Made by a program: the position numbers and the translations under genes. From Sphingomonas parva (ex Maeng et al. 2020) (lineage in GTDB: Bacteria; Pseudomonadota; Alphaproteobacteria; Sphingomonadales; Sphingomonadaceae): a stretch of 64,000 nucleotides of DNA. The stretch lies in contig NZ_SPDV01000002.1 in NCBI RefSeq assembly GCF_004564275.1, forward strand, positions 124,001 to 188,000, in the 5' to 3' direction. The notes beneath the pieces are model-generated. The model did not search any database. It worked only from the letters and a program-made list of their open reading frames with translations, and was not told the origin of the DNA. Within the stretch, counting starts at the first letter, position 1; each line of letters begins with the position of its first letter. Positions 1 through 64,000 of this stretch are shown here, piece after piece.

Positions 1-560
1 AAGCCGTCGGCGGCAAGCCTTTGCTGCGCATGGAACATCAAAGCCTGCTCGAGAAGCGCCAGCCGTCCCTTGAGGCAATATTGCCGTGAGCCGGCGACCT
101 GAGTGATCCGGCCGAGATCGGCCCAGTCGTTCATCTCGACCAGAGCGACATGGTCGCGCGGCTCGAAACCGAATTCGGGCGGCGTGCCTTCGGTCCGGAT
201 GACGACGTTGGCGCTCTCGTCGCGACCGACCGGGGCGCCGTCCCACGGGATGTTGGGCACGCGAAGCAGCAGCCCGTTCAGCGCCTCCGACTTCTCGGCC
301 AGCGCAGCTTCCGCTTCGGCCGCCTCGGCACCGAACGCCTTGGCCTTGGCGCCGAGTGCCGGCCGCTCGGCCGGATCGGCAGTCTTGAAGCTGGCGCTGA
401 TCTCGTTCCTCTGACGGCGGAGCTCGTCGATCCGGCTCTTCAGCTCCCTGACCTCCCCGTCGAGTTCGAGCAGGCGCTCGATGTCGATCGCAGCGTTCTT
501 CTGCTCCGCCGCGGTACGCACCACGTCGGGATTTTCACGGATGAAGTTGAGGCTCAGCAT
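1..560 (-). CDS. serS: Seryl-tRNA synthetase, N-terminal part (cut by left edge)
   Basis: Charges tRNA-Ser with serine in the cytoplasm. Only the first 186 residues are in the window; the class II catalytic domain lies beyond position 1. The start MLSLNFIRENPDVVR is typical of the family. Residues about 25-100 are the charged antiparallel coiled coil that grips the long arm of tRNA-Ser (RIDELRRQRNEISASFK, then EAEAALAEKSEALNGLLL). NIPWDGAPVGRDESANV is the conserved link into the catalytic domain. The ATG at 560 is the only sensible start. A tRNA-Ser gene lies 1.3 kb away on the same strand, which may be chance. Identity is secure; the gene is intact as far as it can be seen. Confidence 0.95.
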   Translation of the reverse strand, partial: MLSLNFIRENPDVVRTAAEQKNAAIDIERLLELDGEVRELKSRIDELRRQRNEISASFKTADPAERPALGAKAKAFGAEAAEAEAALAEKSEALNGLLLRVPNIPWDGAPVGRDESANVVIRTEGTPPEFGFEPRDHVALVEMNDWADLGRITQVAGSRQYCLKGRLALLEQALMFHAQQRLAADG

Positions 561-699
561 GGCCCGGGCCTAGCCGTCCTTGCCGGTTCTGCCAATCCCG
601 GCCGGTGGCCCAAGGTTCTGCAAGCGCTTGCCGGAGCAAGATGGTTAATCGATAGTTGAGGCGGCGTAAGGTTGAGCAACCGGAACGGCGGGAGAGAGG

Positions 700-1374
700 G
701 TGACGCGACTGACCTTGTTCTGCGGTGTGGCCGGGCTGGTGCTCGCCAGTCCGTCACCGCCCGCAATCGGCGCGAGCGAGAGGCCGGTCCCCTGTGCCAG
801 TCCCAGGGCCTGCCTCGTGCCCGACGAGGACCTCGCGCTGGTTTCACGCCTTCCCCTCGCCGCACCGGAGCTCGGAACCGACGTCGCCGGGGCAGCTGGC
901 GCCGCAGTTGACAGGGCTCGAGCAGCTCCGACGATTGTTGCCGAAGCCGGCCCAATGGCGCCGCCGCCTGCCGCACCGGCCCCGCGGCCGCAATCTTCGG
1001 TCCGCATCGTCGTCAGCCTGCCGCAGCAGAAGCTGTACGTGTTCAAGGCCGGAGAGCTGGTCGCATCCTCCACCGTTTCAACGGGACGAAAAGGCTATGC
1101 GACTCCCGTGGGCCGCTTTCCGATCCTTCAGAAGAAGGTCAAGCACCGCTCCACTACCTACGACAATGCGCCCATGCCTTATATGCAGCGGCTGACCTGG
1201 TCGGGTGTCGCGCTCCACGCCGGCCACGTCACGGGCCGACCCGCGTCGCATGGATGCATACGTCTGCCCCATAGCTTCGCACGGAAGCTCTATGGGATGA
1301 CCAACTTCGGCACGACCGTCACCATCACGCGAGAGCGGCCGAGCTCGCCCGGCGAGGCGTTGAAGCTGTCCTGA
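700..1374 (+). CDS. L,D-transpeptidase (YkuD domain), exported
   Basis: Periplasmic peptidoglycan cross-linking or lipoprotein-anchoring enzyme of the YkuD family. The 224-residue product has a short hydrophobic N-terminus (residues 3-20), a Pro/Ala-rich linker to about 98, then the catalytic domain (100-212). The catalytic signature is visible: His172 in VALHAGH and HGCIR with His184 and Cys186. Start is GTG at 700, preceded by GGGAGAGAG; no better in-frame start exists. It is divergent from serS, with 139 bases between them. A TTAA-7-TTGA sequence at 645-659 resembles a CtrA site, which would fit a cell-cycle-controlled wall enzyme, but this is weak. The exact substrate is unknown. Confidence 0.9.
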   Translation: MTRLTLFCGVAGLVLASPSPPAIGASERPVPCASPRACLVPDEDLALVSRLPLAAPELGTDVAGAAGAAVDRARAAPTIVAEAGPMAPPPAAPAPRPQSSVRIVVSLPQQKLYVFKAGELVASSTVSTGRKGYATPVGRFPILQKKVKHRSTTYDNAPMPYMQRLTWSGVALHAGHVTGRPASHGCIRLPHSFARKLYGMTNFGTTVTITRERPSSPGEALKLS

Positions 1375-1446
1375 GGGCGGCTGCGCCGCTTCGATCCCGA
1401 GGCAGGATTGGCGGAGCCGCCGCCTTCGGCAGGCGTTGATGGCGCC

Positions 1447-1773
1447 ATGACGGAGAGAGTCGAAGACAGGAGTGAAGCGGCGGTTGTCCGATCGGAGCTC
1501 GTCGCCCTTCAGGCGGTGCTGATCGCTCTCTGCCGGCGGCTCGCCCAGGACTCGCCCGATCTCGCGCCGACCGTCTGCCGCGCGTTCGACGATGCCGAGG
1601 CGATCCTCACGGGAGTGGCGATGAAGATGGGGCTGGGCGATCCGAACGGTTCGGCCGTCGCAGCGCTGCGGGTCGTGGAGGAGATACGCGCCGGCGCGAT
1701 CGCGGACGAACGCGCCTGCAGCCGCCCGGACGACGATCTCGGTAAGCCGGATCGGCGCAGCGGTCGAAAATAA
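1447..1773 (+). CDS. Hypothetical protein, small
   Basis: I do not recognise a family. The product is about 108 residues: a probably helical region (VRSELVALQAVLIALCRRLAQ, residues about 12-32), a further helical stretch around AFDDAEAILTGVAMKMG, and a charged disordered tail ending in DRRSGRK. No signal peptide or membrane segment. The ATG at 1447 is chosen; an in-frame TTG at 1408 with GAGG five bases upstream would add 13 residues and is a fair alternative. It is 72 bases downstream of the L,D-transpeptidase on the same strand and may be cotranscribed. Cytoplasmic location is inferred. Confidence 0.55.
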   Translation: MTERVEDRSEAAVVRSELVALQAVLIALCRRLAQDSPDLAPTVCRAFDDAEAILTGVAMKMGLGDPNGSAVAALRVVEEIRAGAIADERACSRPDDDLGKPDRRSGRK

Positions 1774-1823
1774 TCCACCCCGACGCCAACGGCCCGGGCG
1801 TCCATGTCCTCTCGAAGATCCGC

Positions 1824-1898
1824 TTAGAAACGGAAACCGACCGACCCGACGATCTGGCTGCGCGACAGGCGGGCTTCGTCGGTCGAGTAGCGATAGAA
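1824..1898 (-). pseudogene. 3' stump of an outer-membrane beta-barrel gene next to tRNA-Ser
   Basis: Directly beyond the 3' CCA end of the tRNA-Ser gene, the same strand reads as an open frame whose last residues are LSRSQIVGSVGFRF followed by TAA (1826-1824). This closely resembles the end of the intact barrel protein at 22641-23318 (LDRHQIMAGIGFRF) and has the C-terminal aromatic residue used for barrel assembly. Upstream the frame runs straight into the tRNA, so no start or barrel body remains. I read it as the tail of a porin-like gene left after a deletion or an integration event at the tRNA. A chance open frame is possible but unlikely given the matching tail. Confidence 0.55.
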
Positions 1899-1899
1899 G

Positions 1900-1992
1900 T
1901 GGCGGAGACGGAGGGATTCGAACCCTCGGTAGGAGTAATCCCCCTACGGCGGTTTAGCAAACCGCTGGTTTCAGCCACTCACCCACGTCTCC
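1900..1992 (-). tRNA. tRNA-Ser (anticodon GCU)
   Basis: On the minus strand the acceptor stem is GGAGACG, paired with CGTCTCC, then discriminator G and an encoded CCA. The anticodon loop reads TTTGCTAAA, giving anticodon GCT for AGC/AGU serine codons. The long variable arm (GTAGGGGGATTACTCCTAC) is the class II hallmark of tRNA-Ser, and GGTTCGAATCC is the T loop. Length is 93 bases with CCA. Confidence 0.97.
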
Positions 1993-2010
1993 GGAAGCGC
2001 CGAAGCCGGG

Positions 2011-2039
2011 GCTATAGCGAGGCCTTGGCCGCGGTTCAA
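2011..2039 (-). promoter_or_regulatory. Sigma-70-type promoter of tRNA-Ser
   Basis: On the minus strand TTGAAC (2039-2034) is followed after exactly 17 bases by TATAGC (2016-2011), 18 bases before the first tRNA base at 1992. Spacing and position are what a housekeeping stable-RNA promoter should show. Confidence 0.7.
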
Positions 2040-2178
2040 CCGCGCTCGCGCAACTTCGTGGCGGCACGATCGGACGCTCCGGCGCGCGTTCGATTCGCCT
2101 CGCCGCGTGTTCATTGTGATGAAACCTGGGGCCGTTTAGCCTTTGTTCACCATCATCACGCCGGGCAGGGGCCAAGCC

Positions 2179-2934
2179 ATGTTTTCCACCAATTTGCTGA
2201 AGCTCGCCGCTGCCGCGGCGCTTGCGCTGGCCGGCACGGCCGCCGGCGCGCAGGTCACCACGGTCGATCCGAACGCCGCCGTTTCAGGCGAGCCGGCGCC
2301 CGTCACCGCCACCCCGGAGCCGGAAGCGCAGGGGGAATGGACCCCGGTCGATCAGGGCGCTGACCAGCAGAGCGATCCCGCGCCCTCGAGCCAGGACAGC
2401 GTCGCCGCGCCGTCGGACGCGAGCAGCCGCGCCAGCGCTGCCGCCGGCAAGGGCACGATCTCGCGCAACGACGTGTTCAGCGCCGCCGAGGGCGTGTTCG
2501 GCAAGGGCGCGGAAGGCCTGGCCGATCTGATCGAGGACCTGCTCCGCGATCGCGGCGAGCCGACCGCCTACATCACCGGCCGTGAAGCCGGCGCCGCGAT
2601 CGTCGCGGGCGTCCGCTACGGCTCGGGCACGCTCCACCACCAGATCGAGGGCGACAAGCCGATCTACTGGACCGGTCCGTCGGTCGGCTTCGATTTCGGC
2701 GCCGACGCCAGCAAGGTGTTCGTGCTGGTCTACAACCTCCACGACGGCGAGCAGATCTTCCGCCGTTATGCGGCGGCCGAGGGCAACGCCTATGTCGTCG
2801 GCGGTTTCACGGCCAGCTACCTGCGTCGCGGCGACGTTGCGCTCATTCCCGTGCGCCTCGGTGTCGGCGCGCGTCTCGGTGTCAATGCCGGCTACATGCG
2901 GTTCAGCAAGAAGAACCGCTGGCTGCCGTTCTGA
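2179..2934 (+). CDS. DUF1134 family periplasmic protein (EipA-like)
   Basis: Conserved alphaproteobacterial cell-envelope protein; the Brucella member EipA is known to support envelope integrity. The 251-residue product has a clear signal peptide (MFSTNLLKLAAAAALALAG, cleavage near AGAQ), a long Pro/Ala/Asp-rich disordered segment to about residue 95, then the conserved domain with GREAGAAIVAGVRYGSG, YWTGPSVGFDFG and a C-terminal SKKNRWLPF. The ATG at 2179 is chosen because it gives the signal peptide and follows GGGCAGGGG; an upstream TTG at 2143 would only lengthen it. It is transcribed divergently from tRNA-Ser and converges on the DNA ligase. Exact biochemical role unknown. Confidence 0.85.
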   Translation: MFSTNLLKLAAAAALALAGTAAGAQVTTVDPNAAVSGEPAPVTATPEPEAQGEWTPVDQGADQQSDPAPSSQDSVAAPSDASSRASAAAGKGTISRNDVFSAAEGVFGKGAEGLADLIEDLLRDRGEPTAYITGREAGAAIVAGVRYGSGTLHHQIEGDKPIYWTGPSVGFDFGADASKVFVLVYNLHDGEQIFRRYAAAEGNAYVVGGFTASYLRRGDVALIPVRLGVGARLGVNAGYMRFSKKNRWLPF

Positions 2935-2942
2935 TCTGCAAA

Positions 2943-2966
2943 GCCCCTCCCCGACGCGGGAGGGGC
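2943..2966. terminator. Terminator-like hairpin between convergent genes
   Basis: Perfect inverted repeat GCCCCTCCC / GGGAGGGGC with a 6-base loop lies 8 bases after the stop of the EipA-like gene and 14 bases beyond the ligase stop. It can serve both strands; there is no long T run. Confidence 0.6.
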
Positions 2967-2980
2967 ACGTCAGGGCCGTT

Positions 2981-4579
2981 TCAGGTCACCAGCCTTTTCA
3001 AGCCTTCGATCGTATCGGCCTCCGCCGCCGGCTTGTCGCGTCGGATACGCGAAACCCGCGGAAAGCGCATCGCCAGACCCGATTTGTGCCGCTTCGATTC
3101 ATGGATCGAATCGAAAGCGACCTCGAGAACAAGGCTCTTCTCCACCTCGCGGACCGGCCCGAAGCGCTGCATCGTGTTGTTGCGGACGAAGCGATCCAGC
3201 CACATCAGCTCCTCGTCCGTGAAGCCGAAATACGCCTTTCCGACCGGCGACAGCTCGCCTTCCGAAGTCCAGCAGCCGAACGTATAGTCGCTGTAGTATG
3301 AGGAGCGCTTGCCACTCCCTCGCGCGGCGTACATCAGCACGCAATCAGCGGTCAGCGGGTCACGCTTCCATTTGTACCAGAGACCCGTCTTCCGGCCCGC
3401 GAGGTAAGGGCTGTCCCTCCGCTTCAGCATGACGCCCTCGATCGCAACGTCGCGCGCGCCGGCGCGTATCCTCTCCAGCTCCTCGAAGCTTTCCGCCGCG
3501 ATCAGCGCCGAGACATCGAATCGCTCGGAATCCAGGCTTCCGGCGAACCGCTCGAGCCGCTCGCGGCGGAGGTTCCAGGGAAGAGGCCGAAGGTCCTCCC
3601 GCCGGTCGAACAGCAGATCGTAGAGCCGCACGAAGGCTGGGTAGTCGCGCAGCATCTTCGGTGAGACGCTCTTGCGACCGAGCCGTTGCTGGAGAGCGTT
3701 GAAGCTCGCGGCGGCTCCGCCGTGCTCGTCCGCGCCCTGCGCTTCGCCCTTGACCAGCAGCTCGCCGTCGAGAACGCCGTCAGCGCGAAACGCCTCGGCC
3801 ACTTCGGGAAAGCTGCCGGTAATGTCGTCCCCGGCGCGGCTGTAGAGCCGGGTCTGCCCGGCGACACCAACGATCTGGACGCGGATCCCGTCCCATTTCC
3901 ACTCGGCTGCATAGTCGTCCATCGAGACGCGCAGATCCTCGAGCGGGTGGGCGAGCATGAAAGGCCGGAAGACCGGCACGTTCTCGGCCGTCGGCTGAGC
4001 GCCGCGGCCTTCGGCCCAGTCGAACAAGGGCAGATAGGGCGGGCCGAGGCCGTGCCAGACCTCCTCCACCGCATCGACCTCCAGCCCGAACGCGGCGGCG
4101 AGCGCCATCTTGGCGAGTCGCGCGGACACGCCGATCCGAAGCTCTCCCGTGGCGAGCTTCAGCAGAGCGTAGCGGCCGTTCGCGTCGAGGTGGTCGAGCA
4201 TCTGCGCGAGGGCGGCGGGTGCCTCGCTGCGTCCAAGCCCCTGCAGCCGCTCGACCACGTTCGAGATGCGCAAAGTCCCGTCGTCGATCTCCGCCGGCTG
4301 CTCGACCCGCTTCGGCCAGAGGAGGGACGCGGTCTCGGCGAGATCGCCGACATAGTCCCAGCTCATGTAGAAGAGAGCCGGATCGACGCGTTCCTCTACG
4401 ATACCGCGGATCGCCGCGGCCTTCACCGCCGGCAGGTTCAACTCGCCGGTCAGCGCGGCCAGCGCGTACCCCCGGTCCGGATCGGGGGTGCGCCGCAGGT
4501 AATCGCCGATCAGCTTCAGCTTGCCGTTGCGCGAGCGGGTGTAGACGAGGGCGTCGAGGAGCTGGGAGAAGTCGCGCAT
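2981..4579 (-). CDS. ATP-dependent DNA ligase (cisplatin damage response type)
   Basis: Seals nicked DNA using ATP. The 532-residue protein has an N-terminal ligase domain (to about 200), a nucleotidyltransferase core with the adenylation motif KWDG (Lys228), motif III-like VLDGELLV, motif IV-like AIEGVMLKRRDSPY and motif V-like WYKWKRDPLTADCVL, then an OB-fold region. Length and sequence fit the bacterial family usually encoded beside an Lhr-like helicase, a metallo-beta-lactamase exonuclease and a phosphoesterase in a damage-response cluster. None of these partners is here; its neighbours are a GDT1 transporter and the EipA-like gene, so it appears uncoupled. It is 64 bases beyond the transporter stop and may share its transcript. 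Confidence 0.92.
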   Translation of the reverse strand: MRDFSQLLDALVYTRSRNGKLKLIGDYLRRTPDPDRGYALAALTGELNLPAVKAAAIRGIVEERVDPALFYMSWDYVGDLAETASLLWPKRVEQPAEIDDGTLRISNVVERLQGLGRSEAPAALAQMLDHLDANGRYALLKLATGELRIGVSARLAKMALAAAFGLEVDAVEEVWHGLGPPYLPLFDWAEGRGAQPTAENVPVFRPFMLAHPLEDLRVSMDDYAAEWKWDGIRVQIVGVAGQTRLYSRAGDDITGSFPEVAEAFRADGVLDGELLVKGEAQGADEHGGAAASFNALQQRLGRKSVSPKMLRDYPAFVRLYDLLFDRREDLRPLPWNLRRERLERFAGSLDSERFDVSALIAAESFEELERIRAGARDVAIEGVMLKRRDSPYLAGRKTGLWYKWKRDPLTADCVLMYAARGSGKRSSYYSDYTFGCWTSEGELSPVGKAYFGFTDEELMWLDRFVRNNTMQRFGPVREVEKSLVLEVAFDSIHESKRHKSGLAMRFPRVSRIRRDKPAAEADTIEGLKRLVT

Positions 4580-4643
4580 CGCCTCCGTAACGAACCGGGG
4601 GCTCCCGGTTTCCCTCCTTCGGCGGGTAGGCGTCGCCCCAGGT

Positions 4644-5210
4644 TTACACCAGCCGCCAGGCGTTCACCGCGACGATGAAGGCGAGGAGGAGAAAGAGGAT
4701 CGCCGCCGTCATCCGAATGGCGCGCAGCGGCACCAGGCGGGCGAGCCCGTCCCCGAGCACTGCGGCTGGGATGCTCGCCGCCAGCACCCCCGCCGTCGCG
4801 CCCGCGGCTGCGAGCAGCAAGGATTCGAACCGCGCGGCAATCGAGAATGTCAGGAACTGGGTCTTGTCGCCGAATTCGGCGATGAACAGGCAGACGAAGG
4901 CGGCGAGGAACGGACCGAATCGTTCCGAGACCAGAATGCGCGGAGTCCTGCGCGTGACGAGCCCGGCGATGCCGGCGAAGAGCAGCGAAAGCCCGACCAG
5001 CAGCGACAGCGCCCTGATCGTGACGAAATCGTGGACCAGGACTCCGCCCACTGCCGCGATCAGCGCGTGTATCAGCGCCGCCAGGGCGACACCGGCAAGG
5101 ATCGGCGCCGGGCGCGCATACCGGATGGCAAGCGCAGCGACGAGCAGCTGGGTCTTGTCGCCCCATTCCGCCAGGCCGGCGGCGACAAAGGCTGCGAGGA
5201 GCGCGTCCAA
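4644..5210 (-). CDS. GDT1/UPF0016 (TMEM165) family Mn2+/Ca2+ transporter
   Basis: Inner-membrane cation exporter family; bacterial members remove Mn2+. The 188-residue protein is two homologous halves of three helices each, and each half carries the family signature E-x-G-D-K-T: EWGDKT (residues 15-20) and EFGDKT (112-117). Both are intact, which supports activity. The gap to the upstream gene of the operon (stop at 5215) is 4 bases, so no yybP-ykoY riboswitch fits directly before it. The linker around VTRRTPRILVSERFG is cytoplasmic and basic. Substrate is inferred from the family. Confidence 0.93.
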   Translation of the reverse strand: MDALLAAFVAAGLAEWGDKTQLLVAALAIRYARPAPILAGVALAALIHALIAAVGGVLVHDFVTIRALSLLVGLSLLFAGIAGLVTRRTPRILVSERFGPFLAAFVCLFIAEFGDKTQFLTFSIAARFESLLLAAAGATAGVLAASIPAAVLGDGLARLVPLRAIRMTAAILFLLLAFIVAVNAWRLV

Positions 5211-5214
5211 GGCT

Positions 5215-5550
5215 TCAGGCGCCGAGGCGCACCGACACGGACGCGATCAGCGCCTCGCTGGTCCGGTCGTCGACCGTCTCGCAGCCGATCGCGTCCTGGA
5301 GACGCGCAAGATAGAGCGCCGTGGGGCAGGCCCGGACGTCCGACGAATCGCTGTCCGCGATGGCGCGCTCGAGCGCTTGGGCAAGGCGCACCACCGGAGT
5401 CAGCCCGTAGGCTGCGGCGAACGTCCGAATCGCGCCGACCCGCGCCGTGAACTCGGCCGCGCCAAGCCGGCTTCCTGCGCGGGTCAGGGCGGCGAGGCGA
5501 TCGCACAGCTCCGCACGCACCAGCAGCAACGCGTCCTGTCCGTGGCCCAT
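5215..5550 (-). CDS. Hypothetical helical protein
   Basis: I do not recognise a named family. The 111-residue product from the ATG at 5550 ([19 protein letters not shown]) looks almost entirely helical, with [20 protein letters not shown] near the middle and a single Cys pair region ([18 protein letters not shown]). No signal or membrane segment. The start follows GGGAGGCGGT on the minus strand, a good ribosome site; an open frame reaches 5829, but that extension looks non-coding and covers the rpmG leader. It is the first gene of a likely operon with the GDT1 transporter (4-base gap). A helical-bundle adaptor or phosphotransfer-like fold is possible, but no Hpt histidine motif is seen. Confidence 0.65.
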
Positions 5551-5727
5551 ACCGCCTCCCGTGTCCGAGAATGAAGAGAATGCGCCGACATGGTTGCCGA
5601 AGTATGAAGGTGGTGCCCCGGCGCTGCCGGGGCATGCGCTGCTACTCCGCATCGGGAGCGCGAGGTCGGCTTCCACGGCCGCTCTTGACACAGGCTGCAC
5701 TTCGCGGCAGAGGCGGCGGCGCATGGA

Positions 5728-5752
5728 AGCGGCGGCTGCGCCGCTTTTTTTC
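5728..5752 (+). terminator. Intrinsic terminator in the rpmG leader (possible attenuator)
   Basis: AGCGGCG-GCTG-CGCCGCT followed by a run of T (5745-5751) is a textbook rho-independent terminator, but it ends 28 bases before the rpmG start and no plus-strand gene lies upstream back to 2934. A TTGACA at 5685-5690 is the best -35 candidate; the -10 expected near 5708 is poor. A GGCGGCGGCGC copy at 5712-5722 could pair with the 3' arm as an alternative fold. Confidence 0.65.
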
Positions 5753-5779
5753 ATCCATTTCCAATTCGAAGAGGCTGTC

Positions 5780-5947
5780 ATGGCCAAGCCGACAACCGTC
5801 AAGATCAAGCTCGTCAGCACCGCCGACACCGGCTTCTTCTACGTCACGAAGAAGAACCCGCGGAACATCACTGAGAAGATGACCTTCCGCAAGTACGACC
5901 CGGTCGCGCGCAAGCACGTCGAGTTCAAGGAAGCCAAGATCAAGTAA
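5780..5947 (+). CDS. rpmG: 50S ribosomal protein L33
   Basis: Small protein of the large ribosomal subunit near the E site. The 55-residue product [20 protein letters not shown]... with [22 protein letters not shown] and the end FKEAKIK matches the alphaproteobacterial L33 type that lacks the zinc-binding cysteines. The ATG at 5780 follows GAAGAGG. It is a single-gene unit: an intrinsic terminator follows at 5989-6021, and another lies just before the gene (5728-5752), which suggests attenuation of its expression. Confidence 0.97.
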
Positions 5948-5953
5948 GGCGCT

Positions 5954-6021
5954 GCGGACCGCTTCGGTCCGCGGAAGTCCGGCTTAAGAGGCGTCGCCGC
6001 GCAAGCGGCGGGCGCCTTTTT
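5954..6021 (+). terminator. rpmG terminators (two hairpins)
   Basis: First a small hairpin GCGGACC-GCTTC-GGTCCGC (5954-5972), then a strong one, AGGCGTCGCCGC / GCGGCGGGCGCCT (5989-6017) with a GCAA loop and a T run to 6022. The second is a complete rho-independent terminator for rpmG. Confidence 0.85.
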
Positions 6022-6086
6022 CGCGTACGCGCTCGATTCGCCGCCGGAGAGCCGCAACTGGTTCGGCGAACCGAAGCGACGGCCCT

Positions 6087-6692
6087 CTAGAAAAGCCGCG
6101 GTTCGGCACTGCCGAGATCGCCGGGTGCTTGCTCTTCCTTGCCCGCATCGCCCGGCACCGAACGATCCGCAGGATCGGTGTCGTGCGCCACATCCTGCGC
6201 GCGCGGAGCACTCTCGCCCGCGCCGGCCGCGGCTTCCGGGACGGGTGCTTCCGATGCTTCGCTTTCCGGGTCGGGCGGGGAGCGCTCGGCCGGGGCGCCC
6301 ATCGCCTCGGAAGGCCGCGCGACTGCCGCTTCGAGCAGGGCCGCGACTGCAGCCACGAACTTCATCACCGAAATGGGCTTGGACACATAGCCTTCGGCCC
6401 CGGCATCGCGGATTCTCTCTTCGTCGCCCTTCGCTGCGTAAGCGGTCACCGCCATGATCGGGATGTGCTTCAGGCTGTCGTCTCCCTTCATCTGCTCGAT
6501 CAGCTCCAGGCCGCTGATGTGCGGCATCTGGATGTCCATGACGACCAGATCCGGAACGAAGGCGCGGGCGCGATCGATCGCCTCGCGGCCGTCGCGCACC
6601 GGTTCGGCCGCGTATCCGTGCGCGCGCAGCAGGTCGCAGAAGAGCTTCAGGTTGAGTTCGTTGTCCTCGACAACGAGGATTTTTTGTACCAC
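6087..6692 (-). CDS. divK: DivK-like single-domain response regulator with long C-terminal tail
   Basis: Receiver protein of the alphaproteobacterial cell-cycle phosphorelay. Residues 1-122 are a receiver domain very like Caulobacter DivK: ILVVEDNELNLKLF, phosphoacceptor Asp53 in VVMDIQMP, HIPIMAVTAYAAKGDEERI and GYVSKPIS with the conserved Lys. DivK normally ends near residue 125; this one continues about 80 residues in a Pro/Ala/Glu/Asp-rich, probably disordered tail ending AEPRLF. Start is GTG at 6692. The next gene starts divergently only 16 bases away (6709), leaving little room for promoters. No histidine kinase is adjacent. The assignment as DivK rather than another DivK-like receiver rests on sequence and is likely but not proven. 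Confidence 0.85.
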   Translation of the reverse strand: MVQKILVVEDNELNLKLFCDLLRAHGYAAEPVRDGREAIDRARAFVPDLVVMDIQMPHISGLELIEQMKGDDSLKHIPIMAVTAYAAKGDEERIRDAGAEGYVSKPISVMKFVAAVAALLEAAVARPSEAMGAPAERSPPDPESEASEAPVPEAAAGAGESAPRAQDVAHDTDPADRSVPGDAGKEEQAPGDLGSAEPRLF

Positions 6693-6708
6693 GCGCCCCT
6701 AGTAGGCG

Positions 6709-6975
6709 ATGACGATTCCCGACACAAACGATCCTGAAGCCCTCGCTCTCGCCGCCCTCGGCTGGGCGCTCTCGGACCAGGCGCGTGCCGAGCGGCTGCT
6801 GGCGCTCACCGGTCTCGCACCCGACGATCTGCGATCGCGCCTCGGCGATCCCTCGCTCCTCGCCGCAGTCATCGGCTTTCTCGAATCCTATGAACCGGAC
6901 CTCGTCGCCTGTGCGGACGCGCTCGGCGTTCCGCCCGCCGCGCTGATCGAGGCCAGAAGGAGGCTCGAAGCGTGA
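6709..6975 (+). CDS. DUF3572 family protein
   Basis: Small alphaproteobacterial protein of unknown function, 88 residues, all-helical: PEALALAALGWALSD, ARAERLLALTGL, LAAVIGFLESYEPDL and a C-terminal IEARRRLEA. It heads a six-gene plus-strand run whose members overlap or nearly touch. It lies back to back with the DivK homologue, an arrangement I recall from related genomes. The ATG at 6709 is the only start giving the conserved N-terminus; its ribosome site is weak. Cytoplasmic. Confidence 0.82.
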   Translation: MTIPDTNDPEALALAALGWALSDQARAERLLALTGLAPDDLRSRLGDPSLLAAVIGFLESYEPDLVACADALGVPPAALIEARRRLEA

Positions 6976-7616
6976 ACCGCCCGCTTCTCATCACGGACTG
7001 CGACGAAGTCCTGCTCAACATGATTTCCCATTTCGCGGAATGGGTCGGTGAGGCGCACGGGCTGTCGTTCGATCTTTATGCAGACAGCTTCCAGTCCGCG
7101 CTCAGCGATTCCCAGGGACGCCGCCTGCCGGAGGAGCGAATCTGGCCGCTGCTCGATTCGTTCTTCCGGACCGAGATGGACCGCCAGAACATCGTGCCCG
7201 GCGCGGTCGAGGCTCTGGCGGCGATCGCCGAGCAGGCGGATATCGTCATACTCACCAATATCGGCGACGAGCATGAGGCAGGGCGCGTCGAGCAGCTCGG
7301 CCGTTTCGAAATCCGTCATCGGGTGCTGTGCAATCGGGGCGGCAAGGGTCGCCCCGTCCGTGAGCTGGTCGAGCAGATGCAGCCTTCGGCGGTGGTGTTC
7401 GTGGACGATCTCAGCGTCCATCACGAATCGGTGGCGAACCACGCCCCCGACGTGTGGCGCCTGCACATGATCGCCGAGCCTAAGCTTGCACAGGTGGTGC
7501 CGCCGGCGCCGCACGCCCACGCCCGCATCGATGGCTGGGCCGAGGCCGCCGACTGGATCCGGGCGCGCTTCTCCGAAGGGCGGGCCCCCGCAGACATGGA
7601 GAAGGAAGAGCAATGA
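6972..7616 (+). CDS. HAD-superfamily hydrolase
   Basis: Probable phosphatase of the haloacid dehalogenase fold. The 214-residue product begins MNRPLLITDCDEVLLNM, motif I with the nucleophile Asp and acid Asp in DCDEV; motif II Thr is in IVILTNIGDE; motif IV is AVVFVDDLSVHHES. The substrate cannot be told. The start is GTG at 6972 inside the preceding stop (GTGA), so translation is coupled to the DUF3572 gene; it overlaps the following SDR gene by 4 bases (ATGA). Complete and intact. Confidence 0.85.
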   Translation: MNRPLLITDCDEVLLNMISHFAEWVGEAHGLSFDLYADSFQSALSDSQGRRLPEERIWPLLDSFFRTEMDRQNIVPGAVEALAAIAEQADIVILTNIGDEHEAGRVEQLGRFEIRHRVLCNRGGKGRPVRELVEQMQPSAVVFVDDLSVHHESVANHAPDVWRLHMIAEPKLAQVVPPAPHAHARIDGWAEAADWIRARFSEGRAPADMEKEEQ

Positions 7617-8374
7617 CGGGAACCGTCCTCATCACCGGCGCGACCTCCGGAATTGGCGCCGCCGCGGCCCGCCGCTTCGCTGGCGCCGGCTACAGGGTGG
7701 TCGCGACCGGGCGGCGGCGGGAACGGCTGGACGCCCTCGCGGCGGAGCTGGGCGCGGAGAAGGTGCACGCCATCCCCCTCGACATGCGCGACGAGGCGGC
7801 GATTCTTGCGGCCATCGCGAGCCTGCCGGCGGCCTTCAAAGACGTCGACATTTTGCTCAACAACGCCGGCCTCGCGAAAGGTATGGAGACGGCGCAGGAG
7901 GCCGATCTCGCCAATTGGCGCGAGATGGTGGAGACCAACGTGCTCGGTCTCGTCACGATCACCCGCGCCCTGCTGCCGACCCTGATCGCTCGCAAGGGGG
8001 CGATCATAAATCTGAGCTCGATCGCCGGCACTTACCCCTATCGCTTCGGCAACGTCTACGGCGGCACCAAGGCTTTCGTGACGCAATTCTCGCTCAACCT
8101 GCGCTGCGATCTGCACGGCACCGGCGTCCGCGTCACCTCGATCGAGCCGGGAATGGTCGAGACCGAGTTCACCGTCGTCAGGACCGGCGGGGACCAGGCG
8201 GCCTCCGACGCTCTTTATGCGAACATGGATCCAATGACCGCCGAGGACATCGCGGAGACGATCTTCTGGGTGGCGAGCCAGCCCAAGCACCTGAACCTGA
8301 ACCGGATCGAGATCATGCCGGTCAACCAGAGCTTCGCCGGTTTTGCGATCGCGCGCAACGAAACCGCGGCTTGA
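7613..8374 (+). CDS. SDR-family NAD(P)-dependent oxidoreductase (YdfG-like)
   Basis: Classical short-chain dehydrogenase, 253 residues. Visible motifs: TGATSGIG nucleotide-binding turn (residues 8-15), LLNNAG, catalytic Ser in INLSSIAGTYPY, and YGGTKAF with Tyr and Lys of the YxxxK active site; IEPGMVETEF follows. The basic TGRRRERLDAL after beta-2 suggests NADP(H). It resembles E. coli YdfG, which oxidises 3-hydroxy acids such as serine, so a hydroxy-acid or malonic-semialdehyde-type substrate is possible. The ATG overlaps the HAD stop (ATGA), and the RidA gene follows after 34 bases. Confidence 0.9.
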   Translation: MTGTVLITGATSGIGAAAARRFAGAGYRVVATGRRRERLDALAAELGAEKVHAIPLDMRDEAAILAAIASLPAAFKDVDILLNNAGLAKGMETAQEADLANWREMVETNVLGLVTITRALLPTLIARKGAIINLSSIAGTYPYRFGNVYGGTKAFVTQFSLNLRCDLHGTGVRVTSIEPGMVETEFTVVRTGGDQAASDALYANMDPMTAEDIAETIFWVASQPKHLNLNRIEIMPVNQSFAGFAIARNETAA

Positions 8375-8408
8375 CCGCTTCAGTCCCCAACTGCTTGAGA
8401 CCGAAACC

Positions 8409-8870
8409 ATGACCGATATTCATTCCCGCCTCGCCGAGCTCGGCATCGCCCTTCCGGAAGCTGCTGCGCCGGTCGCCGCCTACGTGCCGACTGTCCTTGC
8501 CGGCAACCTGCTCCACATCTCCGGCCAGGTCTCGTTCGAGAACGGCGCCCTCCTCACGGGCCGGCTCGGCGAGGACCGCGATCTGGATTACGGCGTGCGC
8601 GCCGCCCGCGCCTGCGGCCTCATGCTGCTGGCGCAAATCGAGAAGGCGGTCGGTCTCGGCCGCGTCGAGCGGATCGTCAAGCTCGGCGTCTTCGTCAACA
8701 GCGCCGGCAGCTTCACCGATCAGCCGAAGGTCGCGAACGGCGCCTCCGAGCTGATGGAGCAGGTGTTCGGCGAGGCCGGGCGGCACGCGCGCAGCGCCGT
8801 CGGCGTGCCCGTCCTGCCGCTGGGGGCCGCGGTCGAGATCGATGCGATCGTCGCGCTCCGGCCGGCCTGA
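8409..8870 (+). CDS. RidA/YjgF-YER057c family protein
   Basis: Enamine/imine deaminase-type fold that protects PLP enzymes from reactive intermediates in characterised members. The 153-residue product belongs to the longer RidA-like branch: [43 protein letters not shown], and [21 protein letters not shown], which includes the Arg of the active-site region. Start ATG at 8409. Its 3' end overlaps the glycerophosphodiesterase start by 29 bases, so the two are surely cotranscribed. Whether it has deaminase activity is not evident. Confidence 0.88.
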
Positions 8871-9579
8871 TCCCTACCTCCTCGCGGTCGTGCCGGTTGC
8901 CCATCGCGGGCTTCATGGAAACGGTCGCGTCGAGAACAGCCGCGCCGCCTTCGAGGCGGCGATCGCGGCCGGCCACGGTATCGAGCTCGATGTCCAGGCG
9001 AGCCGCGACGGCGAGGCGATGGTCTTTCACGACGCCCGCCTCGACCGGCTGACGGCCGAGACCGGACTCGTGTCGGCGCGCACCGCGGGAGAGCTTTCCG
9101 GAATCACCCTGCTGGGCAGCGACGATTCCATCCTTCCGCTCGCCAAGGTGCTGAGGCTCGTCGGCGGCCGGGTGCCGCTGCTCATCGAGGCGAAGGCGCC
9201 GCGCGGCAATGCCGCCGTCCTCGCCCGGGCGGTCGCCCAGACCCTCGAAGATTATCGCGGTGCGGTAGGCGTCATGTCGTTCAATCCGGGCGTGCCGCAC
9301 TGGCTTGAGCGCCACGCGCCGCAGGTGCTGCGCGGCCTCGTCGTCAGCGAGGCGGAGAAAAGGGGGTTGCGGGGACGGCTCGAGCGCCTCGCCAGCCTGG
9401 CGTGGGCCGAGCCCGATTTCCTCGCCTACGACGTCCGCGACCTCCCCTCGAAGCTCGCAGGCGCGTTTCGGGAGGCCGGCAAGCCGCTCCTGACATGGAC
9501 GGTGCGCAGCGAGGCGGATCGCGCTCGCGCGGGGGCGCACGCCGATCAGGTCATCCACGAGCTGCCGGTCGATGTCTGA
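8842..9579 (+). CDS. Glycerophosphodiester phosphodiesterase
   Basis: Hydrolyses glycerophosphodiesters from phospholipid turnover to sn-glycerol-3-phosphate plus an alcohol. The 245-residue TIM-barrel protein shows the family core: VAHRGLHGN (catalytic His-Arg), [16 protein letters not shown] with the metal-binding Glu, [18 protein letters not shown] with Glu/Asp ligands and the second catalytic His, then LIEAKAP and [12 protein letters not shown]. No signal peptide, so probably a cytoplasmic UgpQ-like enzyme. ATG at 8842 lies inside the ridA-like gene; its own 3' end overlaps the next gene by 8 bases. Confidence 0.92.
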
Positions 9580-10702
9580 GGTGATCGCCCGTATCGCACG
9601 CGGCGTCGGGTCGTTCGAGGCCGAAGCCTGGGACGCCTGCGCGGGAAGCGAAAATCCGTTCCTCAGCCATGCCTTCCTCTCCGCGCTCGAGGAATCGGGC
9701 AGCGCCACCGGCAGGACCGGCTGGCAACCGGTGCCGATCGCGATCGACGGAGCGGACGGCGCCCTCGCCGGCGTGGTACCCGCCTATCTGAAGAGCCACA
9801 GCCAGGGCGAATATGTCTTCGATCACGGCTGGGCCTCGGCCTGGGAGAGAGCGGGCGGAGACTATTATCCCAAGCTTCAGATCGCCATTCCCTTCACCCC
9901 AGTGCCGGGTCGCCGCCTGCTCGCACGCGATCCTGGACTCGCGCCGGCGCTGATCGCTGCCGCCGAGACGGTGGTGCGTCAGCACGATCTCTCCTCCGGT
10001 CACGCGACCTTCATCGCGCCGGAGGAGGTCCCCGTCTTCGAGGCTGCTGGATGGCTGATCCGCGCCGATAGCCAGTTTCACTGGCACAACGAGGCGTATC
10101 GAAGCTTCGACGATTTCCTTGCGGCCCTTTCGTCGCGCAAGCGCAAGGCGATCCGCAAGGAACGGGCCGCCGCGCTCAACGGCCTAGCGGTCGAGCACGT
10201 CACCGGAGACGCGATCACCGAGCGTCATTGGGATGCCTTCTGGACCTTCTACCAGGACACCGGGTCGCGCAAATGGGGCAGGCCCTATCTCACGCGCGCC
10301 TTCTTCTCCCTGTTGGGCGAGCGGCTCGCGGACCGGATCCTGCTGATCTTCGCGCTGAAGGACGGGGAGCCGATCGCGGGTGCGCTGAATCTCATCGGCA
10401 GCGACGCTCTCTACGGGCGTTATTGGGGAACGCTGGCCGAGGTGCCGCATCTCCACTTCGAAATCTGCTATTACCAGGCCATCGAGGCGGCGATCGCTCG
10501 TGGCCTCACCCGCGTCGAGGCGGGGGCTCAGGGCGCTCACAAGCTCGCTCGAGGCTATCGGCCGGTCCCGACTTTCTCGGCCCACTTCATCCCCGATCCG
10601 GGCTTCCGCGCGGCCGTCGCCGAGTTCCTCGAGGCGGAGCGCGCGGCGGTCGCCGACGAGATCGAGCAGCTCGCCGACTTCACGCCCTTTCGAAAGGGCT
10701 GA
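9572..10702 (+). CDS. GNAT/FemAB-like acyltransferase family (DUF482-type)
   Basis: Protein of 376 residues belonging to the widespread family annotated as DUF482 or peptidoglycan-biosynthesis-like, with a double GNAT fold. Family landmarks: NPFLSHAFLSALEESG near the N-terminus, GWQPVPIAI, VPAYLKSHSQGEYVFDHGWA, QFHWHN, FDDFLAALSSRKRKAIRKER, GRPYLTRAFFSLL, and AGAQGAHKLARGYRPVPTFSAHFI. True substrate unknown. Last gene of the overlapping run that starts with DUF3572; ATG at 9572 overlaps the preceding phosphodiesterase. No signal peptide. Confidence 0.85.
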   Translation: MSEVIARIARGVGSFEAEAWDACAGSENPFLSHAFLSALEESGSATGRTGWQPVPIAIDGADGALAGVVPAYLKSHSQGEYVFDHGWASAWERAGGDYYPKLQIAIPFTPVPGRRLLARDPGLAPALIAAAETVVRQHDLSSGHATFIAPEEVPVFEAAGWLIRADSQFHWHNEAYRSFDDFLAALSSRKRKAIRKERAAALNGLAVEHVTGDAITERHWDAFWTFYQDTGSRKWGRPYLTRAFFSLLGERLADRILLIFALKDGEPIAGALNLIGSDALYGRYWGTLAEVPHLHFEICYYQAIEAAIARGLTRVEAGAQGAHKLARGYRPVPTFSAHFIPDPGFRAAVAEFLEAERAAVADEIEQLADFTPFRKG

Positions 10703-10723
10703 GGGCGCTCGACGCGGGGGCGA

Positions 10724-11128
10724 TCAGGACTTCTCCGGCTCCACGACGGGCGTCGCCACCTCGGCCGGAACGCGCAACGGCCTCCCGCTCTCCTTGTCGA
10801 GGATCGCCCAGGTCGTGCGCGCCCGGACGCGCGGCTTGCCGTCCTCGCCGACGAACTCGACGTGGCGATCGAACCGCGCGCCGCGCGGCCCTTCGGGGAT
10901 CCATGTCCGCCCGATCACGGTCTCGCCCGGCAGGGCCGCGCGGAGATAGTCGATCTCGTGCCGGGTCACGACCCAGATATAAGCCGTCTGGTGCTCCGCC
11001 GGGGCGACCGCCTGCCAATGGGCGGTGGCGATGTCCTGGATCCAGCGCACCCAGACGGCATTGTTGACGTGGCCGAGCTCGTCGATGTCGGCTTCGGTGG
11101 CCGTGATCCTGATCTCGAACGGAGGCAC
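10724..11128 (-). CDS. Acyl-CoA thioesterase, 4HBT (hot-dog) family
   Basis: Hydrolyses acyl-CoA thioesters; 134 residues, single hot-dog domain. The FabZ/YbgC-type signature is ADIDELGHVNNAVWVRWIQDIA with the catalytic-region Asp and His, followed by VVTRHEIDYLRAALPGETVIGRTWI and RVRARTTWAILDKESGRP. The start GTG at 11128 is inferred; the sequence before the domain is short. It sits 36 bases downstream of oligopeptidase B on the same strand, so the two are probably cotranscribed. Substrate chain length unknown. Confidence 0.88.
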   Translation of the reverse strand: MPPFEIRITATEADIDELGHVNNAVWVRWIQDIATAHWQAVAPAEHQTAYIWVVTRHEIDYLRAALPGETVIGRTWIPEGPRGARFDRHVEFVGEDGKPRVRARTTWAILDKESGRPLRVPAEVATPVVEPEKS

Positions 11129-11164
11129 CGTAGCGTCAGCCTTTCGCGGCGGTGAGGCCGGGCC

Positions 11165-13312
11165 TCACCTGCCTTCGCCGATCTGGGTGAGCACGAAGGC
11201 ATAAGCTTCCGCCACCTCGTGCAGCCGTTCCCAGCGACCCGATTTGCCGCCGTGACCGGCACCCATGTTGATCTTGAGCAGCAGCAGATTGTCGTCGGTC
11301 TTGGTGGCGCGAAGCTTTGCCGCCCATTTCGCCGGCTCCCAATAGGTCACGCGCGGATCGTTGAGGCCGCCGGTGATCAGCATCGGCGGATAGGGCTGTG
11401 CCTTCACCTGGTCGTACGGGCTGTACGAGCGGATATATTCGAACGCCGCTTTGTCGGTGATCGGATTGCCCCATTCCGGCCATTCGCCGGGGGTGAGCGG
11501 CAGGCTCTCGTCCTGCATGGTGTTGAGGACGTCGACGAACGGCACGTCGGCGACGACCGCCCCCCATAGCTCGGGATCGGAGTTGACGATCGCGCCCATC
11601 AGTTCGCCGCCGGCGGATCCGCCCTGCGTGCCGATGTTGCCCGGGCTGGCGAAGCCGGCGGCGATCAGGCCTTTCGCGGCATCGACGAAGTCGTTGAACG
11701 TGTTGGTGCGCTTGTCGAGCTTGCCGTCCAGGAACCAGCCGTAGCCGAGATCGTCGCCGCCGCGGATGTGAGCAATGGCATAAGCATAGCCGCGATCGAG
11801 CAGGCTGACGCGCGAGGTCGAGAAGCTCGGCGGCACCGCATAGCCATAGGCGCCATAGCCGTAGAGGAAGAGCTTGCCCTTGCCGTTCTTCTCGAAGCCT
11901 TTTCGGTAGACCACCGAGACCGGGACCTTCTTGCCGTCGCGCGTCGGCAGCATCAGCCGCTCGCTGACATATTGGCCCGGGTCGTAGCCGGACGGGATCT
12001 CCTGCACCTTCAGCGTCTCGAGCCGGTTGTCGGCAGGGTGGTAATCATAGACCGTCTGCGGGGTGACCATCGACGAATAGCTGAGGCGATAGGCTTCGGG
12101 CGCGTATTCGGCGTTGCCGGCGAAGCCGGCGCTGTAGGTCGCCTCCTTGAACGGAATCCGCTCCTCCTCGCCCGCATACGTCCGCAAGCGAAGCTGATCG
12201 AGGCCGTCCACCCGCTCGCTGATCGCGAGATGGTCTCGATAGGCCGTCACGCCGCGCAGATAGACGCGATCGGAGCCCGGGATGACGGTCTTCCAGGCGT
12301 CCGGGCGCGCCGGATCTGCCTCGGCCAGACGGAAATTGACGTGCTCGTCGTTGGTGAGGATCCACAGCTTCCCGTGCGAGGCGTCCACCGCATATTGCCG
12401 CTTCTCCTTGCGCGGAGAGATCAGCGTCAGCGGCGCCTCGGGATCGGCGGCGGAGACGAAGCGGACCTCGTTGGTCGCATTGTCGCCCGTCGAAATGAAG
12501 ATCAGGCTGCGGTCCTGCGACTTGGAGACGCCGACGGTGAAGCCGAGCTCCTTGGTTTCCTCGTAGAGCGTCCTGTCGCTTTCGATCGCGGCGCCAAGCC
12601 GATGGTAGCGCGCGCGGTACGAGCGCCAATTGTCGTTCACCTCGGTGAACACCACCCCCTTGCTGTCGCTGGTCCACACCGGCGAGCCGATCCCGACTTT
12701 GGTCACCGTCTCGATATCCTTGCCGGTCGCGAGGTCGCGGATACGAAGCTCGAACCGCTCCGAGCCGTTGTCGTCGACCAGGGTGGCGGCCAGCCGGCCG
12801 TCGGGGCTCACCTCGATCGCGCCAAGACGATAATACTCCCGCCCCGCCGCTTCGGCGGCCTCGTCGAGCATCACCTGCTCGGCGCCGCCGGCCACAGGCT
12901 TCCTGTACCAGGTGCGGTATTGCGCGCCCGGCTTGAACGCCCACCAGTAGAGCCAATCGCCGTCGCGCGCCGGCACGGAGGATTCGTCCTCCTTCACCCG
13001 GCCCTTCATCTCCTCGAACAGCGTCTCGACCAGCGCCTTGTGCGGCTTCATCGCCGCTTCGAAATAGGAATTCTCGGCCTTGAGGTAGGCGAGCACGTCC
13101 TCGTCATCGACCTTCGGATAGCCTTGGTCCTTCAGCCAGAAATAGGGGTCCTCGACCGTGTAGCCGTGGCGTTCGTAGCTGTACGGGCGCTGCTCGGCCC
13201 GGGGCGGCGCGGGAAGGTTCGAAGCTGTGGTCATGCTGGCTTTCTGAGGCTGCTCGGTCGTTGCGCAGGATGCGGCGAGAGCGAGGATGGGCAGGAACAG
13301 ATAGGGCTTCAA
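11165..13312 (-). CDS. ptrB: Oligopeptidase B (S9 prolyl oligopeptidase family), probable lipoprotein
   Basis: Serine peptidase cutting small peptides after Arg/Lys in the family type. The 715-residue product has the beta-propeller (about 80-450) and an alpha/beta-hydrolase domain with Ser566 in GGSAGGE, Asp652 in GGLNDPRV and His687 in GAGHGGKSG. RPYSYERHGYTVEDPYFWLKD is the usual N-terminal signature. A TTG start at 13312, with GGAG upstream, adds a lipobox-like LALAASC, implying an exported lipoprotein. Alternatively the ATG at 13234 (MTTASNLPAPP) gives a cytoplasmic enzyme like E. coli PtrB. Divergent from a second peptidase gene (13401). Confidence 0.92.
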   Translation of the reverse strand: MKPYLFLPILALAASCATTEQPQKASMTTASNLPAPPRAEQRPYSYERHGYTVEDPYFWLKDQGYPKVDDEDVLAYLKAENSYFEAAMKPHKALVETLFEEMKGRVKEDESSVPARDGDWLYWWAFKPGAQYRTWYRKPVAGGAEQVMLDEAAEAAGREYYRLGAIEVSPDGRLAATLVDDNGSERFELRIRDLATGKDIETVTKVGIGSPVWTSDSKGVVFTEVNDNWRSYRARYHRLGAAIESDRTLYEETKELGFTVGVSKSQDRSLIFISTGDNATNEVRFVSAADPEAPLTLISPRKEKRQYAVDASHGKLWILTNDEHVNFRLAEADPARPDAWKTVIPGSDRVYLRGVTAYRDHLAISERVDGLDQLRLRTYAGEEERIPFKEATYSAGFAGNAEYAPEAYRLSYSSMVTPQTVYDYHPADNRLETLKVQEIPSGYDPGQYVSERLMLPTRDGKKVPVSVVYRKGFEKNGKGKLFLYGYGAYGYAVPPSFSTSRVSLLDRGYAYAIAHIRGGDDLGYGWFLDGKLDKRTNTFNDFVDAAKGLIAAGFASPGNIGTQGGSAGGELMGAIVNSDPELWGAVVADVPFVDVLNTMQDESLPLTPGEWPEWGNPITDKAAFEYIRSYSPYDQVKAQPYPPMLITGGLNDPRVTYWEPAKWAAKLRATKTDDNLLLLKINMGAGHGGKSGRWERLHEVAEAYAFVLTQIGEGR

Positions 13313-13400
13313 GTAGGGCTCCCGATATGGCGCGGCGATCTGGCGCCGCCCTGCGATAGGGATTACTTAGCCGCCGGTCATCAGCCGAGGAAGATACGAC

Positions 13401-15194
13401 ATGTCCAGCTACGAAGCCCGCCTCCAGGCCCTGCGCGAGCAGTTGAAGGCCGATCGGCTCGACGGCTTCGTCGTGCCGCTGACTGACGAGCATATGAGCG
13501 AATATGTCGGCAGCTACGCCCAGCGGCTGGCGTGGCTGACCGGCTTCCAGGGCTCGGCGGGCTCGGCGGTGGTGCTTCCGGAGGAAGCGGCGATCTTCAC
13601 CGACGGCCGCTATACGCTGCAGGTGCGCGATCAGGTGGACGGACGACACTGGAGCTATCAGTCGGTGCCGGAGACCAGCGTCGCCGACTGGCTGAAGGCG
13701 CATGCCCCCGACGGGGCGCGGATCGGCTACGACCCATGGCTGCATACACGCGACTGGGTCGCGAGAGCGCGCCAGGCGCTGGCGGACCGGGGCGCCGAGC
13801 TCGTCGCGGTGGAGCGTAATCCCATCGATCGGGTGTGGGCGGACAGGCCTGAGCCGTCCAAGGCGCGGCTCGTCGCGCATCCGGACGAATTTGCCGGCAA
13901 GTCGTCTGCCGCCAAGCGCCAGGAGATGGCCGATTGGCTGAAGGCGCAGCAGGCTGATGCCGCGGTCCTGTCGGCGCTCGACTCCATTGCCTGGACTTTC
14001 AACGTGCGAGGACAGGACGTCGAGCACACGCCGGTCGCGCTCTCGTTCGCGCTCGTGCACCAGGATGGCACCGCAGATCTGTTCGTCGCCTCCGAGAAGC
14101 TCGGCGACGATGTGCGCCAGCATCTCGGCAACGGCGTCCGGCTCCACGAGCGCCACGCCTTCGAGCCGCACCTGCGCAGCATGGCAGGCAAGACGGTGGT
14201 GGCAGATCCGGAACGCGCCGTGGCCGCGATCTTCGAGGCGCTGACCGGCGCTGGCGCGCGCGTAGTGGCCAGGCGCGATCCCGCGGTGCTGCCGAAAGCG
14301 ATCAAGAACGGCACCGAGATCGCGGGCCACCATGCCGCTCAGGCGCGCGACGGAGCAGCGCTGACTCGCTTCCTCCACTGGCTGTTCGTCGAGGCGCCGA
14401 AGGGTGGCGTCGACGAACTTTCGGCGGTCGAGCGGCTGCAGGCATTCCGCCAGGCGTGCGGCGATCTTCGCGACACCAGCTTCGACACCATCTCCGGCGC
14501 CGGCCCGAACGGCGCGATTGTCCACTATCGGGTGAGCGAGGAGACCAACCGGCCGCTCGAGATGGACTCGCTCTACCTGGTCGATTCAGGCGGGCAATAT
14601 CCCGACGGAACCACCGACGTGACCAGAACCGTAGCGATCGGCACGCCGACGGCTGAGATGAAGGACCGGTTCACCCGGGTTCTGAAGGGCCATATCGCCA
14701 TCGCAACCGCCCTCTTTCCGGCAGGCACGCGCGGCAGCCAGCTCGATACGCTCGCCCGGCAGTATCTTTGGCAGGCGGGGCTCGATTACGCCCACGGCAC
14801 TGGCCATGGCGTCGGCTCCTATCTCGCGGTTCACGAGGGGCCGCAGCGCATCTCGCCGGTCGGTAGCAGTCAATCGGGCGGCGACGAGCCGCTCCAGGCG
14901 GGCATGATTCTCTCGAACGAGCCCGGCTACTACAAGACCGGCGAATACGGGATCCGTATCGAAAATCTGGTGCTGGTCGCCGCACGCGACGTCACAGGGG
15001 CGGAGAAGCCCGTGCTCGGCTTCGAGACTCTGACCTGGGCGCCCATTGACCGCAATCTGATCGATCGCGGGCTGCTCAGCGCGGAGGAGCGCGCCTGGGT
15101 GGATGCCTATCACCGCCGCACCCTCGAGATCGTCGGACCCCAGCTCGACGGCGAAGCGCTGGAATGGGCGAGAGGGGCCTGCGCGCCGCTCTGA
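13401..15194 (+). CDS. Xaa-Pro aminopeptidase (M24B)
   Basis: Dimetal aminopeptidase releasing N-terminal residues before proline. The 597-residue protein has the three-domain layout of the long, eukaryotic-like APP1 type: two creatinase-like N-domains (to about 320) and a pita-bread catalytic domain. Metal ligands are visible: two Asp in VDSGGQYPDGTTDVTRT, His in GTGHGVGSYLAVHEGP, Glu in LSNEPGYYKTGEYGIRIEN (two Glu). No signal peptide. ATG at 13401 follows CGAGGAAGATA. Paired divergently with oligopeptidase B, suggesting joint peptide catabolism. Confidence 0.94.
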   Translation: MSSYEARLQALREQLKADRLDGFVVPLTDEHMSEYVGSYAQRLAWLTGFQGSAGSAVVLPEEAAIFTDGRYTLQVRDQVDGRHWSYQSVPETSVADWLKAHAPDGARIGYDPWLHTRDWVARARQALADRGAELVAVERNPIDRVWADRPEPSKARLVAHPDEFAGKSSAAKRQEMADWLKAQQADAAVLSALDSIAWTFNVRGQDVEHTPVALSFALVHQDGTADLFVASEKLGDDVRQHLGNGVRLHERHAFEPHLRSMAGKTVVADPERAVAAIFEALTGAGARVVARRDPAVLPKAIKNGTEIAGHHAAQARDGAALTRFLHWLFVEAPKGGVDELSAVERLQAFRQACGDLRDTSFDTISGAGPNGAIVHYRVSEETNRPLEMDSLYLVDSGGQYPDGTTDVTRTVAIGTPTAEMKDRFTRVLKGHIAIATALFPAGTRGSQLDTLARQYLWQAGLDYAHGTGHGVGSYLAVHEGPQRISPVGSSQSGGDEPLQAGMILSNEPGYYKTGEYGIRIENLVLVAARDVTGAEKPVLGFETLTWAPIDRNLIDRGLLSAEERAWVDAYHRRTLEIVGPQLDGEALEWARGACAPL

Positions 15195-15216
15195 CCGCCG
15201 ATCCGCGGGAGGGCGT

Positions 15217-15342
15217 CTATTCCTCCTTAGGGGCTGCGTCGCCCGGAGCCTCTTCCCCTCGTGCCTGGGCCTTGCGGCGCCTCAGGTTCTGACGCAGGGC
15301 CTCGGCGAGCCGGCGGGCGCGGTCTTCATCGGCTTTGGACAT
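15217..15342 (-). CDS. Small basic hypothetical protein (41 residues)
   Basis: The product MSKADEDRARRLAEALRQNL continues RRRKAQARGEE and ends in an acidic tail. It matches a type of very short Arg/Ala-rich protein that I recall as common in alphaproteobacteria, of unknown role; a single amphipathic helix with possible nucleic-acid contact is an inference. ATG at 15342. It converges on the Xaa-Pro aminopeptidase, 22 bases from its stop. Confidence 0.6.
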   Translation of the reverse strand: MSKADEDRARRLAEALRQNLRRRKAQARGEEAPGDAAPKEE

Positions 15343-15383
15343 GCCGAAAACTACGCTGGGGCGCGGAGGTGGCGCAAGCTGCC

Positions 15384-15412
15384 TTGACAGGACCGGCGGC
15401 CCCGGCCATAGG
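15384..15412 (+). promoter_or_regulatory. Promoter of tRNA-Thr
   Basis: TTGACA (15384-15389), 17-base spacer, CATAGG (15407-15412), with the tRNA starting 27 bases further. The -35 is perfect; the -10 is weak, as is common in GC-rich alphaproteobacteria. Confidence 0.6.
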
Positions 15413-15438
15413 CCCGCCGTCTCCCGACAGGCGATGAT

Positions 15439-15513
<75 letters not shown>

Positions 15514-15600
15514 TCGCCCGTCGGGACGTCGCGCAGAGGCGCGGCGCCTCCTGTGGCCTCGACGAGCCAGCCGGCAGCCCAGGTCAGACGGAATTTTCCT

Positions 15601-15834
15601 TCAGATAGCGCGCGGCGACTGAGGCATTGCGGCCAGCGCTGCGGCAAGGCTGGCCTCCCTCGCCTCATCCTGCGCCAGTCGAACCTCGAACTGGGCGAGG
15701 ACCTGCTCCGCCACCTTGGTACAGGCGCCGACCTCGCGCAGATGGCCGAGAATCTGACGCTGCAGGCGGATGTGCTTCTGACCTTCGGCAATGGAGGCGC
15801 GCGCCGCCTCGATCTCGATCTGCAGGTCCTTCAT
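15601..15834 (-). CDS. Hypothetical coiled-coil protein (77 residues)
   Basis: No recognised family. The product from ATG 15834 is one long helix in prediction by eye: MKDLQIEIEAARASIAEGQK, then RLQRQILGHLREVG, VAEQVLAQFEVRLAQDEARE. Heptad-like Leu/Ile/Val spacing suggests a coiled coil. A perfect FNR/FixK-type palindrome lies only 22 bases upstream of the start (15856-15869), so oxygen- or CRP-family control, probably repression at this distance, is possible. It converges with the tRNA-Thr gene. Confidence 0.6.
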   Translation of the reverse strand: MKDLQIEIEAARASIAEGQKHIRLQRQILGHLREVGACTKVAEQVLAQFEVRLAQDEAREASLAAALAAMPQSPRAI

Positions 15835-16117
15835 CCCGTATCGATAGGACCCTTCTTGATCTGGATCAATGTGGACTGTCCCGTGTCGGCGTCGCGGGTG
15901 AGACAGCCTTGCTTCCCCTCTTGTCCGCCCTTGGCCTTGCAATCGTGGTGCTCGTCCCCATCTCTGTTGTCTGCTGCATCGCTATTGACGGTTTCTGGCG
16001 CTTCGCGGCTCCTTTCTCCCTCTCTCTCGGCTCGCAACCGGATCGGCGCTTTAGCCTGCTCCGTCTTCTGCCGACGCGATTCAGTCGTTTGGCTGCGTGA
16101 GGAGGAAAGGAAACATC
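15835..16117 (+). other. Long leader region of the IF-1 paralogue, no confident gene
   Basis: Beyond the FNR-like box this stretch is pyrimidine-rich on the plus strand and carries no gene I can defend. One frame (about 15909-16100) would encode a hydrophobic 64-residue peptide from a TTG codon, but codon use is not convincing. It ends in AGGAGGAAAGGAAAC, a strong ribosome site serving the leader ORF at 16118. It may be a structured 5' leader. Confidence 0.4.
15856..15869. promoter_or_regulatory. FNR/FixK-type binding palindrome
   Basis: TTGAT-CTGG-ATCAA is a perfect match to the FNR/FixK consensus. It lies between the 77-residue coiled-coil gene (minus, 22 bases to its ATG) and the IF-1 paralogue transcript (plus, 249 bases to the leader ORF). 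No good -10 is visible at the class II position on either strand. Confidence 0.5.
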
Positions 16118-16147
16118 ATGACCGTTCAGCTGCAGGGCGCCGCCTGA
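16118..16147 (+). CDS. Nine-codon leader ORF coupled to the IF-1 paralogue
   Basis: MTVQLQGAA followed by TGA. It has the best ribosome-binding sequence of the region (AGGAGGAAAGG, 16100-16110), and the ATG of the IF-1 paralogue comes one base after its stop, while that ATG has no good site of its own. Translation of the leader would therefore feed the downstream gene. Whether the peptide itself acts is unknown. Confidence 0.45.
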
Positions 16148-16148
16148 C

Positions 16149-16409
16149 ATGGCGAAGGAAGAGCTGCTGACCCTCGAAGGGCGAATCGACGAGATCTATC
16201 CCGACGGCCGCTTCGGCGTATCCCTCGATAACGACCATCGGATCATCGCGTACACGGCCGGAAAGATGCGCCGTTTCCGCATCAAGTCCGTCGTCGGCGA
16301 CCGCGTCCATGTCGAAATGACCCCCTACGACCTCAGCAAGGGCCGGATCGTTTTCCGCGAAAGAATTCCTGGCCAGGGGCCGGGCCCGCGTCGCGGTTCC
16401 AGGCGTTGA
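16149..16409 (+). CDS. infA: Translation initiation factor IF-1 paralogue with basic tail
   Basis: OB-fold protein of the IF-1 family; IF-1 binds the 30S A site during initiation. The 86-residue product is [20 protein letters not shown], then [49 protein letters not shown], with an Arg/Gly-rich tail ending PRRGSRR. Canonical IF-1 is about 72 residues with GHEVLAHISGKMR; here [15 protein letters not shown] diverges, so this looks like an accessory paralogue rather than the housekeeping copy, though I cannot see whether another exists. It starts one base after a 9-codon leader ORF. Cold-shock or stress use is an inference. Confidence 0.8.
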
Positions 16410-16455
16410 GGAGGACGTACCACAAAGAGGCGCGTTGGATCGCGCCAGGAGTGAA

Positions 16456-16614
16456 ATGAAGACACGTAAACGACCCAAATTGTACCCGCCCAAAGCCCTG
16501 CTGTGGGAGGGCCCTATTCCGGCGCTTCCCAAGGCAGACGCCGGGTCTGTTCCGCCGGCGGCGATCCTGCCGCCTGGCGAGCTCCGCCGGATCGTCCGAG
16601 AGATGCTCGGCTGA
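16456..16614 (+). CDS. Small hypothetical protein (52 residues)
   Basis: ATG at 16456 with CCAGGAGTGAA just upstream. The product begins MKTRKRPKLYPPKALLWEG and ends GELRRIVREMLG. It is Pro-rich in the middle with basic N-terminus and a short C-terminal helix. No family recognised. An intrinsic terminator follows 10 bases after its stop, so it is the last gene of the transcript carrying the IF-1 paralogue. The good ribosome site and terminator support its reality. Confidence 0.6.
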   Translation: MKTRKRPKLYPPKALLWEGPIPALPKADAGSVPPAAILPPGELRRIVREMLG

Positions 16615-16623
16615 GACCCTGAC

Positions 16624-16652
16624 GCCCCCCTCGGACATGAGGGGGGCTTTTT
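16624..16652 (+). terminator. Rho-independent terminator
   Basis: GCCCCCCTC / GAGGGGGGC with a 6-base loop, followed by TTTTT. It ends the IF-1 paralogue unit but also stands only 18 bases before the start of the next gene (16671), so it may act as an attenuator for that gene. Confidence 0.88.
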
Positions 16653-16670
16653 CATGATTGGATATTCAAG

Positions 16671-16880
16671 ATGCCCACAGCACAGCTCCGCCCGTACCTG
16701 ATTGCGCAGGACGACGAAGGCCAGTTCCGGATCACGATCCGGGAGACGCGCTACAACAGTCAGGGCTACCCGCTGGTCAAGGCGACGCTCCAGGAGGAGA
16801 CCTTCAAGAGCGTCCACGCGGCACGAACCTTCGCCCGCGAGCATCTCGGTGCCCAGGCCGGCGAGTTCGCGCTGAAGTAA
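16671..16880 (+). CDS. Hypothetical protein (69 residues)
   Basis: Product MPTAQLRPYLIAQDDEGQFR, then ITIRETRYNSQGYPLVKATL and a C-terminal helix SVHAARTFAREHLG. The two beta-rich segments and a helix suggest a small alpha/beta domain. I recall similar unnamed proteins in sphingomonads, but no function. The start has no clear ribosome site, and a strong terminator sits 18 bases upstream, so expression probably depends on read-through. Cytoplasmic. Confidence 0.65.
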   Translation: MPTAQLRPYLIAQDDEGQFRITIRETRYNSQGYPLVKATLQEETFKSVHAARTFAREHLGAQAGEFALK

Positions 16881-17202
16881 GGCCGGAGCTCCAGCGCCTG
16901 TCCGGGCGCCGGGGCTCGCGATACGCTGCGGGGCTCCTCCACGGAGGCCGACTTCTGGTTCGGGAGGAGGGCGCACGATTCGATGACGGTGCGCTTGGCA
17001 CGAATGAGAGCCGCCATGGACTCGCTCTGCGCCCGATCGAGCTCGACTTCAAAGTCGAAATTCAGCGCAACTCGCCACGATCGACAGTCAGGAGATTCGT
17101 CCCGCGGACGTCCCTGCCCGACGGTGCGCTATTCTTTCCGACGCCGATCCGGTCCTTTCGTCATCGCGGCGAAGCGCTGTCCCGGGCGGCGGAGGTGAGG
17201 GA
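16881..17202. other. Intergenic stretch between convergent genes, no gene supported
   Basis: Downstream of the 69-residue gene and of the PilZ pair. The open frames here on both strands have skewed composition and no family features. An imperfect hairpin GAGCTCCAGCGCC / GGCGCCGGGGCTC follows the first gene (16885-16917) and may aid termination, without a T run. Confidence 0.4.
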
Positions 17203-17526
17203 TCAGTGGCCCTTGTTCACCATCATCTGCAGCACGGCCGGATGCAGCGGCCGGACGAATGCGCAGCCGAGCAGGTGGCCGCTCATCCAGACGACGCGGC
17301 TGTGCCACGTCTCGAGACCGGGCAGCTTCAGCCAGACATCCGTGCCAACCGGCAGCTCGAGATGGGTCGCGGCGCGAAATCCGTGCGTCGAAAGGTCGAG
17401 GATCTGGACGGTCACTGCGCTGGCGCCGCGCTGGCGAAGCCCGGCGCCGAGCACGACCTCGGTGCGTGCGGCCTGACGAACCTCGTCGAACGGCTCGGTG
17501 GAAAGCTGGCCGGTCAGCCCGCTCAT
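17203..17526 (-). CDS. PilZ domain protein
   Basis: Probable cyclic-di-GMP-binding protein, 107 residues, one PilZ domain. The second PilZ motif is recognisable as LDLSTHGFRAATHLELPVG (D/NxSxxG), followed by WLKLPGLETWHSRVVWMSGH and LLGCAFVRPLHP. The first motif (RxxxR) is poor: only QAARTEVVLG precedes it, so ligand binding may be weak or lost. It is the second of two PilZ genes one base apart. Confidence 0.82.
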   Translation of the reverse strand: MSGLTGQLSTEPFDEVRQAARTEVVLGAGLRQRGASAVTVQILDLSTHGFRAATHLELPVGTDVWLKLPGLETWHSRVVWMSGHLLGCAFVRPLHPAVLQMMVNKGH

Positions 17527-17527
17527 T

Positions 17528-17959
17528 CTACTCTCCCGGGACGGCGATGCCGACGGACACGCCCCACAGGTGCGCCAGCTTCTTCTCGTGCTCGCTCATG
17601 TCCTCGCCCATGAGGCGCGGCCGCCGGAACCGCGGCGTGTTCTGATCGGTGGTGGTCCGCTTGAGCTGAACCAGAACCTCGCTCTCGTCGATCATATAGG
17701 CGAATTCGAGGCCGGCTCGGCCTTCGCCGGTCCACGCAACCCGCGCGGGCACGCAGATCGATCCGCGACAGAAGACGACGTCGCTGTTGACCGGGGGAAT
17801 GCACTTGCCCTCTATCAACGCGCCTTTCTGGGAAAGATCGCGCAGCCGCACGTCCGTCTCCGCCGGGCCGCTCCGCAGCTTGGCGGCGAGCAGGACGCGA
17901 GCCCGCTTCGAGCTCCTCTTGCCCGCTGCCGGACCATCCACAAAGCTCTGCACGCCCAT
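17528..17959 (-). CDS. PilZ domain protein
   Basis: Probable cyclic-di-GMP receptor of 143 residues. KRSSKRARVLLAAKL carries the basic RxxxR-type motif and RLRDLSQKGALIEGK the DxSxxG motif; VPARVAWTGEGRAGLEFAY completes the barrel. A basic C-terminal part (NTPRFRRPRLMGEDMSEHEK) follows. Encoded one base upstream of a second, more degenerate PilZ gene, so both are made together and might pair. Target process (motility, polysaccharide) is not shown by neighbours. Start ATG 17959. Confidence 0.85.
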   Translation of the reverse strand: MGVQSFVDGPAAGKRSSKRARVLLAAKLRSGPAETDVRLRDLSQKGALIEGKCIPPVNSDVVFCRGSICVPARVAWTGEGRAGLEFAYMIDESEVLVQLKRTTTDQNTPRFRRPRLMGEDMSEHEKKLAHLWGVSVGIAVPGE

Positions 17960-18126
17960 CTACCAGATCCCCAATAAAGCTCTGACGGCACGCTTACGCC
18001 CGAGGCGCCTAACTTGTGGTAAACGCCGCGACCGGAATTGCGCGGCGGGCGGCGCCTCGCGAGCTTGGCGGGCGAGCCGAAAAGAAGCGCGTTGACCTCG
18101 CCACGGCGCGGCTTATGCGCCGCCGC

Positions 18127-19128
18127 ATGCGATTCTTCTCCGACAATGCCGCCGCGGTCTGCCCCGAAGTGATGGAGGCTCTCGCCGCCGCCAATGCACT
18201 CGACACCGCTTACGACGGCGACCGCTGGAGCCAGCGCCTCGACGGTGTGTTTTCCGATCTTTTCGAGACGCAGGTCACCGCCCTCTGGGTTGCGACAGGC
18301 ACCGCGGCAAACTCGCTCGCCCTGGCGGCGCTGTGCCCCCCTTGGGGGAGCATTGTCTGCCACCGCGATGCGCACATCCAGAACGACGAGTGTGGTGCGC
18401 CCGAATTCTACACGAACGGCGCCAAGCTCCTGCTCGGCGAGGGAGAGGGTGCCAAGCTGACGCCGGAGACGGTGAGGGGGCTGGTCTCCGGGATCCGCAA
18501 GGACGTCCATCAGGTGCAGCCGGCGGCGATCTCGATCACCAACGCAACCGAATACGGCCTGGTCTACACGCCGGATGAAGTTGCTGCGCTCGGTGATCTG
18601 GCGCGCTCACATGGTCTCGCCCTGCACATGGACGGCGCCCGCTTCGCCAACGCTGTGGTGCGGCTCGGTTGCTCGGTCGCAGACGTCACCTGGCGCGCTG
18701 GAGTCGACGCTCTCAGCTTCGGCTTCGCCAAGAATGGTGGAATGTCTGCGGAAGTGCTGATCTTCTTCGGCGAGACGCATCGTCAGGCGACGCTCTACAG
18801 GCGCAAGCGCGCCGGCCACCTTCTGTCGAAGGGCCGCTTCATGGCGGCGCAGGTTCTGGCGATGCTGGAGAACGACGTCTGGCTGCGGAACGCCCGCGCC
18901 GCGAACGACGCTGCGGCGCGCCTCGCCGCCGCAGCCGGCGATAGGCTTGTCCTTCCGGTCGAGGCCAACGAGGTCTTCCTTCGCGTCACCGCGCAGGAAG
19001 CGCAGGCTCTGCGTGATCAGGGTTTCGACTTCTACGATTGGGGTGTCGGCGAAGCGCGCCTGGTGACCAGCTGGGACTCCGACGTGCAGGCGGTGGACAG
19101 GCTGGCCGCGGCCATCTCCGCGCTGTGA
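18127..19128 (+). CDS. Low-specificity L-threonine aldolase family (beta-eliminating lyase)
   Basis: PLP enzyme splitting L-threonine/allo-threonine to glycine and acetaldehyde. 333 residues from ATG 18127 (MRFFSDNAAAVCPEVMEAL); ATG 18115 would add four. Family landmarks: ATGTAANSLALAALC, HIQNDECGAPEF, LHMDGARFANAVV with the PLP-contacting Asp, and SFGFAKNGGM with the Schiff-base Lys. RLVTSWDSD is the C-terminal substrate-binding region. The next gene, an EamA exporter, starts inside its stop codon (GTGA), so the two are coupled; export of glycine or a related amino acid is a reasonable guess. Confidence 0.9.
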   Translation: MRFFSDNAAAVCPEVMEALAAANALDTAYDGDRWSQRLDGVFSDLFETQVTALWVATGTAANSLALAALCPPWGSIVCHRDAHIQNDECGAPEFYTNGAKLLLGEGEGAKLTPETVRGLVSGIRKDVHQVQPAAISITNATEYGLVYTPDEVAALGDLARSHGLALHMDGARFANAVVRLGCSVADVTWRAGVDALSFGFAKNGGMSAEVLIFFGETHRQATLYRRKRAGHLLSKGRFMAAQVLAMLENDVWLRNARAANDAAARLAAAAGDRLVLPVEANEVFLRVTAQEAQALRDQGFDFYDWGVGEARLVTSWDSDVQAVDRLAAAISAL

Positions 19129-20054
19129 CGGGAAGCCTCCTTCAGCCGAGGGTCCTGTTCCCGTTCATCCTGATCACGTTCATCTGGGGATCGACCTGGC
19201 TGGTCATTCGCGATCAGCTCGGCACCGTCCCTGCAACCTGGTCGGTAACCTATCGCTTTGTCATCGCCTGCGCGGCGATGTTCGCCTACGCCCGCTGGAC
19301 CGGAGCGTCCCTGCGCATCGGCCGGGAGGGGCATGCCCTCGCACTGCTGTTCGGCATTCCCCAGTTCTTCCTCAACTTCAACTTCGTCTACGCGGCGGAG
19401 CACCACGTCACCTCAGGCCTCGTCGCGGTCGTCTTCGCCTTGCTGCTCGTGCCCAATTCAGCGCTCGGCTGGCTGTTCCTGAAGCATAGGATGACCGGTC
19501 GTTTCCTTCTGGGTTCGGCCATCGCGGTCGCCGGGGTCGCCTTGCTGTTCTTGCAGGAATTGCGGGCCAGCGACGTGCCGGCAGGCGAGGTGCTGATCGG
19601 TATTGGTCTCACCCTCGCCGGAGTTCTCTCCGCGTCCGTCTCCAACGTGATGCAGGCCTCGGAGCGCATGCGCGCCCGGCCGATCTCGGCCATGCTGGCG
19701 TGGGGCATGTTCTACGCCGTGCTCTGCGACGCCGCGTTCGCCTGGTGGTTGTTCGGGCCCCCGGTGGTCGAGGCGCGGATCGGCTATTGGGTCGGTCTTT
19801 TCTACCTGGGCCTGCTCGCCTCGGCGATCGCCTTCACCCTCTATTTCGGAATCCTGCGCGCCGTCGGACCGGCGCGAGCCGCTTACTCGAGCCTGCTGAT
19901 TCCTATCATCGCGATGACGCTTTCGACGATCTTCGAAGGCTATCATTGGTCGAAGCTGGCGGTGGCCGGCGGCATCCTCGCCCTCGCTGGGCTCGCCATT
20001 GCCCTCCGCTCGCGTGCCGTGCCGGTTCAGCCGCCGTCGCCGCGTCCCGCGTAG
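19125..20054 (+). CDS. EamA/DMT-family transporter
   Basis: Inner-membrane exporter of the drug/metabolite superfamily, 309 residues with ten hydrophobic segments in two EamA repeats (first begins FPFILITFIWGSTWLVIRDQ, second around VLIGIGLTLAGVLSASVSNV). Start GTG 19125 overlaps the threonine aldolase stop by 4 bases. Substrate unknown; amino acids or metabolites are typical. Its last 28 bases overlap a small minus-strand gene. Confidence 0.9.
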   Translation: MTGSLLQPRVLFPFILITFIWGSTWLVIRDQLGTVPATWSVTYRFVIACAAMFAYARWTGASLRIGREGHALALLFGIPQFFLNFNFVYAAEHHVTSGLVAVVFALLLVPNSALGWLFLKHRMTGRFLLGSAIAVAGVALLFLQELRASDVPAGEVLIGIGLTLAGVLSASVSNVMQASERMRARPISAMLAWGMFYAVLCDAAFAWWLFGPPVVEARIGYWVGLFYLGLLASAIAFTLYFGILRAVGPARAAYSSLLIPIIAMTLSTIFEGYHWSKLAVAGGILALAGLAIALRSRAVPVQPPSPRPA

Positions 20055-20167
20055 GGCGCGTCCGCCTTTTCCATCTCCTCGGCGGCCTCGCGGGCCGCGT
20101 CTTCGAGGCTGTCGCCCTCGCCGGGCGGTTCCGTCCCGGTTGCGGTCTGATTTTCACGATCACTCAT
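20027..20167 (-). CDS. Small acidic hypothetical protein (46 residues)
   Basis: MSDRENQTATGTEPPGEGDS then LEDAAREAAEEMEKADAPYAG. Strong ribosome site AGAGGAGATCGAG directly before the ATG at 20167. Acidic helix flanked by Gly-rich ends; no family recognised. It lies 57 bases downstream of recF on the same strand, so it may be the end of the dnaN-recF transcript, and overlaps the end of the EamA gene antisense. Confidence 0.55.
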   Translation of the reverse strand: MSDRENQTATGTEPPGEGDSLEDAAREAAEEMEKADAPYAGRGDGG

Positions 20168-20223
20168 CTCGATCTCCTCTCCGCCGTCAACGCGCGCGGC
20201 AGCAAGCGTTTCCGGTCGCGGGA

Positions 20224-21309
20224 TCAGCGGGCGTGGAGCGCCCCGTCCGAGACCTCGAAGTGGCTGGCGCTCCCGCCGATCTCGGCGAACAGAGCGGGCT
20301 CCGTCCCGGTCATCCACACCTGACCTCCGGCGTCGGAAAGGCGACTGAAGAGCGCCCCGCGCCGCCTGGGATCGAGGTGCGCCGCCACCTCGTCGAGCAG
20401 CAGGACCGGTCGGCTGCCCGACCGCTCGGCGACCAGGTCGGCATGCGCGAGGACGATCGACAGGAGCAGGGCCTTCTGCTCGCCGGTCGAGCAGAGCTCC
20501 GCCGGCTGTCCTTTGCCGAGATGGGTGACCCTGAGGTCGGTGCGATGCGGGCCGATCAGCGTTCGCCCTGCCGCGGCATCGCGCGCCCGCCCGGCGGGAA
20601 GCGCGGTCCGGAGGCCTTCCTCTCCGCCTTCCAGCTCGAGGCCCGCGCGCGCGAACGGACCCTCCGGCGCCGCCGTGAGCCTCTCGGAGAGCGAGGCCAC
20701 GGTCGTTCGCCGCGCCTCGACAATGGGCCCGCCATGCTCCGCCATCCGCGCTTCGAGCGCGGCGAGCCACGCCGGATCCGGCCGCTCCTCGGCCAGCAGC
20801 TTGTTGCGCGCGCGCATCGCCGCCTCATAGCGAGCGGCATGCACGGCGTGCCCCGGCTCGAGCGCGAGGACCAGACGATCGAAAAACCGCCGCCGCCCGC
20901 TTGCACCTTCCTGGAAGAGCCGGTCCATGGCCGGAGTGAGCCACAGCACCGACAGCCATTCGGACAGCGACGTCGCCGAGGCGGGCGCGCCGTTGATCCG
21001 CACCTGCCTTCGCTCGGGTGCCGCAGGGCTCGTGCCCGTGCCGAGCTCGGTGTCGCCCAGCCGCGCCGCGACGGCGAAGCCTCCTGTCCCTCCGCTGCGT
21101 GCCATTTCGCTGAGCGAGGCGCCGCGCAAGCCGCGCCCGGGCGAGAGCAGCGAGACGGCTTCGAGGACGTTCGTCTTGCCCGCGCCGTTGTCGCCCGTGA
21201 GCACGACGAGGCCCGGGCCGGGGGCGAGCAGGGCATCCCGGTAGGAGCGGAAATCGACGAGAGAGAGGCGCCCGATGGTCACCGCGCCCGATTGGCCCTG
21301 CGTGACCAT
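20224..21309 (-). CDS. recF: DNA replication and repair protein RecF
   Basis: SMC-like ATPase that loads RecA at gaps with RecO and RecR. About 361 residues. Walker A is [10 protein letters not shown], the ABC signature region [12 protein letters not shown], and Walker [27 protein letters not shown] is the family N-terminus. The start is uncertain: ATG 21309 is chosen, ATG 21336 or GTG 21292 are possible. It follows dnaN by 58 bases on the same strand, the usual dnaN-recF order, but dnaA and gyrB are not beside them. Confidence 0.93.
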
Positions 21310-21367
21310 GGGCGCAACCCTGTCGCCCGCGACCATCCCGTCAGAAAATGATCGCTCCCGCCCGCGA

Positions 21368-22480
21368 TCAGACGCGCATCGGCATCAGCACGTAGAGCGC
21401 CGGTGCCTTGTCGTTCTCCCTCAGCAGGGTCGGCGCGGCCGCGTCGGCGAGGTGGACCTCCACCGTCTCTCCTTCGATCTGGCCGAGGATATCGAGCAGG
21501 TAGCGCGCGTTGAAGCCGATCTCGAGGCCGTCGGCGCTGTAATCGCCGGAGACCTCCTCGGCGGCGGTGCCGTTCTCGGGGCTGGTCACGGAGAGGGTGA
21601 CCCGATCCCGGTCGAGCGACATCTTGACCGCGCGAGTCTTCTCGCTGGCAATGGTGGCGACGCGGTCGACGCCCTCCTCGAAGCTGCGCGGATCAATGCG
21701 CAGCAGCTTGTCGTTCGCCGTCGGAATGACCCGGCTGTAGTCGGGAAACGTGCCGTCGATCAGCTTGGAGGTCAGGATCGCGGTGCCGAGGCCGAAACGG
21801 ACCTTGCTCTCGGAGAGCGACACCTGGACGGTGCCATCGACCTCGTCGAGCAGCTTGCGCAGCTCGGCCACGCATTTGCGCGGGATGATCACGTCCGGCA
21901 TCCCCTCGGCGCCCGCCGGCCGCGGCACGGTCACGCGGGCAAGACGATGGCCGTCGGTCGCGGCGGCCTTCAGCACCGGCTGCGCCTCGTCGGAGACGTG
22001 CAGGAAGATGCCGTTCAGATAGTAGCGCGTCTCCTCGGTCGAGATCGCGAAGCGCGTCTTGTCGATGATCTGCTTGAGGGTCGTTGCAGGGAGCTCGAAG
22101 CGGGTCGGCAGCTCGCCCTCGGCGATCACCGGAAAATCGTCCCGCGGCAGGGTGGCGAGGTTGAACCGTGCGCGCCCGGCGTTGACCTGCATCTTGCCCT
22201 CGGCGGCGCTGAGCTCGACCTGGCTGCCTTCGGGCAGCTTGCGCGCGATGTCGAACAGCGTGTGGGCGGAGACCGTGGTGGCGCCGGGCTGGATCACCGT
22301 CGCTTCGACGGACTCGTTGATCTGGAGGTCGAGATCGGTCGCCATCAAGCGGAGCCCGCCGCCCTCCTGCGCCTCGATCAGCACGTTCGACAGGATCGGG
22401 ATGGTGTTCCTGCGCTCCACCACGGATTGGACGTGGCCGAGGCTCCTCAGGAGCGTAGCCCGTTCGATCGTCGCCTTCAT
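21368..22480 (-). CDS. dnaN: DNA polymerase III beta subunit (sliding clamp)
   Basis: Forms the ring that tethers polymerase III to DNA. 370 residues, full length, three clamp domains: [43 protein letters not shown] in domain 1; [30 protein letters not shown] in domain 2; and a C-terminal LYVLMPMRV, the typical end that lines the ligand pocket. ATG at 22480 follows CCGGGGGATTC. First gene of a dnaN-recF unit; no DnaA-box cluster was seen upstream, so this is probably not the origin. Confidence 0.97.
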
Positions 22481-22562
22481 GGAATCCCCCGGAAGTGGTA
22501 CTTGCCCGCGGGTTGTAAAGCGGTGCCCACGATCCCGCTAGAGGTTAGTGCGCGCTCTCGCG

Positions 22563-22598
22563 AAAAGGCCGGGGATAGTCTTGCGATTCCCCGGCCTT
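22563..22598 (-). terminator. Terminator of the outer-membrane barrel gene
   Basis: On the minus strand AAGGCCGGGGA / TCCCCGGCCTT with a 12-base loop, running into TTTT. It follows the stop at 22641 by 43 bases; another perfect hairpin GCCGCCGACC / GGTCGGCGGC (22610-22634) lies between. Confidence 0.8.
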
Positions 22599-22640
22599 CC
22601 CCCTTTGCCGCCGCCGACCGTGGGGGTCGGCGGCAGGCGA

Positions 22641-23318
22641 TCAGAAGCGGAAGCCGATACCCGCCATGATCTGGTGACGATCGAGGTTGATGTCGGTGTC
22701 GAAATCCTCGGCTTCGAAATTGTCGAGGTCGAAATTGTCGCTGAAATCGAGGTTGTTGTAGTTCGAGTAGCGATACTCGAGCTTGCCGTAGAGGTTCGGG
22801 CCGAACAGCTGCTCGATCCCGGCGCCCAGGCGCCAGCCGTCGACGTTGGTGTCGAACTCGAAGCGATCGCCGGCCGTCTCGTAATTGGCCTCGATGCTGG
22901 TGTTGGTGTAGCCGCCCTTCACATAGACGAGGGTGCTGGGCGCAGCGCGGAAACCAAGGCGGGCGCCGACGTAAATGTCGCGGCCGGTCTCCACGCTCGA
23001 CGAGAAATTGATGCCGTCGAGCGTCTCGTCGGCTTCCTGCTCGCCCGAGGAATCGGCATATTCGGCCTCGACGCCGGCGACGACGTTGCCGAGATCGAAA
23101 TCGTAGCCGACGCCGACGCCGTAGCTGACGCCTTCGATGGATTCGTCACCATTGTTGCTGCTGGTATCGACCCCGTCGTCATCGCTTTCGCCGGACTTCA
23201 GGATGTCGTAGCCGACGAGGCCCTCGATACGCGGACCGGTGAACGAGGCGGCTTCCTGAGCCAGGGCCGGGGTGGCGAAGCTGCCCGCCAGAAGGGCGGC
23301 GACAAGAACCTTACGCAT
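22641..23318 (-). CDS. Outer-membrane beta-barrel protein (porin-like)
   Basis: Secreted 225-residue protein: signal peptide MRKVLVAALLAGSFATPALA, cleavage before QEAAS. The rest shows alternating strands typical of an eight-stranded Opa/OmpW-like barrel (GVSYGVGVGYDFDLGNVVAG, IYVGARLGFR, LYGKLEYRYSNY), ending HQIMAGIGFRF with terminal Phe for BAM recognition. Extracellular loops are very acidic (SGESDDDGVD, DFSDNFDLDNFEAEDFDTD), which might bind cations. ATG 23318. A decayed paralogue tail lies beside tRNA-Ser (1824-1898). Function beyond envelope structure unknown. Confidence 0.88.
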   Translation of the reverse strand: MRKVLVAALLAGSFATPALAQEAASFTGPRIEGLVGYDILKSGESDDDGVDTSSNNGDESIEGVSYGVGVGYDFDLGNVVAGVEAEYADSSGEQEADETLDGINFSSSVETGRDIYVGARLGFRAAPSTLVYVKGGYTNTSIEANYETAGDRFEFDTNVDGWRLGAGIEQLFGPNLYGKLEYRYSNYNNLDFSDNFDLDNFEAEDFDTDINLDRHQIMAGIGFRF

Positions 23319-23450
23319 GTGAAATTACTCCGTTTTTTCCTGAATGCGGGACGGGCGGCCCAGCGCCCCGACGGAAGAAAGGTTTCATTAACGTACCATA
23401 AACGGGGATTTCCGTTGCCTTTCGGCAACAGGTCCGCGCATGCTGGGCGG

Positions 23451-23939
23451 ATGCTGCGCGCCGCGCTTTTTCCCTGTCTTTTCCTGGCCCTTGCGGGGGT
23501 CGCTGCGGCCCAGCGGCAGGCGGTGGGCGTCTATGGCCTCTGGGGCGCTTTTGCGGAAAAAAGTCGCTGCTATGCGATCTCGGAACCTCAGCGCACCGCC
23601 CGGAACAACCCGCGGGGCGCATTTGCCTCGGTCGGCTGGTGGCCCGAGCGGCCGGTGCGCGGGCAGGTCCATTTCCGGCTCAGCCAGTCGAAGAGGAGCG
23701 GCTCGGCCGTACTTCTGAGGATCGATGAGAGGACTTTCCAGCTCGTCGGCGGAGGCGGCAACGCGTGGGCGCCCGATGCGCGCGCGGACAGTGACATCGT
23801 CGCGGCGATGCGCATCGGGCTCCAGATGACGATCGAGACGCGCTCGGAGCGCGGAACGCTGGTGAGGGATCTCTACGCGCTGCGCGGGGCCGCCAGCGCG
23901 ATCGACGCGGCCGCGATTGCCTGCGCGCAGCGGCGCTGA
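23451..23939 (+). CDS. Exported protein, IalB-like
   Basis: 162 residues with signal peptide MLRAALFPCLFLALAGVAAA. The mature part (GLWGAFAEKSRCYAISEP, FRLSQSKRSGSAVLLRID, FQLVGGGGNAWAPDA, AIDAAAIAC) resembles the invasion-associated locus B family, a periplasmic beta-rich fold with paired cysteines. In alphaproteobacteria the name does not imply pathogenesis. It lies 69 bases before rlmN, an arrangement I recall from related genomes. A GTTGCC-TTTC-GGCAAC hairpin sits 21 bases upstream of the start. Family call is moderate. Confidence 0.65.
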   Translation: MLRAALFPCLFLALAGVAAAQRQAVGVYGLWGAFAEKSRCYAISEPQRTARNNPRGAFASVGWWPERPVRGQVHFRLSQSKRSGSAVLLRIDERTFQLVGGGGNAWAPDARADSDIVAAMRIGLQMTIETRSERGTLVRDLYALRGAASAIDAAAIACAQRR

Positions 23940-24008
23940 GACTCGGCGCACGCCGGCAATGCGGCCCGTCTAGAAAAAACCATGTTCGTCCCCTAGATAG
24001 GGGGCCTC

Positions 24009-25205
24009 ATGACAGCCGCCATGCCCATCCCCGGTCTCATCGACCCGGTTCCCGTCCCGCGTCCCGCGTTCGACAGCGCCGACGCTCGCGTCGATCTCGT
24101 GGGTCTCCCCCGCGAAGGGATACGCGACGCATTGATCGAGGCCGGTCTCGATCTCAAGCAGGCGAAGCTTCGCGCCAAGCAGATCTGGCACCAGATCTAC
24201 AATCGGGGCGCAACCGATTTCGATGCCATGAGCGATATCGCCAAGCCCCAGCGCGCGTGGCTCGCGGAAAGGTTCAAGGTGGGACGGCCGGAGGTCGTCG
24301 TCGAGCAGGTCTCGACCGACGGCACGCGCAAGTGGCTGCTCAAGACCGATGACGGCCACGATTTCGAGATGGTCTTCATACCCGATGCGGACCGCGGCAC
24401 TCTGTGCGTGTCGAGCCAGGTCGGCTGCACGCTCAATTGCCGCTTCTGCCATACCGGCACGATGCGCCTGGTCCGTAACCTGCGGCCGAACGAGATCGTC
24501 GGACAGGTCATGCTCGCCCGCGACTCCCTCGGGGAGTGGCCCTCGCAGCCGGAAGGCAGGATGCTCTCCAACATCGTGATGATGGGAATGGGCGAGCCGC
24601 TCTACAATTTCGACAACGTCCGTGACGCCCTGAAGATCGTGATGGATGGCGATGGCCTCGGCCTCTCCCGCCGCCGCATCACCCTGTCGACGTCCGGCGT
24701 GGTGCCGATGATGGCGCGCGCGGGCGAGGAGATCGGAGTCAATCTCGCGGTCTCTCTCCACGCGGTCACCAAGGAGATCCGGGACGAGATCGTTCCGCTG
24801 AACCGCAAATACGGTATCGAGGAGCTGCTGCAGGCCTGCGCGGACTATCCCGGCGCCAACAATGCGCGGCGGATCACGTTCGAGTACGTGATGCTGAGGG
24901 ACAAGAACGACAGCGACGAGGATGCGCGCGAGCTCGTCCGGCTGATCCGCAAGTACAAGCTTCCCGCCAAGGTCAACCTGATCCCGTTCAACCCCTGGCC
25001 TGGCGCGCTCTACGAATGCTCGTCGGACGAGCGCGTCCAGCGCTTCTCCGATATCGTCTACGAGGCGGGTATCTCGGCGCCGATCCGGAGACCGCGCGGC
25101 CGCGACATCATGGCCGCTTGCGGACAGCTGAAGTCCGCCGCCGAGAAGAAGAGCCGCGCGGAGCTCGATCGGATCGCCGAGGAAAAGCAGGCCGCCTTGG
25201 CCTGA
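24009..25205 (+). CDS. rlmN: 23S rRNA (adenine2503-C2)/tRNA (A37-C2)-methyltransferase
   Basis: Radical-SAM enzyme that methylates C2 of A2503 in 23S rRNA and A37 in some tRNAs. 398 residues. The cluster-binding CxxxCxxC is Cys140, Cys144, Cys147 ([13 protein letters not shown]); [14 protein letters not shown] is the SAM-binding GGEP-like motif; the C-terminal methyl-carrying Cys is in [11 protein letters not shown]-terminal accessory domain and [18 protein letters not shown] are as usual. ATG 24009 chosen. Confidence 0.96.
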
Positions 25206-25418
25206 GCCTCCGCGGCGTACGAAGGAGCCTACGACCTTCGCCGCAATCGGCAGTCCGGAACCCCGCGCCACTCCGATCGCCGCCGCGCGACGGCAATCTG
25301 ATCTTCGGGGGCGACGAGAAGCCCGGACGATCCTGATCCAGATCGGTGGGACAAGGCTTTCGGCCTGATCCGCCAGCCGCTAGGTTGCCGTCCTTGTTCC
25401 GGGGGGCAACGCGCGTAC

Positions 25419-27371
25419 ATGGTCATCTCTTCGCCGGTCGCCGTACCGGCCTCTTCCAGGATGGCCGAGATCATTCGCCGGCACGACTGGGCGGCGAGCC
25501 CGCTCGGGCCGATCGAGGCATGGCCGGACCGGCTTCGCTTCGCCCTGGAGATCTGCCTGAGAACGAGCAGCCCGTCGGCTGTCTATTGGGGTCCCGACTT
25601 CATCCTGCTCCACAATGACGCCTTCGGCGCATGGCTCGGATTGCCCGAGCCCCGCCTGCTCGGCCAGCCTGCTCAGCAGGCCTATGGCGAGTTGTGGGAC
25701 TGGCTCTCGCCCCAATTCCAGGCGGTGATGGAGAGCGGCCAGGGGCTCTCGGTCGCGGAGCAGATCATCCCGGTGGCGCGAGACGGTGTCATCGAGGAGC
25801 GCTACTGGACGTACACGCTCTCGCCCCTCACCGACGAAACCGGCGCGGTGGCCGGGATCCTCAGCCAGCGCGAGGAAGTAACGCGGGCAGTGCTCGCCGA
25901 ACGGCGCCTGTCCTTCCAGATCCGTCTGGCCGATGCCCTGCGCGGCGAGACCGACCCCCAGCGCGTGAAACAGGTCGCCACGGCGCTGCTGGGCGAGCAT
26001 CTCGGCGCCAGCCGGGTCGGCTATGCGGAGGTCGACGAGGCTCGGCAGGTGGCGTCCGTCCGCAGCGACTGGACTCGCGACGGGAGTACCAGCCTTGCCG
26101 GCCAGCATGCGCCGCTCAGCAGCTTCGGAAGCGAGGCCCTGGGCGCCTTGCGCAGCGGGGAAGTGCTCGTACTCCCCGATCTCGGCAGCCTTCCCGCCGC
26201 GTCGCCCGAGCTCGTGGCCGCCTGGAATGCGATGGGCGTTCGCGCGTTGATCACCGTGCCTCTTGTCCGCGACGGCGCCCTGCGGGCCCTGCTCTACGTG
26301 CACGAGCCGGAGCCGCGGGCCTGGCGCCGCTCCGACGCCGCCATCGCGCGGGACGTGGCGGAACGAACCTGGGCGGCGGTAGAGCGCGCCCAGGCCGAGC
26401 GCTCGCTGCGCGAGAGCGAGGATCATTATCGTCATACGGTGGAGCTCAATCCGCAGGTGACATGGACGGCCACGCCGGACGGCGCGCTGAACCGTGTCGC
26501 GAGACGCTGGGAGGAATGGACCGGTACGACGGGGCTCGGGGACAGCTGGGCCGAGGGGATTCACCCGGAAGACGTTCCTGCCAGCTTCGCGGCCTGGCGG
26601 CACAGCCTCGAGACCGGCGACGTCTATGACATCGAGCATCGCTTGAAGCTGCGCGACGGCAGCTTCCGCTGGGCGCGCTCCCGGGCCTTCCCGCGCCACG
26701 GGAAGGACGGCGCGATCCTGCTCTGGTACGGCTCCACCGAGGACATTCATGAGCGCAAGGTCGCGGAGGAGCATCAGCGGCTGCTGATCAACGAGCTCAA
26801 CCACCGGGTGAAGAACACGCTCGCGAGCGTCCAGGCGATCGCCTTCCAGACCTTGAAGGGCGACGTCTCGCTTGCCGAGGCCCGAGCCCGGTTCGAGGCA
26901 CGGCTGTTGGCACTCTCCCGGGCGCACAACCTGCTCACCGAGCGCAACTGGGAAGGCGCCGGGCTGGAGCGGATCGTCCGCGACGCGACCGAGCATCTGG
27001 CCGGAGACACTTCGCGCTTCGAGCTGCGCGGAGAAGGGGAGCTGTCGTTGCGGCCGCGCGCCGCCCTCGCGCTCGCGCTCGCGCTGCACGAGCTCGTCAC
27101 CAACGCCGCAAAATACGGGGCCCGGTCCAGCGAGCGGGGGCGGGTCTCGATCGCCTGGCGCGAGGAGCAGGGGACGCTCCTGCTCGAGTGGAAGGAAACC
27201 GGCGGGCCGGAGGTCAACGCACCCGAGCGACGCGGCTTCGGCTCGCGCCTGATCGAGCGCGGCCTCGCCCCGGATCTTGCCGGTCGCGCCGATCTCGATT
27301 TCGAGCCCGACGGTCTGCGCTGCACGATAAGAGCCTCGGTGGAAGCGGTACGCGCGGCCGACCTGGCTTGA
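25419..27371 (+). CDS. HWE-family sensor histidine kinase (PAS-GAF-PAS)
   Basis: Soluble sensor kinase of 650 residues. Residues about 35-160 form a PAS-like domain (AVYWGPDFILLHNDAFGAWL), 165-325 a GAF domain (RVGYAEVDEARQVASVRSDW), 335-445 a second PAS with RWARSRAFPRHGKDG. The HWE core begins LLINELNHRVKNTLASVQAI with phospho-His462; the N box is ALHELVTNAAKYGA (Asn562); LLEWKETGG is the WxE motif. No transmembrane segment, no adjacent response regulator: an orphan. The GAF lacks the phytochrome Cys context, so light sensing is not supported; a small-molecule or redox cue is possible. Confidence 0.9.
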   Translation: MVISSPVAVPASSRMAEIIRRHDWAASPLGPIEAWPDRLRFALEICLRTSSPSAVYWGPDFILLHNDAFGAWLGLPEPRLLGQPAQQAYGELWDWLSPQFQAVMESGQGLSVAEQIIPVARDGVIEERYWTYTLSPLTDETGAVAGILSQREEVTRAVLAERRLSFQIRLADALRGETDPQRVKQVATALLGEHLGASRVGYAEVDEARQVASVRSDWTRDGSTSLAGQHAPLSSFGSEALGALRSGEVLVLPDLGSLPAASPELVAAWNAMGVRALITVPLVRDGALRALLYVHEPEPRAWRRSDAAIARDVAERTWAAVERAQAERSLRESEDHYRHTVELNPQVTWTATPDGALNRVARRWEEWTGTTGLGDSWAEGIHPEDVPASFAAWRHSLETGDVYDIEHRLKLRDGSFRWARSRAFPRHGKDGAILLWYGSTEDIHERKVAEEHQRLLINELNHRVKNTLASVQAIAFQTLKGDVSLAEARARFEARLLALSRAHNLLTERNWEGAGLERIVRDATEHLAGDTSRFELRGEGELSLRPRAALALALALHELVTNAAKYGARSSERGRVSIAWREEQGTLLLEWKETGGPEVNAPERRGFGSRLIERGLAPDLAGRADLDFEPDGLRCTIRASVEAVRAADLA

Positions 27372-27440
27372 ATCGAAGCCGCAACCCCCGTCATCCGCAA
27401 GTAGTTGCACTCGGCGTAGTGCCGGCTATTCTCGCCCGCC

Positions 27441-28706
27441 ATGTGGCTGCTCGACAAAATGCTTCGCCGGCTCATCAAGAAGGGTGAGCTCGTCGTCGTC
27501 GATCATGACGGCAAGGAATATCGATACGGGCGCGCCGAGCCCGGCTGGCAGTCCATCAGGGTCCGCCTGACCGATCGCAAGGCCGCCTTCGCCATCGCCA
27601 GCGATCCGCGCGTCGGAGCAGGCGAAGCCTATATGGACGGCCGACTCGTCGTGGAGGACGGCGCCGACATCCGCGATCTCATCCTTCTGGTGCGCGCCAA
27701 CGCCCCTTGGGAGAAGAAGGGCGCGCTGAAGCCGAAGGGGCCGGTCCGCAAGGCTGCGTCCACCCTCGTCGGCAAGCTCGATCAGATCAACTGGAAGAGC
27801 CGCTCGCGGCGCAACGCCGAACACACCTACAATCTCACCCGCCGTCTCTACGAGCTCTTTCTCGACGAGGACCGGCAATATACCTGCGCTTATTATCTCG
27901 ATCCGAACGACAGCCTGGAAAAGGCGCAGCTCGACAAGAAGGCGCATCTTGCCGCCAAGCTTCATCTGAAGCCGGGCATGCGGGTGCTCGATATCGGCTG
28001 CGGCTGGGGCGGCCTCGCTCTCTATCTCCATCGCCAATACGGTGTCGACGTGCTCGGCATCGCGCTGGCGCCCGACCAGATCGAGTTCTCGCGCGAGCGC
28101 GCTGCCGAGGCGGGCGTGTCGGATCACGTCAAGTTCGAGCTGATGGACTATCGGGATGTCGAGGGGCCGTTCGATCGGATCATCAGCGTCGGTCTGATCG
28201 AGCACCTCGGGACGCCCCATTATCCGGGCTTCTTCGCCAAGATGAACGAGCTGCTCGCGCCGGACGGGGTGATGGTGTCGCATTGTTGCGGGCGCGCCGG
28301 GCGCCCGGGCGTCACCGACAAATGGACCCGCAAGTACATCTTCCCCGGCGGCTATATTCCCTCGTTGTCTGAATTGGTCGTAGAGGCGGAAAAGCATCGG
28401 CTGATCGTCACCGACGTCGAGGCGCTGCGCTATCATTATGCGCTGACGCTCGCTGAATGGTATCGGCGAACGGTTGCCGCGAAGGAGGAGATCGTCGCTT
28501 TGTACGACGAGCGCTTCTACCGGATGTGGCAATTCTATCTTGCCGGCTCCGAGGCGGCGTTCCGGCACGGCGGACTGGTCAATTGGCAACTCCAATATGT
28601 GAAGCAGCGCTCGGCCATCCCGATGACCTGGGACTATCTGTACGAAGAGGAGAAGCGCCTTCGCGCGGCCGAGGCGCCGCCGGAATGGCATCTCGCCGCC
28701 GAATGA
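27441..28706 (+). CDS. cfa: Cyclopropane-fatty-acyl-phospholipid synthase family methyltransferase
   Basis: Transfers a methylene from SAM to double bonds of phospholipid acyl chains. 421 residues: N-terminal lipid-binding region (RVRLTDRKAAFAIASDP, GEAYMDGRLVVEDG), then the SAM domain with VLDIGCGWGGLALYLHRQYG, SVGLIEHLG, HCCGRAGRP and KYIFPGGYIPSLSEL. The bicarbonate-binding residues of the family (Cys, His, Glu, Tyr) appear in these motifs. ATG 27441. Terminator follows at 28718. Confidence 0.93.
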   Translation: MWLLDKMLRRLIKKGELVVVDHDGKEYRYGRAEPGWQSIRVRLTDRKAAFAIASDPRVGAGEAYMDGRLVVEDGADIRDLILLVRANAPWEKKGALKPKGPVRKAASTLVGKLDQINWKSRSRRNAEHTYNLTRRLYELFLDEDRQYTCAYYLDPNDSLEKAQLDKKAHLAAKLHLKPGMRVLDIGCGWGGLALYLHRQYGVDVLGIALAPDQIEFSRERAAEAGVSDHVKFELMDYRDVEGPFDRIISVGLIEHLGTPHYPGFFAKMNELLAPDGVMVSHCCGRAGRPGVTDKWTRKYIFPGGYIPSLSELVVEAEKHRLIVTDVEALRYHYALTLAEWYRRTVAAKEEIVALYDERFYRMWQFYLAGSEAAFRHGGLVNWQLQYVKQRSAIPMTWDYLYEEEKRLRAAEAPPEWHLAAE

Positions 28707-28717
28707 TGTGACATCCG

Positions 28718-28753
28718 AGAAGGGCCGGAGCATTGCCGCTCCGGCCCTTCTTT
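28718..28753 (+). terminator. Rho-independent terminator of cfa
   Basis: Perfect 14-base stem AGAAGGGCCGGAGC / GCTCCGGCCCTTCT with 6-base loop, followed by TTTC. Lies between convergent cfa and the EF-hand gene and may serve both. Confidence 0.85.
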
Positions 28754-28770
28754 CATGCCTGCCTTGCAGG

Positions 28771-29400
28771 TCAGGCGCGCGGGCGCTGTCCCCGCTGGCC
28801 ACCGAACGCCTCGCGCGCGGCACGGCGCTCGTCCTGGCTGATCGTCCCGTCGCGATCCGCGTCGATCCGGTCGAAGAGCGCGAGCGCGCTCTGGCGCGCC
28901 TCCGCCCGGGTCAGGCGGCCATCGCGGTTGGCGTCGGCCGCCTGAAAGTGACGGGCGCCAAGGCGGGCGAACAGGGCGCCGCCTCGATGACCACGGTGGC
29001 CGGTGAAGGAACGCCGCTCGCCCCGTGCCGCGCGGCGCTCGAGACGCTGCTCGCGATCGAGCTTCGGCCGGGCGTCGAACTCGGCCCGGCTGATCGAGCC
29101 GTCGCCGTTGGCGTCGAGGCGGGCGAAAGCCTCGGCCCGCCGCTCGCCGCGCTGGGCACGGCGCTCGTTGCGCAATTCGCCGCGCTTGCCGCGACGCGCC
29201 TCGGCGCGGGCACGCAGCTCGTCCTGGGTCACGGCGCCGTCGCGATTGGCATCGAGGCGCGCAAAGCGGGCGTCGACGCGCGCGGCGACGGCGTCGCGAG
29301 TCAGCGACTGACCGGCCGCGCGGCTCTGCGGCTGAGCGGCGGCGCCGGTGGAGGCGAGGACGGCGAGCGCCGCGCCCGCGAGAACCAACTTCTTCATCAT
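28771..29400 (-). CDS. Secreted four-EF-hand calcium-binding protein
   Basis: 209 residues with signal peptide MMKKLVLAGAALAVLASTGA. Four canonical EF-hand loops are visible: DANRDGAVTQDE, DANGDGSISRAE, DANRDGRLTRAE and DADRDGTISQDE, all with Asp at 1, 3, 5 and Glu at 12. Between loops the protein is strongly Arg/Glu-rich (ERRAQRGERRAEAF). CCAGGAGCTTG precedes the ATG pair at 29400-29395. Periplasmic Ca2+ buffer or sensor is inferred from domains; partners unknown. Confidence 0.9.
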   Translation of the reverse strand: MMKKLVLAGAALAVLASTGAAAQPQSRAAGQSLTRDAVAARVDARFARLDANRDGAVTQDELRARAEARRGKRGELRNERRAQRGERRAEAFARLDANGDGSISRAEFDARPKLDREQRLERRAARGERRSFTGHRGHRGGALFARLGARHFQAADANRDGRLTRAEARQSALALFDRIDADRDGTISQDERRAAREAFGGQRGQRPRA

Positions 29401-29618
29401 CAAGCTCCTGGGAAGCACTTCATTGAGAGCGCGTCTAGCGTGTCTCCACTGTATGCCGATTGAATGCGCCCGTAGGCGTTCGTTCAGGCGAGGCCGACGA
29501 ACCTCCCGAGACGCTGCGCTGCGGCCGGTGGCGCTGGACGTGCTGCGCGCACTTTCCGGTTGATCTTCGCTCTCCGCTGGGGAAGTCAGCGGCCTCACGA
29601 ACGGAGCCCCGCCGCCAG

Positions 29619-31199
29619 ATGATCGCCCACCCGCCCGACACTCACCATGGTGCGCCCGCATCGCGCCTGTGGTGGGAGCAGCCGTGGCTTCTCGCGATCG
29701 TCGTGCTGGTTTCCGCCATCCCCTTGCTGTGGCCCGACATCCCGCCGCTCGTCGATTTGCCGGGACACATGGGCCGCTTCCATGTCCAGCTGGAGATCGG
29801 CCGCTCGCCGGGGCTGCAGCGCTTCTACCATTTCGAATGGGCGCTGATCGGCAATCTCGGCGTTGATCTGCTCGTCATTCCGCTCGCCAAGATCGTCGGC
29901 GTCGAAGCGGCAGTGAAGCTGATCACCATCTCGATTCCGGTGATGACGACGGCAGGCATGCTGTGGGTGGCGCGCGAGGTGCATGGCCGCATTCCGCCCA
30001 CCACCTTCTTCGCGCTGCCGCTGGCGTTCAACTTCCCTTTCATGTTCGGCTTCCTCAATTTCGCTCTGTCGATGGCCTTGGCGCTGCTCGCCTTCGCCTT
30101 GTGGCTGAGGCTGGCGCGTCTCGGCCGGCTCAAGCTGCGCGCCGCGCTGTTCGTGCCGATCTCGGTTCTGATCTGGGTGGCGCATACCTTCGGCTGGGGA
30201 ACCTTGGGGGTGATGGCCTTCTCGGCCGAGTTCGTGCGCCAGCTCGATCTTCGCCGGGGCTTCTTCAACGGCGGCATAAAGGCCGCGATCCAGTGCATCT
30301 CGCTGGCGCCGCCGGTGCTCCTGATGATGGCCTGGCGCAGCGGTGAACACGTCACCGGCTATACCGGCCAGTGGTTCAAATGGACCCAGAAGATGAACTG
30401 GGTGCTGATGGCGCTCCGCGATCGCTGGGAGGATTTCGACAAGGGCTCGCTCGCCGTGATCGGGCTCGTCCTGGTGATCGGTCTGCTGTGGTGGAGGAGG
30501 CTGCAATATTCGCGCAACCTCGCCGCCTCGGCGCTGTTCCTCGCGATCGTCTACATCTGCCTGCCCCGCATCGTGTTCGGATCGAACTATGCGGACATGC
30601 GGCTCGCGCCCTATGCCATCGCAGTGGCCGTGATCGGTATCCGGTTCAAGCGCAACTGGGATGGAAAGGCGGGGACCATCCTGGCGGTGCTGGGGCTGGT
30701 GTTCGTGGCCGTCCGCACCGCTGGCACCACCGCCAGCTTCTATCTCTACGACCAGGCTTATGACGCCGAGCTGAAGGCGGTGCCGCACATTCCACGGGAT
30801 GCGCGCCTGTTGTCGTTCGTCGGCGTCCCGTGCGGCAGGGGCTGGGCGATGAGCCGGATCGAGCATCTTCCGGCCGTTGCGCTGGTCCGGCGCGACGCCT
30901 TCTCGAACGATCAATGGTCGATGCACGGCGCGCAGCTCCTCACCACCCGCTATCCGCAAGGCGGCCGCTTCGCGCGCGACCCCTATCAGCAGGTCCTGGA
31001 GGGGCAATGCTACGGGGAGATCTGGCTGTCGCTGAACCGCTCGCTCGCCGAGTTCCCGCGCAATGCCTATGATTACGTCTGGCTGATCAGGCCGCCCCGG
31101 CACGACCCGCGCCTGCTGCGCGGGCTTCAACCGATCTGGCGCAGCGGCACCTCGGTGCTCTATCGGGTGGTGGACCGCACCCAGCCCCGGATTCCCTGA
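29619..31199 (+). CDS. Polytopic membrane protein, candidate GT-C glycosyltransferase
   Basis: 526 residues with about ten or eleven hydrophobic segments starting LLAIVVLVSAIPLLW, and a soluble C-terminal part from about residue 400. The first long loop contains PPLVDLPGHMGRFHVQLEIG; an Asp followed by His near the end of the first periplasmic loop is the layout of GT-C enzymes that use polyprenyl-phosphate sugars. It is coupled to a GtrB/DPM1-like glycosyltransferase (stop and start share one base, TGATG), which makes the donor for such enzymes. Start ATG 29619 chosen; upstream open sequence looks non-coding. Family call is inferential. Confidence 0.6.
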   Translation: MIAHPPDTHHGAPASRLWWEQPWLLAIVVLVSAIPLLWPDIPPLVDLPGHMGRFHVQLEIGRSPGLQRFYHFEWALIGNLGVDLLVIPLAKIVGVEAAVKLITISIPVMTTAGMLWVAREVHGRIPPTTFFALPLAFNFPFMFGFLNFALSMALALLAFALWLRLARLGRLKLRAALFVPISVLIWVAHTFGWGTLGVMAFSAEFVRQLDLRRGFFNGGIKAAIQCISLAPPVLLMMAWRSGEHVTGYTGQWFKWTQKMNWVLMALRDRWEDFDKGSLAVIGLVLVIGLLWWRRLQYSRNLAASALFLAIVYICLPRIVFGSNYADMRLAPYAIAVAVIGIRFKRNWDGKAGTILAVLGLVFVAVRTAGTTASFYLYDQAYDAELKAVPHIPRDARLLSFVGVPCGRGWAMSRIEHLPAVALVRRDAFSNDQWSMHGAQLLTTRYPQGGRFARDPYQQVLEGQCYGEIWLSLNRSLAEFPRNAYDYVWLIRPPRHDPRLLRGLQPIWRSGTSVLYRVVDRTQPRIP

Positions 31200-32245
31200 T
31201 GGCCCTTTCGCTCTCGATCATCGTCCCCTGCTACAACGAGGAGGCCTGCCTCGGGGAGCTGCATGCCAGGCTCAGCCGCGCCGCGCGGCAGGTGGCAGGC
31301 ACGTCCTACGAGATCGTGCTGGTCAACGACGGTTCGCGCGACCGATCCTGGGAGATGATGCAGGCGATCGCCGCCACCGATCCGCATCTCGTCGCGGTCA
31401 ATCTGTCGCGCAATCACGGTCATCAGCTCGCCCTCACCGCGGGGCTCGATCTCTGCGCCGGCGAGCGTATCCTGATCATCGACGCCGATCTCCAGGATCC
31501 GCCCGAGCTTCTCGCCGACATGATCGCGACGATGGAATCGCAGCGCGCCGATGTCGTCTACGCGGTGCGCCGCGCCCGTGCGGGCGAGACCGCCTTCAAG
31601 CGATCGACCGCGAAATTGTTCTACCGCCTGCTTTCGCGCATGGCGGAGATCGAGATCCCGCTCGACACGGGCGATTTCCGGCTGATGAGCCGTCGTGCCC
31701 TCGATGCGCTGCTCGCCTTGCCCGAGCAGGCGCGCTTCATTCGCGGCATGGTCGCCTGGGTGGGCTTCCGCCAGGTGCCGATCGCCTACGACCGCGCCGA
31801 GCGCCACGCCGGGCAGAGCAAATATCCGCTCTCCAAGATGGTGCGCTTCGCTCTCGATGCGGTGACCGGATTCTCCACCGCGCCGCTGCGCATGGCGAGC
31901 CATATCGGCTTGTGGCTGGTCGCCGCTTCCGTGCTCTTGCTCGGCTACATCGCCTTCGGCTTCTTCACCGGGCGGGCCATGCAGGGCTGGACCTCGCTGA
32001 TGCTCGTCGTCGTGGTGCTGGGCGCGGTGCAGATGTTCGTGCTCGGCATGATCGGCGAATATCTCGGCCGGCTGTACATCGAGTCGAAGCGGCGCCCGCT
32101 CTACATCGTCTCGGATATCGCCGGTCATGCCGGCGGGCAGCCGCAGCTCGGCCACGTCGCGCACGAGGCGGAGGCGAGTCAGGGCACGGAGACGATCGCC
32201 ACCAGCGACACGCCCGGCGGCAGGGGCAACCTGCCCACCGCGTAG
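31199..32245 (+). CDS. GtrB/DPM1-like family 2 glycosyltransferase with two membrane helices
   Basis: Transfers a sugar from a nucleotide donor to undecaprenyl phosphate on the cytoplasmic face. 348 residues. GT-A domain: LSIIVPCYNEEACLGEL, EIVLVNDGSRDRS, LSRNHGHQLALTAGL, LIIDADLQDPPEL with the DxD motif, LDTGDFRLMSR, and YDRAERHAGQSKYPLSKM. Two C-terminal helices follow (SHIGLWLVAASVLLLGYIAF; LMLVVVVLGAVQMFVLGMIG). This is the GtrB/CsbB architecture. It overlaps the upstream polytopic gene by one base and its last 67 bases are antisense to the methyltransferase gene. Confidence 0.92.
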   Translation: MALSLSIIVPCYNEEACLGELHARLSRAARQVAGTSYEIVLVNDGSRDRSWEMMQAIAATDPHLVAVNLSRNHGHQLALTAGLDLCAGERILIIDADLQDPPELLADMIATMESQRADVVYAVRRARAGETAFKRSTAKLFYRLLSRMAEIEIPLDTGDFRLMSRRALDALLALPEQARFIRGMVAWVGFRQVPIAYDRAERHAGQSKYPLSKMVRFALDAVTGFSTAPLRMASHIGLWLVAASVLLLGYIAFGFFTGRAMQGWTSLMLVVVVLGAVQMFVLGMIGEYLGRLYIESKRRPLYIVSDIAGHAGGQPQLGHVAHEAEASQGTETIATSDTPGGRGNLPTA

Positions 32246-32907
32246 CGCTCCAGCCCGAAAATCACCTCGAACAGGCGGTTGACGGGAGCGGGAGGCATCT
32301 TGTCGTCGCTGTCTTCCTTGCCCGTCACCCGTCCGACGAGGCGTGCCGCGGCGGCAAGCGGGAAGAGCAGGCTGTTGAACCAGCTCAGCAGCTCCACTTT
32401 CAGCCCGGCGGCCGCAATCACCTGGCGAAGCGCCCGGCGCGTGTAGCGCCGCTTGTGATGGTTCACGACGTCGTGCGCGCTCCACATCCACGGATGGGCC
32501 GGAACGGTAATCAGGATCTTGCCGCCGGGCTTCAGCTTGCGGCCGATGCTTTCCAGGGCTTCCCTGTCTTCCTCGACATGCTCCAGCACGTCGAGGATCG
32601 CGACGAGATCGTAGGCGCCATCCTCGACCCCGTTCAGGGCAGGCAGAGGCGCGTCGCCGATCGCCCGTCCCAGCCGCTCGGCGGCGAGCGCCCGCGCCGC
32701 CGGATCGATCTCGATCCCGTCGGCCGTGCCGAAGCGCTGAAGCATCTCGAGATTGTGGCCGGTGCCGCAGCCGATCTCGAGGATGCGCGGGTGCGCGGGC
32801 AGCTTCAGCTTGCGGGAGATCAGCGTGGCGAGGATCGCGCGGCGGGCCGTGTACCACCAGTGGCGGCCGTCCAGCTCGGCCATGCGATCGTAGACGATGC
32901 GTTCCAT
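32179..32907 (-). CDS. Class I SAM-dependent methyltransferase
   Basis: 242 residues. SAM motif I is ILEIGCGTGHNLEML, followed by GIEIDPAARALAAERLG, LVAILDVLEHVEEDREAL and KPGGKILITVPAHPWMWSAHD. The AHDVVNHHKRRYTRRALRQ segment resembles methyltransferases of sugar or lipid pathways (UbiG/DUF-like). Starts at 32907, with its ATG inside the GtrA stop (4-base-type overlap), so the two are coupled. A role in decorating the glycan or lipid of this locus is inferred from position. Its 3' end overlaps the GT2 gene. Confidence 0.87.
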   Translation of the reverse strand: MERIVYDRMAELDGRHWWYTARRAILATLISRKLKLPAHPRILEIGCGTGHNLEMLQRFGTADGIEIDPAARALAAERLGRAIGDAPLPALNGVEDGAYDLVAILDVLEHVEEDREALESIGRKLKPGGKILITVPAHPWMWSAHDVVNHHKRRYTRRALRQVIAAAGLKVELLSWFNSLLFPLAAAARLVGRVTGKEDSDDKMPPAPVNRLFEVIFGLERYAVGRLPLPPGVSLVAIVSVP

Positions 32908-33332
32908 CAGCCGAATACCCAGCGGCGGTTGAGCGAGAAGGTGACCAGCGGCGTCACCAGCACGATCGGGATCACCGACCACCAGACCGGCCCGCCCATA
33001 TGCTTGACCAGCAGCCACACGAAGAACTGGTTGAGCAGGAAGCCGGTGGTGTTGACGGTGAAGAAGCGGGCTGTGCGAAGCCCCGGCCGATCGCGCGAGC
33101 CGTGGCCGCGAAAGCTCCAGCGGCTGTGCAGGAAGTAGCCGAGGCCGGTGAAGACGAGATAATTGAGGGTCATCGACAGCATCGGCTCGACGTGGAACAC
33201 GTCCGCGACGATCCAATATCCGCCGGCCACGAGCAGGGTCAGCAGACCGCCGGTAAGGCCGAAGCGGATCATCTGGCCGATAAGCGGCGCGTGCTGCGGA
33301 AGATGCCGCTCGAGAGTACGCTGAATCGGCAT
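32907..33332 (-). CDS. GtrA family membrane protein (flippase-like)
   Basis: 141 residues, four hydrophobic helices (IRFGLTGGLLTLLVAGGYWI, LNYLVFTGLGYFLHSRWSF, FFTVNTTGFLLNQFFVWLLV, IPIVLVTPLVTFSLNRRWVF). These match the GtrA family, which is thought to flip or assist flipping of polyprenyl-phosphate-linked sugars. The RWSF and NRRWVF motifs are diagnostic. Together with the GT2 and the two large membrane proteins it completes a Gtr-like three-part glycosylation set. ATG 33332; coupled to the methyltransferase. Confidence 0.88.
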   Translation of the reverse strand: MPIQRTLERHLPQHAPLIGQMIRFGLTGGLLTLLVAGGYWIVADVFHVEPMLSMTLNYLVFTGLGYFLHSRWSFRGHGSRDRPGLRTARFFTVNTTGFLLNQFFVWLLVKHMGGPVWWSVIPIVLVTPLVTFSLNRRWVFG

Positions 33333-33414
33333 GGTTCTCCGGAGGTGGTGCGCTTGCCCTTTGCGACGCAGCGATTAATGCCGGAGCCCGGAGTTGGGAA
33401 GGGGCAGCAGCAGG

Positions 33415-35256
33415 ATGGACGCTCTCGACAGGCTGGAGAGGCACTGGCGCTGGTGGCTGCTCGTCTTCTGGCTGGTGACGGCGGGCCTGCTGATCTTCAA
33501 CCGCTGGGCGCAGATCCGCGGCTTCAGCCTCGGCGACACCGATGACAATCTGCGCATGGCGCAGGTTCGCGCGCTCCTCGGCGGCCAGGGCTGGTACGAC
33601 CTCCGACAATATCGGCTGAATCCGCCCGCCGGGGCCGACATTCACTGGTCCCGGATCGTCGACCTGCCCATTGCCGGCATCAAGCTTGCTCTGGCGCCGA
33701 TCCTCGGCGGCGCCGCAGCCGAACGATGGGCGGTCACCGTCGCGCCGCTGCTGCCGATGGGCGTCGGCATGGCGGCGGTCGCGGTCACGGCTCGCCGCCT
33801 GGTGGCGCCGCAGGCCTTCGCCCTCGCCATCGCGCTGCTGCTCTGCGCCCACAGCGTCCGCGGCATGTGGTCGCCGCTGCGCATCGATCACCATGGCTGG
33901 CAGCTCGCCGCCCTCGCCGTGGCGGTGATGGGCCTGTCGGATCGGCGCCGGGCGCGCGGTGGCGCCGTGCTTGGCCTCGCCACCGCTTTTTCCCTCGCGA
34001 TCGGGCTTGAGATGCTGCTCTATCTCGCGCTGTTCGGCGCGGCTGCCGGCCTGCTCTGGGTGCGCGACGGCGCGGAGGCGCGGCGGCTCGCAACCTATGG
34101 AGTGACGCTGGCCGGCGGCTGTGCGCTCGGCTTCCTTGCCTTCGCCTCCTACGCGAACCGGGCCCCGGTGTGCGACGCCCTCTCCCCAGTCTGGCTGTCG
34201 GCGATGGTCCTGGCGGGGGCGCTCTGCGTCGGCCTCGCATTCCTGACGCCGGCTCGCTGGCCGCTGCGCCTCGCCCTTGCCGCGCTGGCGGCCGTGATCG
34301 TCGCCGGCGCCTTCGCTCTGGCGTGGCCGCACTGTCTCGGCCGGCTCGAGGGCGTGTCGCCCGAGCTCGAGCGGATGTGGCTCGGCAACGTCCGCGAAGC
34401 GCGTCCGCTCTACACCCACGGCTGGCAGACCGGTCTCGGGATCGCCGCGCTGCCGATCGCGGGCCTGGTCGGCTATGTCGTCATGCTCTGGCGCAGCCGA
34501 CGGGAACCCGACACGCTCGCCATCTGGGCTGCGGTCGGCGCGCCTGCCTTGCTCGCCGCGTTGCTCCTTCTCTGGCAGAGCCGCGCCGGTCCGGCGGCCC
34601 AGCTGCTCGCGCTGCCCGGGGCGACCGGCCTTGCCTGGGCCCTGATCCCGCGCCTGCGTTCCAGCCGTCTCGTGCTCGTCCGGGTCGTGGGCACCGTCGC
34701 CGCCTTCCTCGTCATTTCCGGCGTCGCGGCGCAGGAGGCGACGCGCTTCATTCCGAAGCCCCCGCCGAGCAAGGTCCGCGAAGCCGGCAACAAGGCCAAT
34801 GCCAGCTGTCCGACTCTCGCGGCGCTGAAGCCGGTGGCGGCGCAACCGAAAGGCTATGTCCTCACCTTCGTCGATCTGGGGCCGCGGCTGATCGCCGTGA
34901 CTCCCCATTCGGCGGTGGCCGGACCGTACCACCGCAACGGCAACGACATCCTCGACGTGATGAAGACCTTCCGCGGGAGCCGCGAGTTCGCCCGCTCGGT
35001 GATCGCGAAGCGCGGTATCGACTATGTCCTGATCTGCCCGGGAATGGCCGAATCGACGATCTACGCCGCCTACGCCAAGAAGGGCTTCTACATGCAGCTC
35101 GTCCGAGGCGAGATCCCGATCTGGCTGGACTCGATCGATCTTCCGGAGAATTCGCCCTATCGGATGTGGAAGGTGGACAAGGGGCGGATCGGCGTCCCGG
35201 AAGCCCCCCGTCCGGCTCCGCAGGGCCGCCGGCCGCCGGCTAGACCTGGAAGCTGA
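33415..35256 (+). CDS. Large polytopic membrane protein, candidate STT3/GT-C-like transferase
   Basis: 613 residues with about twelve hydrophobic segments and a soluble C-terminal domain (about 450-613). The first outer loop reads FSLGDTDDNLRMAQVRALL, with adjacent Asp residues and Arg, then ADIHWSRIVDLP, and RIDHHGWQLAALAV after the next helices; this layout recalls the DxD-type loop of oligosaccharyltransferase-like GT-C proteins. Similar sphingomonad proteins often carry only uninformative names. ATG 33415 follows GGGGCAGCAGCAGG. It is divergent from gtrA (82 bases) and ends 17 bases inside the convergent marC. Confidence 0.6.
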   Translation: MDALDRLERHWRWWLLVFWLVTAGLLIFNRWAQIRGFSLGDTDDNLRMAQVRALLGGQGWYDLRQYRLNPPAGADIHWSRIVDLPIAGIKLALAPILGGAAAERWAVTVAPLLPMGVGMAAVAVTARRLVAPQAFALAIALLLCAHSVRGMWSPLRIDHHGWQLAALAVAVMGLSDRRRARGGAVLGLATAFSLAIGLEMLLYLALFGAAAGLLWVRDGAEARRLATYGVTLAGGCALGFLAFASYANRAPVCDALSPVWLSAMVLAGALCVGLAFLTPARWPLRLALAALAAVIVAGAFALAWPHCLGRLEGVSPELERMWLGNVREARPLYTHGWQTGLGIAALPIAGLVGYVVMLWRSRREPDTLAIWAAVGAPALLAALLLLWQSRAGPAAQLLALPGATGLAWALIPRLRSSRLVLVRVVGTVAAFLVISGVAAQEATRFIPKPPPSKVREAGNKANASCPTLAALKPVAAQPKGYVLTFVDLGPRLIAVTPHSAVAGPYHRNGNDILDVMKTFRGSREFARSVIAKRGIDYVLICPGMAESTIYAAYAKKGFYMQLVRGEIPIWLDSIDLPENSPYRMWKVDKGRIGVPEAPRPAPQGRRPPARPGS

Positions 35257-35881
35257 CCGAAATACCGTCGATCACGAACTGAGCGGCAAGCGCGGCGAGG
35301 ATCACGCCGAGCAGGCGTGTGAGCATCGCCTCGAGCTTGTGACCGATCAGCCGCATCAGCGGCCCGGAGGCGAGCAGAGCGGCCAGGGTCAGGGCCATCA
35401 CTGCGGCAAGGGCGGCGAACACGATCGCGGTCTGCTCGACGCCCTGGCTGCGCGCGACGAGCAGCATGATCGACGCGATCGATCCGGGCCCTGCGATCAT
35501 CGGTATCGCCATGGGGAAGACGGAGATGTCGTCGTGGGCCGGGTCCGCGCCGACTTCCTGGGCGCGCGCCTCGCGCCGCTGGGTCCGCTTCTCGAACACC
35601 ATGTCGAGCGCAATCAGGAACAGCATGATGCCGCCCGCGATGCGGAACGCAGCGAGGCTGACGCCCAGCGCGGAAAGCAGGTCCTCGCCGAGCAAGCCGA
35701 AGAAGACGAGGATGCTGAACGCGATCGCCACCGAGCGCCAGGCCATGGAGAAGCGGTGGCCGGACGGGGTGTCGCGGGTCAGCCCCGCAAAGATCGGGGC
35801 GCAGCCCGGCGGATCGATGATCACGAAGAAGGTGACGAAGGCGGAAACGAAAAGCTCGAGCACGCGTGTTCCCCCATTCAC
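35240..35881 (-). CDS. MarC family membrane protein
   Basis: 213 residues, six hydrophobic segments in the MarC (UPF0056) pattern: FVSAFVTFFVIIDPPGCAPIF, FRIAGGIMLFLIALDMVF, VFPMAIPMIAGPGSIASIML, and a C-terminal LGVILAALAAQFVIDGI. The pair of conserved motifs (DPPG.AP and PMAIPMIAGPG) is intact. Function of the family is unsettled; the old link to antibiotic resistance is not supported. Start GTG 35881 is inferred; a later GTG (35863) is possible. Downstream of folD on the same strand. Confidence 0.9.
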   Translation of the reverse strand: MNGGTRVLELFVSAFVTFFVIIDPPGCAPIFAGLTRDTPSGHRFSMAWRSVAIAFSILVFFGLLGEDLLSALGVSLAAFRIAGGIMLFLIALDMVFEKRTQRREARAQEVGADPAHDDISVFPMAIPMIAGPGSIASIMLLVARSQGVEQTAIVFAALAAVMALTLAALLASGPLMRLIGHKLEAMLTRLLGVILAALAAQFVIDGISVSFQV

Positions 35882-35899
35882 CCTTGGTCCGCGGCGCCG

Positions 35900-36787
35900 T
35901 CAAAGCCCCTGCGGGGCCGGCAGGCCGGCACGGGAATGCGCGGCGACCAGCGTATTCCTCAGCAGCACGGCGATGGTCATCGGGCCTACTCCGCCCGGCA
36001 CCGGCGTGATAGCCCCCGCGACCTCCGATGCGCTGGCGAAATCCACGTCGCCGACCAGCCGAGACTTGCCGTCCGCGCCCGGCACGCGGTTGATGCCGAC
36101 GTCGATCACCGTCGCGCCGGGCTTCAGCCACCCGCCGGGCACCATCTCCGGCCGCCCGACGGCGGCAATGACGATGTCGGCGCGTTGCACGACCCCAGGC
36201 AGGTCGCGCGTTCTGCTGTGCGCGATCGTCACCGTGCAATTCTCTGCCAGCAGCAGTTGCGCCATCGGCTTGCCGACGATGTTCGAGCGGCCGATGACCA
36301 CCGCCTCGAGGCCGGAGAGGTCGCCGAGCCGGTCACGGAGCAGCATCAGGCAGCCCAATGGGGTGCATGGGACGAGGCCCTCCTCGCCGACCGCGAGCCG
36401 GCCGGCGCTGATCACGTGGAAGCCGTCGACATCCTTGTCGGGGTCGATCGCCTCGATCACCGCCTTGTCGTCGATGCCGGCGGGCAGCGGGAGCTGCACG
36501 AGGATGCCGTCGACACTCTCATCGGCATTCAGTTGCTCGACCAGCGCGATCAGTTCGTCCTGGCTGGTCGTGTCGGGCAGGCGATGCTCGAAGCTCGCCA
36601 TGCCGGCGCCCACCGTCGCCTTGTTCTTGGAGCGAACGTAGACCTGGCTCGCCGGATCCTCGCCGACCAGCACGACCGCGAGGCCGGGAGCGCGGCCGGT
36701 CGCGACAGAGAAAGAGGGCACCGCTTCTGCAACCCGCTTGCGCAGCCTTTCGGCGAACGCTTTCCCGTCGATGAGCTCGGCCCCCAC
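35900..36787 (-). CDS. folD: Bifunctional methylene-THF dehydrogenase/methenyl-THF cyclohydrolase
   Basis: Interconverts 5,10-methylene- and 10-formyl-tetrahydrofolate with NADP. 295 residues. Signature 1 [20 protein letters not shown] carries the catalytic Lys; [30 protein letters not shown] and [11 protein letters not shown] line the folate site; [17 protein letters not shown] and TVTIAHSRT form the Rossmann part; [18 protein letters not shown] is signature 2. GTG start at 36787; six bases after the yggT stop, so cotranscribed. Confidence 0.96.
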
Positions 36788-36793
36788 GGTCGC

Positions 36794-37090
36794 TCAGCCG
36801 CCGATCAGCGTGGCGAAGATGTTCGGGAGCAGGATGTCCCGCAGGATGATGATGATCAGGATCACGACCATCGGCGCGAGATCGATCCCGCCGAAGTCCG
36901 GCAGCACCCTGCGCAAGGGGCGGTACAGCGGTTCGGTGAGACGATCCAGGGCCATCAGGAAGCGGCGGACACCGTCATTGTGGGTGTTGATGACGTTGAA
37001 AGCGACAAGCCAGCTGAGCACCGCCTGCAGGATGATGATCCACATCAGCACCCGCAGCAGCAGGTCGATAATCTGAAAAAGGGCAAGCAT
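36794..37090 (-). CDS. YggT family membrane protein
   Basis: 98 residues with two hydrophobic regions (IIDLLLRVLMWIIILQAVLSW and MVVILIIIILRDILLPNIFA) and the family middle DRLTEPLYRPLRRVLPDFGG. YggT proteins are small inner-membrane proteins linked to osmotic or membrane homeostasis, without a proven activity. ATG 37090 follows GCGGGGAGAACG; an in-frame ATG at 37120 would add ten residues. Operon with folD. Confidence 0.9.
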   Translation of the reverse strand: MLALFQIIDLLLRVLMWIIILQAVLSWLVAFNVINTHNDGVRRFLMALDRLTEPLYRPLRRVLPDFGGIDLAPMVVILIIIILRDILLPNIFATLIGG

Positions 37091-37150
37091 CGTCACGTTC
37101 TCCCCGCGCTTGGGGTTCATGTAGGGGCGTGCGCGGGAAGGGGCAACCGA

Positions 37151-38113
37151 TCAGGGGGCGAAGCGAAGCGGCTCCGCCCGGGCAAGGATCAGGGCGAAGC
37201 CTTCGTCGGACGTGGTCCATTCGTGCGTCACGCTCCACCCGCCTGCCGTGAGGAGCAGTCGCGCGTCGCGGGGGGCGTATTTGTGGCTGTTCTCGGTGTG
37301 GATCGTCTCGCCGGCCCCGAATGCGAAGCTTGCGCCCGCGACTTCGAAGGAAAGGTCGCGCGAGGCAACCAGGTGCATCTCGATCCGCGCGAGCGCGTCG
37401 TTCCACCTCGCCTCATGTCGAAAGGCTTCGATCGGGATGGTCCCGTCGAGCTCGCGATTGATGCGGTGCAGGAGGTTCAGGTTGAAGGCGGCGGTGATGC
37501 CGGCTGCGTCGTCATAGGCGGCGAGCAGGGTCTCGACGGACTTCACCCGGTCCATTCCGATCAGCAGCCAGGCCCCGACGCCGAGCGTGTCGCGCATTGC
37601 GCGGAGCAGGTCCACGGCGGTGCCGGGCACCAGATTTCCGATCGTCGAGCCGGGGAAGAAGCCGATCTTCGCCGCCTGGTCGATCGTCTCTGGCAGGTGG
37701 ATTGGCCGCATGAAATCGGCCTCGACCGGATGGATCGGCAAGTCCGGCAGCAACGTCTGAAGGCCGGCTATCGAGGTCCTGAGGAACTCGCCGGAGATGT
37801 CGATCGGCACGTAAGCCGAGGCTTCGATAGCGCGCAGCAGGATCGGCGTCTTGGCCGATGAGCCAGAGCCGAATTCGACGACCACGTCACCCCGCCCCGC
37901 GATACGGGCGACCTCCGGGCAATGGCGCTCGAGCAATTCAGTGTCGGCGCGGGTGAGATAATATTCCGGAAGGGTGGTGATCGCCTCGAACAGCTCGGAT
38001 CCGCGCCGGTCGTAGAGCCATCGGGCGGGAATCGCAGGAATCGGTGCCGAAAGGCCCGCAATGACGTCGTCGCGGAAGGCCGGATCCGCTGAAGAATGCG
38101 TCAGCGCATCCAT
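37151..38113 (-). CDS. egtD: L-histidine N-alpha-methyltransferase (ergothioneine synthesis)
   Basis: Converts histidine to hercynine with three SAM. 320 residues, the usual length: RWLYDRRGSELFEAITTLPEY, VVEFGSGSSAKTPILL (SAM motif), PVEADF, FFPGSTIGNL, LIGMDRVKS, YDDAAGITAAFNLNLLHRIN, and a C-terminal ETIHTENSHKY with substrate-binding residues. Its ATG shares one base with the egtB stop (TGATG), so the pathway pair is translationally coupled. No egtA, egtC or egtE is near, as expected for the short alphaproteobacterial route. Confidence 0.95.
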   Translation of the reverse strand: MDALTHSSADPAFRDDVIAGLSAPIPAIPARWLYDRRGSELFEAITTLPEYYLTRADTELLERHCPEVARIAGRGDVVVEFGSGSSAKTPILLRAIEASAYVPIDISGEFLRTSIAGLQTLLPDLPIHPVEADFMRPIHLPETIDQAAKIGFFPGSTIGNLVPGTAVDLLRAMRDTLGVGAWLLIGMDRVKSVETLLAAYDDAAGITAAFNLNLLHRINRELDGTIPIEAFRHEARWNDALARIEMHLVASRDLSFEVAGASFAFGAGETIHTENSHKYAPRDARLLLTAGGWSVTHEWTTSDEGFALILARAEPLRFAP

Positions 38114-39378
38114 CAGACGTCCCTCGCCAGCCGTAGGCCGCAGAACTGCCAACGCTGGTGCGGGTAGAAGAAGTTCCGATAGCTGGCCCGCATGTGGCCC
38201 CGGGGCGTTGCGCAGCTGCCGCCGCGAAGCACGAACTGGTTGACCATGAACTTGCCGTTATATTCGCCCACCGTGCCCTCCTGCGGCCGAAAGCCCGGAT
38301 AGGGAAGGAAGGCGCTGGCGGTCCACTCCCAGACGTCTCCGAACATCTGAACGAGACCGCCGGTGGACGCTGCCGCCCGCGGCGCAACGGCGCCGGCGGC
38401 ATCCAGCTGGTTGCCGCCGCAGGGATCGAGGTCTGCCGCGGCCGCTTCCCATTCCGCTTCGGTCGGTAGCCTCGCGCCGGCCCAGCGGGCGAAGGCATCG
38501 GCCTCGTACCAGCTGACATGAGCAACCGGGGCTGCCCTGTCGACCGGCCGCAGGCCATCGAGGCCGAACCTCTGCCAAACCGCATCCGGATCGCGCGACC
38601 AATAGAGCGGCGCCGCGATGCCATTGGCCTGCACCCAGGCCCAACCATCGGCGGTCCATAGCGAGGGATCGCGATAGCCGCCCGCGTCGATGAACTCGAT
38701 CCAGGCGGCGTTGCTCACCGGGGCCTGGTCGAGGGAATAAGGGTGCAGCAGGACCGGGTGGCGCGGACCTTCGCAGTCGAAAGCGAAGCCGCTGCCCTGA
38801 TGCCCGATCTCATGAATTCCGCCGGCAAAGCCGACGCGGCCGCCCGGCGCAGTCTCTTCCTCGTGCCGCGCGCCGCGCTGCCAGATCGCGGGCGCGAGCG
38901 GATTTTCGGCGAATGCGCTCAGCATGTCGGTGAGCATCAATTCCTGATGCTGCTGCTCATGGTTGATGCCGAGCTCGACCAGCTCGGTTGCCTCCGTCGG
39001 TAGCGAGGGAAGAGCCTCGAGCAGCGCGTCCTCGACCCTTGCGCGATAGTCGAGCACCTCGCCAAGGCTCGGGCGGCTCAGCATGCCGCGCCGTTCCCGC
39101 GCATGACGGGCGCCTTCACCGTCATAATAGGAATTGAACAGATAGGCCCAGCGGGCATCGCGCGCCGAATAGCGCTCAACGTGATCGCGCAGGACGAAGG
39201 TCTCGAAGAACCAGGTGGTGTGGGCGAGGTGCCACTTGGTCGGCGACGCTTCTGGCGAGGGCTGGATGGTGGCGTCCGCATCGGAAAGCGGCGCAGCGAG
39301 GGCGCGGCTGAGCGCACGCGTCGCGGCGAAGCGTTCCGCCAGGGTCGCGCTTTCAAGCGCCTGGGCCTTCGCCGCCAT
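38113..39378 (-). CDS. egtB: Ergothioneine sulfoxide synthase
   Basis: Non-haem iron enzyme that joins hercynine to cysteine or gamma-glutamylcysteine. 421 residues. N-terminal DinB-like domain with the iron ligands in KWHLAHTTWFFETF and INHEQQHQELMLTD; C-terminal formylglycine-enzyme-like domain with PVSNAAWIEFIDAGGY, RLPTEAEWEAAA, GDVWEWTASAF and CGLRLARDV. Excellent ribosome site TCAGGAGGAACG before ATG 39378. First gene of the egtB-egtD pair. Which thiol donor it uses cannot be told here. Confidence 0.95.
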   Translation of the reverse strand: MAAKAQALESATLAERFAATRALSRALAAPLSDADATIQPSPEASPTKWHLAHTTWFFETFVLRDHVERYSARDARWAYLFNSYYDGEGARHARERRGMLSRPSLGEVLDYRARVEDALLEALPSLPTEATELVELGINHEQQHQELMLTDMLSAFAENPLAPAIWQRGARHEEETAPGGRVGFAGGIHEIGHQGSGFAFDCEGPRHPVLLHPYSLDQAPVSNAAWIEFIDAGGYRDPSLWTADGWAWVQANGIAAPLYWSRDPDAVWQRFGLDGLRPVDRAAPVAHVSWYEADAFARWAGARLPTEAEWEAAAADLDPCGGNQLDAAGAVAPRAAASTGGLVQMFGDVWEWTASAFLPYPGFRPQEGTVGEYNGKFMVNQFVLRGGSCATPRGHMRASYRNFFYPHQRWQFCGLRLARDV

Positions 39379-39421
39379 CGTTCCTCCTGAGGATGAGCTT
39401 ACAACAGAATAGCGACAGGGG

Positions 39422-39994
39422 TTAGCCGCGTGTCGCTCCGGGCTGCCAAAGGACGTCGCCCCCCTCCGCTCTGGCGACGTAGCGGGCGAGGACGAACAGG
39501 TGATCGGAAAGCCTGTTGAGATAGACCAGCGCCAGCGGGTTAAGGCGGACCTCCGCGGCTGCGGAGACCGCCGATCGTTCCGCCTTGCGGACGATCGTGC
39601 GGGCGAGGTGCAGATGTGCGGCGCCGGCGCCGCCGCCGGGGAGAATGAAGCTGCGCAGCGGTTCGAGCTCGACATTCATCGCGTCGATCTCGGCTTCGAG
39701 CCGGTCGATCTGCGGCTGAACGACGCGGAGCGCCATGTCCGTGGGAGTGAAGTCCTCGCCCGGGGTCGCGAGATCGGCGCCCAGATCGAACAGCTCGTTC
39801 TGGATCGCGCGAAGCATTGCTCGCTCGGTCGCGCCGTGCACGTGAAGCAGCGCGACGCCGATTGCGCTGTTCGCCTCGTCGACGTCGCCGATCGCCACCG
39901 CGCGCGGATGCGCCTTGGAGATGCGCGATCCGTCCGCGAGGCCGGTCAGGCCCTGATCGCCCGTCTTCGTGTAGATGCGGTTGAGGCGGACCAG
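39422..39994 (-). CDS. Cob(I)alamin adenosyltransferase (PduO type), probable CTG start
   Basis: Makes adenosylcobalamin from cob(I)alamin and ATP. The conserved N-terminus VRLNRIYTKTGDQGLTGLAD, the ATP-binding region, is in frame but no ATG, GTG or TTG precedes it before the upstream stop region. A CTG at 39994 stands 8 bases after GGAGG and gives a normal 190-residue protein; CTG 40000 is also possible. Other landmarks: AIGDVDEANSAIGVA, LFDLGADLATP, SFILPGGG, RTIVRKAERS and LNRLSDHLFVLARY. A GTG at 39898 would delete the ATP site. Directly downstream of the HIG1 gene. Confidence 0.88.
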   Translation of the reverse strand: MVRLNRIYTKTGDQGLTGLADGSRISKAHPRAVAIGDVDEANSAIGVALLHVHGATERAMLRAIQNELFDLGADLATPGEDFTPTDMALRVVQPQIDRLEAEIDAMNVELEPLRSFILPGGGAGAAHLHLARTIVRKAERSAVSAAAEVRLNPLALVYLNRLSDHLFVLARYVARAEGGDVLWQPGATRG

Positions 39995-39996
39995 CG

Positions 39997-40200
39997 TCAG
40001 CTCCTCCCGCTCGCCATCATCAGGAAGAGGATCACCAGCACGATCGCGATCGCCTGGAACATCACGCGCTTGCGCATCAGCTCCTGCGATCGGGCGCCGG
40101 TCAGATCCTTCTGCTGCGCCATTCCGATCACGCCCTTCACGAGCACGAAGAGGGTGGCGCCGGCGGCGAGGATGATGAGCAGGAAGAGGAAGACGTCCAT
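39997..40200 (-). CDS. HIG1-domain twin-transmembrane protein
   Basis: 67 residues: MDVFLFLLIILAAGATLFVL, a basic polar hinge (QQKDLTGARSQELMRKRVMF), and a second helix AIAIVLVILFLMMA. This is the small bacterial HIG1-type protein whose mitochondrial relatives stabilise respiratory complexes. Its 3' end carries the GGAGG that probably serves the cobalamin adenosyltransferase next to it, so the two are coupled. ATG 40200. Confidence 0.85.
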   Translation of the reverse strand: MDVFLFLLIILAAGATLFVLVKGVIGMAQQKDLTGARSQELMRKRVMFQAIAIVLVILFLMMASGRS

Positions 40201-40209
40201 GTCGCCTAT

Positions 40210-41076
40210 CTAGGGTCCCATGCTCGAATATCCAGCCGGCAATCGGCCGTCGAGAAGGTCTGCGGCGAGGCGCGCCGGGTCTGCACCGCCGCGGCGCAGG
40301 TCCGCCAGGGTCGGCGCTCCGTTCCGTTTGGCGAGGCGGCGCCCGTCCGCATCGGTCAGCAGGGGGTGATGATGGTAGAGCGGGGTCGGCAGGTCGAGCA
40401 GCGCCTGGAGCAGGCGGTGAATGTCGGTCGCGGCGTAGAGATCCCGACCCCGAACGATGTCCGTGACGCCTTGGGCTGCATCGTCGACCGTCACCGCCAG
40501 ATGGTAGCTGGTCGGCGCGTCCTTGCGCGCCAGCACGACATCGCCGAACGCCTGCGGCTCCGCCAGAACCTCGGTTTCGCCATCGTGCCAGTAGAGCGGG
40601 CCGGTGCGGGCGAGCGCCGCTTCTGTGTCGAGGCGCCAGGCGTGCGGCTCGAGCGCGCGGCGCCGCGCCCGCTCCTCGGCAGGCAATCTGCGACAGGTGC
40701 CGGGGTAGATCGGCCCGTCGGGGCCGTGCGGTGCAGCGGCGCTGGCCGCGATCTCGGCGGCGATCGTCGAACGGGTGCAGAAGCAGGGGTAGACCAGCCC
40801 GGCCGCCTTCAGGCGCGACAGCGCGTCGGCGTAAAGCGGCAGGCGCTCGGATTGGAAGACGATCTCCCCATCCCAGGTCACCCCCAGCCAGAGCAGGTCG
40901 TCGATGATCTCGTCGACGAACTCGGCGCGCGCGCGGCCGGGGTCGATGTCCTCGATGCGCAGCAGGAAGCCGCCGTCGTGGCTGCGGGCATGGCGGTGGG
41001 CGAGCAGACAGGAATAGGCGTGGCCGAGGTGCAGGAGGCCGGTGGGGCTGGGCGCGAAGCGGGAAACGATGTGCAT
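40210..41076 (-). CDS. gluQ: Glutamyl-Q tRNA(Asp) synthetase
   Basis: Glutamylates queuosine at position 34 of tRNA-Asp. 288 residues, a GluRS catalytic core without anticodon-binding domain. HIGH motif is FAPSPTGLLHLGHAYS; Zn ligands PCFCT...YPGTC with the Tyr; LARKDAPTSYHLAVTVDDA, VTDIVRGRDLYAAT; KMSKS equivalent RRLAKRNG. ATG 41076. A leader region with hairpins separates it from the divergent HNH gene. Confidence 0.94.
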   Translation of the reverse strand: MHIVSRFAPSPTGLLHLGHAYSCLLAHRHARSHDGGFLLRIEDIDPGRARAEFVDEIIDDLLWLGVTWDGEIVFQSERLPLYADALSRLKAAGLVYPCFCTRSTIAAEIAASAAAPHGPDGPIYPGTCRRLPAEERARRRALEPHAWRLDTEAALARTGPLYWHDGETEVLAEPQAFGDVVLARKDAPTSYHLAVTVDDAAQGVTDIVRGRDLYAATDIHRLLQALLDLPTPLYHHHPLLTDADGRRLAKRNGAPTLADLRRGGADPARLAADLLDGRLPAGYSSMGP

Positions 41077-41126
41077 CAGTGCTTTGCCCCTTGACCGCGA
41101 GTCGGCACGCGTGCTGTCATGCGCCT

Positions 41127-41177
41127 GTCACCTTCTGCTGCGAGGAGGTGACGGACAGGGGAGAGCCTCCCCGTCCT
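41127..41177 (+). other. Tandem hairpins in the leader of the HNH gene
   Basis: GTCACCT / AGGTGAC (41127-41152) is followed by GGAC-A-GGGGAG-AGC-CTCCCC-G-TCC (41153-41177). Both lie in the 163-base gap between divergent gluQ and the HNH gene, 62 bases upstream of the latter's start. No T run, so they are more likely leader structures than terminators. Confidence 0.4.
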
Positions 41178-41239
41178 GAGTGCGACAGGCCGGGCCGTTC
41201 GGGGAGCTCCCTCGGGACACGGAGGCCGTCGGCGAGCGC

Positions 41240-41806
41240 ATGTACCACCCCGATCTCATTCGACATCCCGACAGCTGCCCTGCGCTGGTGCTGAACGCGG
41301 ACTATACGCCGCTCAGTTACTATCCGCTCAGCCTGTGGCCCTGGCAAACCGCGGTCAAGGCGGTGTTCCTCGAGCGCGTCGACATCGTCGCCCAATATGC
41401 GCGGGAGGTGCACAGCCCCAGCCGCTCCTTCCAGCTGCCTTCGGTGATCGCGCTCCGCCAGTATGTGAAACCTTCGGAGAACCCGGCTTTCACCCGGTTC
41501 AACCTGTTTCTCCGCGATCGCTTCGAATGCCAATATTGCGGCGATGAGCGCGAGCTCACCTTCGATCACGTCGTACCCCGCGCCCAGGGCGGCCGCACGA
41601 CCTGGGAGAATGTCGCCACCGCCTGCGCTCCGTGTAACCTGCGCAAGGGCGGCCGCACGCCGGCCGAGGCACACATGCACCTCTACCGCCGGCCCTATCG
41701 GCCCACCAGCTGGCAGCTGCAGGAGAATGGCCGGAGCTTCCCGCCCAATTATCTGCACGATAGCTGGCGCGACTATCTCTACTGGGACATCGAGCTGGAG
41801 GCGTAG
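41240..41806 (+). CDS. HNH endonuclease family protein
   Basis: 188 residues. The N-terminal half (ALVLNADYTPLSYYPLSLWP, VERVDIVAQY-like region) and the HNH module FECQYCGDERELTFDHVVPRAQGG, NVATACAPCNLRKGG match the widespread bacterial HNH family often encoded as a single chromosomal gene; two CxxC pairs bind zinc and the central DHVVPR holds the catalytic His. Role unknown. ATG 41240 chosen; the open frame extends to 41180, through the leader hairpins. Confidence 0.9.
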   Translation: MYHPDLIRHPDSCPALVLNADYTPLSYYPLSLWPWQTAVKAVFLERVDIVAQYAREVHSPSRSFQLPSVIALRQYVKPSENPAFTRFNLFLRDRFECQYCGDERELTFDHVVPRAQGGRTTWENVATACAPCNLRKGGRTPAEAHMHLYRRPYRPTSWQLQENGRSFPPNYLHDSWRDYLYWDIELEA

Positions 41807-41866
41807 CAGGCGCTCGCGACGCAGGGCCGGGACAGAGGCGCGGCGAGAAGACCATCCGCGCCTGCG

Positions 41867-42187
41867 CTATGTCTTCCTGCGCCGCGTCGGCGCATGGAAA
41901 TCCGGGGGCTTGTCCGCGATCCAGAGCAGGAATCTCGCGATATCGGGATGGTTGCGGAGCGCCTCGGCATCGGCGAAATCGCGCGCCAGCGCCTTGTTGT
42001 CGATCGCGGCATGGATCGCGCGATGGCAGATCGGGTGGACCGGTACCGTATCGCGGCCACCCCGGCTCTTCGGCACCGGATGATGATATTCGATGCGCCG
42101 GCCGAGGGCGCGGGCGCAGAGAAAGCACGCCGCCGCGGCGTCCCTTGCTTGCTCCGGCATCTCCAGTCGGGCTTTTCTTGACGGCAT
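41867..42187 (-). CDS. Small HNH endonuclease family protein
   Basis: 106 residues. CFLCARALGRRIEYHHPVPK with SRGGRDTVPVHPICHRAIHA is an HNH-type zinc finger nuclease module: CxxC, HHPVPK core, and a C-terminal CHRAIH. The rest is helical (ALRNHPDIARFLLWI). It converges with the larger HNH gene at 41240 but is not a close copy. Family members are common in alphaproteobacteria; substrate unknown. ATG 42187. Confidence 0.83.
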   Translation of the reverse strand: MPSRKARLEMPEQARDAAAACFLCARALGRRIEYHHPVPKSRGGRDTVPVHPICHRAIHAAIDNKALARDFADAEALRNHPDIARFLLWIADKPPDFHAPTRRRKT

Positions 42188-42220
42188 GGCGCCTGCCGCC
42201 GTAGCGCCCTCTCAGCCAGG

Positions 42221-43105
42221 ATGCACGACACCTCCCGCCCTCCGGACGCGCGCGCCGGCCGCTTCGCCTTTCCGGCGCTGATCCTGGCCAATCTGATGCT
42301 CGCCTTCGGACCGTGGATGGTCCGGCTCGCGGACGTCGGGCCGATCGCCGCCGGCTTCTGGCGCCTGGCGCTCGCCGCTCCGTTCCTGCTGCTGCTCGCG
42401 CGCCCTGGCCTGCGAGCGCCCGCCGCGCCGTCCGCCGGCCTGATCGTGATCATCGGCTTCGGCGGCCTGTTCTTCGCCGCCGATCTCGCCGCCTGGCACG
42501 TCGGCATTCACCTCACCAAGCTGGCCAATGCCACCCTGTTCGGCAATTGCTCGAGCTTCCTGCTGATGCTCTACGGCTTCCTCGTCCTGCGCCGGCTGCC
42601 GGGGCGTGTGCAGGCTCTGGCCCTGCTGTGCGCCGGAGCGGGGGCGGCGCTGCTGCTCGGATCGAGCTATGAAATGTCCCCGCGCAACTTCCGCGGCGAT
42701 CTCTTCGCCTTGCTCGCCGGCCTGTTCTACGCCGTCTATCTGGTGATCATCGATCGCGCGCGAAGAACGATGGCGCCGATGCCGGTGCTCGCCGTGGCCA
42801 CCATCGCGGGCGCCGTGCCGCTCCTGCTCTTCTCGGCCGCGGCCGGCGAGACGATCGTCCCCTCGGACTGGACGCCGCTGATCCTGCTCGCCGCGGGAAG
42901 CCAGCTGATCGGCCAGGGCTTCCTCGTCTATGCTGTGGGGCATCTCTCCCCGGTCGTGGTCGGTCTCGCCCTGCTCACGCAGCCGGCGGCGACGGCGGTC
43001 ATCGGCTGGTTCGCTTATGGCGAGAGGCTGGGCCCGGCGGATGCGCTCGGCGCCGTGCTGATTGCGGCGGCCCTCGTCCTGATCCGGCTGCCGGACCGCA
43101 GATGA
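42221..43105 (+). CDS. EamA/DMT-family transporter
   Basis: 294 residues, ten hydrophobic segments in two EamA repeats: LILANLMLAFGPWMVRLADV and PIAAGFWRLALAAPFLLLL at the start, FRGDLFALLAGLFYAVYLVI opening the second half, and TQPAATAVIGWFAYGERLG near the end. Likely an exporter of small metabolites; substrate unknown. It is not a close copy of the one at 19125. Divergent from the small HNH gene by 33 bases. Confidence 0.9.
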   Translation: MHDTSRPPDARAGRFAFPALILANLMLAFGPWMVRLADVGPIAAGFWRLALAAPFLLLLARPGLRAPAAPSAGLIVIIGFGGLFFAADLAAWHVGIHLTKLANATLFGNCSSFLLMLYGFLVLRRLPGRVQALALLCAGAGAALLLGSSYEMSPRNFRGDLFALLAGLFYAVYLVIIDRARRTMAPMPVLAVATIAGAVPLLLFSAAAGETIVPSDWTPLILLAAGSQLIGQGFLVYAVGHLSPVVVGLALLTQPAATAVIGWFAYGERLGPADALGAVLIAAALVLIRLPDRR

Positions 43106-43106
43106 G

Positions 43107-43137
43107 AAAAGGGGCGTGCCCGGTGCGGACACGCCCC
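43107..43137 (-). terminator. Hairpin terminator after the EamA gene
   Basis: GGGGCGTG / CACGCCCC with 11-base loop, just beyond the EamA stop. On the minus strand it runs into TTTT, so it would stop transcription arriving from the 43372-43554 gene; on the plus strand it lacks a T run. Confidence 0.6.
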
Positions 43138-43312
43138 CCAGGCGCAGCGGAGAGGGATGGGCGCTGCGTCTTACCGATGGAGGCCCGTCGCCGGGCAAGC
43201 TTCGCCGCGCGAGTGCCGCCCGCGTCTGCCGCGAAGAAATAAAGATCGAAATTCGACGTGCATGGCCGCACCCGCTCGAACCGGTGGGACGCTTACTGCG
43301 GCGATCCTGCCG

Positions 43313-43375
43313 TAACGCACGCGCCCGCGCGCTTACGTGCGTTAGCTTTCGAAGCGCTTAGAAAATAAAAGCTAA
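43313..43375. repeat. Two successive inverted repeats in an AT-richer intergenic patch
   Basis: TAACGCACG (43313-43321) / CGTGCGTTA (43336-43344), then TTAGCTTT (43342-43349) / AAAGCTAA (43368-43375). The right arm of the first overlaps the left arm of the second, so only one can fold at a time. The rest of the gap 43138-43312 shows nothing I can name. Confidence 0.5.
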
Positions 43376-43554
43376 TCTTTGACGACGTGAAGCCGTGTCG
43401 GCGGCGCCTCGGAGAATTCGTGCATCTTCTCGAGGTGAAGCTCGGACAGCTCGAGATGCGCCATCGCCGCCTCTTCCGAGGATGCCGAGCGGGCACGGTC
43501 GAGTTCCTGGAATGCGCGATCGGCGTGGTGCCGCATCGAATCTTTTCTGGACAT
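43372..43554 (-). CDS. Hypothetical protein (60 residues)
   Basis: MSRKDSMRHHADRAFQELDR then AHLELSELHLEKMHEFSEAP. Helical and His/Glu-rich, no signal or membrane segment. I recall similar unnamed short proteins in sphingomonads. Start ATG 43554, 86 bases downstream of the Crp/Fnr stop on the same strand, which suggests cotranscription or a nearby promoter. Its stop codon is part of an inverted repeat. Confidence 0.65.
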   Translation of the reverse strand: MSRKDSMRHHADRAFQELDRARSASSEEAAMAHLELSELHLEKMHEFSEAPPTRLHVVKD

Positions 43555-43640
43555 GGGACCCCGCTGCGACTCGGGAATGGGATTCTACATGGCGGAAGCC
43601 CAGCCTGCCTCGTCAACCGCCTTTTGATCAATAGAATGGA

Positions 43641-44390
43641 TCAGCTTCTGACGATTGCTTCGCCATCATGGTGCAAATAGCGCTCGTTGAAGTCACCGGC
43701 ATCGCGCAGGCGCTGCCAGTCCTGGATGGTGATCGAACGGCGATCGCGGCTGATCAGCCCTTCCTCGCCGAGCTGGCGCAGCACGCGGTTCACGTGCACC
43801 GAGGTGAGGCCGACGGCGTCGGCCAGCTGCTCCTGTGTCATCGGTAGCTCGTAGCGATGCTCGCGCGCCAGACCGCCTTCCTCGAGGCGGAGAGAGAATT
43901 CGCAAAGGATGTGGGCGACGCGGGCCCGGCTGTCCCGGCGACCGACATTCACCACCCATTCGCGGAAGATCGAGGCATCGACCAGCGTGTCGATCCACAT
44001 CGCCCTGGCAATTGCCGGATAGGCGAAGGTGATGTCGCGGATCGCCTGCAGCGGCACGAACGCGACTTCGGCCGCGGTCAGCGTCTGGACGCTATGATCG
44101 GAAATGGAGAGGAAGCTGTTCTGAAGATCGACGAACTCACCGGCGATGTGCAGCGAGACGATCTGCCGCGCGCCGTCGCCGGTGATCTTGTAGCGATATG
44201 CAAAGCCGCTGAGCAGCAGCGCACATTGCTCCGGCGGCTCGCCGTCGCGCACGAGATGCGCGCCTGCCGCCACCTTTCGGATGCTTTGCTGCAGCCCGAG
44301 CAGCGCCTCGCGCTCGCCTTCGGCAAGCGGCGATCGGCTCTCCAGACGACGCACCATCTTTTCGAATGTCGGATGAATCTCCGGCACCAT
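43641..44390 (-). CDS. Crp/Fnr family transcriptional regulator
   Basis: 249 residues from ATG 44390, with GAGGAGTG as ribosome site. Cyclic-nucleotide-type beta barrel (LVRDGEPPEQCALLLSGFAY, RQIVSLHIAGEFVDLQNSFL), dimer helix, and a winged helix-turn-helix PMTQEQLADAVGLTSVHVNR. The recognition helix has VHVNR where FNR/FixK have ExxSR, and there is no N-terminal cysteine set for an Fe-S cluster, so it is neither a classical FNR nor an obvious reader of the TTGAT-4-ATCAA box at 15856. Signal unknown. Confidence 0.92.
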   Translation of the reverse strand: MVPEIHPTFEKMVRRLESRSPLAEGEREALLGLQQSIRKVAAGAHLVRDGEPPEQCALLLSGFAYRYKITGDGARQIVSLHIAGEFVDLQNSFLSISDHSVQTLTAAEVAFVPLQAIRDITFAYPAIARAMWIDTLVDASIFREWVVNVGRRDSRARVAHILCEFSLRLEEGGLAREHRYELPMTQEQLADAVGLTSVHVNRVLRQLGEEGLISRDRRSITIQDWQRLRDAGDFNERYLHHDGEAIVRS

Positions 44391-44655
44391 CACTCCTCGA
44401 ACGGGGGGCATGTGCTCGCATCCCGAAAAACAGGCGCGACCGTCCCCCTCGCCGGCTTGCATAAGAGCCTGCGGAATCGCGCGCGTTTATCTAGATTAGC
44501 CGCACGAGATTCTCCGGCCTTTTTCGGGTGTTGCACCGGGCGAACCATGGTTTCGCGGCGAAGCCCCGCCAGGGCGGAGCGACTTGATCGGCTCTGGCCG
44601 CCGGCCCGGCTTGCCTCTATCCATGCCGCATCTGAGTTGAGCGAAAGGGAACGGA
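44391..44655. other. Divergent intergenic region (Crp/Fnr gene and M16 gene)
   Basis: 265 bases that must hold promoters for both genes. It includes an AT-richer patch (GTTTATCTAGATTAG near 44486-44500) containing the palindrome ATCTAGAT, a possible operator. No gene or clear promoter consensus is seen. Confidence 0.35.
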
Positions 44656-47520
44656 ATGCGGCACGCGATCAAGGCGGCACTGCTGGCAATGGCTGCAACG
44701 GCGATCGTCGGCGGCGGCCAGCCTGCTGCGGCGCAGGCGGGCGCAGCATCGGCGCGCGGGAAGATCGAGGTGCCGCCGCTCCGCTTCACCGAGCGTCGCC
44801 TGCCGAACGGGCTCCGCGTGATCGCGCTGCGCGATACGACCACGCCCAACGTGGCGGTCTCCGTCTGGTACGAAGTCGGCTCCAAGCATGATCCCGAAGG
44901 ACGCTCGGGCTTCGCGCATCTCTTCGAGCACATCCTGTCCCGCAAGACGCGGAACATGCCCTACAACATGATCAATCGGCTGACGGAGGATGTGGGCGGC
45001 GCCCGCAACGCGTCGACCTGGTACGACCGCACCAATTATTATGAGATCGTCCCCGCCCGCTATCTGGAGACGATGCTGTGGACTCATGCGGAACGCATGG
45101 CGCTCCCCGTGGTGGACGAGCAGGTCTTCGAGACCGAGCGGAACGTGGTCAAGGAGGAGTTCCGCCAGCGGGTGCTCGCGCCGCCCTACGGCCGTTTGCG
45201 CCTCCTGCTCAACGAGCAGGGCTGGGATCGCCTTCCGCACCGCCGGCCGGGGATCGGCAGCATCGAGCAGCTCGATGCGGCGACGCTCGCCGACGCGCGT
45301 GCCTTCCATGAGGCCTATTACGGGCCCGATACCGCGACCCTGATCGTGTCGGGCAATTTCGACGAGGCTCAGCTCCAGGGCTGGGTGGATCGCTATTTCG
45401 CCGCCATCCCGGCACGCGCGAAGCAGGTCCCGCTCGTCATCAAGGAACGCGATCCGCTTCCGAAGGCGCCACGCGCCGTGACCATGTACGCGCCGAACGT
45501 GCCGCTTCCCGTCGCCGGAACGAGCTGGCGGATTCCGGGATCGAGCCATGCGGACATGGCCGCGCTGTCCGTGCTGGATTACATCCTCACCGCCGGGGAC
45601 AGCTCGCGGCTGAACCGCAGCCTGGTCTACGACAAGCAGCTCGCCACCTCCATTTCGGGGGACTTCAGCGACGTCGAGGAGCAAGGCTATTATGCGCCTT
45701 ATGCGATCGTCGCGGGGGGGAAGACGGTCGAGGACGTCGAAGCGTCGCTCGCGGCCGAGATCGCCCGCGTCCGTGACGAGCCGGTGACGGCGGCCGAGCT
45801 CGCTGAGGCGAAGACCGAGTTGCTGGCAGCAGCCCTGCGCGAGCGCGAAACCTTCAGCGGGCGGGCGTTCGAGCTCGGCGAGGCGCTGGTGCGCAGCGGC
45901 GATCCGCGCGCGGCCGACAAGCGGCTCGCGGCCGTCCAGAAGGTCACCGCGGCCGACGTCCAGCGCGTCGCGCGCAAATACCTCGCCCGAGACGCCCGGG
46001 TCGACTTCCGCTACCTCAACGAGGCGCAGCGGCCCGCCGGCGCAGCGGATTCCTGGGCCAATCCCGTGCCGATGCCGCGCTTCAAGTCGGTGCCGCCCGC
46101 TACCCGGCCGGCGCACGAGCTCGCCGCCGAGGCCGATCGCCTGCAGCCGCCGGCGCCGGGTGCCGCGGTGCCGGTGACGCCGCCGCAGATATCCGAGACA
46201 AGGCTGGCGAACGGGCTTGGCGTCGTCACCGCAAAGACCGGAGACGTTCCGCTCGCCTCGATGGTCCTCGTCGTGAAGGGCGGCGCCTCGACCGATCCCC
46301 GCGAGAAGGCGGGCCTGGCGACGATGGCGGCGACTCTGGCCACCAAGGGAACGACGACGCGCAATGCGCAGCAGATCGCCGCCGAGCTTGAATCGCTCGG
46401 CGCCCAGATCGGCAGCGGCGCAGGCCCCGACGGCGCGTTCCTCTCGGTCTCGGCACCGGCGGCGAACCTCGAGGCTGCCGGGCGGATCCTGGTCGACATC
46501 GTTCGGAATGCCACCTTCCCGGCCGAGGAGCTGGAGCGCGAGCGCAAGCGCGCGCTCGACGGCCTGTCGATTGCCTTGCGCGATCCCGGGAGCGTTGCGG
46601 GCCTCGTCACCGCCCCGCTCGTCTACGGCGCCGCGCCCTACGGCACGGTCGCCGGCGGCACGCCCGCCTCGCTCGCCGCGCTCACCCGCGACGATCTGGC
46701 GCAGCACCGCGCGAAATGGTGGCATCCGGCGAACTCCGCTCTCGTCGTGGCAGGCGGCATCGATGCGGCGCGCTCCGCCGAGCTGGCACAGCGACTGTTC
46801 GGCGGATGGCGGGGGGAAGGACCGGCGCCGCAGCCGCCCGTGAACCGTGCCGGCGAGACCCAGAAGGTGCGCACGCTGGTGATCGACATCCCGGGTGCGG
46901 GCCAGGCGGCGGTGACTGCGGCGGTGCCCGCGCTCGCCCGCGGTTCGGCCGATTATTATCCGCTCGTAGTCGCGAACGCGGTGCTCGGCGCCGGCTCGAA
47001 CGGTCGGCTGTTCCAGGAGGTGCGGGTGAACCGGGCACTGTCCTACGGTGCCTACAGCAATCTGCCCGCCCGGATGGAGACGAGCCTGCTCAGCGCCACC
47101 GCCCAGACCAAGAACGAGAGCGCAGCGGACGTCGCCAGGATCTTCCTCGACGAGCTCGACCGCCTTGGTCGGGAGCCTCTCGCCGCGGACGCGACCGCGA
47201 AGCGGATCGCGTTCCTGACCGGCGGCTACAGCCGTCAGGTGGAGACGAGCGGTGGCCTCGGCGGCGTGCTTGCCAACCTGCTCCAGCAGGGGCTGCCGCC
47301 TTCCGAAGCGGCGCGCTACGTGGCGCAGATGGAGCAGGTCACGCCGGCGGCGGCCTCGGCGATCGCGGGCAGGATCGCCGCGTCGCAACGCGCCAGCCTG
47401 ATCGTGGTCGGTGACTCCGCGAAGTTCCTGGACAAGCTGAAGGCGCTTCGTCCCGACGTCGAGGTCATCCCGATCGCGGAGCTCGATCTCGATGCACCGA
47501 GCCTGCGCAAGGCGAAGTGA
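44656..47520 (+). CDS. Double-length M16 family zinc metallopeptidase, exported
   Basis: 954 residues with signal peptide (MRHAIKAALLAMAATAIVGG, cleavage near AAAQ). The first M16 unit has the inverted zinc motif HLFEH (His88, Glu91, His92) and the third ligand in ERNVVKEEF (about Glu168). The second unit (from about residue 510, SETRLANGLGVVTAK) lacks HxxEH and is the catalytically silent partner, with the substrate-binding RALSYGAYSNL. This fused arrangement is usual in periplasmic pitrilysin-like peptidases of proteobacteria. ATG 44656 follows AGGGAACGGA. Divergent from the Crp/Fnr gene. Confidence 0.93.
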   Translation: MRHAIKAALLAMAATAIVGGGQPAAAQAGAASARGKIEVPPLRFTERRLPNGLRVIALRDTTTPNVAVSVWYEVGSKHDPEGRSGFAHLFEHILSRKTRNMPYNMINRLTEDVGGARNASTWYDRTNYYEIVPARYLETMLWTHAERMALPVVDEQVFETERNVVKEEFRQRVLAPPYGRLRLLLNEQGWDRLPHRRPGIGSIEQLDAATLADARAFHEAYYGPDTATLIVSGNFDEAQLQGWVDRYFAAIPARAKQVPLVIKERDPLPKAPRAVTMYAPNVPLPVAGTSWRIPGSSHADMAALSVLDYILTAGDSSRLNRSLVYDKQLATSISGDFSDVEEQGYYAPYAIVAGGKTVEDVEASLAAEIARVRDEPVTAAELAEAKTELLAAALRERETFSGRAFELGEALVRSGDPRAADKRLAAVQKVTAADVQRVARKYLARDARVDFRYLNEAQRPAGAADSWANPVPMPRFKSVPPATRPAHELAAEADRLQPPAPGAAVPVTPPQISETRLANGLGVVTAKTGDVPLASMVLVVKGGASTDPREKAGLATMAATLATKGTTTRNAQQIAAELESLGAQIGSGAGPDGAFLSVSAPAANLEAAGRILVDIVRNATFPAEELERERKRALDGLSIALRDPGSVAGLVTAPLVYGAAPYGTVAGGTPASLAALTRDDLAQHRAKWWHPANSALVVAGGIDAARSAELAQRLFGGWRGEGPAPQPPVNRAGETQKVRTLVIDIPGAGQAAVTAAVPALARGSADYYPLVVANAVLGAGSNGRLFQEVRVNRALSYGAYSNLPARMETSLLSATAQTKNESAADVARIFLDELDRLGREPLAADATAKRIAFLTGGYSRQVETSGGLGGVLANLLQQGLPPSEAARYVAQMEQVTPAAASAIAGRIAASQRASLIVVGDSAKFLDKLKALRPDVEVIPIAELDLDAPSLRKAK

Positions 47521-47526
47521 GCCGTT

Positions 47527-47566
47527 CAGGCGGCGATCATGCGCCCCGCTTTATGATCGCCGCCTG
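47527..47566 (+). repeat. Perfect 14-base inverted repeat after the M16 gene
   Basis: CAGGCGGCGATCAT / ATGATCGCCGCCTG with a 12-base loop, starting 7 bases after the M16 stop and ending 18 bases before the lipoprotein start. No T run follows. It may end or protect the M16 transcript while allowing some read-through. Confidence 0.7.
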
Positions 47567-47584
47567 CCCAGCAAGGACCTGCCG

Positions 47585-47851
47585 ATGCGTGTCGCTCTCC
47601 CCCTTTCCCTGCTCGCCCTCGGCCTTGCCGGCTGCTCCGCCGCCGACATCGTCACCCTGCCGGTGAAGGCGGCGAGCACCGCCGTGGGTGCTGCCGGCTC
47701 GGCCGTCGACGCGGTCACGACCAGCCAGGCCGAGGCCGATCAGAAGCTCGGTCGCAAGATCCGCAAGCAGGAAGAATGCATGGGCCGCGAGCAGAAGAAG
47801 GCGCGCAAGCATGATCGCGAGCCCGATTATTCGAAGTGCGAGCGGGACTGA
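47585..47851 (+). CDS. Small lipoprotein
   Basis: 88 residues. MRVALPLSLLALGLAGCSAA carries a clean lipobox (LAGC, lipidated Cys17). A hydrophobic Ala/Gly/Val stretch (KAASTAVGAAGSAVDAVTTS) and a highly charged tail with two Cys (QEECMGREQKKARKHDREP, KCERD) follow. Similar unnamed lipoproteins occur in sphingomonads. ATG 47585 after AAGGACCTGCCG. Location is inner or outer membrane facing the periplasm; residue +2 Ser suggests sorting to the outer membrane by the Lol rule. Confidence 0.8.
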   Translation: MRVALPLSLLALGLAGCSAADIVTLPVKAASTAVGAAGSAVDAVTTSQAEADQKLGRKIRKQEECMGREQKKARKHDREPDYSKCERD

Positions 47852-47866
47852 TCCCGCCGGAGCGGC

Positions 47867-49486
47867 TCAGCAGCAGTTGAGATCGCGCCAGAGCGCCTGC
47901 TCCCGGAAGGATCCGAGAAGGGCCTGATGGCTGGGCCGTCCCCCGCCACGCGCGAGCTCGAGCAGCGAAGGTATGCTGGCCGAGAGCGGATCCCGTCCGC
48001 TGACCGGCATCGCCTCGAGCAGCCGGGCGGCCTGCTCCGGCTGATCGTTCAGCATCAGCATCAAGGCCGCGGTGACGCGGATCTGCGTCGCCTGAGGTGC
48101 GAGCTCCACCGCGCCAAGAAGGATGTTCTCGGTGCTCGCGGAGATGAAGCTCGGCTCGGTCGCTAGGCTCTCGGCATAGCGATACATCGCCGGATAATAG
48201 GCCGGATCGAGGGTGTAGGCGCGGGCGAACCAGCGCCTCGCCTCACGATAATGGGCCGGCCTTGAAGCTGGATCGTCACGTCCGGCGGTCAGGTGCCGCA
48301 TCCCCTTGAGATATACGAGTTCCGGGTCGGCCGGGCTTGCGGCGATCAGCGCGTCCAGCGCCTTGTCGTCGGCATCAGGGGCACCTGCATCTATCGCCGC
48401 GTGGAGAAGGACGCGCTGCGAGAAGCCGTCGCGCCGCTCTGCCGCGACCGAACGCGCACGGCTGAGCATGCCGTCCAGCCGGTCGCGCTGCGGCACTCCG
48501 ATGCGCAACGCGGCCTGGTCCAGCAGCAACTGATCGGCCGACGGCGGAAGGGTGGCGACGAGAGCATCGGCAGAAGGCGCGGCTGGCGTCTCCGCGCGCA
48601 CGTAAGTCGCGCGGGTCATGTGTCGCTTCAAGGCCGCCCGAAGGCCGTCCATGTCCATGTCGAAGGCGGCGGTAAACGCCTCTACCGGCCTGGCCCCGCC
48701 ACGGGCCGCCTCCAGAAAGCGCATGAAGGCGGCGACTCTTTCGTCGCGTGCGAAGATGTAGTGGACGAGGAGCAGGCTCTGTGCGGAGTACATCCAGCCG
48801 TGGTTGAGGCGGCCCGAGATGATCCTCTCCATTGGCTCCCATGGTTCGGAGACGAGGGCGCGGGCGAGCGACTCATGCGCGCGTCCGTATTCGACGCGTC
48901 CCCCGGAGAACTTGGTCGCCGACATGTAGAATGCGAAGCCGTCGACATACCAGGCGGGAAGGTAGTTTCCCCGGCTGTGCTGCAGCAGGAAGTGGCGCGC
49001 ATATTCCGTGAAGAGGCTGACGCGGCTGTCGTCTCGGGTGCGCACGCTTTCGTCGAGGAGTACGTCGACGGCGAGAAGGACGCCGGACGGTGCCGCCGAA
49101 TAATAGCCGGTCGGATAAAATCGCGGCGGGTAATATTGGCGCCGGAGCCGGTTCAGCGAGGGCCTTCCGCGCACCAGATAGACCGGCAGGCGCTCGAGGA
49201 CGCCGGGCTCATTGTTCGGCACACGGGTCAGTGTCCGCAGAAGCGAATCGAACCTCTCGAGCTCGGTCGCGCGTACCACGAGTGCCTTCTCCGTATCGAT
49301 GCCGTAGAGCACGAAGTGCGCGGTCTCGACCTTCAGCCAGCGTGAACGCTTGGCGACGCGGTCCGCCGTGACGACGATGTCATCGTCGGTCGGCGCAGGG
49401 CGCGGCGCAGCCTGGGCGCTCCATGATCCGAAGGCGGCGAGCAGCATCGGGAAGAGCAGCGCATTTCTCGACACCGCGCGCCTCAC
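47867..49486 (-). CDS. Secreted peptidase-MA-like/TPR-like protein of the CHAT-TPS operon
   Basis: 539 residues from GTG 49486, which overlaps the transporter stop (GTGA). Signal peptide VRRAVSRNALLFPMLLAAFG, cleavage near AQAA. Residues about 45-290 resemble the DUF1570/peptidase-MA fold: LKVETAHFVLYGI, EYARHFLLQHSRGNYLPAWYV then DGFAFYMS. The usual HExxH is replaced by HFLLQH, so activity may be lost. The C-terminal half is helical with TPR-like spacing (ALDALIAASPADPELVYLKG, ARRWFARAYTLDPAYYPAMY). It ends in NCC. Role inferred only from the operon: handling the exoprotein in the periplasm or at the surface. Confidence 0.75.
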   Translation of the reverse strand: MRRAVSRNALLFPMLLAAFGSWSAQAAPRPAPTDDDIVVTADRVAKRSRWLKVETAHFVLYGIDTEKALVVRATELERFDSLLRTLTRVPNNEPGVLERLPVYLVRGRPSLNRLRRQYYPPRFYPTGYYSAAPSGVLLAVDVLLDESVRTRDDSRVSLFTEYARHFLLQHSRGNYLPAWYVDGFAFYMSATKFSGGRVEYGRAHESLARALVSEPWEPMERIISGRLNHGWMYSAQSLLLVHYIFARDERVAAFMRFLEAARGGARPVEAFTAAFDMDMDGLRAALKRHMTRATYVRAETPAAPSADALVATLPPSADQLLLDQAALRIGVPQRDRLDGMLSRARSVAAERRDGFSQRVLLHAAIDAGAPDADDKALDALIAASPADPELVYLKGMRHLTAGRDDPASRPAHYREARRWFARAYTLDPAYYPAMYRYAESLATEPSFISASTENILLGAVELAPQATQIRVTAALMLMLNDQPEQAARLLEAMPVSGRDPLSASIPSLLELARGGGRPSHQALLGSFREQALWRDLNCC

Positions 49487-51384
49487 GGCCGGGGCCTTCG
49501 TCTGAACAGCCGGAGCGGATCGACGGTCGCCCGAAAATGCCAGCCGCGATCCTGCATGTCCCGCGAGCCGGAGCGCGGGACCTGATGGAGCGCCTCGCCT
49601 TTTGCCACCCAGAGCCTGAGCGCGTCGGAGGGCGTCCAGGCGAGGCTCGCGCCCAGGCCGGCGATGAAGTGGCGCGCGGGCTGGGGCGGAGCGTTCGTGC
49701 CGGCGAGGGCCGCATCGGCGAAGGCCGAGATGCTGAAGCCGCCCCAGTCGAAGGCCTGGCGCCGGTTCGCGCGGCCGCTGATGCTGAAGCTCCAGGCGAG
49801 CTCGGCGGAGCCGATCGCGCCCTTGTCGACGAGGAAGATGTTCTCTCGATAGCCCCGCACCGTGCCTTGGCCGCCGATCGACAGGCGTTCCCCCGAATAA
49901 AGGATGCTGCTTGCCGTCTGCCCAGCCACGCGCGCACGCAGCTCGAGCCCGGGCGGACCGAGGCGGCGGGCATAATTGGCCTGGACCAGCCCGACCAGGA
50001 AGTGGCGGTCGGGATTGAGGATGCCGGGAATGTCGGACCGCGTGCCGCCCAACCCCATGCTTCCGGTCGCAGAGAGCGCCAGGACCTGGTTCACGCCACG
50101 CACCACATAGTCGGCGGTCAGGCGAACCGCTCCATATTCGCTGCGGCCGTTCCTCGATCCGGGTGCGAACGAGAACGGCTCCCCGAACAGGAAGCTGCGC
50201 TGATGGCGAAACGCGAACAGGATCCCCACCGACAGGGTGCGAGACGGTGACCATCGCCCCGGCCCACTCGGCATCAGCGGAGTCTCGATCAGACGGCGGC
50301 TGAAGCCGCCTTCCACCGCCCGGTCCTCCGCGCGGATATCCAGCGGGAGAAGCGGCCGGTCGATTACCGCGGCATCGTTGAAGCTGCCTCGCAACGTCAC
50401 CATCGTCTTGGGCGAGAAGAAGGGTGAGGTGTAGGATAATTGAGCATCCTCCACGCCGCTCGTATAGCCGACTTCTCCCGCCACCAGGTCGCCGTCGGAA
50501 AGCAGGTTGCGCAGGTACCCGCCGGCCGAAAGCCGCTCTCCGCCCACAGCGGGCGATCGATCGTTGGCGAAGGCGAGCGAGAGGCCGCCGCGCCGGGCCG
50601 GGTCGATCAGCACGTGAAGGGTCGCCTCGCCCGGACGCGCGCCCGGCCTCAGGTCGGCGTTGATCGATTCGACCGCCTGGCTTTCGGCGAGCAGGCGGAA
50701 ATCGCGCTCGATCGCGAACGCGCTGAGCGGACGCTGCCGCGCGGCCGGAAAACGGTGACGGATGAAGTCGCCGCCCAGGCCGTTGGGATCGCCGTCCGCG
50801 AATTCGACGACGATCCTTTCTCCCGCCGGCCCCGCGCTCAACTGCCCTTGCACGAGGCGCAATGCGAGCAGCCCTTCGCCGAGGCGGGACTCGTCCGAAA
50901 CGAGCAAGCCGGAATTGACGAACCCGGCCGTGACGAGGGCCCGGTTGATCATCTGGACCAGGGCGACGGCGGACGAGGCGCTCGAATCGGTATCGGGAAG
51001 CCCGTTCAGCGCAAACTGGCGCCGCACCCAATTGGCGTCCAGCGGTTCGCCCGGGCGATGCTCCAGGCGCAGATCGGGGGCGCCGGTCGAGGGCGGGCGC
51101 CATTGGGGCGGCGGCACACCTCCGCCGGTCGCGCTGTCGGCCTCGATCAGGATCGTGCGGAGCCGGCCGCTTCCTTCGCCCGGCCGCGCCGTTTCGCCGA
51201 TGGCGGCGGGGAGGTCCGGGTTCGTCTTCGGCTCGGACCAGGAGGGCAATTGCGGAGGCCGCGCGCCCGGTCCGGTGCGATCGCTCTGGCCGACGGAGCC
51301 GGCGGGGGCCGTCTGCGCCTGCGCGGCGGCCGCAAGACCGAGCAGGAGGCCGAGCCCGCCGATGCGGGCGCTTCTTGCCCTCAC
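49483..51384 (-). CDS. FhaC/ShlB/HecB-type TpsB outer-membrane transporter
   Basis: Two-partner-secretion pore that exports the neighbouring TpsA. 633 residues from GTG 51384 inside the TpsA stop. Signal peptide RIGGLGLLLGLAAAAQA; a POTRA region (about 90-215, with LDANWVRRQFALNGLPD and GLLALRLVQGQL); then a 16-strand barrel. GTVRGYRENIFLVDKGAIG contains the conserved VRGYRE of the L6 loop, and LSYTSPFFSPKTMVTLRGSF is a typical strand pair. C-terminal residues are DPLRLFRRRPRP, so the usual terminal aromatic is set back. The gene is complete. Confidence 0.9.
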   Translation of the reverse strand: MRARSARIGGLGLLLGLAAAAQAQTAPAGSVGQSDRTGPGARPPQLPSWSEPKTNPDLPAAIGETARPGEGSGRLRTILIEADSATGGGVPPPQWRPPSTGAPDLRLEHRPGEPLDANWVRRQFALNGLPDTDSSASSAVALVQMINRALVTAGFVNSGLLVSDESRLGEGLLALRLVQGQLSAGPAGERIVVEFADGDPNGLGGDFIRHRFPAARQRPLSAFAIERDFRLLAESQAVESINADLRPGARPGEATLHVLIDPARRGGLSLAFANDRSPAVGGERLSAGGYLRNLLSDGDLVAGEVGYTSGVEDAQLSYTSPFFSPKTMVTLRGSFNDAAVIDRPLLPLDIRAEDRAVEGGFSRRLIETPLMPSGPGRWSPSRTLSVGILFAFRHQRSFLFGEPFSFAPGSRNGRSEYGAVRLTADYVVRGVNQVLALSATGSMGLGGTRSDIPGILNPDRHFLVGLVQANYARRLGPPGLELRARVAGQTASSILYSGERLSIGGQGTVRGYRENIFLVDKGAIGSAELAWSFSISGRANRRQAFDWGGFSISAFADAALAGTNAPPQPARHFIAGLGASLAWTPSDALRLWVAKGEALHQVPRSGSRDMQDRGWHFRATVDPLRLFRRRPRP

Positions 51385-54300
51385 TGGCACGTCCCCGGAG
51401 GGGCAACCGCGTCCGCGCTTGGCTCTGGCGTGGCCCGAACGCCATAGGGCCCGATCGGCCGTATGCCCAACTGGCTGAGGCGGCTGCCGCTGCGGACGGC
51501 GGTGCACTGGCCCCGCAGGATGCCCGAAGCGTCGATCACCGACAGGTCAGGTGACACGGTGCCGGCGCTGACGTCGTAGATTGCGTTGTCGAACTGCAGG
51601 TCGCCGTCCACCTCGACCCGGTTCAGCCGATCGGCGGAAGCGATGAAATAGTTGCTCGAGATGCGGACATTGGCGCCTCCGCTTTGGCCCAGAGCGAGGA
51701 TGTCGCCGCCGTGCGACACGATGGCGAACGGATTGTCGATGACGATCAGGCCCCCTGTTCCGGGGCCGGAGGAGGTTTCGAGGACCCCGGGCGCACCCGC
51801 GCCGATCAGCCTCAAATACCCGCTGTTCGGCATGTCGATCAGGATGTTGCCCGCCGCGCCCTGCAGCGAATTCGTCGTGATCCTGCCCCCTTCCGCGATG
51901 GTGGCGTTGCCGGCGCTGATCAGGATGTTGCCGGCCGGCCCTCCTTCGTCGCTCAGATTCTCGCTTGAGATCGCCGATCCCTGGCCGCTGAGGAGCAGGC
52001 GTTCGGTTTCGACCGCGATGTTGCCCGCGGGATTGGCGTTGACCGTCGAGGTGGTGAGCGTCGATCGGTCGAGGATTTCGAGGCGCCCCGCGGTCAGCTC
52101 CAGGTTGCCGCTCGGTCCCGTTGCCTCGCCGGTGGCTTCGGAGCCGATCAATGCCCGCTCGGTCATCCGCAAGCTGCCCGCTTCGATCGTGAGGTCGCCG
52201 GCCGAGCCCGGGCCGGACGTGTTGGTGGTGATTTCGGCATTCCGCATGACGAGTGCCCCCGTCACCTTCACCGCCACCGTGCCGGCATCGCCGCTATCGA
52301 CGGCCTCGGAGCTGATGCGGCTGCGGACCATGTCGAGTGCATCGAGCGCCACCGTCACCGCACCGCCATTGCCGGTGCCGAACGCGTCCGAATCGACCCA
52401 TGAATCGACCAGGGTGGCGGTCCCGCCGCGCACCGTCACCGACCCGCCGTCGCCCGCGCCATGGCTGCGCGACGTGATCGTGGCCTGGCTGGCCATGCTC
52501 AACCGGCCGACCGTGACATCGACGTTGCCGCCATCGCCGGCGTCACCCGAGTTGGAGGTGATCGCGCTCAGGGCGCCCATGTTCAGAGTGTCGGCGGCGA
52601 CGGTCACGTCTCCCGCATCGCCGGTCGCGAAGGCGCCGCTGTCGGCCGAGATGCTGCCGAACGCCAGGTCGATGGTCTTGGCCTCGACGGCGACATTGCC
52701 GCCCCTGCCGGCGCCTTCCGCGCCGGCCGACACCCTTCCGCCGTCGATCGCCAGCCTGTCCGCGACCGTCAGGCGGACGTCGCCGCCTCTGCCGTCACCC
52801 TCGGCGGTCGAGGTGATCGCGGTGCCCATTCCCAGCTGCAGCACGGGCGCTTCGATACCGACCCCGCCGGCGTCGCCGGCGCCGAGGCTGCGGGAGCTGA
52901 GCTCGGCGCCGTCCTCCATCGTCATCCGCTCGGCCACTTCGAAGCCGATGAACCCGCCGTCGCCGTCGCCATAGGCCTCCGACTGGATTTGGCTGGCGAC
53001 GATCTCCACCTTCGGCGCGCTGACCACGACACCGCCGGCGCTCCCCCTGCCGAGCGTGTTCGAAGCGATCCTCGAGCCGTTCTGGAGGCGCAGCAGGCCG
53101 GTCAGCTGGAAGGCGATCAGAAAGGCCTCGCCGTCACCGGACGCACTCGCCACGACGGCGCTTCTGTCGAGCACGACGCTGCCCCCGTCGATCAGCACGC
53201 CCCCCGAATCTCCGGAGGCATAAGCGTTGGACGTCAGATAGCTGCCGTCCTGCAGGGTGAGCGTGCCCGGCACGGCGAGATGGACGATGCCGCCGTCGCC
53301 GGTGTCATACGCATCCGAGGTCATGTACGAGCGGACCAGCTCTGCGTCCCCGGCCGCTACGAACACGCCGCCGGCATCGCCTTCGCCAAGCGCATCGGCC
53401 GAGATGAAGCTGTCCAGGAGCCGGAGCTGCGGCGTTTCCACGAACACGCCGCCGCCATCGCCCGACCCGTTCGAATCGGTGGAAATCGACGAGAATTCCT
53501 CGAGGGTGACGCTTCGTGTCCCCGAGAGCTCGACCACACCGGCGTCGCCGCTGCCGAATGGGTTCGAGAGGATGCTGCCGTTCGAGAGCAGGATGTCCTC
53601 GCCCCGCAGCAGGATCTCGCCGGGCGCCCCCGTATCGCTGCTGCGCGAGGCGATTTCCGCGCCGCCGGTCACCGATATCGCCCGGGCGGCGACGTCGATG
53701 TCTCCCGCCGACCGTTCCCCAAGGCCGGTGGTGATCACGTTGGATGCATTGTCGAGCGCGAGGCTGTCGGCGAGGATATCGATGCCGCCGCTGTTCGCGT
53801 CCGGCGAGGAGAAAGCGGAAAGTACGCTTCCCTCGAGCCGCACGGCGCCCCCCGAGACCTGGATCGAGCCGTCGGCGCCGGCCGTCGAGGTCGTCACCAG
53901 GAACGAGCCGTCGAGGTTTACCGCCCCGGCGCCGGGCGAAAGCGTTCCGGGAACGAAGGTGCCTGGCGCGGTTCCGGCGCCGTGGAGCTGGAAACCGGCG
54001 CTGCTGAGCGTGGCGTTGGTGATCCGGATCTCCGACGCGCTCAGCGTCACCGTCGCCGGCTCCGGCAGGAAGGCGGCGTTGGTGCCCGCCATCAGGATCG
54101 CACCCTCGTTGCCGAGGAAGCCGAACCCCTCGGGCGACGCGACCGAGAGGGTGGAGCCTCCCGGCGTGCTGATCGCAAAGGCCGAGCCGTCGGCGAAGCG
54201 GAGCGTGCCCGCCGTGGAGACGTGGGCGGCGGCGGGAACGTTCAGCTGCGCCTCCGGGCCGAAGATGATCCCTGCCGGGTTGAGGAAGAAGAAATCCGCG

Positions 54301-54635
54301 TTCGGGAGGGCGGTGCTGTCGAGCGTGCCGTAAAGGTGCGACGGATCTCCCCCGGTGACGCGGTTGATCACGTTCGCGATGGCGCCAGGCTCCCCGGCGC
54401 TGAACGTCCATTGCGCGACCTCGCCGGTGGCGAGATCGAACTGCCCGAAGCTGTGGAAGAGATTGCCGCCCGACTGGCGGCCCCCGTCGATCGTGTGCAC
54501 GCTCCCCGCGCTCGAGACGCTGGTGCCGAGGGTCCCGTCGGGAACGATGGCGGTCGTCACCGCCGGTGGCGCGGTTTGCGCCGTAGCGCCCCCGGCGACG
54601 CCGAGCAGCAGGAGCGCGAGCCTCCTCAACGCCAT
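51381..54635 (-). CDS. TpsA-type exoprotein (filamentous haemagglutinin N-terminal domain, beta-helix repeats)
   Basis: 1084 residues. Signal peptide MALRRLALLLLGVAGGATAQ; residues about 25-145 are the TPS secretion domain (FHSFGQFDLATGEVAQWTF, NVINRVTGGDPSHLYGTLD, FFFLNPAGIIFGP). From about 250 to 1000 the chain is a series of roughly 25-30-residue rungs with the pattern S-S/T-x-A-x-G-x-GD(G/A)GG-V-x-V, as in ADALGEGDAGGVFVAA, SRSHGAGDGGSVTVRG and SEAYGDGDGGFIGFE. The end (GILRGQCTAVRSGSRLSQLG) recalls the C-terminus of cyanobacterial TPS exoproteins. No RHS or toxin domain is seen. Start overlaps the CHAT stop by 10 bases. Confidence 0.88.
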   Translation of the reverse strand: MALRRLALLLLGVAGGATAQTAPPAVTTAIVPDGTLGTSVSSAGSVHTIDGGRQSGGNLFHSFGQFDLATGEVAQWTFSAGEPGAIANVINRVTGGDPSHLYGTLDSTALPNADFFFLNPAGIIFGPEAQLNVPAAAHVSTAGTLRFADGSAFAISTPGGSTLSVASPEGFGFLGNEGAILMAGTNAAFLPEPATVTLSASEIRITNATLSSAGFQLHGAGTAPGTFVPGTLSPGAGAVNLDGSFLVTTSTAGADGSIQVSGGAVRLEGSVLSAFSSPDANSGGIDILADSLALDNASNVITTGLGERSAGDIDVAARAISVTGGAEIASRSSDTGAPGEILLRGEDILLSNGSILSNPFGSGDAGVVELSGTRSVTLEEFSSISTDSNGSGDGGGVFVETPQLRLLDSFISADALGEGDAGGVFVAAGDAELVRSYMTSDAYDTGDGGIVHLAVPGTLTLQDGSYLTSNAYASGDSGGVLIDGGSVVLDRSAVVASASGDGEAFLIAFQLTGLLRLQNGSRIASNTLGRGSAGGVVVSAPKVEIVASQIQSEAYGDGDGGFIGFEVAERMTMEDGAELSSRSLGAGDAGGVGIEAPVLQLGMGTAITSTAEGDGRGGDVRLTVADRLAIDGGRVSAGAEGAGRGGNVAVEAKTIDLAFGSISADSGAFATGDAGDVTVAADTLNMGALSAITSNSGDAGDGGNVDVTVGRLSMASQATITSRSHGAGDGGSVTVRGGTATLVDSWVDSDAFGTGNGGAVTVALDALDMVRSRISSEAVDSGDAGTVAVKVTGALVMRNAEITTNTSGPGSAGDLTIEAGSLRMTERALIGSEATGEATGPSGNLELTAGRLEILDRSTLTTSTVNANPAGNIAVETERLLLSGQGSAISSENLSDEGGPAGNILISAGNATIAEGGRITTNSLQGAAGNILIDMPNSGYLRLIGAGAPGVLETSSGPGTGGLIVIDNPFAIVSHGGDILALGQSGGANVRISSNYFIASADRLNRVEVDGDLQFDNAIYDVSAGTVSPDLSVIDASGILRGQCTAVRSGSRLSQLGIRPIGPYGVRATPEPSADAVAPPGTCQ

Positions 54636-57085
54636 GCGCCCAGCAGCGTGAACGCCGCCCAGATGTGCGGCCGCGCGTCCGCACCGCCGCTGCGGATCAT
54701 GGCGAGCTGCGCGTCGCGCAGGGCGGCGGAGCGGGAGGCGCCGCCGCCATAAGCGGAATAGAAGCTGCGCATCAGCTTCCCGGTGCCGGCATCGTCCACT
54801 TGCCAGAGGGAGGCGATCGCGCTGGTCGCGCCGGCCTGCACCGCCGCGCCGGCCAGGCCCATGCTGGTCTCGTCGTCGCCGACGGCGGTCTCGCAGGCGC
54901 TGAGCACGAGCAGGTCCAGCGACTCGCCGCGGTTGCGGTTCGCCGCGATGATGTCGCGCAATTCGGTGAGCCGGATCACCTCTCCGTCGGCGACGATGAA
55001 GGCCCGGTCGGAGCGGCCGTTGAACGAGGCGTGGGTGGCGAGGTGAAGCACGTCCACGTCGCCGGCGCCCATTTCGCGGACCAGATCGGCACGGTGGAAG
55101 TTCGCGATGTGGCGGCCTGGAGCGCCGCTGGCGGCGGCGATCTCCGCTTCGACGGCGGTGCTCTTGAGCGCCGGGAAAGAGCCGGCGGGGAGGCGCACCC
55201 GGCGCTGGAGCGAAGCGGCGACGACATGCGCGGGGTCCTCGCCGCGGGCGGTGCCGGCCTGCAGATAGGCGAGCGCCGGCGCCACGACGACACGGGTGCG
55301 CTCGATCAGGAACCGGCCCTGCCCATCGAGCAGGGCGGCGAAGGGCAGCGCCCGAAGCGGGCCATCGGGGATGATCGCCAGCATCGCGCCGGGCTTCAGC
55401 CGGCCCTCGATCGGCGCGATCAGCAGCTGGTAGAGCCGCTGCGCCGGGACGCGCCACGCCTCGTCGTCGCCGTAGGTGGTGGAAAGCACCGTTGCCTGGA
55501 CAAGACGCGCGATCTCGTCGCGATTGGCGCTTCGATCGGGCGGCAGCCGGTGGAAGGCGCGCTGTCCGCCCTCGTCCCCGGAAAGATAGAGGAGCTCGAT
55601 CCGATCGGGCAGGAGCAGGGGGTAGAGCACGACCTCGCCGGCGGCGAGATCCTGCGGCTTCAACGCGTCGCGCGGGGGCAGGCACTCGCTGCCCACCGCG
55701 TTCTGCAACTCCGCCTGGCGCGAGGCTTCGATGATGATCTGCGCGGCGCTCACCCGCGCCTCGCCGCCATCGCCTTGTGCGGCGGCGAGCGCGACGTCCG
55801 CGGCCTGCTCGAAGACGTCGCGCATGTAGAGGGCGAAGGTCGATTCCTCGGTGATCGGATCGAGGCGCGGCAGCGAAGGGCGCAGGTTCTCGAGCGCCGC
55901 ATAGGCGGCGGCGCTGTGGCGCTCACGGTGGGCGGGGTCGGCGGCCGCCAGCAGCAGGTAGAGGCCGGGAAGGCGCGTGGGTATTGCGCGGCGACTCTCG
56001 AGGAGCAGGGCCTGCTCCGCCAGGGCGACCGCGCGTGCCGGCTCGCCGCCGGTGAGCGCCAGCTTCGCCTCGATCTCCGCCGCCAGCGCCAGGACGCCTG
56101 GATCCGTATTGCCATTGGATCGCATGGCAGCGAGTCCATCGGCGAGGGCAGGACCGTCCGTTGCCCCGAGCTCGATCGCCGTGTCGAGCAGGCGTCCGAC
56201 GACTTCCCCGCGCAGGCCGGGCGCCGCGATGGCCGCCGCCGCAGGCACCGCCCCCAGCGCCGCAGCCGCGCCCTCGCGACGCATCGTCTCGCGATCTTCG
56301 GCGGGGCTTCGGCTCAGCGCCATCCAGTAGCGCGCGAGCCGGAGGCCGGCCAGCCCGGCAAGCTCCGCGTCGCCGTTGCGCAGCGCGCGCGCGCTGGCGC
56401 ATTGCAGCGCGATGACGGTCAGATAGGCGTTGGTCGTCCGCGCCAGATTGCGGTCGGACAGGTCACCGCAGCTGTCGATCTCGGTCCGCGCGGCGGCCGC
56501 GAGATAGGTCGTGGTCAACCCGGCGTCGGCCGCCGGCGCCGGAGTCTCGTCGCTGCTGCCGCGGGTCGTGCCGGCGCTCGGGGCGGAGACCGCGACCAGC
56601 GCCAGGCGATAGGCCGAGAGAGCCGAGACTCGGGGTTCGTCCGTAGCGCTGCGAAAGGCGGTGGTGAGGAAGCTGTGGGCCTGCGCCTGGCTGCCCAAGG
56701 GGGAGCGTCGCATCACCTCGCCGGCCGCCGAGCAATAGACCGCGAGGGCGCGTGCGCCGGGGCGGCCCGGGCCGGCGGCTTCGATCTCGAGCACGCGCAG
56801 CGCCTGATCGAGGGCGCCGGCGTCCCCAGTCGCGAGAAGGGTCTCGGCTTGCGCCGCAGCCGCGATCAAAGCGTCGTCGCTTGGGAAAGCGGTCGGCGTC
56901 GGAGCACTGCCGCACAGATCGTCGGCGGTGGCTGCCGCGGCCGGCGCCGCGGCCAGCGCCGCAGCCAGCATCGCGAGACGCCGGCAGAATCGCGCGATCC
57001 GCGCCGCACGGCTGCCGCGCGGACGGAACGCCGAGCCAGCCGGCTGAGGGACGTAACCCTCTGATCCCGCTCGGCTGTCCTGCAT
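54626..57085 (-). CDS. Secreted CHAT-domain peptidase-like protein
   Basis: 819 residues. A long basic N-terminus precedes a signal-type helix (RRLAMLAAALAAAPAAAATA). Residues about 60-480 are helical, Ala-rich, in TPR-like pairs. The C-terminal CHAT domain (about 500-819) has the caspase-like dyad: His685 in VDVLHLATHASF and Cys731 in LLVLSACETAVGDDE, plus SMGLAGAAVQAGATSAIASL and the closing WAAFTLLG. Both catalytic residues are present. First gene of the operon; its stop overlaps the TpsA start. ATG 57085 is chosen with GGGGGAGG 11 bases upstream; a GTG at 57106 is possible. Target unknown; the co-encoded exoprotein is the obvious candidate. Confidence 0.88.
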   Translation of the reverse strand: MQDSRAGSEGYVPQPAGSAFRPRGSRAARIARFCRRLAMLAAALAAAPAAAATADDLCGSAPTPTAFPSDDALIAAAAQAETLLATGDAGALDQALRVLEIEAAGPGRPGARALAVYCSAAGEVMRRSPLGSQAQAHSFLTTAFRSATDEPRVSALSAYRLALVAVSAPSAGTTRGSSDETPAPAADAGLTTTYLAAAARTEIDSCGDLSDRNLARTTNAYLTVIALQCASARALRNGDAELAGLAGLRLARYWMALSRSPAEDRETMRREGAAAALGAVPAAAAIAAPGLRGEVVGRLLDTAIELGATDGPALADGLAAMRSNGNTDPGVLALAAEIEAKLALTGGEPARAVALAEQALLLESRRAIPTRLPGLYLLLAAADPAHRERHSAAAYAALENLRPSLPRLDPITEESTFALYMRDVFEQAADVALAAAQGDGGEARVSAAQIIIEASRQAELQNAVGSECLPPRDALKPQDLAAGEVVLYPLLLPDRIELLYLSGDEGGQRAFHRLPPDRSANRDEIARLVQATVLSTTYGDDEAWRVPAQRLYQLLIAPIEGRLKPGAMLAIIPDGPLRALPFAALLDGQGRFLIERTRVVVAPALAYLQAGTARGEDPAHVVAASLQRRVRLPAGSFPALKSTAVEAEIAAASGAPGRHIANFHRADLVREMGAGDVDVLHLATHASFNGRSDRAFIVADGEVIRLTELRDIIAANRNRGESLDLLVLSACETAVGDDETSMGLAGAAVQAGATSAIASLWQVDDAGTGKLMRSFYSAYGGGASRSAALRDAQLAMIRSGGADARPHIWAAFTLLGAWR

Positions 57086-57218
57086 CCGGATATTCGCCTC
57101 CCCCACGAAGCAGCCTCATCGTGCCTGAGGCCGAGGCCCTCCGCAACCGCTCACTCCGTGCCGGCCGCCGATCCGCTTGCCCTCCCGTTTCGCCGCCGCG
57201 GATGCTAGGCGCTCTTGG

Positions 57219-57413
57219 ATGCGCACCGTCTCCGCCAACGCCAGCGTTCGCCTCTATCATCTCGACGAAGGCGATCCGGTCGCCCAGACATTGTTCTACG
57301 GCTCGCTCGACGAGGCGCTCGCGGTGGCGCGTCAGCAGCCTGCGGACGTCCAGGCGGGACTGTGGCTCGCCACCGACAATGACGTGGTCGCCTTTCTCGA
57401 TCTGGAAGCGTGA
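57219..57413 (+). CDS. Small hypothetical protein (64 residues)
   Basis: From ATG 57219: MRTVSANASVRLYHLDEGDP, then TLFYGSLDEALAVARQQPAD and LWLATDNDVVAFLDLEA. Looks like a compact alpha/beta fold; no family known to me. It is divergent from the CHAT operon (133 bases) and converges with the MFS gene. A start at 57177 would add 14 residues of poorer coding character. Confidence 0.6.
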   Translation: MRTVSANASVRLYHLDEGDPVAQTLFYGSLDEALAVARQQPADVQAGLWLATDNDVVAFLDLEA

Positions 57414-57432
57414 ACATGCGGGAGGCGCGCTG

Positions 57433-58833
57433 CTAGCGCCTCGGCAGGGTCGCAAATGCGGTCACGCCCGCTGCCATCGCGAGCGTCGCGCCGATCGCGG
57501 CAGCGATGTGGAAGGCGCCGAACAGCGCTGCTCCCGATTGCGCGATGACGGCGCCGGCCAGGGCAGTGGCGACGAGGCCGCCGGTGCGGGCGATCGCGCT
57601 GTTGAAGCCGGAGGCGGTGCCGCTGTGGTCCGCATCGACCGACGAAAGGACGGCGCTGGTCAGCGGCGCAACGGCGCCGGCCATGCCGAGCGCAATGACG
57701 GCAATCCCGGGAAGCACCTGGCCCCAGTAATGCGCCTCGGCGTCGAGGCGGAGGAGAAGCAGATAGCCGACCCCGACGATCGCCGGGCCGACGGTCAGGG
57801 GCCAGCGCGGGCCGATCCGCGCCGCCAGTCCGCCCATCAGCCGCGAGGCCGATCCGATGACGATCGAGAACGGCAGCAGCGCCAGACCGGCCTGCAGAGG
57901 AGAATAGCCGGCGCCGACGATCAAAATATAGGGCAGCAGCAGGATCAGCCCGCCGAGCGCGCCGTAAAGCAGGAAGGTCAGCAGGTTCAGGCCGACGAAC
58001 GCCCGCGATCCGAACAGGCTCAGCGGCATCATCGCCCGACTGCCGCGGCGGTGCTCGACAGCGAGGAATGTCGCGAGGAGGACGATCCCCGCGATCACGC
58101 CCGTCGCGGCCGACCCGGAGAGTCTGTCCTCGCTGGACCAGAGGGTGAGCGCCCAGGTGAGGGCGCCCAGGGCGGCGGTGGCCAGAGTCGCGCCCAGCCA
58201 GTCGAGTGGCTGTCTTCCCTCCGCGCTCTCCGGCACCTTGCGCCACGCGATCAGGATCGCCGCCGCCGCCACCGGCAGGTTCAGGAAGAAGATCGCGCGC
58301 CATCCCACGCTCTCGACCAGCCATCCTCCGAGCGGCGGCCCGATCGCCGCGGCGATGGCTCCGGCGGATGCCCAGGTGCCGACCGCGCGCCCGCGTGCTT
58401 CGCCGGTGAAGCTGTTGCCCAGGATGGCGAGGCTGTTCGGCATCAGCATCGCAGCGCCGATGCCCTGAAGTGCCCGGGCGGCGAGCAGGATCTCGAGCCG
58501 CGGCGCGAGACCACAAAGCAAGGAGGCGAGGGCGAACAACAGGGTGCCGCCGATCAGCATCCGCCGCCGTCCGAAATGATCGCCCGCTGCCCCGCCGATC
58601 AGCAGCAGGGCCGAAAGCGGCAGCAGATAGGCGTTGATCGTCCACTGCAGCGCGGCCGCGCCGGCCGACAGGCTGCGGCCGATCGCCGGCAGCGCGACAT
58701 TGACCACGGATCCGTCGATAAAGGCGAGGCTCGACGCGCAGATCGTCGCGACCAGCGTCCATCGCAGGTGAGGCTGCGCCGCCTCCGAGCCTTCGGGCGC
58801 TGGTCCGCGCTGGTTGGGCGCTGCAGACGCCAT
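57433..58833 (-). CDS. MFS transporter, DHA2 (EmrB/QacA) type
   Basis: Proton-driven drug or metabolite exporter, 466 residues, about 14 helices. RWTLVATICASSLAFIDGSV and VNVALPAIGRSLSAGAAALQ hold the DHA2 motif D1; GDHFGRRRMLIGG is motif A; RALQGIGAAMLMPNSLAIL is motif B; GPPLGGWLVESVGWRAIFFL is motif C. ATG 58833 follows GGGAGGGATC. No regulator or membrane-fusion partner is adjacent. Substrate unknown. Confidence 0.92.
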   Translation of the reverse strand: MASAAPNQRGPAPEGSEAAQPHLRWTLVATICASSLAFIDGSVVNVALPAIGRSLSAGAAALQWTINAYLLPLSALLLIGGAAGDHFGRRRMLIGGTLLFALASLLCGLAPRLEILLAARALQGIGAAMLMPNSLAILGNSFTGEARGRAVGTWASAGAIAAAIGPPLGGWLVESVGWRAIFFLNLPVAAAAILIAWRKVPESAEGRQPLDWLGATLATAALGALTWALTLWSSEDRLSGSAATGVIAGIVLLATFLAVEHRRGSRAMMPLSLFGSRAFVGLNLLTFLLYGALGGLILLLPYILIVGAGYSPLQAGLALLPFSIVIGSASRLMGGLAARIGPRWPLTVGPAIVGVGYLLLLRLDAEAHYWGQVLPGIAVIALGMAGAVAPLTSAVLSSVDADHSGTASGFNSAIARTGGLVATALAGAVIAQSGAALFGAFHIAAAIGATLAMAAGVTAFATLPRR

Positions 58834-58987
58834 GATCCCTCCCATGCCGCTCGGGCGCCGGCCTCTGCGGCCCGACGCAAGACCGTGGTCGTGTTCATCG
58901 ACGCGATCAAGGCACGACATGTGCCTGCGGCTTCCGGCGGCCGGCCTTCCCGGAACGTCGGAGACGTCAAGGCGTTCTGCACCCGTA

Positions 58988-59422
58988 ATGAACTGGCGCC
59001 TCGCTCTGCTGTGCGCCGGTCTGCTGGCCGGCTGCTCGTCCTTCCCGAAGGACGTCGACGGCACGCTCGCCAAAATCGAGCGCGACGGCGTCATTCGCGT
59101 CGGCATGATCGCGGGCGGTGGCACGCGGCAAGCTGTCGCGCCCTTCCTTCGTGCCGTGGAAGCGGAGACCGGAGCGCACGTCACGATCGTCGACGGCCCG
59201 GCCGAACCCCTCCTGCTCGATCTCAAGGAGGGCCGCATCGATCTCATCCTGGGGGAGACGGCGGCCGAGAGCCCCTGGCAGGACGAGGTCGCGTTCATCG
59301 AGCCGTTGCGTCGCGGCTCCGAGGAACGGCCGCTGGAGCTCACCCCGATCGCCAGGAATGGCGAGAATGCCTGGATCATGCTGCTCCAGCGTGCGGGCAG
59401 GAAGGTGCGGGGCGTCGCGTGA
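58988..59422 (+). CDS. Short lipoprotein with a half solute-binding domain
   Basis: 144 residues. MNWRLALLCAGLLAGCSSFP has a lipobox (LAGC, Cys16). The remainder starts like a family 3 substrate-binding protein (KIERDGVIRVGMIAGGGTRQ, FLRAVEAETGAHVTIVDGPA, LLLDLKEGRIDLILGETAAE) but stops where the second lobe should begin, about half the usual length. It is translationally coupled to the CDF-like transporter (GTGA overlap). Either a one-lobe sensor or a degenerate binding protein. Confidence 0.75.
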   Translation: MNWRLALLCAGLLAGCSSFPKDVDGTLAKIERDGVIRVGMIAGGGTRQAVAPFLRAVEAETGAHVTIVDGPAEPLLLDLKEGRIDLILGETAAESPWQDEVAFIEPLRRGSEERPLELTPIARNGENAWIMLLQRAGRKVRGVA

Positions 59423-60342
59423 GGAAGGTTCCTCCCGTCCCCTCTGTTCTGCGGCCGGACATGAAGCGTGCCGAGCGCCTGGAATGGTGGAACATTGCGT
59501 TCACGATCAGCATCGTCGCGGTGATGGGCGCGGTGCTCGGCAACAGCCAGACGATGAAGACTGCCTGGGTCGAAGACACGCTGGGGCTGATACCGCCCGC
59601 CGTATTCCTGGTCGCCATCCGGTTCGAACGGCGCGGCGCCGACGGCGGCTTTCCGTTCGGCTATGCGCGCGTCCACAGCCTGGCGTTCCTGATCGCGGCC
59701 GTGGCGCTGTGCGGAGTAGGCCTGTTCCTGCTTCGCGACGCCATTTCCACCCTGCTCACGCGGGAGCACGCCACCGTCGCCGGGATCGACCTGTTCGGGC
59801 GCGAGATCTGGCTTGGCTGGCTGATGATTGCCGCCCAGACCTATGCGATCATCCCGCCCCTTATCATCGGTCGGTTGGAGCAGCCGCTCGCCAGGCGGCT
59901 GCAGGATGAGGTGCTGTTCACCGATTCCAAAATGAACAAGGCGAACTGGCAGACCGGCGCCGCCGGCATCGTCGGGATCATCGGCCTGGGCCTCGGCTGG
60001 TGGTGGGCGGATGCCGCCGCCGCCGCGTTCATCTCGCTCGGGATTGTCGCCGACGGCTGGCGCGCGCTTCGCGTCGCGACCGCCGAGCTGGTCGACGGAA
60101 CCCCGCGCGCCCTCGGCTGCACCGGCCCCGACGAGGAAGCGGGCCTGCTGATCCGCAAGCTTGAGGCGCAATATCCCGGGGCCGATATTCGCCTGCGCGA
60201 GACCGGACGATACATCCACGCCGAGGTCCGCGGAGTCACTCCTGATGCACGGCAGGATCTCGAGGCGCTCTGGCCTGGCGATCCGAAGCGATCGTGGCGG
60301 CTCGCCCAATTGAGCTTCGTGCCGCCGGACCAGGAGCCGTAG
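59419..60342 (+). CDS. Cation-diffusion-facilitator-like membrane protein with altered metal site
   Basis: 307 residues from GTG 59419 (overlapping the lipoprotein stop), or 293 from ATG 59461. Six hydrophobic segments and a soluble C-terminal domain, as in CDF transporters. Where CDF proteins carry HxxxD in helix 5 (ADSxHNxxSD), this reads FTDSKMNKANWQTG, with Met and Asn in place of His and Asp; helix 2 has WVEDTLGLIPPAVF. I recall a divergent CDF branch with WVED-L-IPP, so the family call is fair, but Zn2+ transport should not be assumed. Confidence 0.78.
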   Translation: MRKVPPVPSVLRPDMKRAERLEWWNIAFTISIVAVMGAVLGNSQTMKTAWVEDTLGLIPPAVFLVAIRFERRGADGGFPFGYARVHSLAFLIAAVALCGVGLFLLRDAISTLLTREHATVAGIDLFGREIWLGWLMIAAQTYAIIPPLIIGRLEQPLARRLQDEVLFTDSKMNKANWQTGAAGIVGIIGLGLGWWWADAAAAAFISLGIVADGWRALRVATAELVDGTPRALGCTGPDEEAGLLIRKLEAQYPGADIRLRETGRYIHAEVRGVTPDARQDLEALWPGDPKRSWRLAQLSFVPPDQEP

Positions 60343-60360
60343 AGGTCCTGATGCCCACTC

Positions 60361-61872
60361 TCAGAGCATGATGCCGACGGTCTTCAGTTCGGTATAGGCC
60401 TCGATGCCGGCGCGGCCGCCCTCGCGGCCCAGCCCCGATTGCTTCACACCTCCGAAGGGCATCGAGCTGTCCGCTGCGGAGGTGCAATTGCCCCAGACCA
60501 TGCCGGATTTCAGCTTCGCGGCGAGGCGATGCATCGCCGAGAGATCCCGCGTCCAGATGCTGGCGGAGAGACCGTAGGGTGTGTCGTTCGCCGCCTTCGC
60601 CACTTCGTCGAGATCGTCGAACCTCTGGGCCGCGAGCACCGGGCCGAAGATTTCCTCGCGTACCACCCGCATCTGCGGCTTCACGTCGACGAGCACGGTC
60701 GGATTGACGAACCAGCCCCCGTCGGTCGTCGGCGCGTCGCCGCCGACCAGCACCGAAGCACCTTCCTTGCGGCCGCTCTCGATGTAACCGAGCACGCGCT
60801 CGCGCTGTTCGGAAGAGACGAGGGGGCCCATCGTCGTCTCGGGAGCGAGGCTCGGCCCGACCTTCAAGCGGCCGGCATTTTCGGCCACTGCCTCGAGCAA
60901 GCGATCGAAGACGTCGCGATGCGCGAACAGGCGCGAGCCGGCGATGCACACCTGACCGGCATTGGAGAAGATCGAGCGCGCCGCGCCCGCTGCGGCCTGA
61001 CCGATGTCGACGTCCGGCAGCACGATCACCGGAGACTTGCCGCCGAGCTCCAGCGTCACCCGCTTCAGCGTGTCGGTCGCCGCGCGGCTGATGATCTTCC
61101 CCACGTCGGTCGAGCCGGTGAAGCCGATCTTGTCGACATCGGGGTGGCGGACCATCCGGTCGCCGGCCGTCTCGCCATAGCCGGTGATGATGTTCACCAC
61201 GCCGGCGGGGATGCCGGCTTCTGCCACCAGGTCGGCCAGCCGAAGTGCGGTCAGCGGCGTCTGCTCGGCGGGCTTCAGCACCATCGTGCAGCCGGCGGCG
61301 AGGGCGGGAGCGATCTTCTGCACCGCCATCATCAGCGGGTAGTTCCACGGCACGATCTGGGCGCAGACGCCGATCGGCTCGCGGCGGATGTAGGCGTGGA
61401 CAGCACCGGAGGGAAAATTGGCTGGGTCGAGCGTTTCGCCGGTCAGCCGCGTCGCCCATCCCGCCATGTAGCGCAGCGTCGAGACGCTGCGCGGCAGATC
61501 GTAACCCTCGCTCGACGCGCGCGGCTTGCCGTTGTCAATCGATTCGAGCTCGGCCAGCTCGGGGATGTGCGCCTCGATCAAATCGGCGAGACCGTGGATC
61601 GCCCGCTCCCGCTGATAGGGCGAAAGACCGGACCAGCGGCCATCGTCGAAGGCGCGCCGCGCCGCCGCCACCGCGCGGTCGACGTCCTCGACGGACGCGT
61701 CGACCACCGAGGCGATCTGCTTGCCGGTCGAGGGGTCGTGGACGGGGATCAGCGCGTCTCCGCTCGAGGCCACCCACTCCCCGTCGATGAACAAAGCGGG
61801 GCGGCGCTCCAGCGTCTTGCGAGCGATTTCCGAATAAGCGGGTTGGGCGGCGATGCGTGCGATCTCGTTCAT
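60361..61872 (-). CDS. Aldehyde dehydrogenase family protein
   Basis: NAD(P)-dependent oxidation of an aldehyde to the acid; 503 residues, typical. VPWNYPLMMAVQKIAPALAA, FTGSTDVGKII (NAD site), catalytic Glu in TLELGGKSPVIVL, catalytic Cys in FSNAGQVCIAGSR, EEIFGPVL, and MPFGGVKQSGLGREGG. Closest in style to betaine/phenylacetaldehyde-type class 1/2 enzymes; substrate undetermined. ATG 61872; 39 bases downstream of a secreted hypothetical gene on the same strand. Confidence 0.94.
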   Translation of the reverse strand: MNEIARIAAQPAYSEIARKTLERRPALFIDGEWVASSGDALIPVHDPSTGKQIASVVDASVEDVDRAVAAARRAFDDGRWSGLSPYQRERAIHGLADLIEAHIPELAELESIDNGKPRASSEGYDLPRSVSTLRYMAGWATRLTGETLDPANFPSGAVHAYIRREPIGVCAQIVPWNYPLMMAVQKIAPALAAGCTMVLKPAEQTPLTALRLADLVAEAGIPAGVVNIITGYGETAGDRMVRHPDVDKIGFTGSTDVGKIISRAATDTLKRVTLELGGKSPVIVLPDVDIGQAAAGAARSIFSNAGQVCIAGSRLFAHRDVFDRLLEAVAENAGRLKVGPSLAPETTMGPLVSSEQRERVLGYIESGRKEGASVLVGGDAPTTDGGWFVNPTVLVDVKPQMRVVREEIFGPVLAAQRFDDLDEVAKAANDTPYGLSASIWTRDLSAMHRLAAKLKSGMVWGNCTSAADSSMPFGGVKQSGLGREGGRAGIEAYTELKTVGIML

Positions 61873-61911
61873 GACAGCGCCTTTACACCCGCACCTCCTC
61901 TCCGCGAAGCC

Positions 61912-62730
61912 TCAGCGCAGCTTGCGGATGCCGCGCGGCGTCACTTCCCACAGGCGCTTGTCGCGGGTGCCGACGATCAGCGGCACGCCGATCTGGATCG
62001 CGCTCAGCACGTGGATCTCGGTGGGCACCTCGTCGAGCAAATGGGTGACGAAGAGGCTCGCCTCCTTCGCGTCCGGAGGAATCTGGCTCGCGTCCATGTT
62101 CAGGCACGACTTGCTGAACGCGCGCTTCGAGACGAGACGGCCGTCGCTGCCGAACACCGCCTTGTAATGCCCGCCGATCGGGAACACCTTCTCCTTGGTC
62201 TGCGGCGTCAGAAGGTACACTTCGATCGGCGCACTCTCGGAGGCAGGCGGCACGACCGCGACGTTGAGCCGGGCGGGAGCGCAGGGCGCGAGATCGAGCT
62301 TACGAGCGGCTTCGATGGCCTGCACGATCCGGTTCTGAATGGGCGTGAGCGGCTGCCTGTCCGTCGCCGGCACGATCTCTCCGGAGGTCGCCTTGCCCTT
62401 AGAGACATGGACGCGATAGGCAGGCACGGCCGGTCCGCCCTCGCCTTGCGGCAGCAGATAATAGGTGACGGTCCAGCTGTGCTCGGTCGCGGCGTCCGGT
62501 TCGACGATCCACCCGCGCACCGGCCACGTCAGCACCTCGGGCGCGTCGGCGCGCATCCGGTCGGTGCTCACCCATCCGGCCACGTCGAGCTCGTAGAGCA
62601 GCCGCCCGCGCGCGACCGCCGCCTCGATCTGCGCTGCCTCCTTGGCCGATTGTGCAGGCGCCGGGCCCGCCCAGATCGCCGCCGCAAAAGCGGCAGCGAC
62701 CATCGAGAACTTCGCCAACATGATTCGCAT
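61912..62730 (-). CDS. Secreted hypothetical protein
   Basis: 272 residues with signal peptide (MLAKFSMVAAAFAAAIWAG, cleavage near APAQ); start ATG 62730 or 62721. The mature protein has helix LYELDVAGWVSTDRM, strands SWTVTYYLLPQG, and ends LFVTHLLDEVPTEIHVLSAI, then a beta-strand tail WEVTPRGIRKL. Two Cys (APCAPARL, SKSCLNMD) may pair. I do not recognise a named family. It lies between the YbbP-like permease (74 bases upstream) and the aldehyde dehydrogenase on one strand. Confidence 0.7.
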   Translation of the reverse strand: MRIMLAKFSMVAAAFAAAIWAGPAPAQSAKEAAQIEAAVARGRLLYELDVAGWVSTDRMRADAPEVLTWPVRGWIVEPDAATEHSWTVTYYLLPQGEGGPAVPAYRVHVSKGKATSGEIVPATDRQPLTPIQNRIVQAIEAARKLDLAPCAPARLNVAVVPPASESAPIEVYLLTPQTKEKVFPIGGHYKAVFGSDGRLVSKRAFSKSCLNMDASQIPPDAKEASLFVTHLLDEVPTEIHVLSAIQIGVPLIVGTRDKRLWEVTPRGIRKLR

Positions 62731-62804
62731 CGCCCGGGCCCCCACCAGCCGTCGTCCTGGCCGGCAGTCCAGCAGAATGCTGCTAGCGGGGCAAGCGCCT
62801 CCGG

Positions 62805-64000
62805 TCAGAGGCTGCGCAGCGCTCGCGCCGGCCGCGCGGCAAGGGCCGGAAGGGAGCCGATCAGGCCGAGGACGAGCGTGCCGATCGCGCCAATGGCGAG
62901 GACGGCGGCGACCTGGGTCCAGTCCGGAGCCCATGCGAGTTCCAGCACCTCGACCACCACATAATGGCCCGCCGCGGCGCCGAGCGCGAGCGCCAGGCCG
63001 CTGACGATCAGCGCGAGCAGGCCGAACTCGAGCGCCTGCGCAGCGAGGATTCGTCCCCGGGTGGCGCCGAGCAGCTTCAGGATCACGCTGTCGTAGGTCC
63101 GGGCCCGCCGGCTGGCGGCGAGCGCACCGACCAGCACGGCGATCCCGGCGAAGATCGCGACCGACGCGGCCGCGCGCACGGCGACCGAAAGCTGGCCGAG
63201 CATGCTCGAGACCGTCTCGACGACGTCCTTCACGCGAATTGCCGACACGGTCGGAAAGGCGCGGGAGACAGCGGGGGCGAACGGCCGGTCCTCGGCCTCG
63301 GGCATCGACAGCGTCGCCATGAAGCTGTGCGGCGCGCTCTCGAGCGTTCCCGGCGCAAACACGATGACGAAGTTGAAGCCCATCGTGTCCCAGTTGATCT
63401 CGCGCAGCGATGCGATCCGCGCCTCGATCTCGCGCCCCAGGATCGAGACGGCGATCGTGTCGCCGACGCCGAGGCCGACCGCGCGCGCCGCCTCCACGTC
63501 GAGCGAGACGAGCGGCGGCCCGCGATAGTCGCGCGGCCACCATCGGCCGGCGACGATGCGGGAGCCCTCCGGAAGCTCTGCAGCATAGGTGAGGCCGCGG
63601 TCGCCGCGGAGGAACCAGGCGCCGGGTGGCAACTCCTTCATCTCGGCCACGCGTCGACCGCCAACCGCCACGACCGAGCCGCGCAGCGACGGGATGGTGA
63701 CCAGGGCGCCGCGCGGCGCCGCTCCCGACGCCATGGCGCGGAAGCGGCCGACGTCCTCCGCCGGTATGTCGAGCATGAAGAAGCTCGGCGCCCGCGCGGG
63801 AATGGTCGATCGGATCTGGCCGGCAAGGTTGGTCTCGATCACCGCCAGCGTCGTAAAGAGGGTGAGCGCCAGACCGAGCGCAGTCACCAGTCGCGCGGTC
63901 GGCGCGCCGGGTCGGTGCAGGTTGGCAAGCGCCAGCCGGAACAGCGGATTGCGCGGATGCGGCAGCTTCGCCGCGATCCAGCGGATCGCGCCCCCGAGCA
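62805..64000 (-). CDS. FtsX/YbbP-family ABC transporter permease, C-terminal half (cut by right edge)
   Basis: About 398 residues are in the window; the N-terminal half lies beyond 64000. LPHPRNPLFRLALANLHRPG and LVTALGLALTLFTTLAVIET are the typical joint between the two FtsX units; a large periplasmic loop follows (SFFMLDIPAEDVGRFRAM, LREINWDTMGFNFVIVFAPG), then a closing FtsX domain (VAIFAGIAVLVGALAASRRA, YDSVILKLLGATRGRILAAQ) and a last helix. This is the YbbP (COG3127) type, whose partner ATPase YbbA and lipase-like TesA are often adjacent; they may lie further right. Likely lipid or lipoprotein handling. Confidence 0.9.
   Translation of the reverse strand, partial: LGGAIRWIAAKLPHPRNPLFRLALANLHRPGAPTARLVTALGLALTLFTTLAVIETNLAGQIRSTIPARAPSFFMLDIPAEDVGRFRAMASGAAPRGALVTIPSLRGSVVAVGGRRVAEMKELPPGAWFLRGDRGLTYAAELPEGSRIVAGRWWPRDYRGPPLVSLDVEAARAVGLGVGDTIAVSILGREIEARIASLREINWDTMGFNFVIVFAPGTLESAPHSFMATLSMPEAEDRPFAPAVSRAFPTVSAIRVKDVVETVSSMLGQLSVAVRAAASVAIFAGIAVLVGALAASRRARTYDSVILKLLGATRGRILAAQALEFGLLALIVSGLALALGAAAGHYVVVEVLELAWAPDWTQVAAVLAIGAIGTLVLGLIGSLPALAARPARALRSL

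Follow-up and report, generated by a model that had tools for sequence, protein, structure and literature searches.

The stretch of Sphingomonas parva DNA analysed here (64,000 nucleotides, hereafter the window) contains an operon on the minus strand that appears to encode a two-partner secretion (type Vb) system with a dedicated third partner, an exported TPR-CHAT protease that would be gated by its TPR part and would cut the C-terminal tail of the exoprotein TpsA, a reading to which we give an even chance of being correct. It builds on gene linkage, natural gene fusions, an intact catalytic pair, a TPR-CHAT fold and a two-cysteine TpsA tail, all read from sequence and a structural model. The CHAT gene comes first (54626..57085), followed by tpsA (51381..54635), tpsB (49483..51384) and a fourth gene (47867..49486). 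As stated in a preliminary description of this DNA, the four reading frames are coupled by start/stop overlaps of 10 (54626..54635), 4 (51381..51384) and 4 bases (49483..49486), and its assignment of both His685 and Cys731 to the CHAT protein holds as well, with both residues kept in aligned relatives.

The CHAT protein (819 aa) looks exported, with a putative N-terminal signal region at about residues 1-52 (56930..57085), judged from inspection of the sequence and from hydrophobic N-terminal stretches in its relatives. PF12770 (E 2.5e-55), the sole Pfam family in the protein at E 0.001, marks the catalytic domain at residues 547-816 (54638..55447), and Pfam, alignment, an AlphaFold2 model (pLDDT 88.2, pTM 0.88) and structure matches all point to a caspase-like fold with a His/Cys dyad. 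Position 685 (55031..55033) is a histidine and position 731 (54893..54895) a cysteine in 48/50 alphaproteobacterial and 35/39 other aligned rows, the remainder being gaps; an extra conserved cysteine, Cys468 (55682..55684), is present in 47 of the 50 and 35 of the 39 rows, again with gaps in the remainder, and is invariant across a set of 49 sequences. The nearest solved relatives of the model are Craspase Csx29, whose TPR-CHAT architecture is also present here, and separase; gingipains are among the matches too, and a PDB sequence search with the CHAT profile returned no relative except a designed TPR (E 0.0064). Sequence and model thus predict a clan CD cysteine protease of the separase/Craspase type. 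Separase, unlike CHAT here, is a eukaryotic enzyme that cuts cohesin, in agreement with the titles of PDB entries. Gingipains and the T9SS sortase PorU, also comparable to CHAT, belong to another secretion system, and no sortase evidence was found for CHAT here. Csx29 shares 11-13% identity with it and, in published excerpts, works with Cas7-11 on Csx30, whereas CHAT looks exported and adjoins TPS genes.

With its N-terminal TPS domain (residues 30-284, 53784..54548; PF05860 E 9.1e-30; TIGR01901), TpsA (1084 aa) is a two-partner secretion (type Vb) exoprotein, and the adjoining gene encodes an outer-membrane transporter of the ShlB/FhaC/HecB family, TpsB (633 aa; PF03865 E 3.5e-12, a weak Omp85 match, and CdiB 6wim at E 2.1e-05). 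POTRA models gave no match in this TpsB up to E 5; in its S. deserti relative (locus L104), POTRA_2 matched at E 0.1. The sole cysteines of TpsA, Cys1044 and Cys1083, delimit its C-terminal tail (51387..51506), and two tail cysteines recur in 42/42 closed alphaproteobacterial TpsA frames longer than 700 aa. The pair is also present in 20/20 Calothrix TpsA, drawn from 35 TPS places, with 19 of the 20 picked for nearness to CHAT. Three of these TpsA adjoin a CHAT without the extra cysteine and one has no listed CHAT within 20 kb; as the tail pair persists without a matching CHAT, the hook that it may form could work without CHAT. For control, we hand-chose 14 TPS places from the 51 in the family that have no CHAT within 20 kb; our own TPS model scored just part of the 14, so positions were taken from Pfam places. 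Eleven of these frames were closed at the 3' end, and ten of the eleven had no cysteine in their last 160 residues; the exception, L187, has two, 11 residues apart.

Sequence comparison supports the link between CHAT, TpsA and TpsB. All 45 alphaproteobacterial-type loci have TpsA beside CHAT and 38 also have TpsB, the other seven ending at the edge of the DNA examined. The order of the trio is shuffled in non-alpha groups, and natural TpsA-CHAT fusions exist in cyanobacteria and a deltaproteobacterium. Since the trio recurs in other bacteria, at times as one fused chain, CHAT probably works on TpsA. Persistence of the adjacency despite shuffling, together with the fusions, also makes it most improbable that co-regulation or inherited gene order alone, without any physical or enzymatic link, keeps the genes together, even though flanking genes also stay in place around the Sphingomonas ursincola and Blastomonas group, indicating that some of the conservation is plain synteny, and a Mantel test carried no species-tree control. 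No TPS or TpsB was found in 18/35 non-alpha loci, two of which (L135 and L136) appear to be truncated fusions, and no TPS within 20 kb of 99/144 family CHAT places; CHAT was missing near TPS genes at 51 of 98 TPS places in the family and 15 of 35 in Calothrix. A second linked CHAT type goes with a giant TpsA that has closely spaced cysteines instead of the two-cysteine tail. Among the 22 largest clusters (frames of at least 100 aa), no neighbour of the trio is conserved beyond genus-level synteny. The target of CHAT could instead be some other protein of the envelope, for example an anti-sigma factor or a receptor, with TpsA serving as a sensor or activator whose surface contact triggers CHAT via the TPR part; this is possible but doubtful, as besides TpsA and TpsB no neighbour of at least 100 aa is common across genera among the clusters listed.

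If TpsA is the substrate, both CHAT and TpsA would cross the inner membrane, and TpsB would thread TpsA outward. The last ~40 TpsA residues, closed by a Cys1044-Cys1083 disulfide, would be held at the periplasmic face of TpsB and act as a hook that holds TpsA on the surface, while CHAT would wait in the periplasm, gated by its TPR part. CHAT would recognise the TpsA tail and cut at or near it, a candidate site being a basic residue at position +4 from the first tail cysteine (Arg1048 in the window), and on arrival of a signal TpsA would be released or matured; the fourth gene would be co-expressed and dispensable for this step. A C-terminal tail disulfide locks TpsA in the TpsB pore in HMW1 and HxuA, for which no protease partner is described in the relevant passages of PMC5422565; in the window, the tail carries the only two cysteines of TpsA, from which the disulfide is predicted. 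Such a cysteine hook is also thought to anchor CdrA of Pseudomonas aeruginosa to its TpsB, CdrB, and a periplasmic cysteine protease, LapG, releases CdrA by cutting near its C-terminus (passages of PMC5422565, PMC4694147 and PMC11898600). LapG, however, belongs to the transglutaminase-like cysteine proteases and is controlled by c-di-GMP, whereas the protease here is of the TPR-CHAT kind, has its gene in the TPS operon and is predicted to cleave TpsA, and a transglutaminase-like (LapG, BTLCP) domain was not found in it (Pfam, E 0.001). CHAT may work like LapG, yet it is no LapG. In the FHA/FhaC system of Bordetella, the adhesin is likewise freed by a protease, SphB1 (PMC5422565, in part), but excerpts describe the latter as a subtilisin-type autotransporter with its gene outside the fha locus; more generally, maturation-protease genes appear absent from TPS operons in the passages of PMC5422565. 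We infer that CHAT matures or sheds TpsA, which would fit the two-cysteine tail and, by analogy, the published biology of CdrA and LapG.

Rather than releasing finished TpsA, CHAT might be a DegP-like quality-control protease that clears TpsA jammed in the periplasm; the destruction of the exoprotein suggested in the preliminary description would be of this kind. Their common operon would suit this role, DegP breaks down stalled TpsA in the HMW1 and FHA systems (PMC5422565, in part), and in L169, L170 and L173 CHAT and TpsB are separated by a CHASE2/adenylate cyclase gene, which suggests a regulated response. A covalent TpsA-CHAT fusion, however, is easier to reconcile with cutting at a specific site than with general degradation. 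Separase is a selective cutter and no degrader. The same holds for Csx29 in published excerpts, and we consider quality control unlikely. CHAT is also the most C-terminal domain in the fusions, as might be expected if the TPS route delivered or displayed it as a toxin or cell-death effector, like the C-terminal domains of polymorphic toxins, some caspase-like examples of which have been proposed as toxins (PMC3482391, in part). Yet CHAT is conserved rather than polymorphic, in split systems it forms a polypeptide of its own, which has an export-type N-terminus and no TPS match, and among the top clusters (frames of at least 100 aa) no small neighbour is kept beyond genus-level synteny, leaving a toxin role very unlikely.

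The best-known roles of CHAT proteases are in CRISPR and cell death. In many environmental bacteria, a TPR-CHAT tied to TpsA genetically, and at times covalently, would provide the step that matures or releases TpsA, and it would give CHAT proteases a role in surface display. A concrete test is possible, involving a single gene, a single catalytic cysteine and a single candidate substrate. Among the matches listed from the open-licence literature, we found no paper pairing a CHAT domain with a two-partner secretion or filamentous hemagglutinin operon, and none on DdvA.

The extra cysteine of CHAT raises a further, quite unlikely reading, namely that CHAT docks on the TpsA tail and is joined to it by a Cys1044-Cys468 disulfide. 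The two would form a latch gated by redox state and by the TPR part, and CHAT itself could take over from the second tail cysteine as partner of the hook before cutting. All six window-type fusions keep the first tail cysteine and the extra CHAT cysteine and have lost the last tail cysteine. In four of them (L134, L136, L193 and L194, with L136 read without its 5' end), no non-catalytic cysteine other than these two was read beyond the signal region; L158 has two further cysteines in its TPR part and L135 two in a doubtful 5' end. Against the latch, TpsA from split genes carries the tail pair beside CHATs with and without the extra cysteine, as suits a plain hook within TpsA. The predicted covariation of tail pair and extra cysteine found no support in split genes at the 20 Calothrix TPS places. 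CHATs no more than 10 kb from a TPS gene carry the extra cysteine more often (15 of 19 scored, 20 sampled) than those farther away (5 of 18 scored, 20 sampled; Fisher p 0.003), and it is absent from Type II CHATs (0/7 scored, 8 looked at). Two of the five distant CHATs with the extra cysteine look like the same subfamily.

The fourth gene encodes a pseudopeptidase with a collagenase-type metallopeptidase fold and a TPR C-terminal half. The preliminary description had called it probably inactive, and the alignment agrees: TEYAR (160-164) and Asp182 (48941..49009) replace the HExxH motif and downstream Glu that the remaining 35 of 36 aligned rows keep intact, with a loss of like kind in the G428 homologue. 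The proposal that all four genes form one system stood for the trio, whose members co-occur frequently, and failed for gene four, where co-occurrence is rare. Its family had no match in the flanks examined at 80/80 CHAT loci (reaching at least 3 kb past the trio in 35 of the 45 alpha loci and less than 1 kb in 10), S. deserti has no copy of it between TpsB and the gene that follows, and the sole close homologue found is not near any CHAT match, so that a four-gene system is not supported. Relatives occur within 20 kb of CHAT at 10/112 places, the window included; in the five loci opened (L168, L170, L172, L174 and L175), they are encoded on the other strand and separated from CHAT by further genes, so that this nearness reads as background synteny. 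The fourth gene looks like a local addition and does not belong to the conserved system. The S. deserti locus also has no match to the transporter region that separates CHAT from the aldehyde dehydrogenase in the window, a difference indicating that gene gain and loss around the trio are not rare.

Four genes occupy 57085 to 47867 on the minus strand of the window and encode, in this order, a CHAT protease of 819 residues (Pfam PF12770 CHAT, E 2.5e-55), a TpsA exoprotein of 1084 residues (PF05860 TPS, E 9.1e-30), a TpsB pore of 633 residues (PF03865 ShlB, E 3.5e-12) and a fourth protein of 539 residues, whose sole Pfam match, to TPR-S, is sub-threshold (E 2.6e-04). Consecutive genes overlap by 10, 4 and 4 bases, as the preliminary description stated, and the CHAT residues named there, His685 and Cys731, are both present in the sequence.

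CHAT, TpsA and TpsB are one unit. In per-protein searches of 149 Sphingomonadaceae genomes, close matches to all three were confined to three genomes, that of the window, G001 (two copies) and G095, with identical gene order in all four instances. For a wider set, one genome per species was scanned with the CHAT alignment alone, and the best 80 of 209 loci were kept: 45 alpha-type loci (L088-L132), titled alphaproteobacteria except for L088 and L113, titled by phylum only, and including the two G001 copies over again (L101, L127); and 35 others (L133-L167) from cyanobacteria, gamma- and deltaproteobacteria, Myxococcota and Nitrospira. Among these best 80, TpsA shares the CHAT strand in all 45 alpha-type loci and directly adjoins CHAT in 43 of them; in L110 and L132 it follows TpsB. 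TpsB is present in 38; in the other seven (L091, L096, L102, L107, L113, L129, L131), TpsA comes within about 110 bases of where the fetched DNA stops. In 17 of the 35 non-alpha loci the fetched DNA includes a TPS domain and/or TpsB, not always on the same strand, and two more, L135 and L136, read as 5'-cut fusions. Gene order varies among the non-alpha loci, which speaks against adjacency as mere inherited order. In L089, L099, L138 and L142, CHAT lies in one frame and TpsA is broken over several, which may reflect sequencing error or decay.

The linkage extends beyond the compact window type. Pfam models matched CHAT at 144 places in 74 of the 149 family genomes and TPS at 98 places in 69; these are places rather than genes, one G114 frame alone holding three. 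A CHAT place lies within 20 kb of 47 of the 98 TPS places, on the same strand in all 47. Only four of these belong to the compact type; in the remainder the CHAT frames span about 1,000-1,230 residues (1,672 in one case), and most of the TpsA frames are larger. In the type II loci L169, L170 and L173, CHAT is followed by a CHASE2/adenylate cyclase gene, TpsB and a larger TpsA, possibly a signalling version of the link, while in L168 and L174 TpsB alone separates CHAT from TpsA. Calothrix brevissima NIES-22 has 78 CHAT places, and 20 of its 35 TPS places have at least one of the 59 strongest of these within 10 kb. Eleven consecutive TPS places occupy a single strand of its genome (G149 C1:6976374-7015255), with a CHAT place about 7.6 kb further on; a single protease could serve many exoproteins there.

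In some loci the two partners are fused. L134 (cyanobacterium, 1525 residues), L158 (deltaproteobacterium, 1496 residues) and L193 and L194, both from the genome of L134, each encode TPS domain, beta-helix, TPR and CHAT in one open frame. A second class, with a different CHAT subfamily, comprises L189, L191, L192 and L195, from Calothrix, Nostoc and the L134 genome, and L190, whose TPS domain was scored by Pfam and not by our own TPS model; these frames of about 1,660-2,950 residues lack the window-type tail and extra cysteines.

The components all belong to known families. CHAT and TPS genes occur together in cyanobacteria, as the preliminary description noted, so their adjacency may already be familiar to annotators. 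In open-licence full texts, we found no TPS system that has a CHAT protease of its own, either co-encoded or fused; the type V toxin row of a 2012 survey gives HINT as the sole processing protease (PMC3482391).

The window TpsA, a candidate CHAT substrate, has only two cysteines, Cys1044 and Cys1083. A C-terminal pair is present in all 42 closed alpha TpsA frames above 700 residues, 37 of which have exactly two cysteines past the TPS start. With the genes fetched twice (L081/L101, L082/L127) counted once each, 40 tails remain, in which the cysteines are 32-52 residues apart, the last lies 1-7 residues before the C-terminus, and the position four after the first is basic in 95%. Tail cysteines are absent from 10 of 11 closed family TpsA frames without nearby CHAT. 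The Calothrix TpsA proteins carry the pair in 20 of 20 cases, irrespective of CHAT, indicating that it marks a TpsA lineage and is no proof of CHAT action.

For the steps beyond gene linkage, which we infer, earlier work on TPS systems provides a model. According to passages in PMC5422565, PMC4694147 and PMC11898600, the disulfide-closed C-terminus of HMW1 and HxuA stays in TpsB, and CdrA is freed once periplasmic LapG cleaves its tail; CHAT would be the LapG counterpart acting on TpsA. In Csx29, as described in part of PMC10028731, a TPR activation region relays a signal to the active site, and the TPR region of the window CHAT might gate the protease in a like manner.

Elsewhere, the window genome (4.49 Mb, 111 contigs) carries a further CHAT place (C28:4082-5110) and, on another contig, a further TPS place (C13:100480-100992). 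Both dead-site fourth-gene relatives, at 47867-49486 of the window and 10265-11893 of locus L270, end in DLNCC, and a relative at 35% (L084) is encoded at another site in the window genome. Between a transporter gene and the CHAT operon, a small open frame (57177-57413, plus strand), divergent from CHAT, looks coding.
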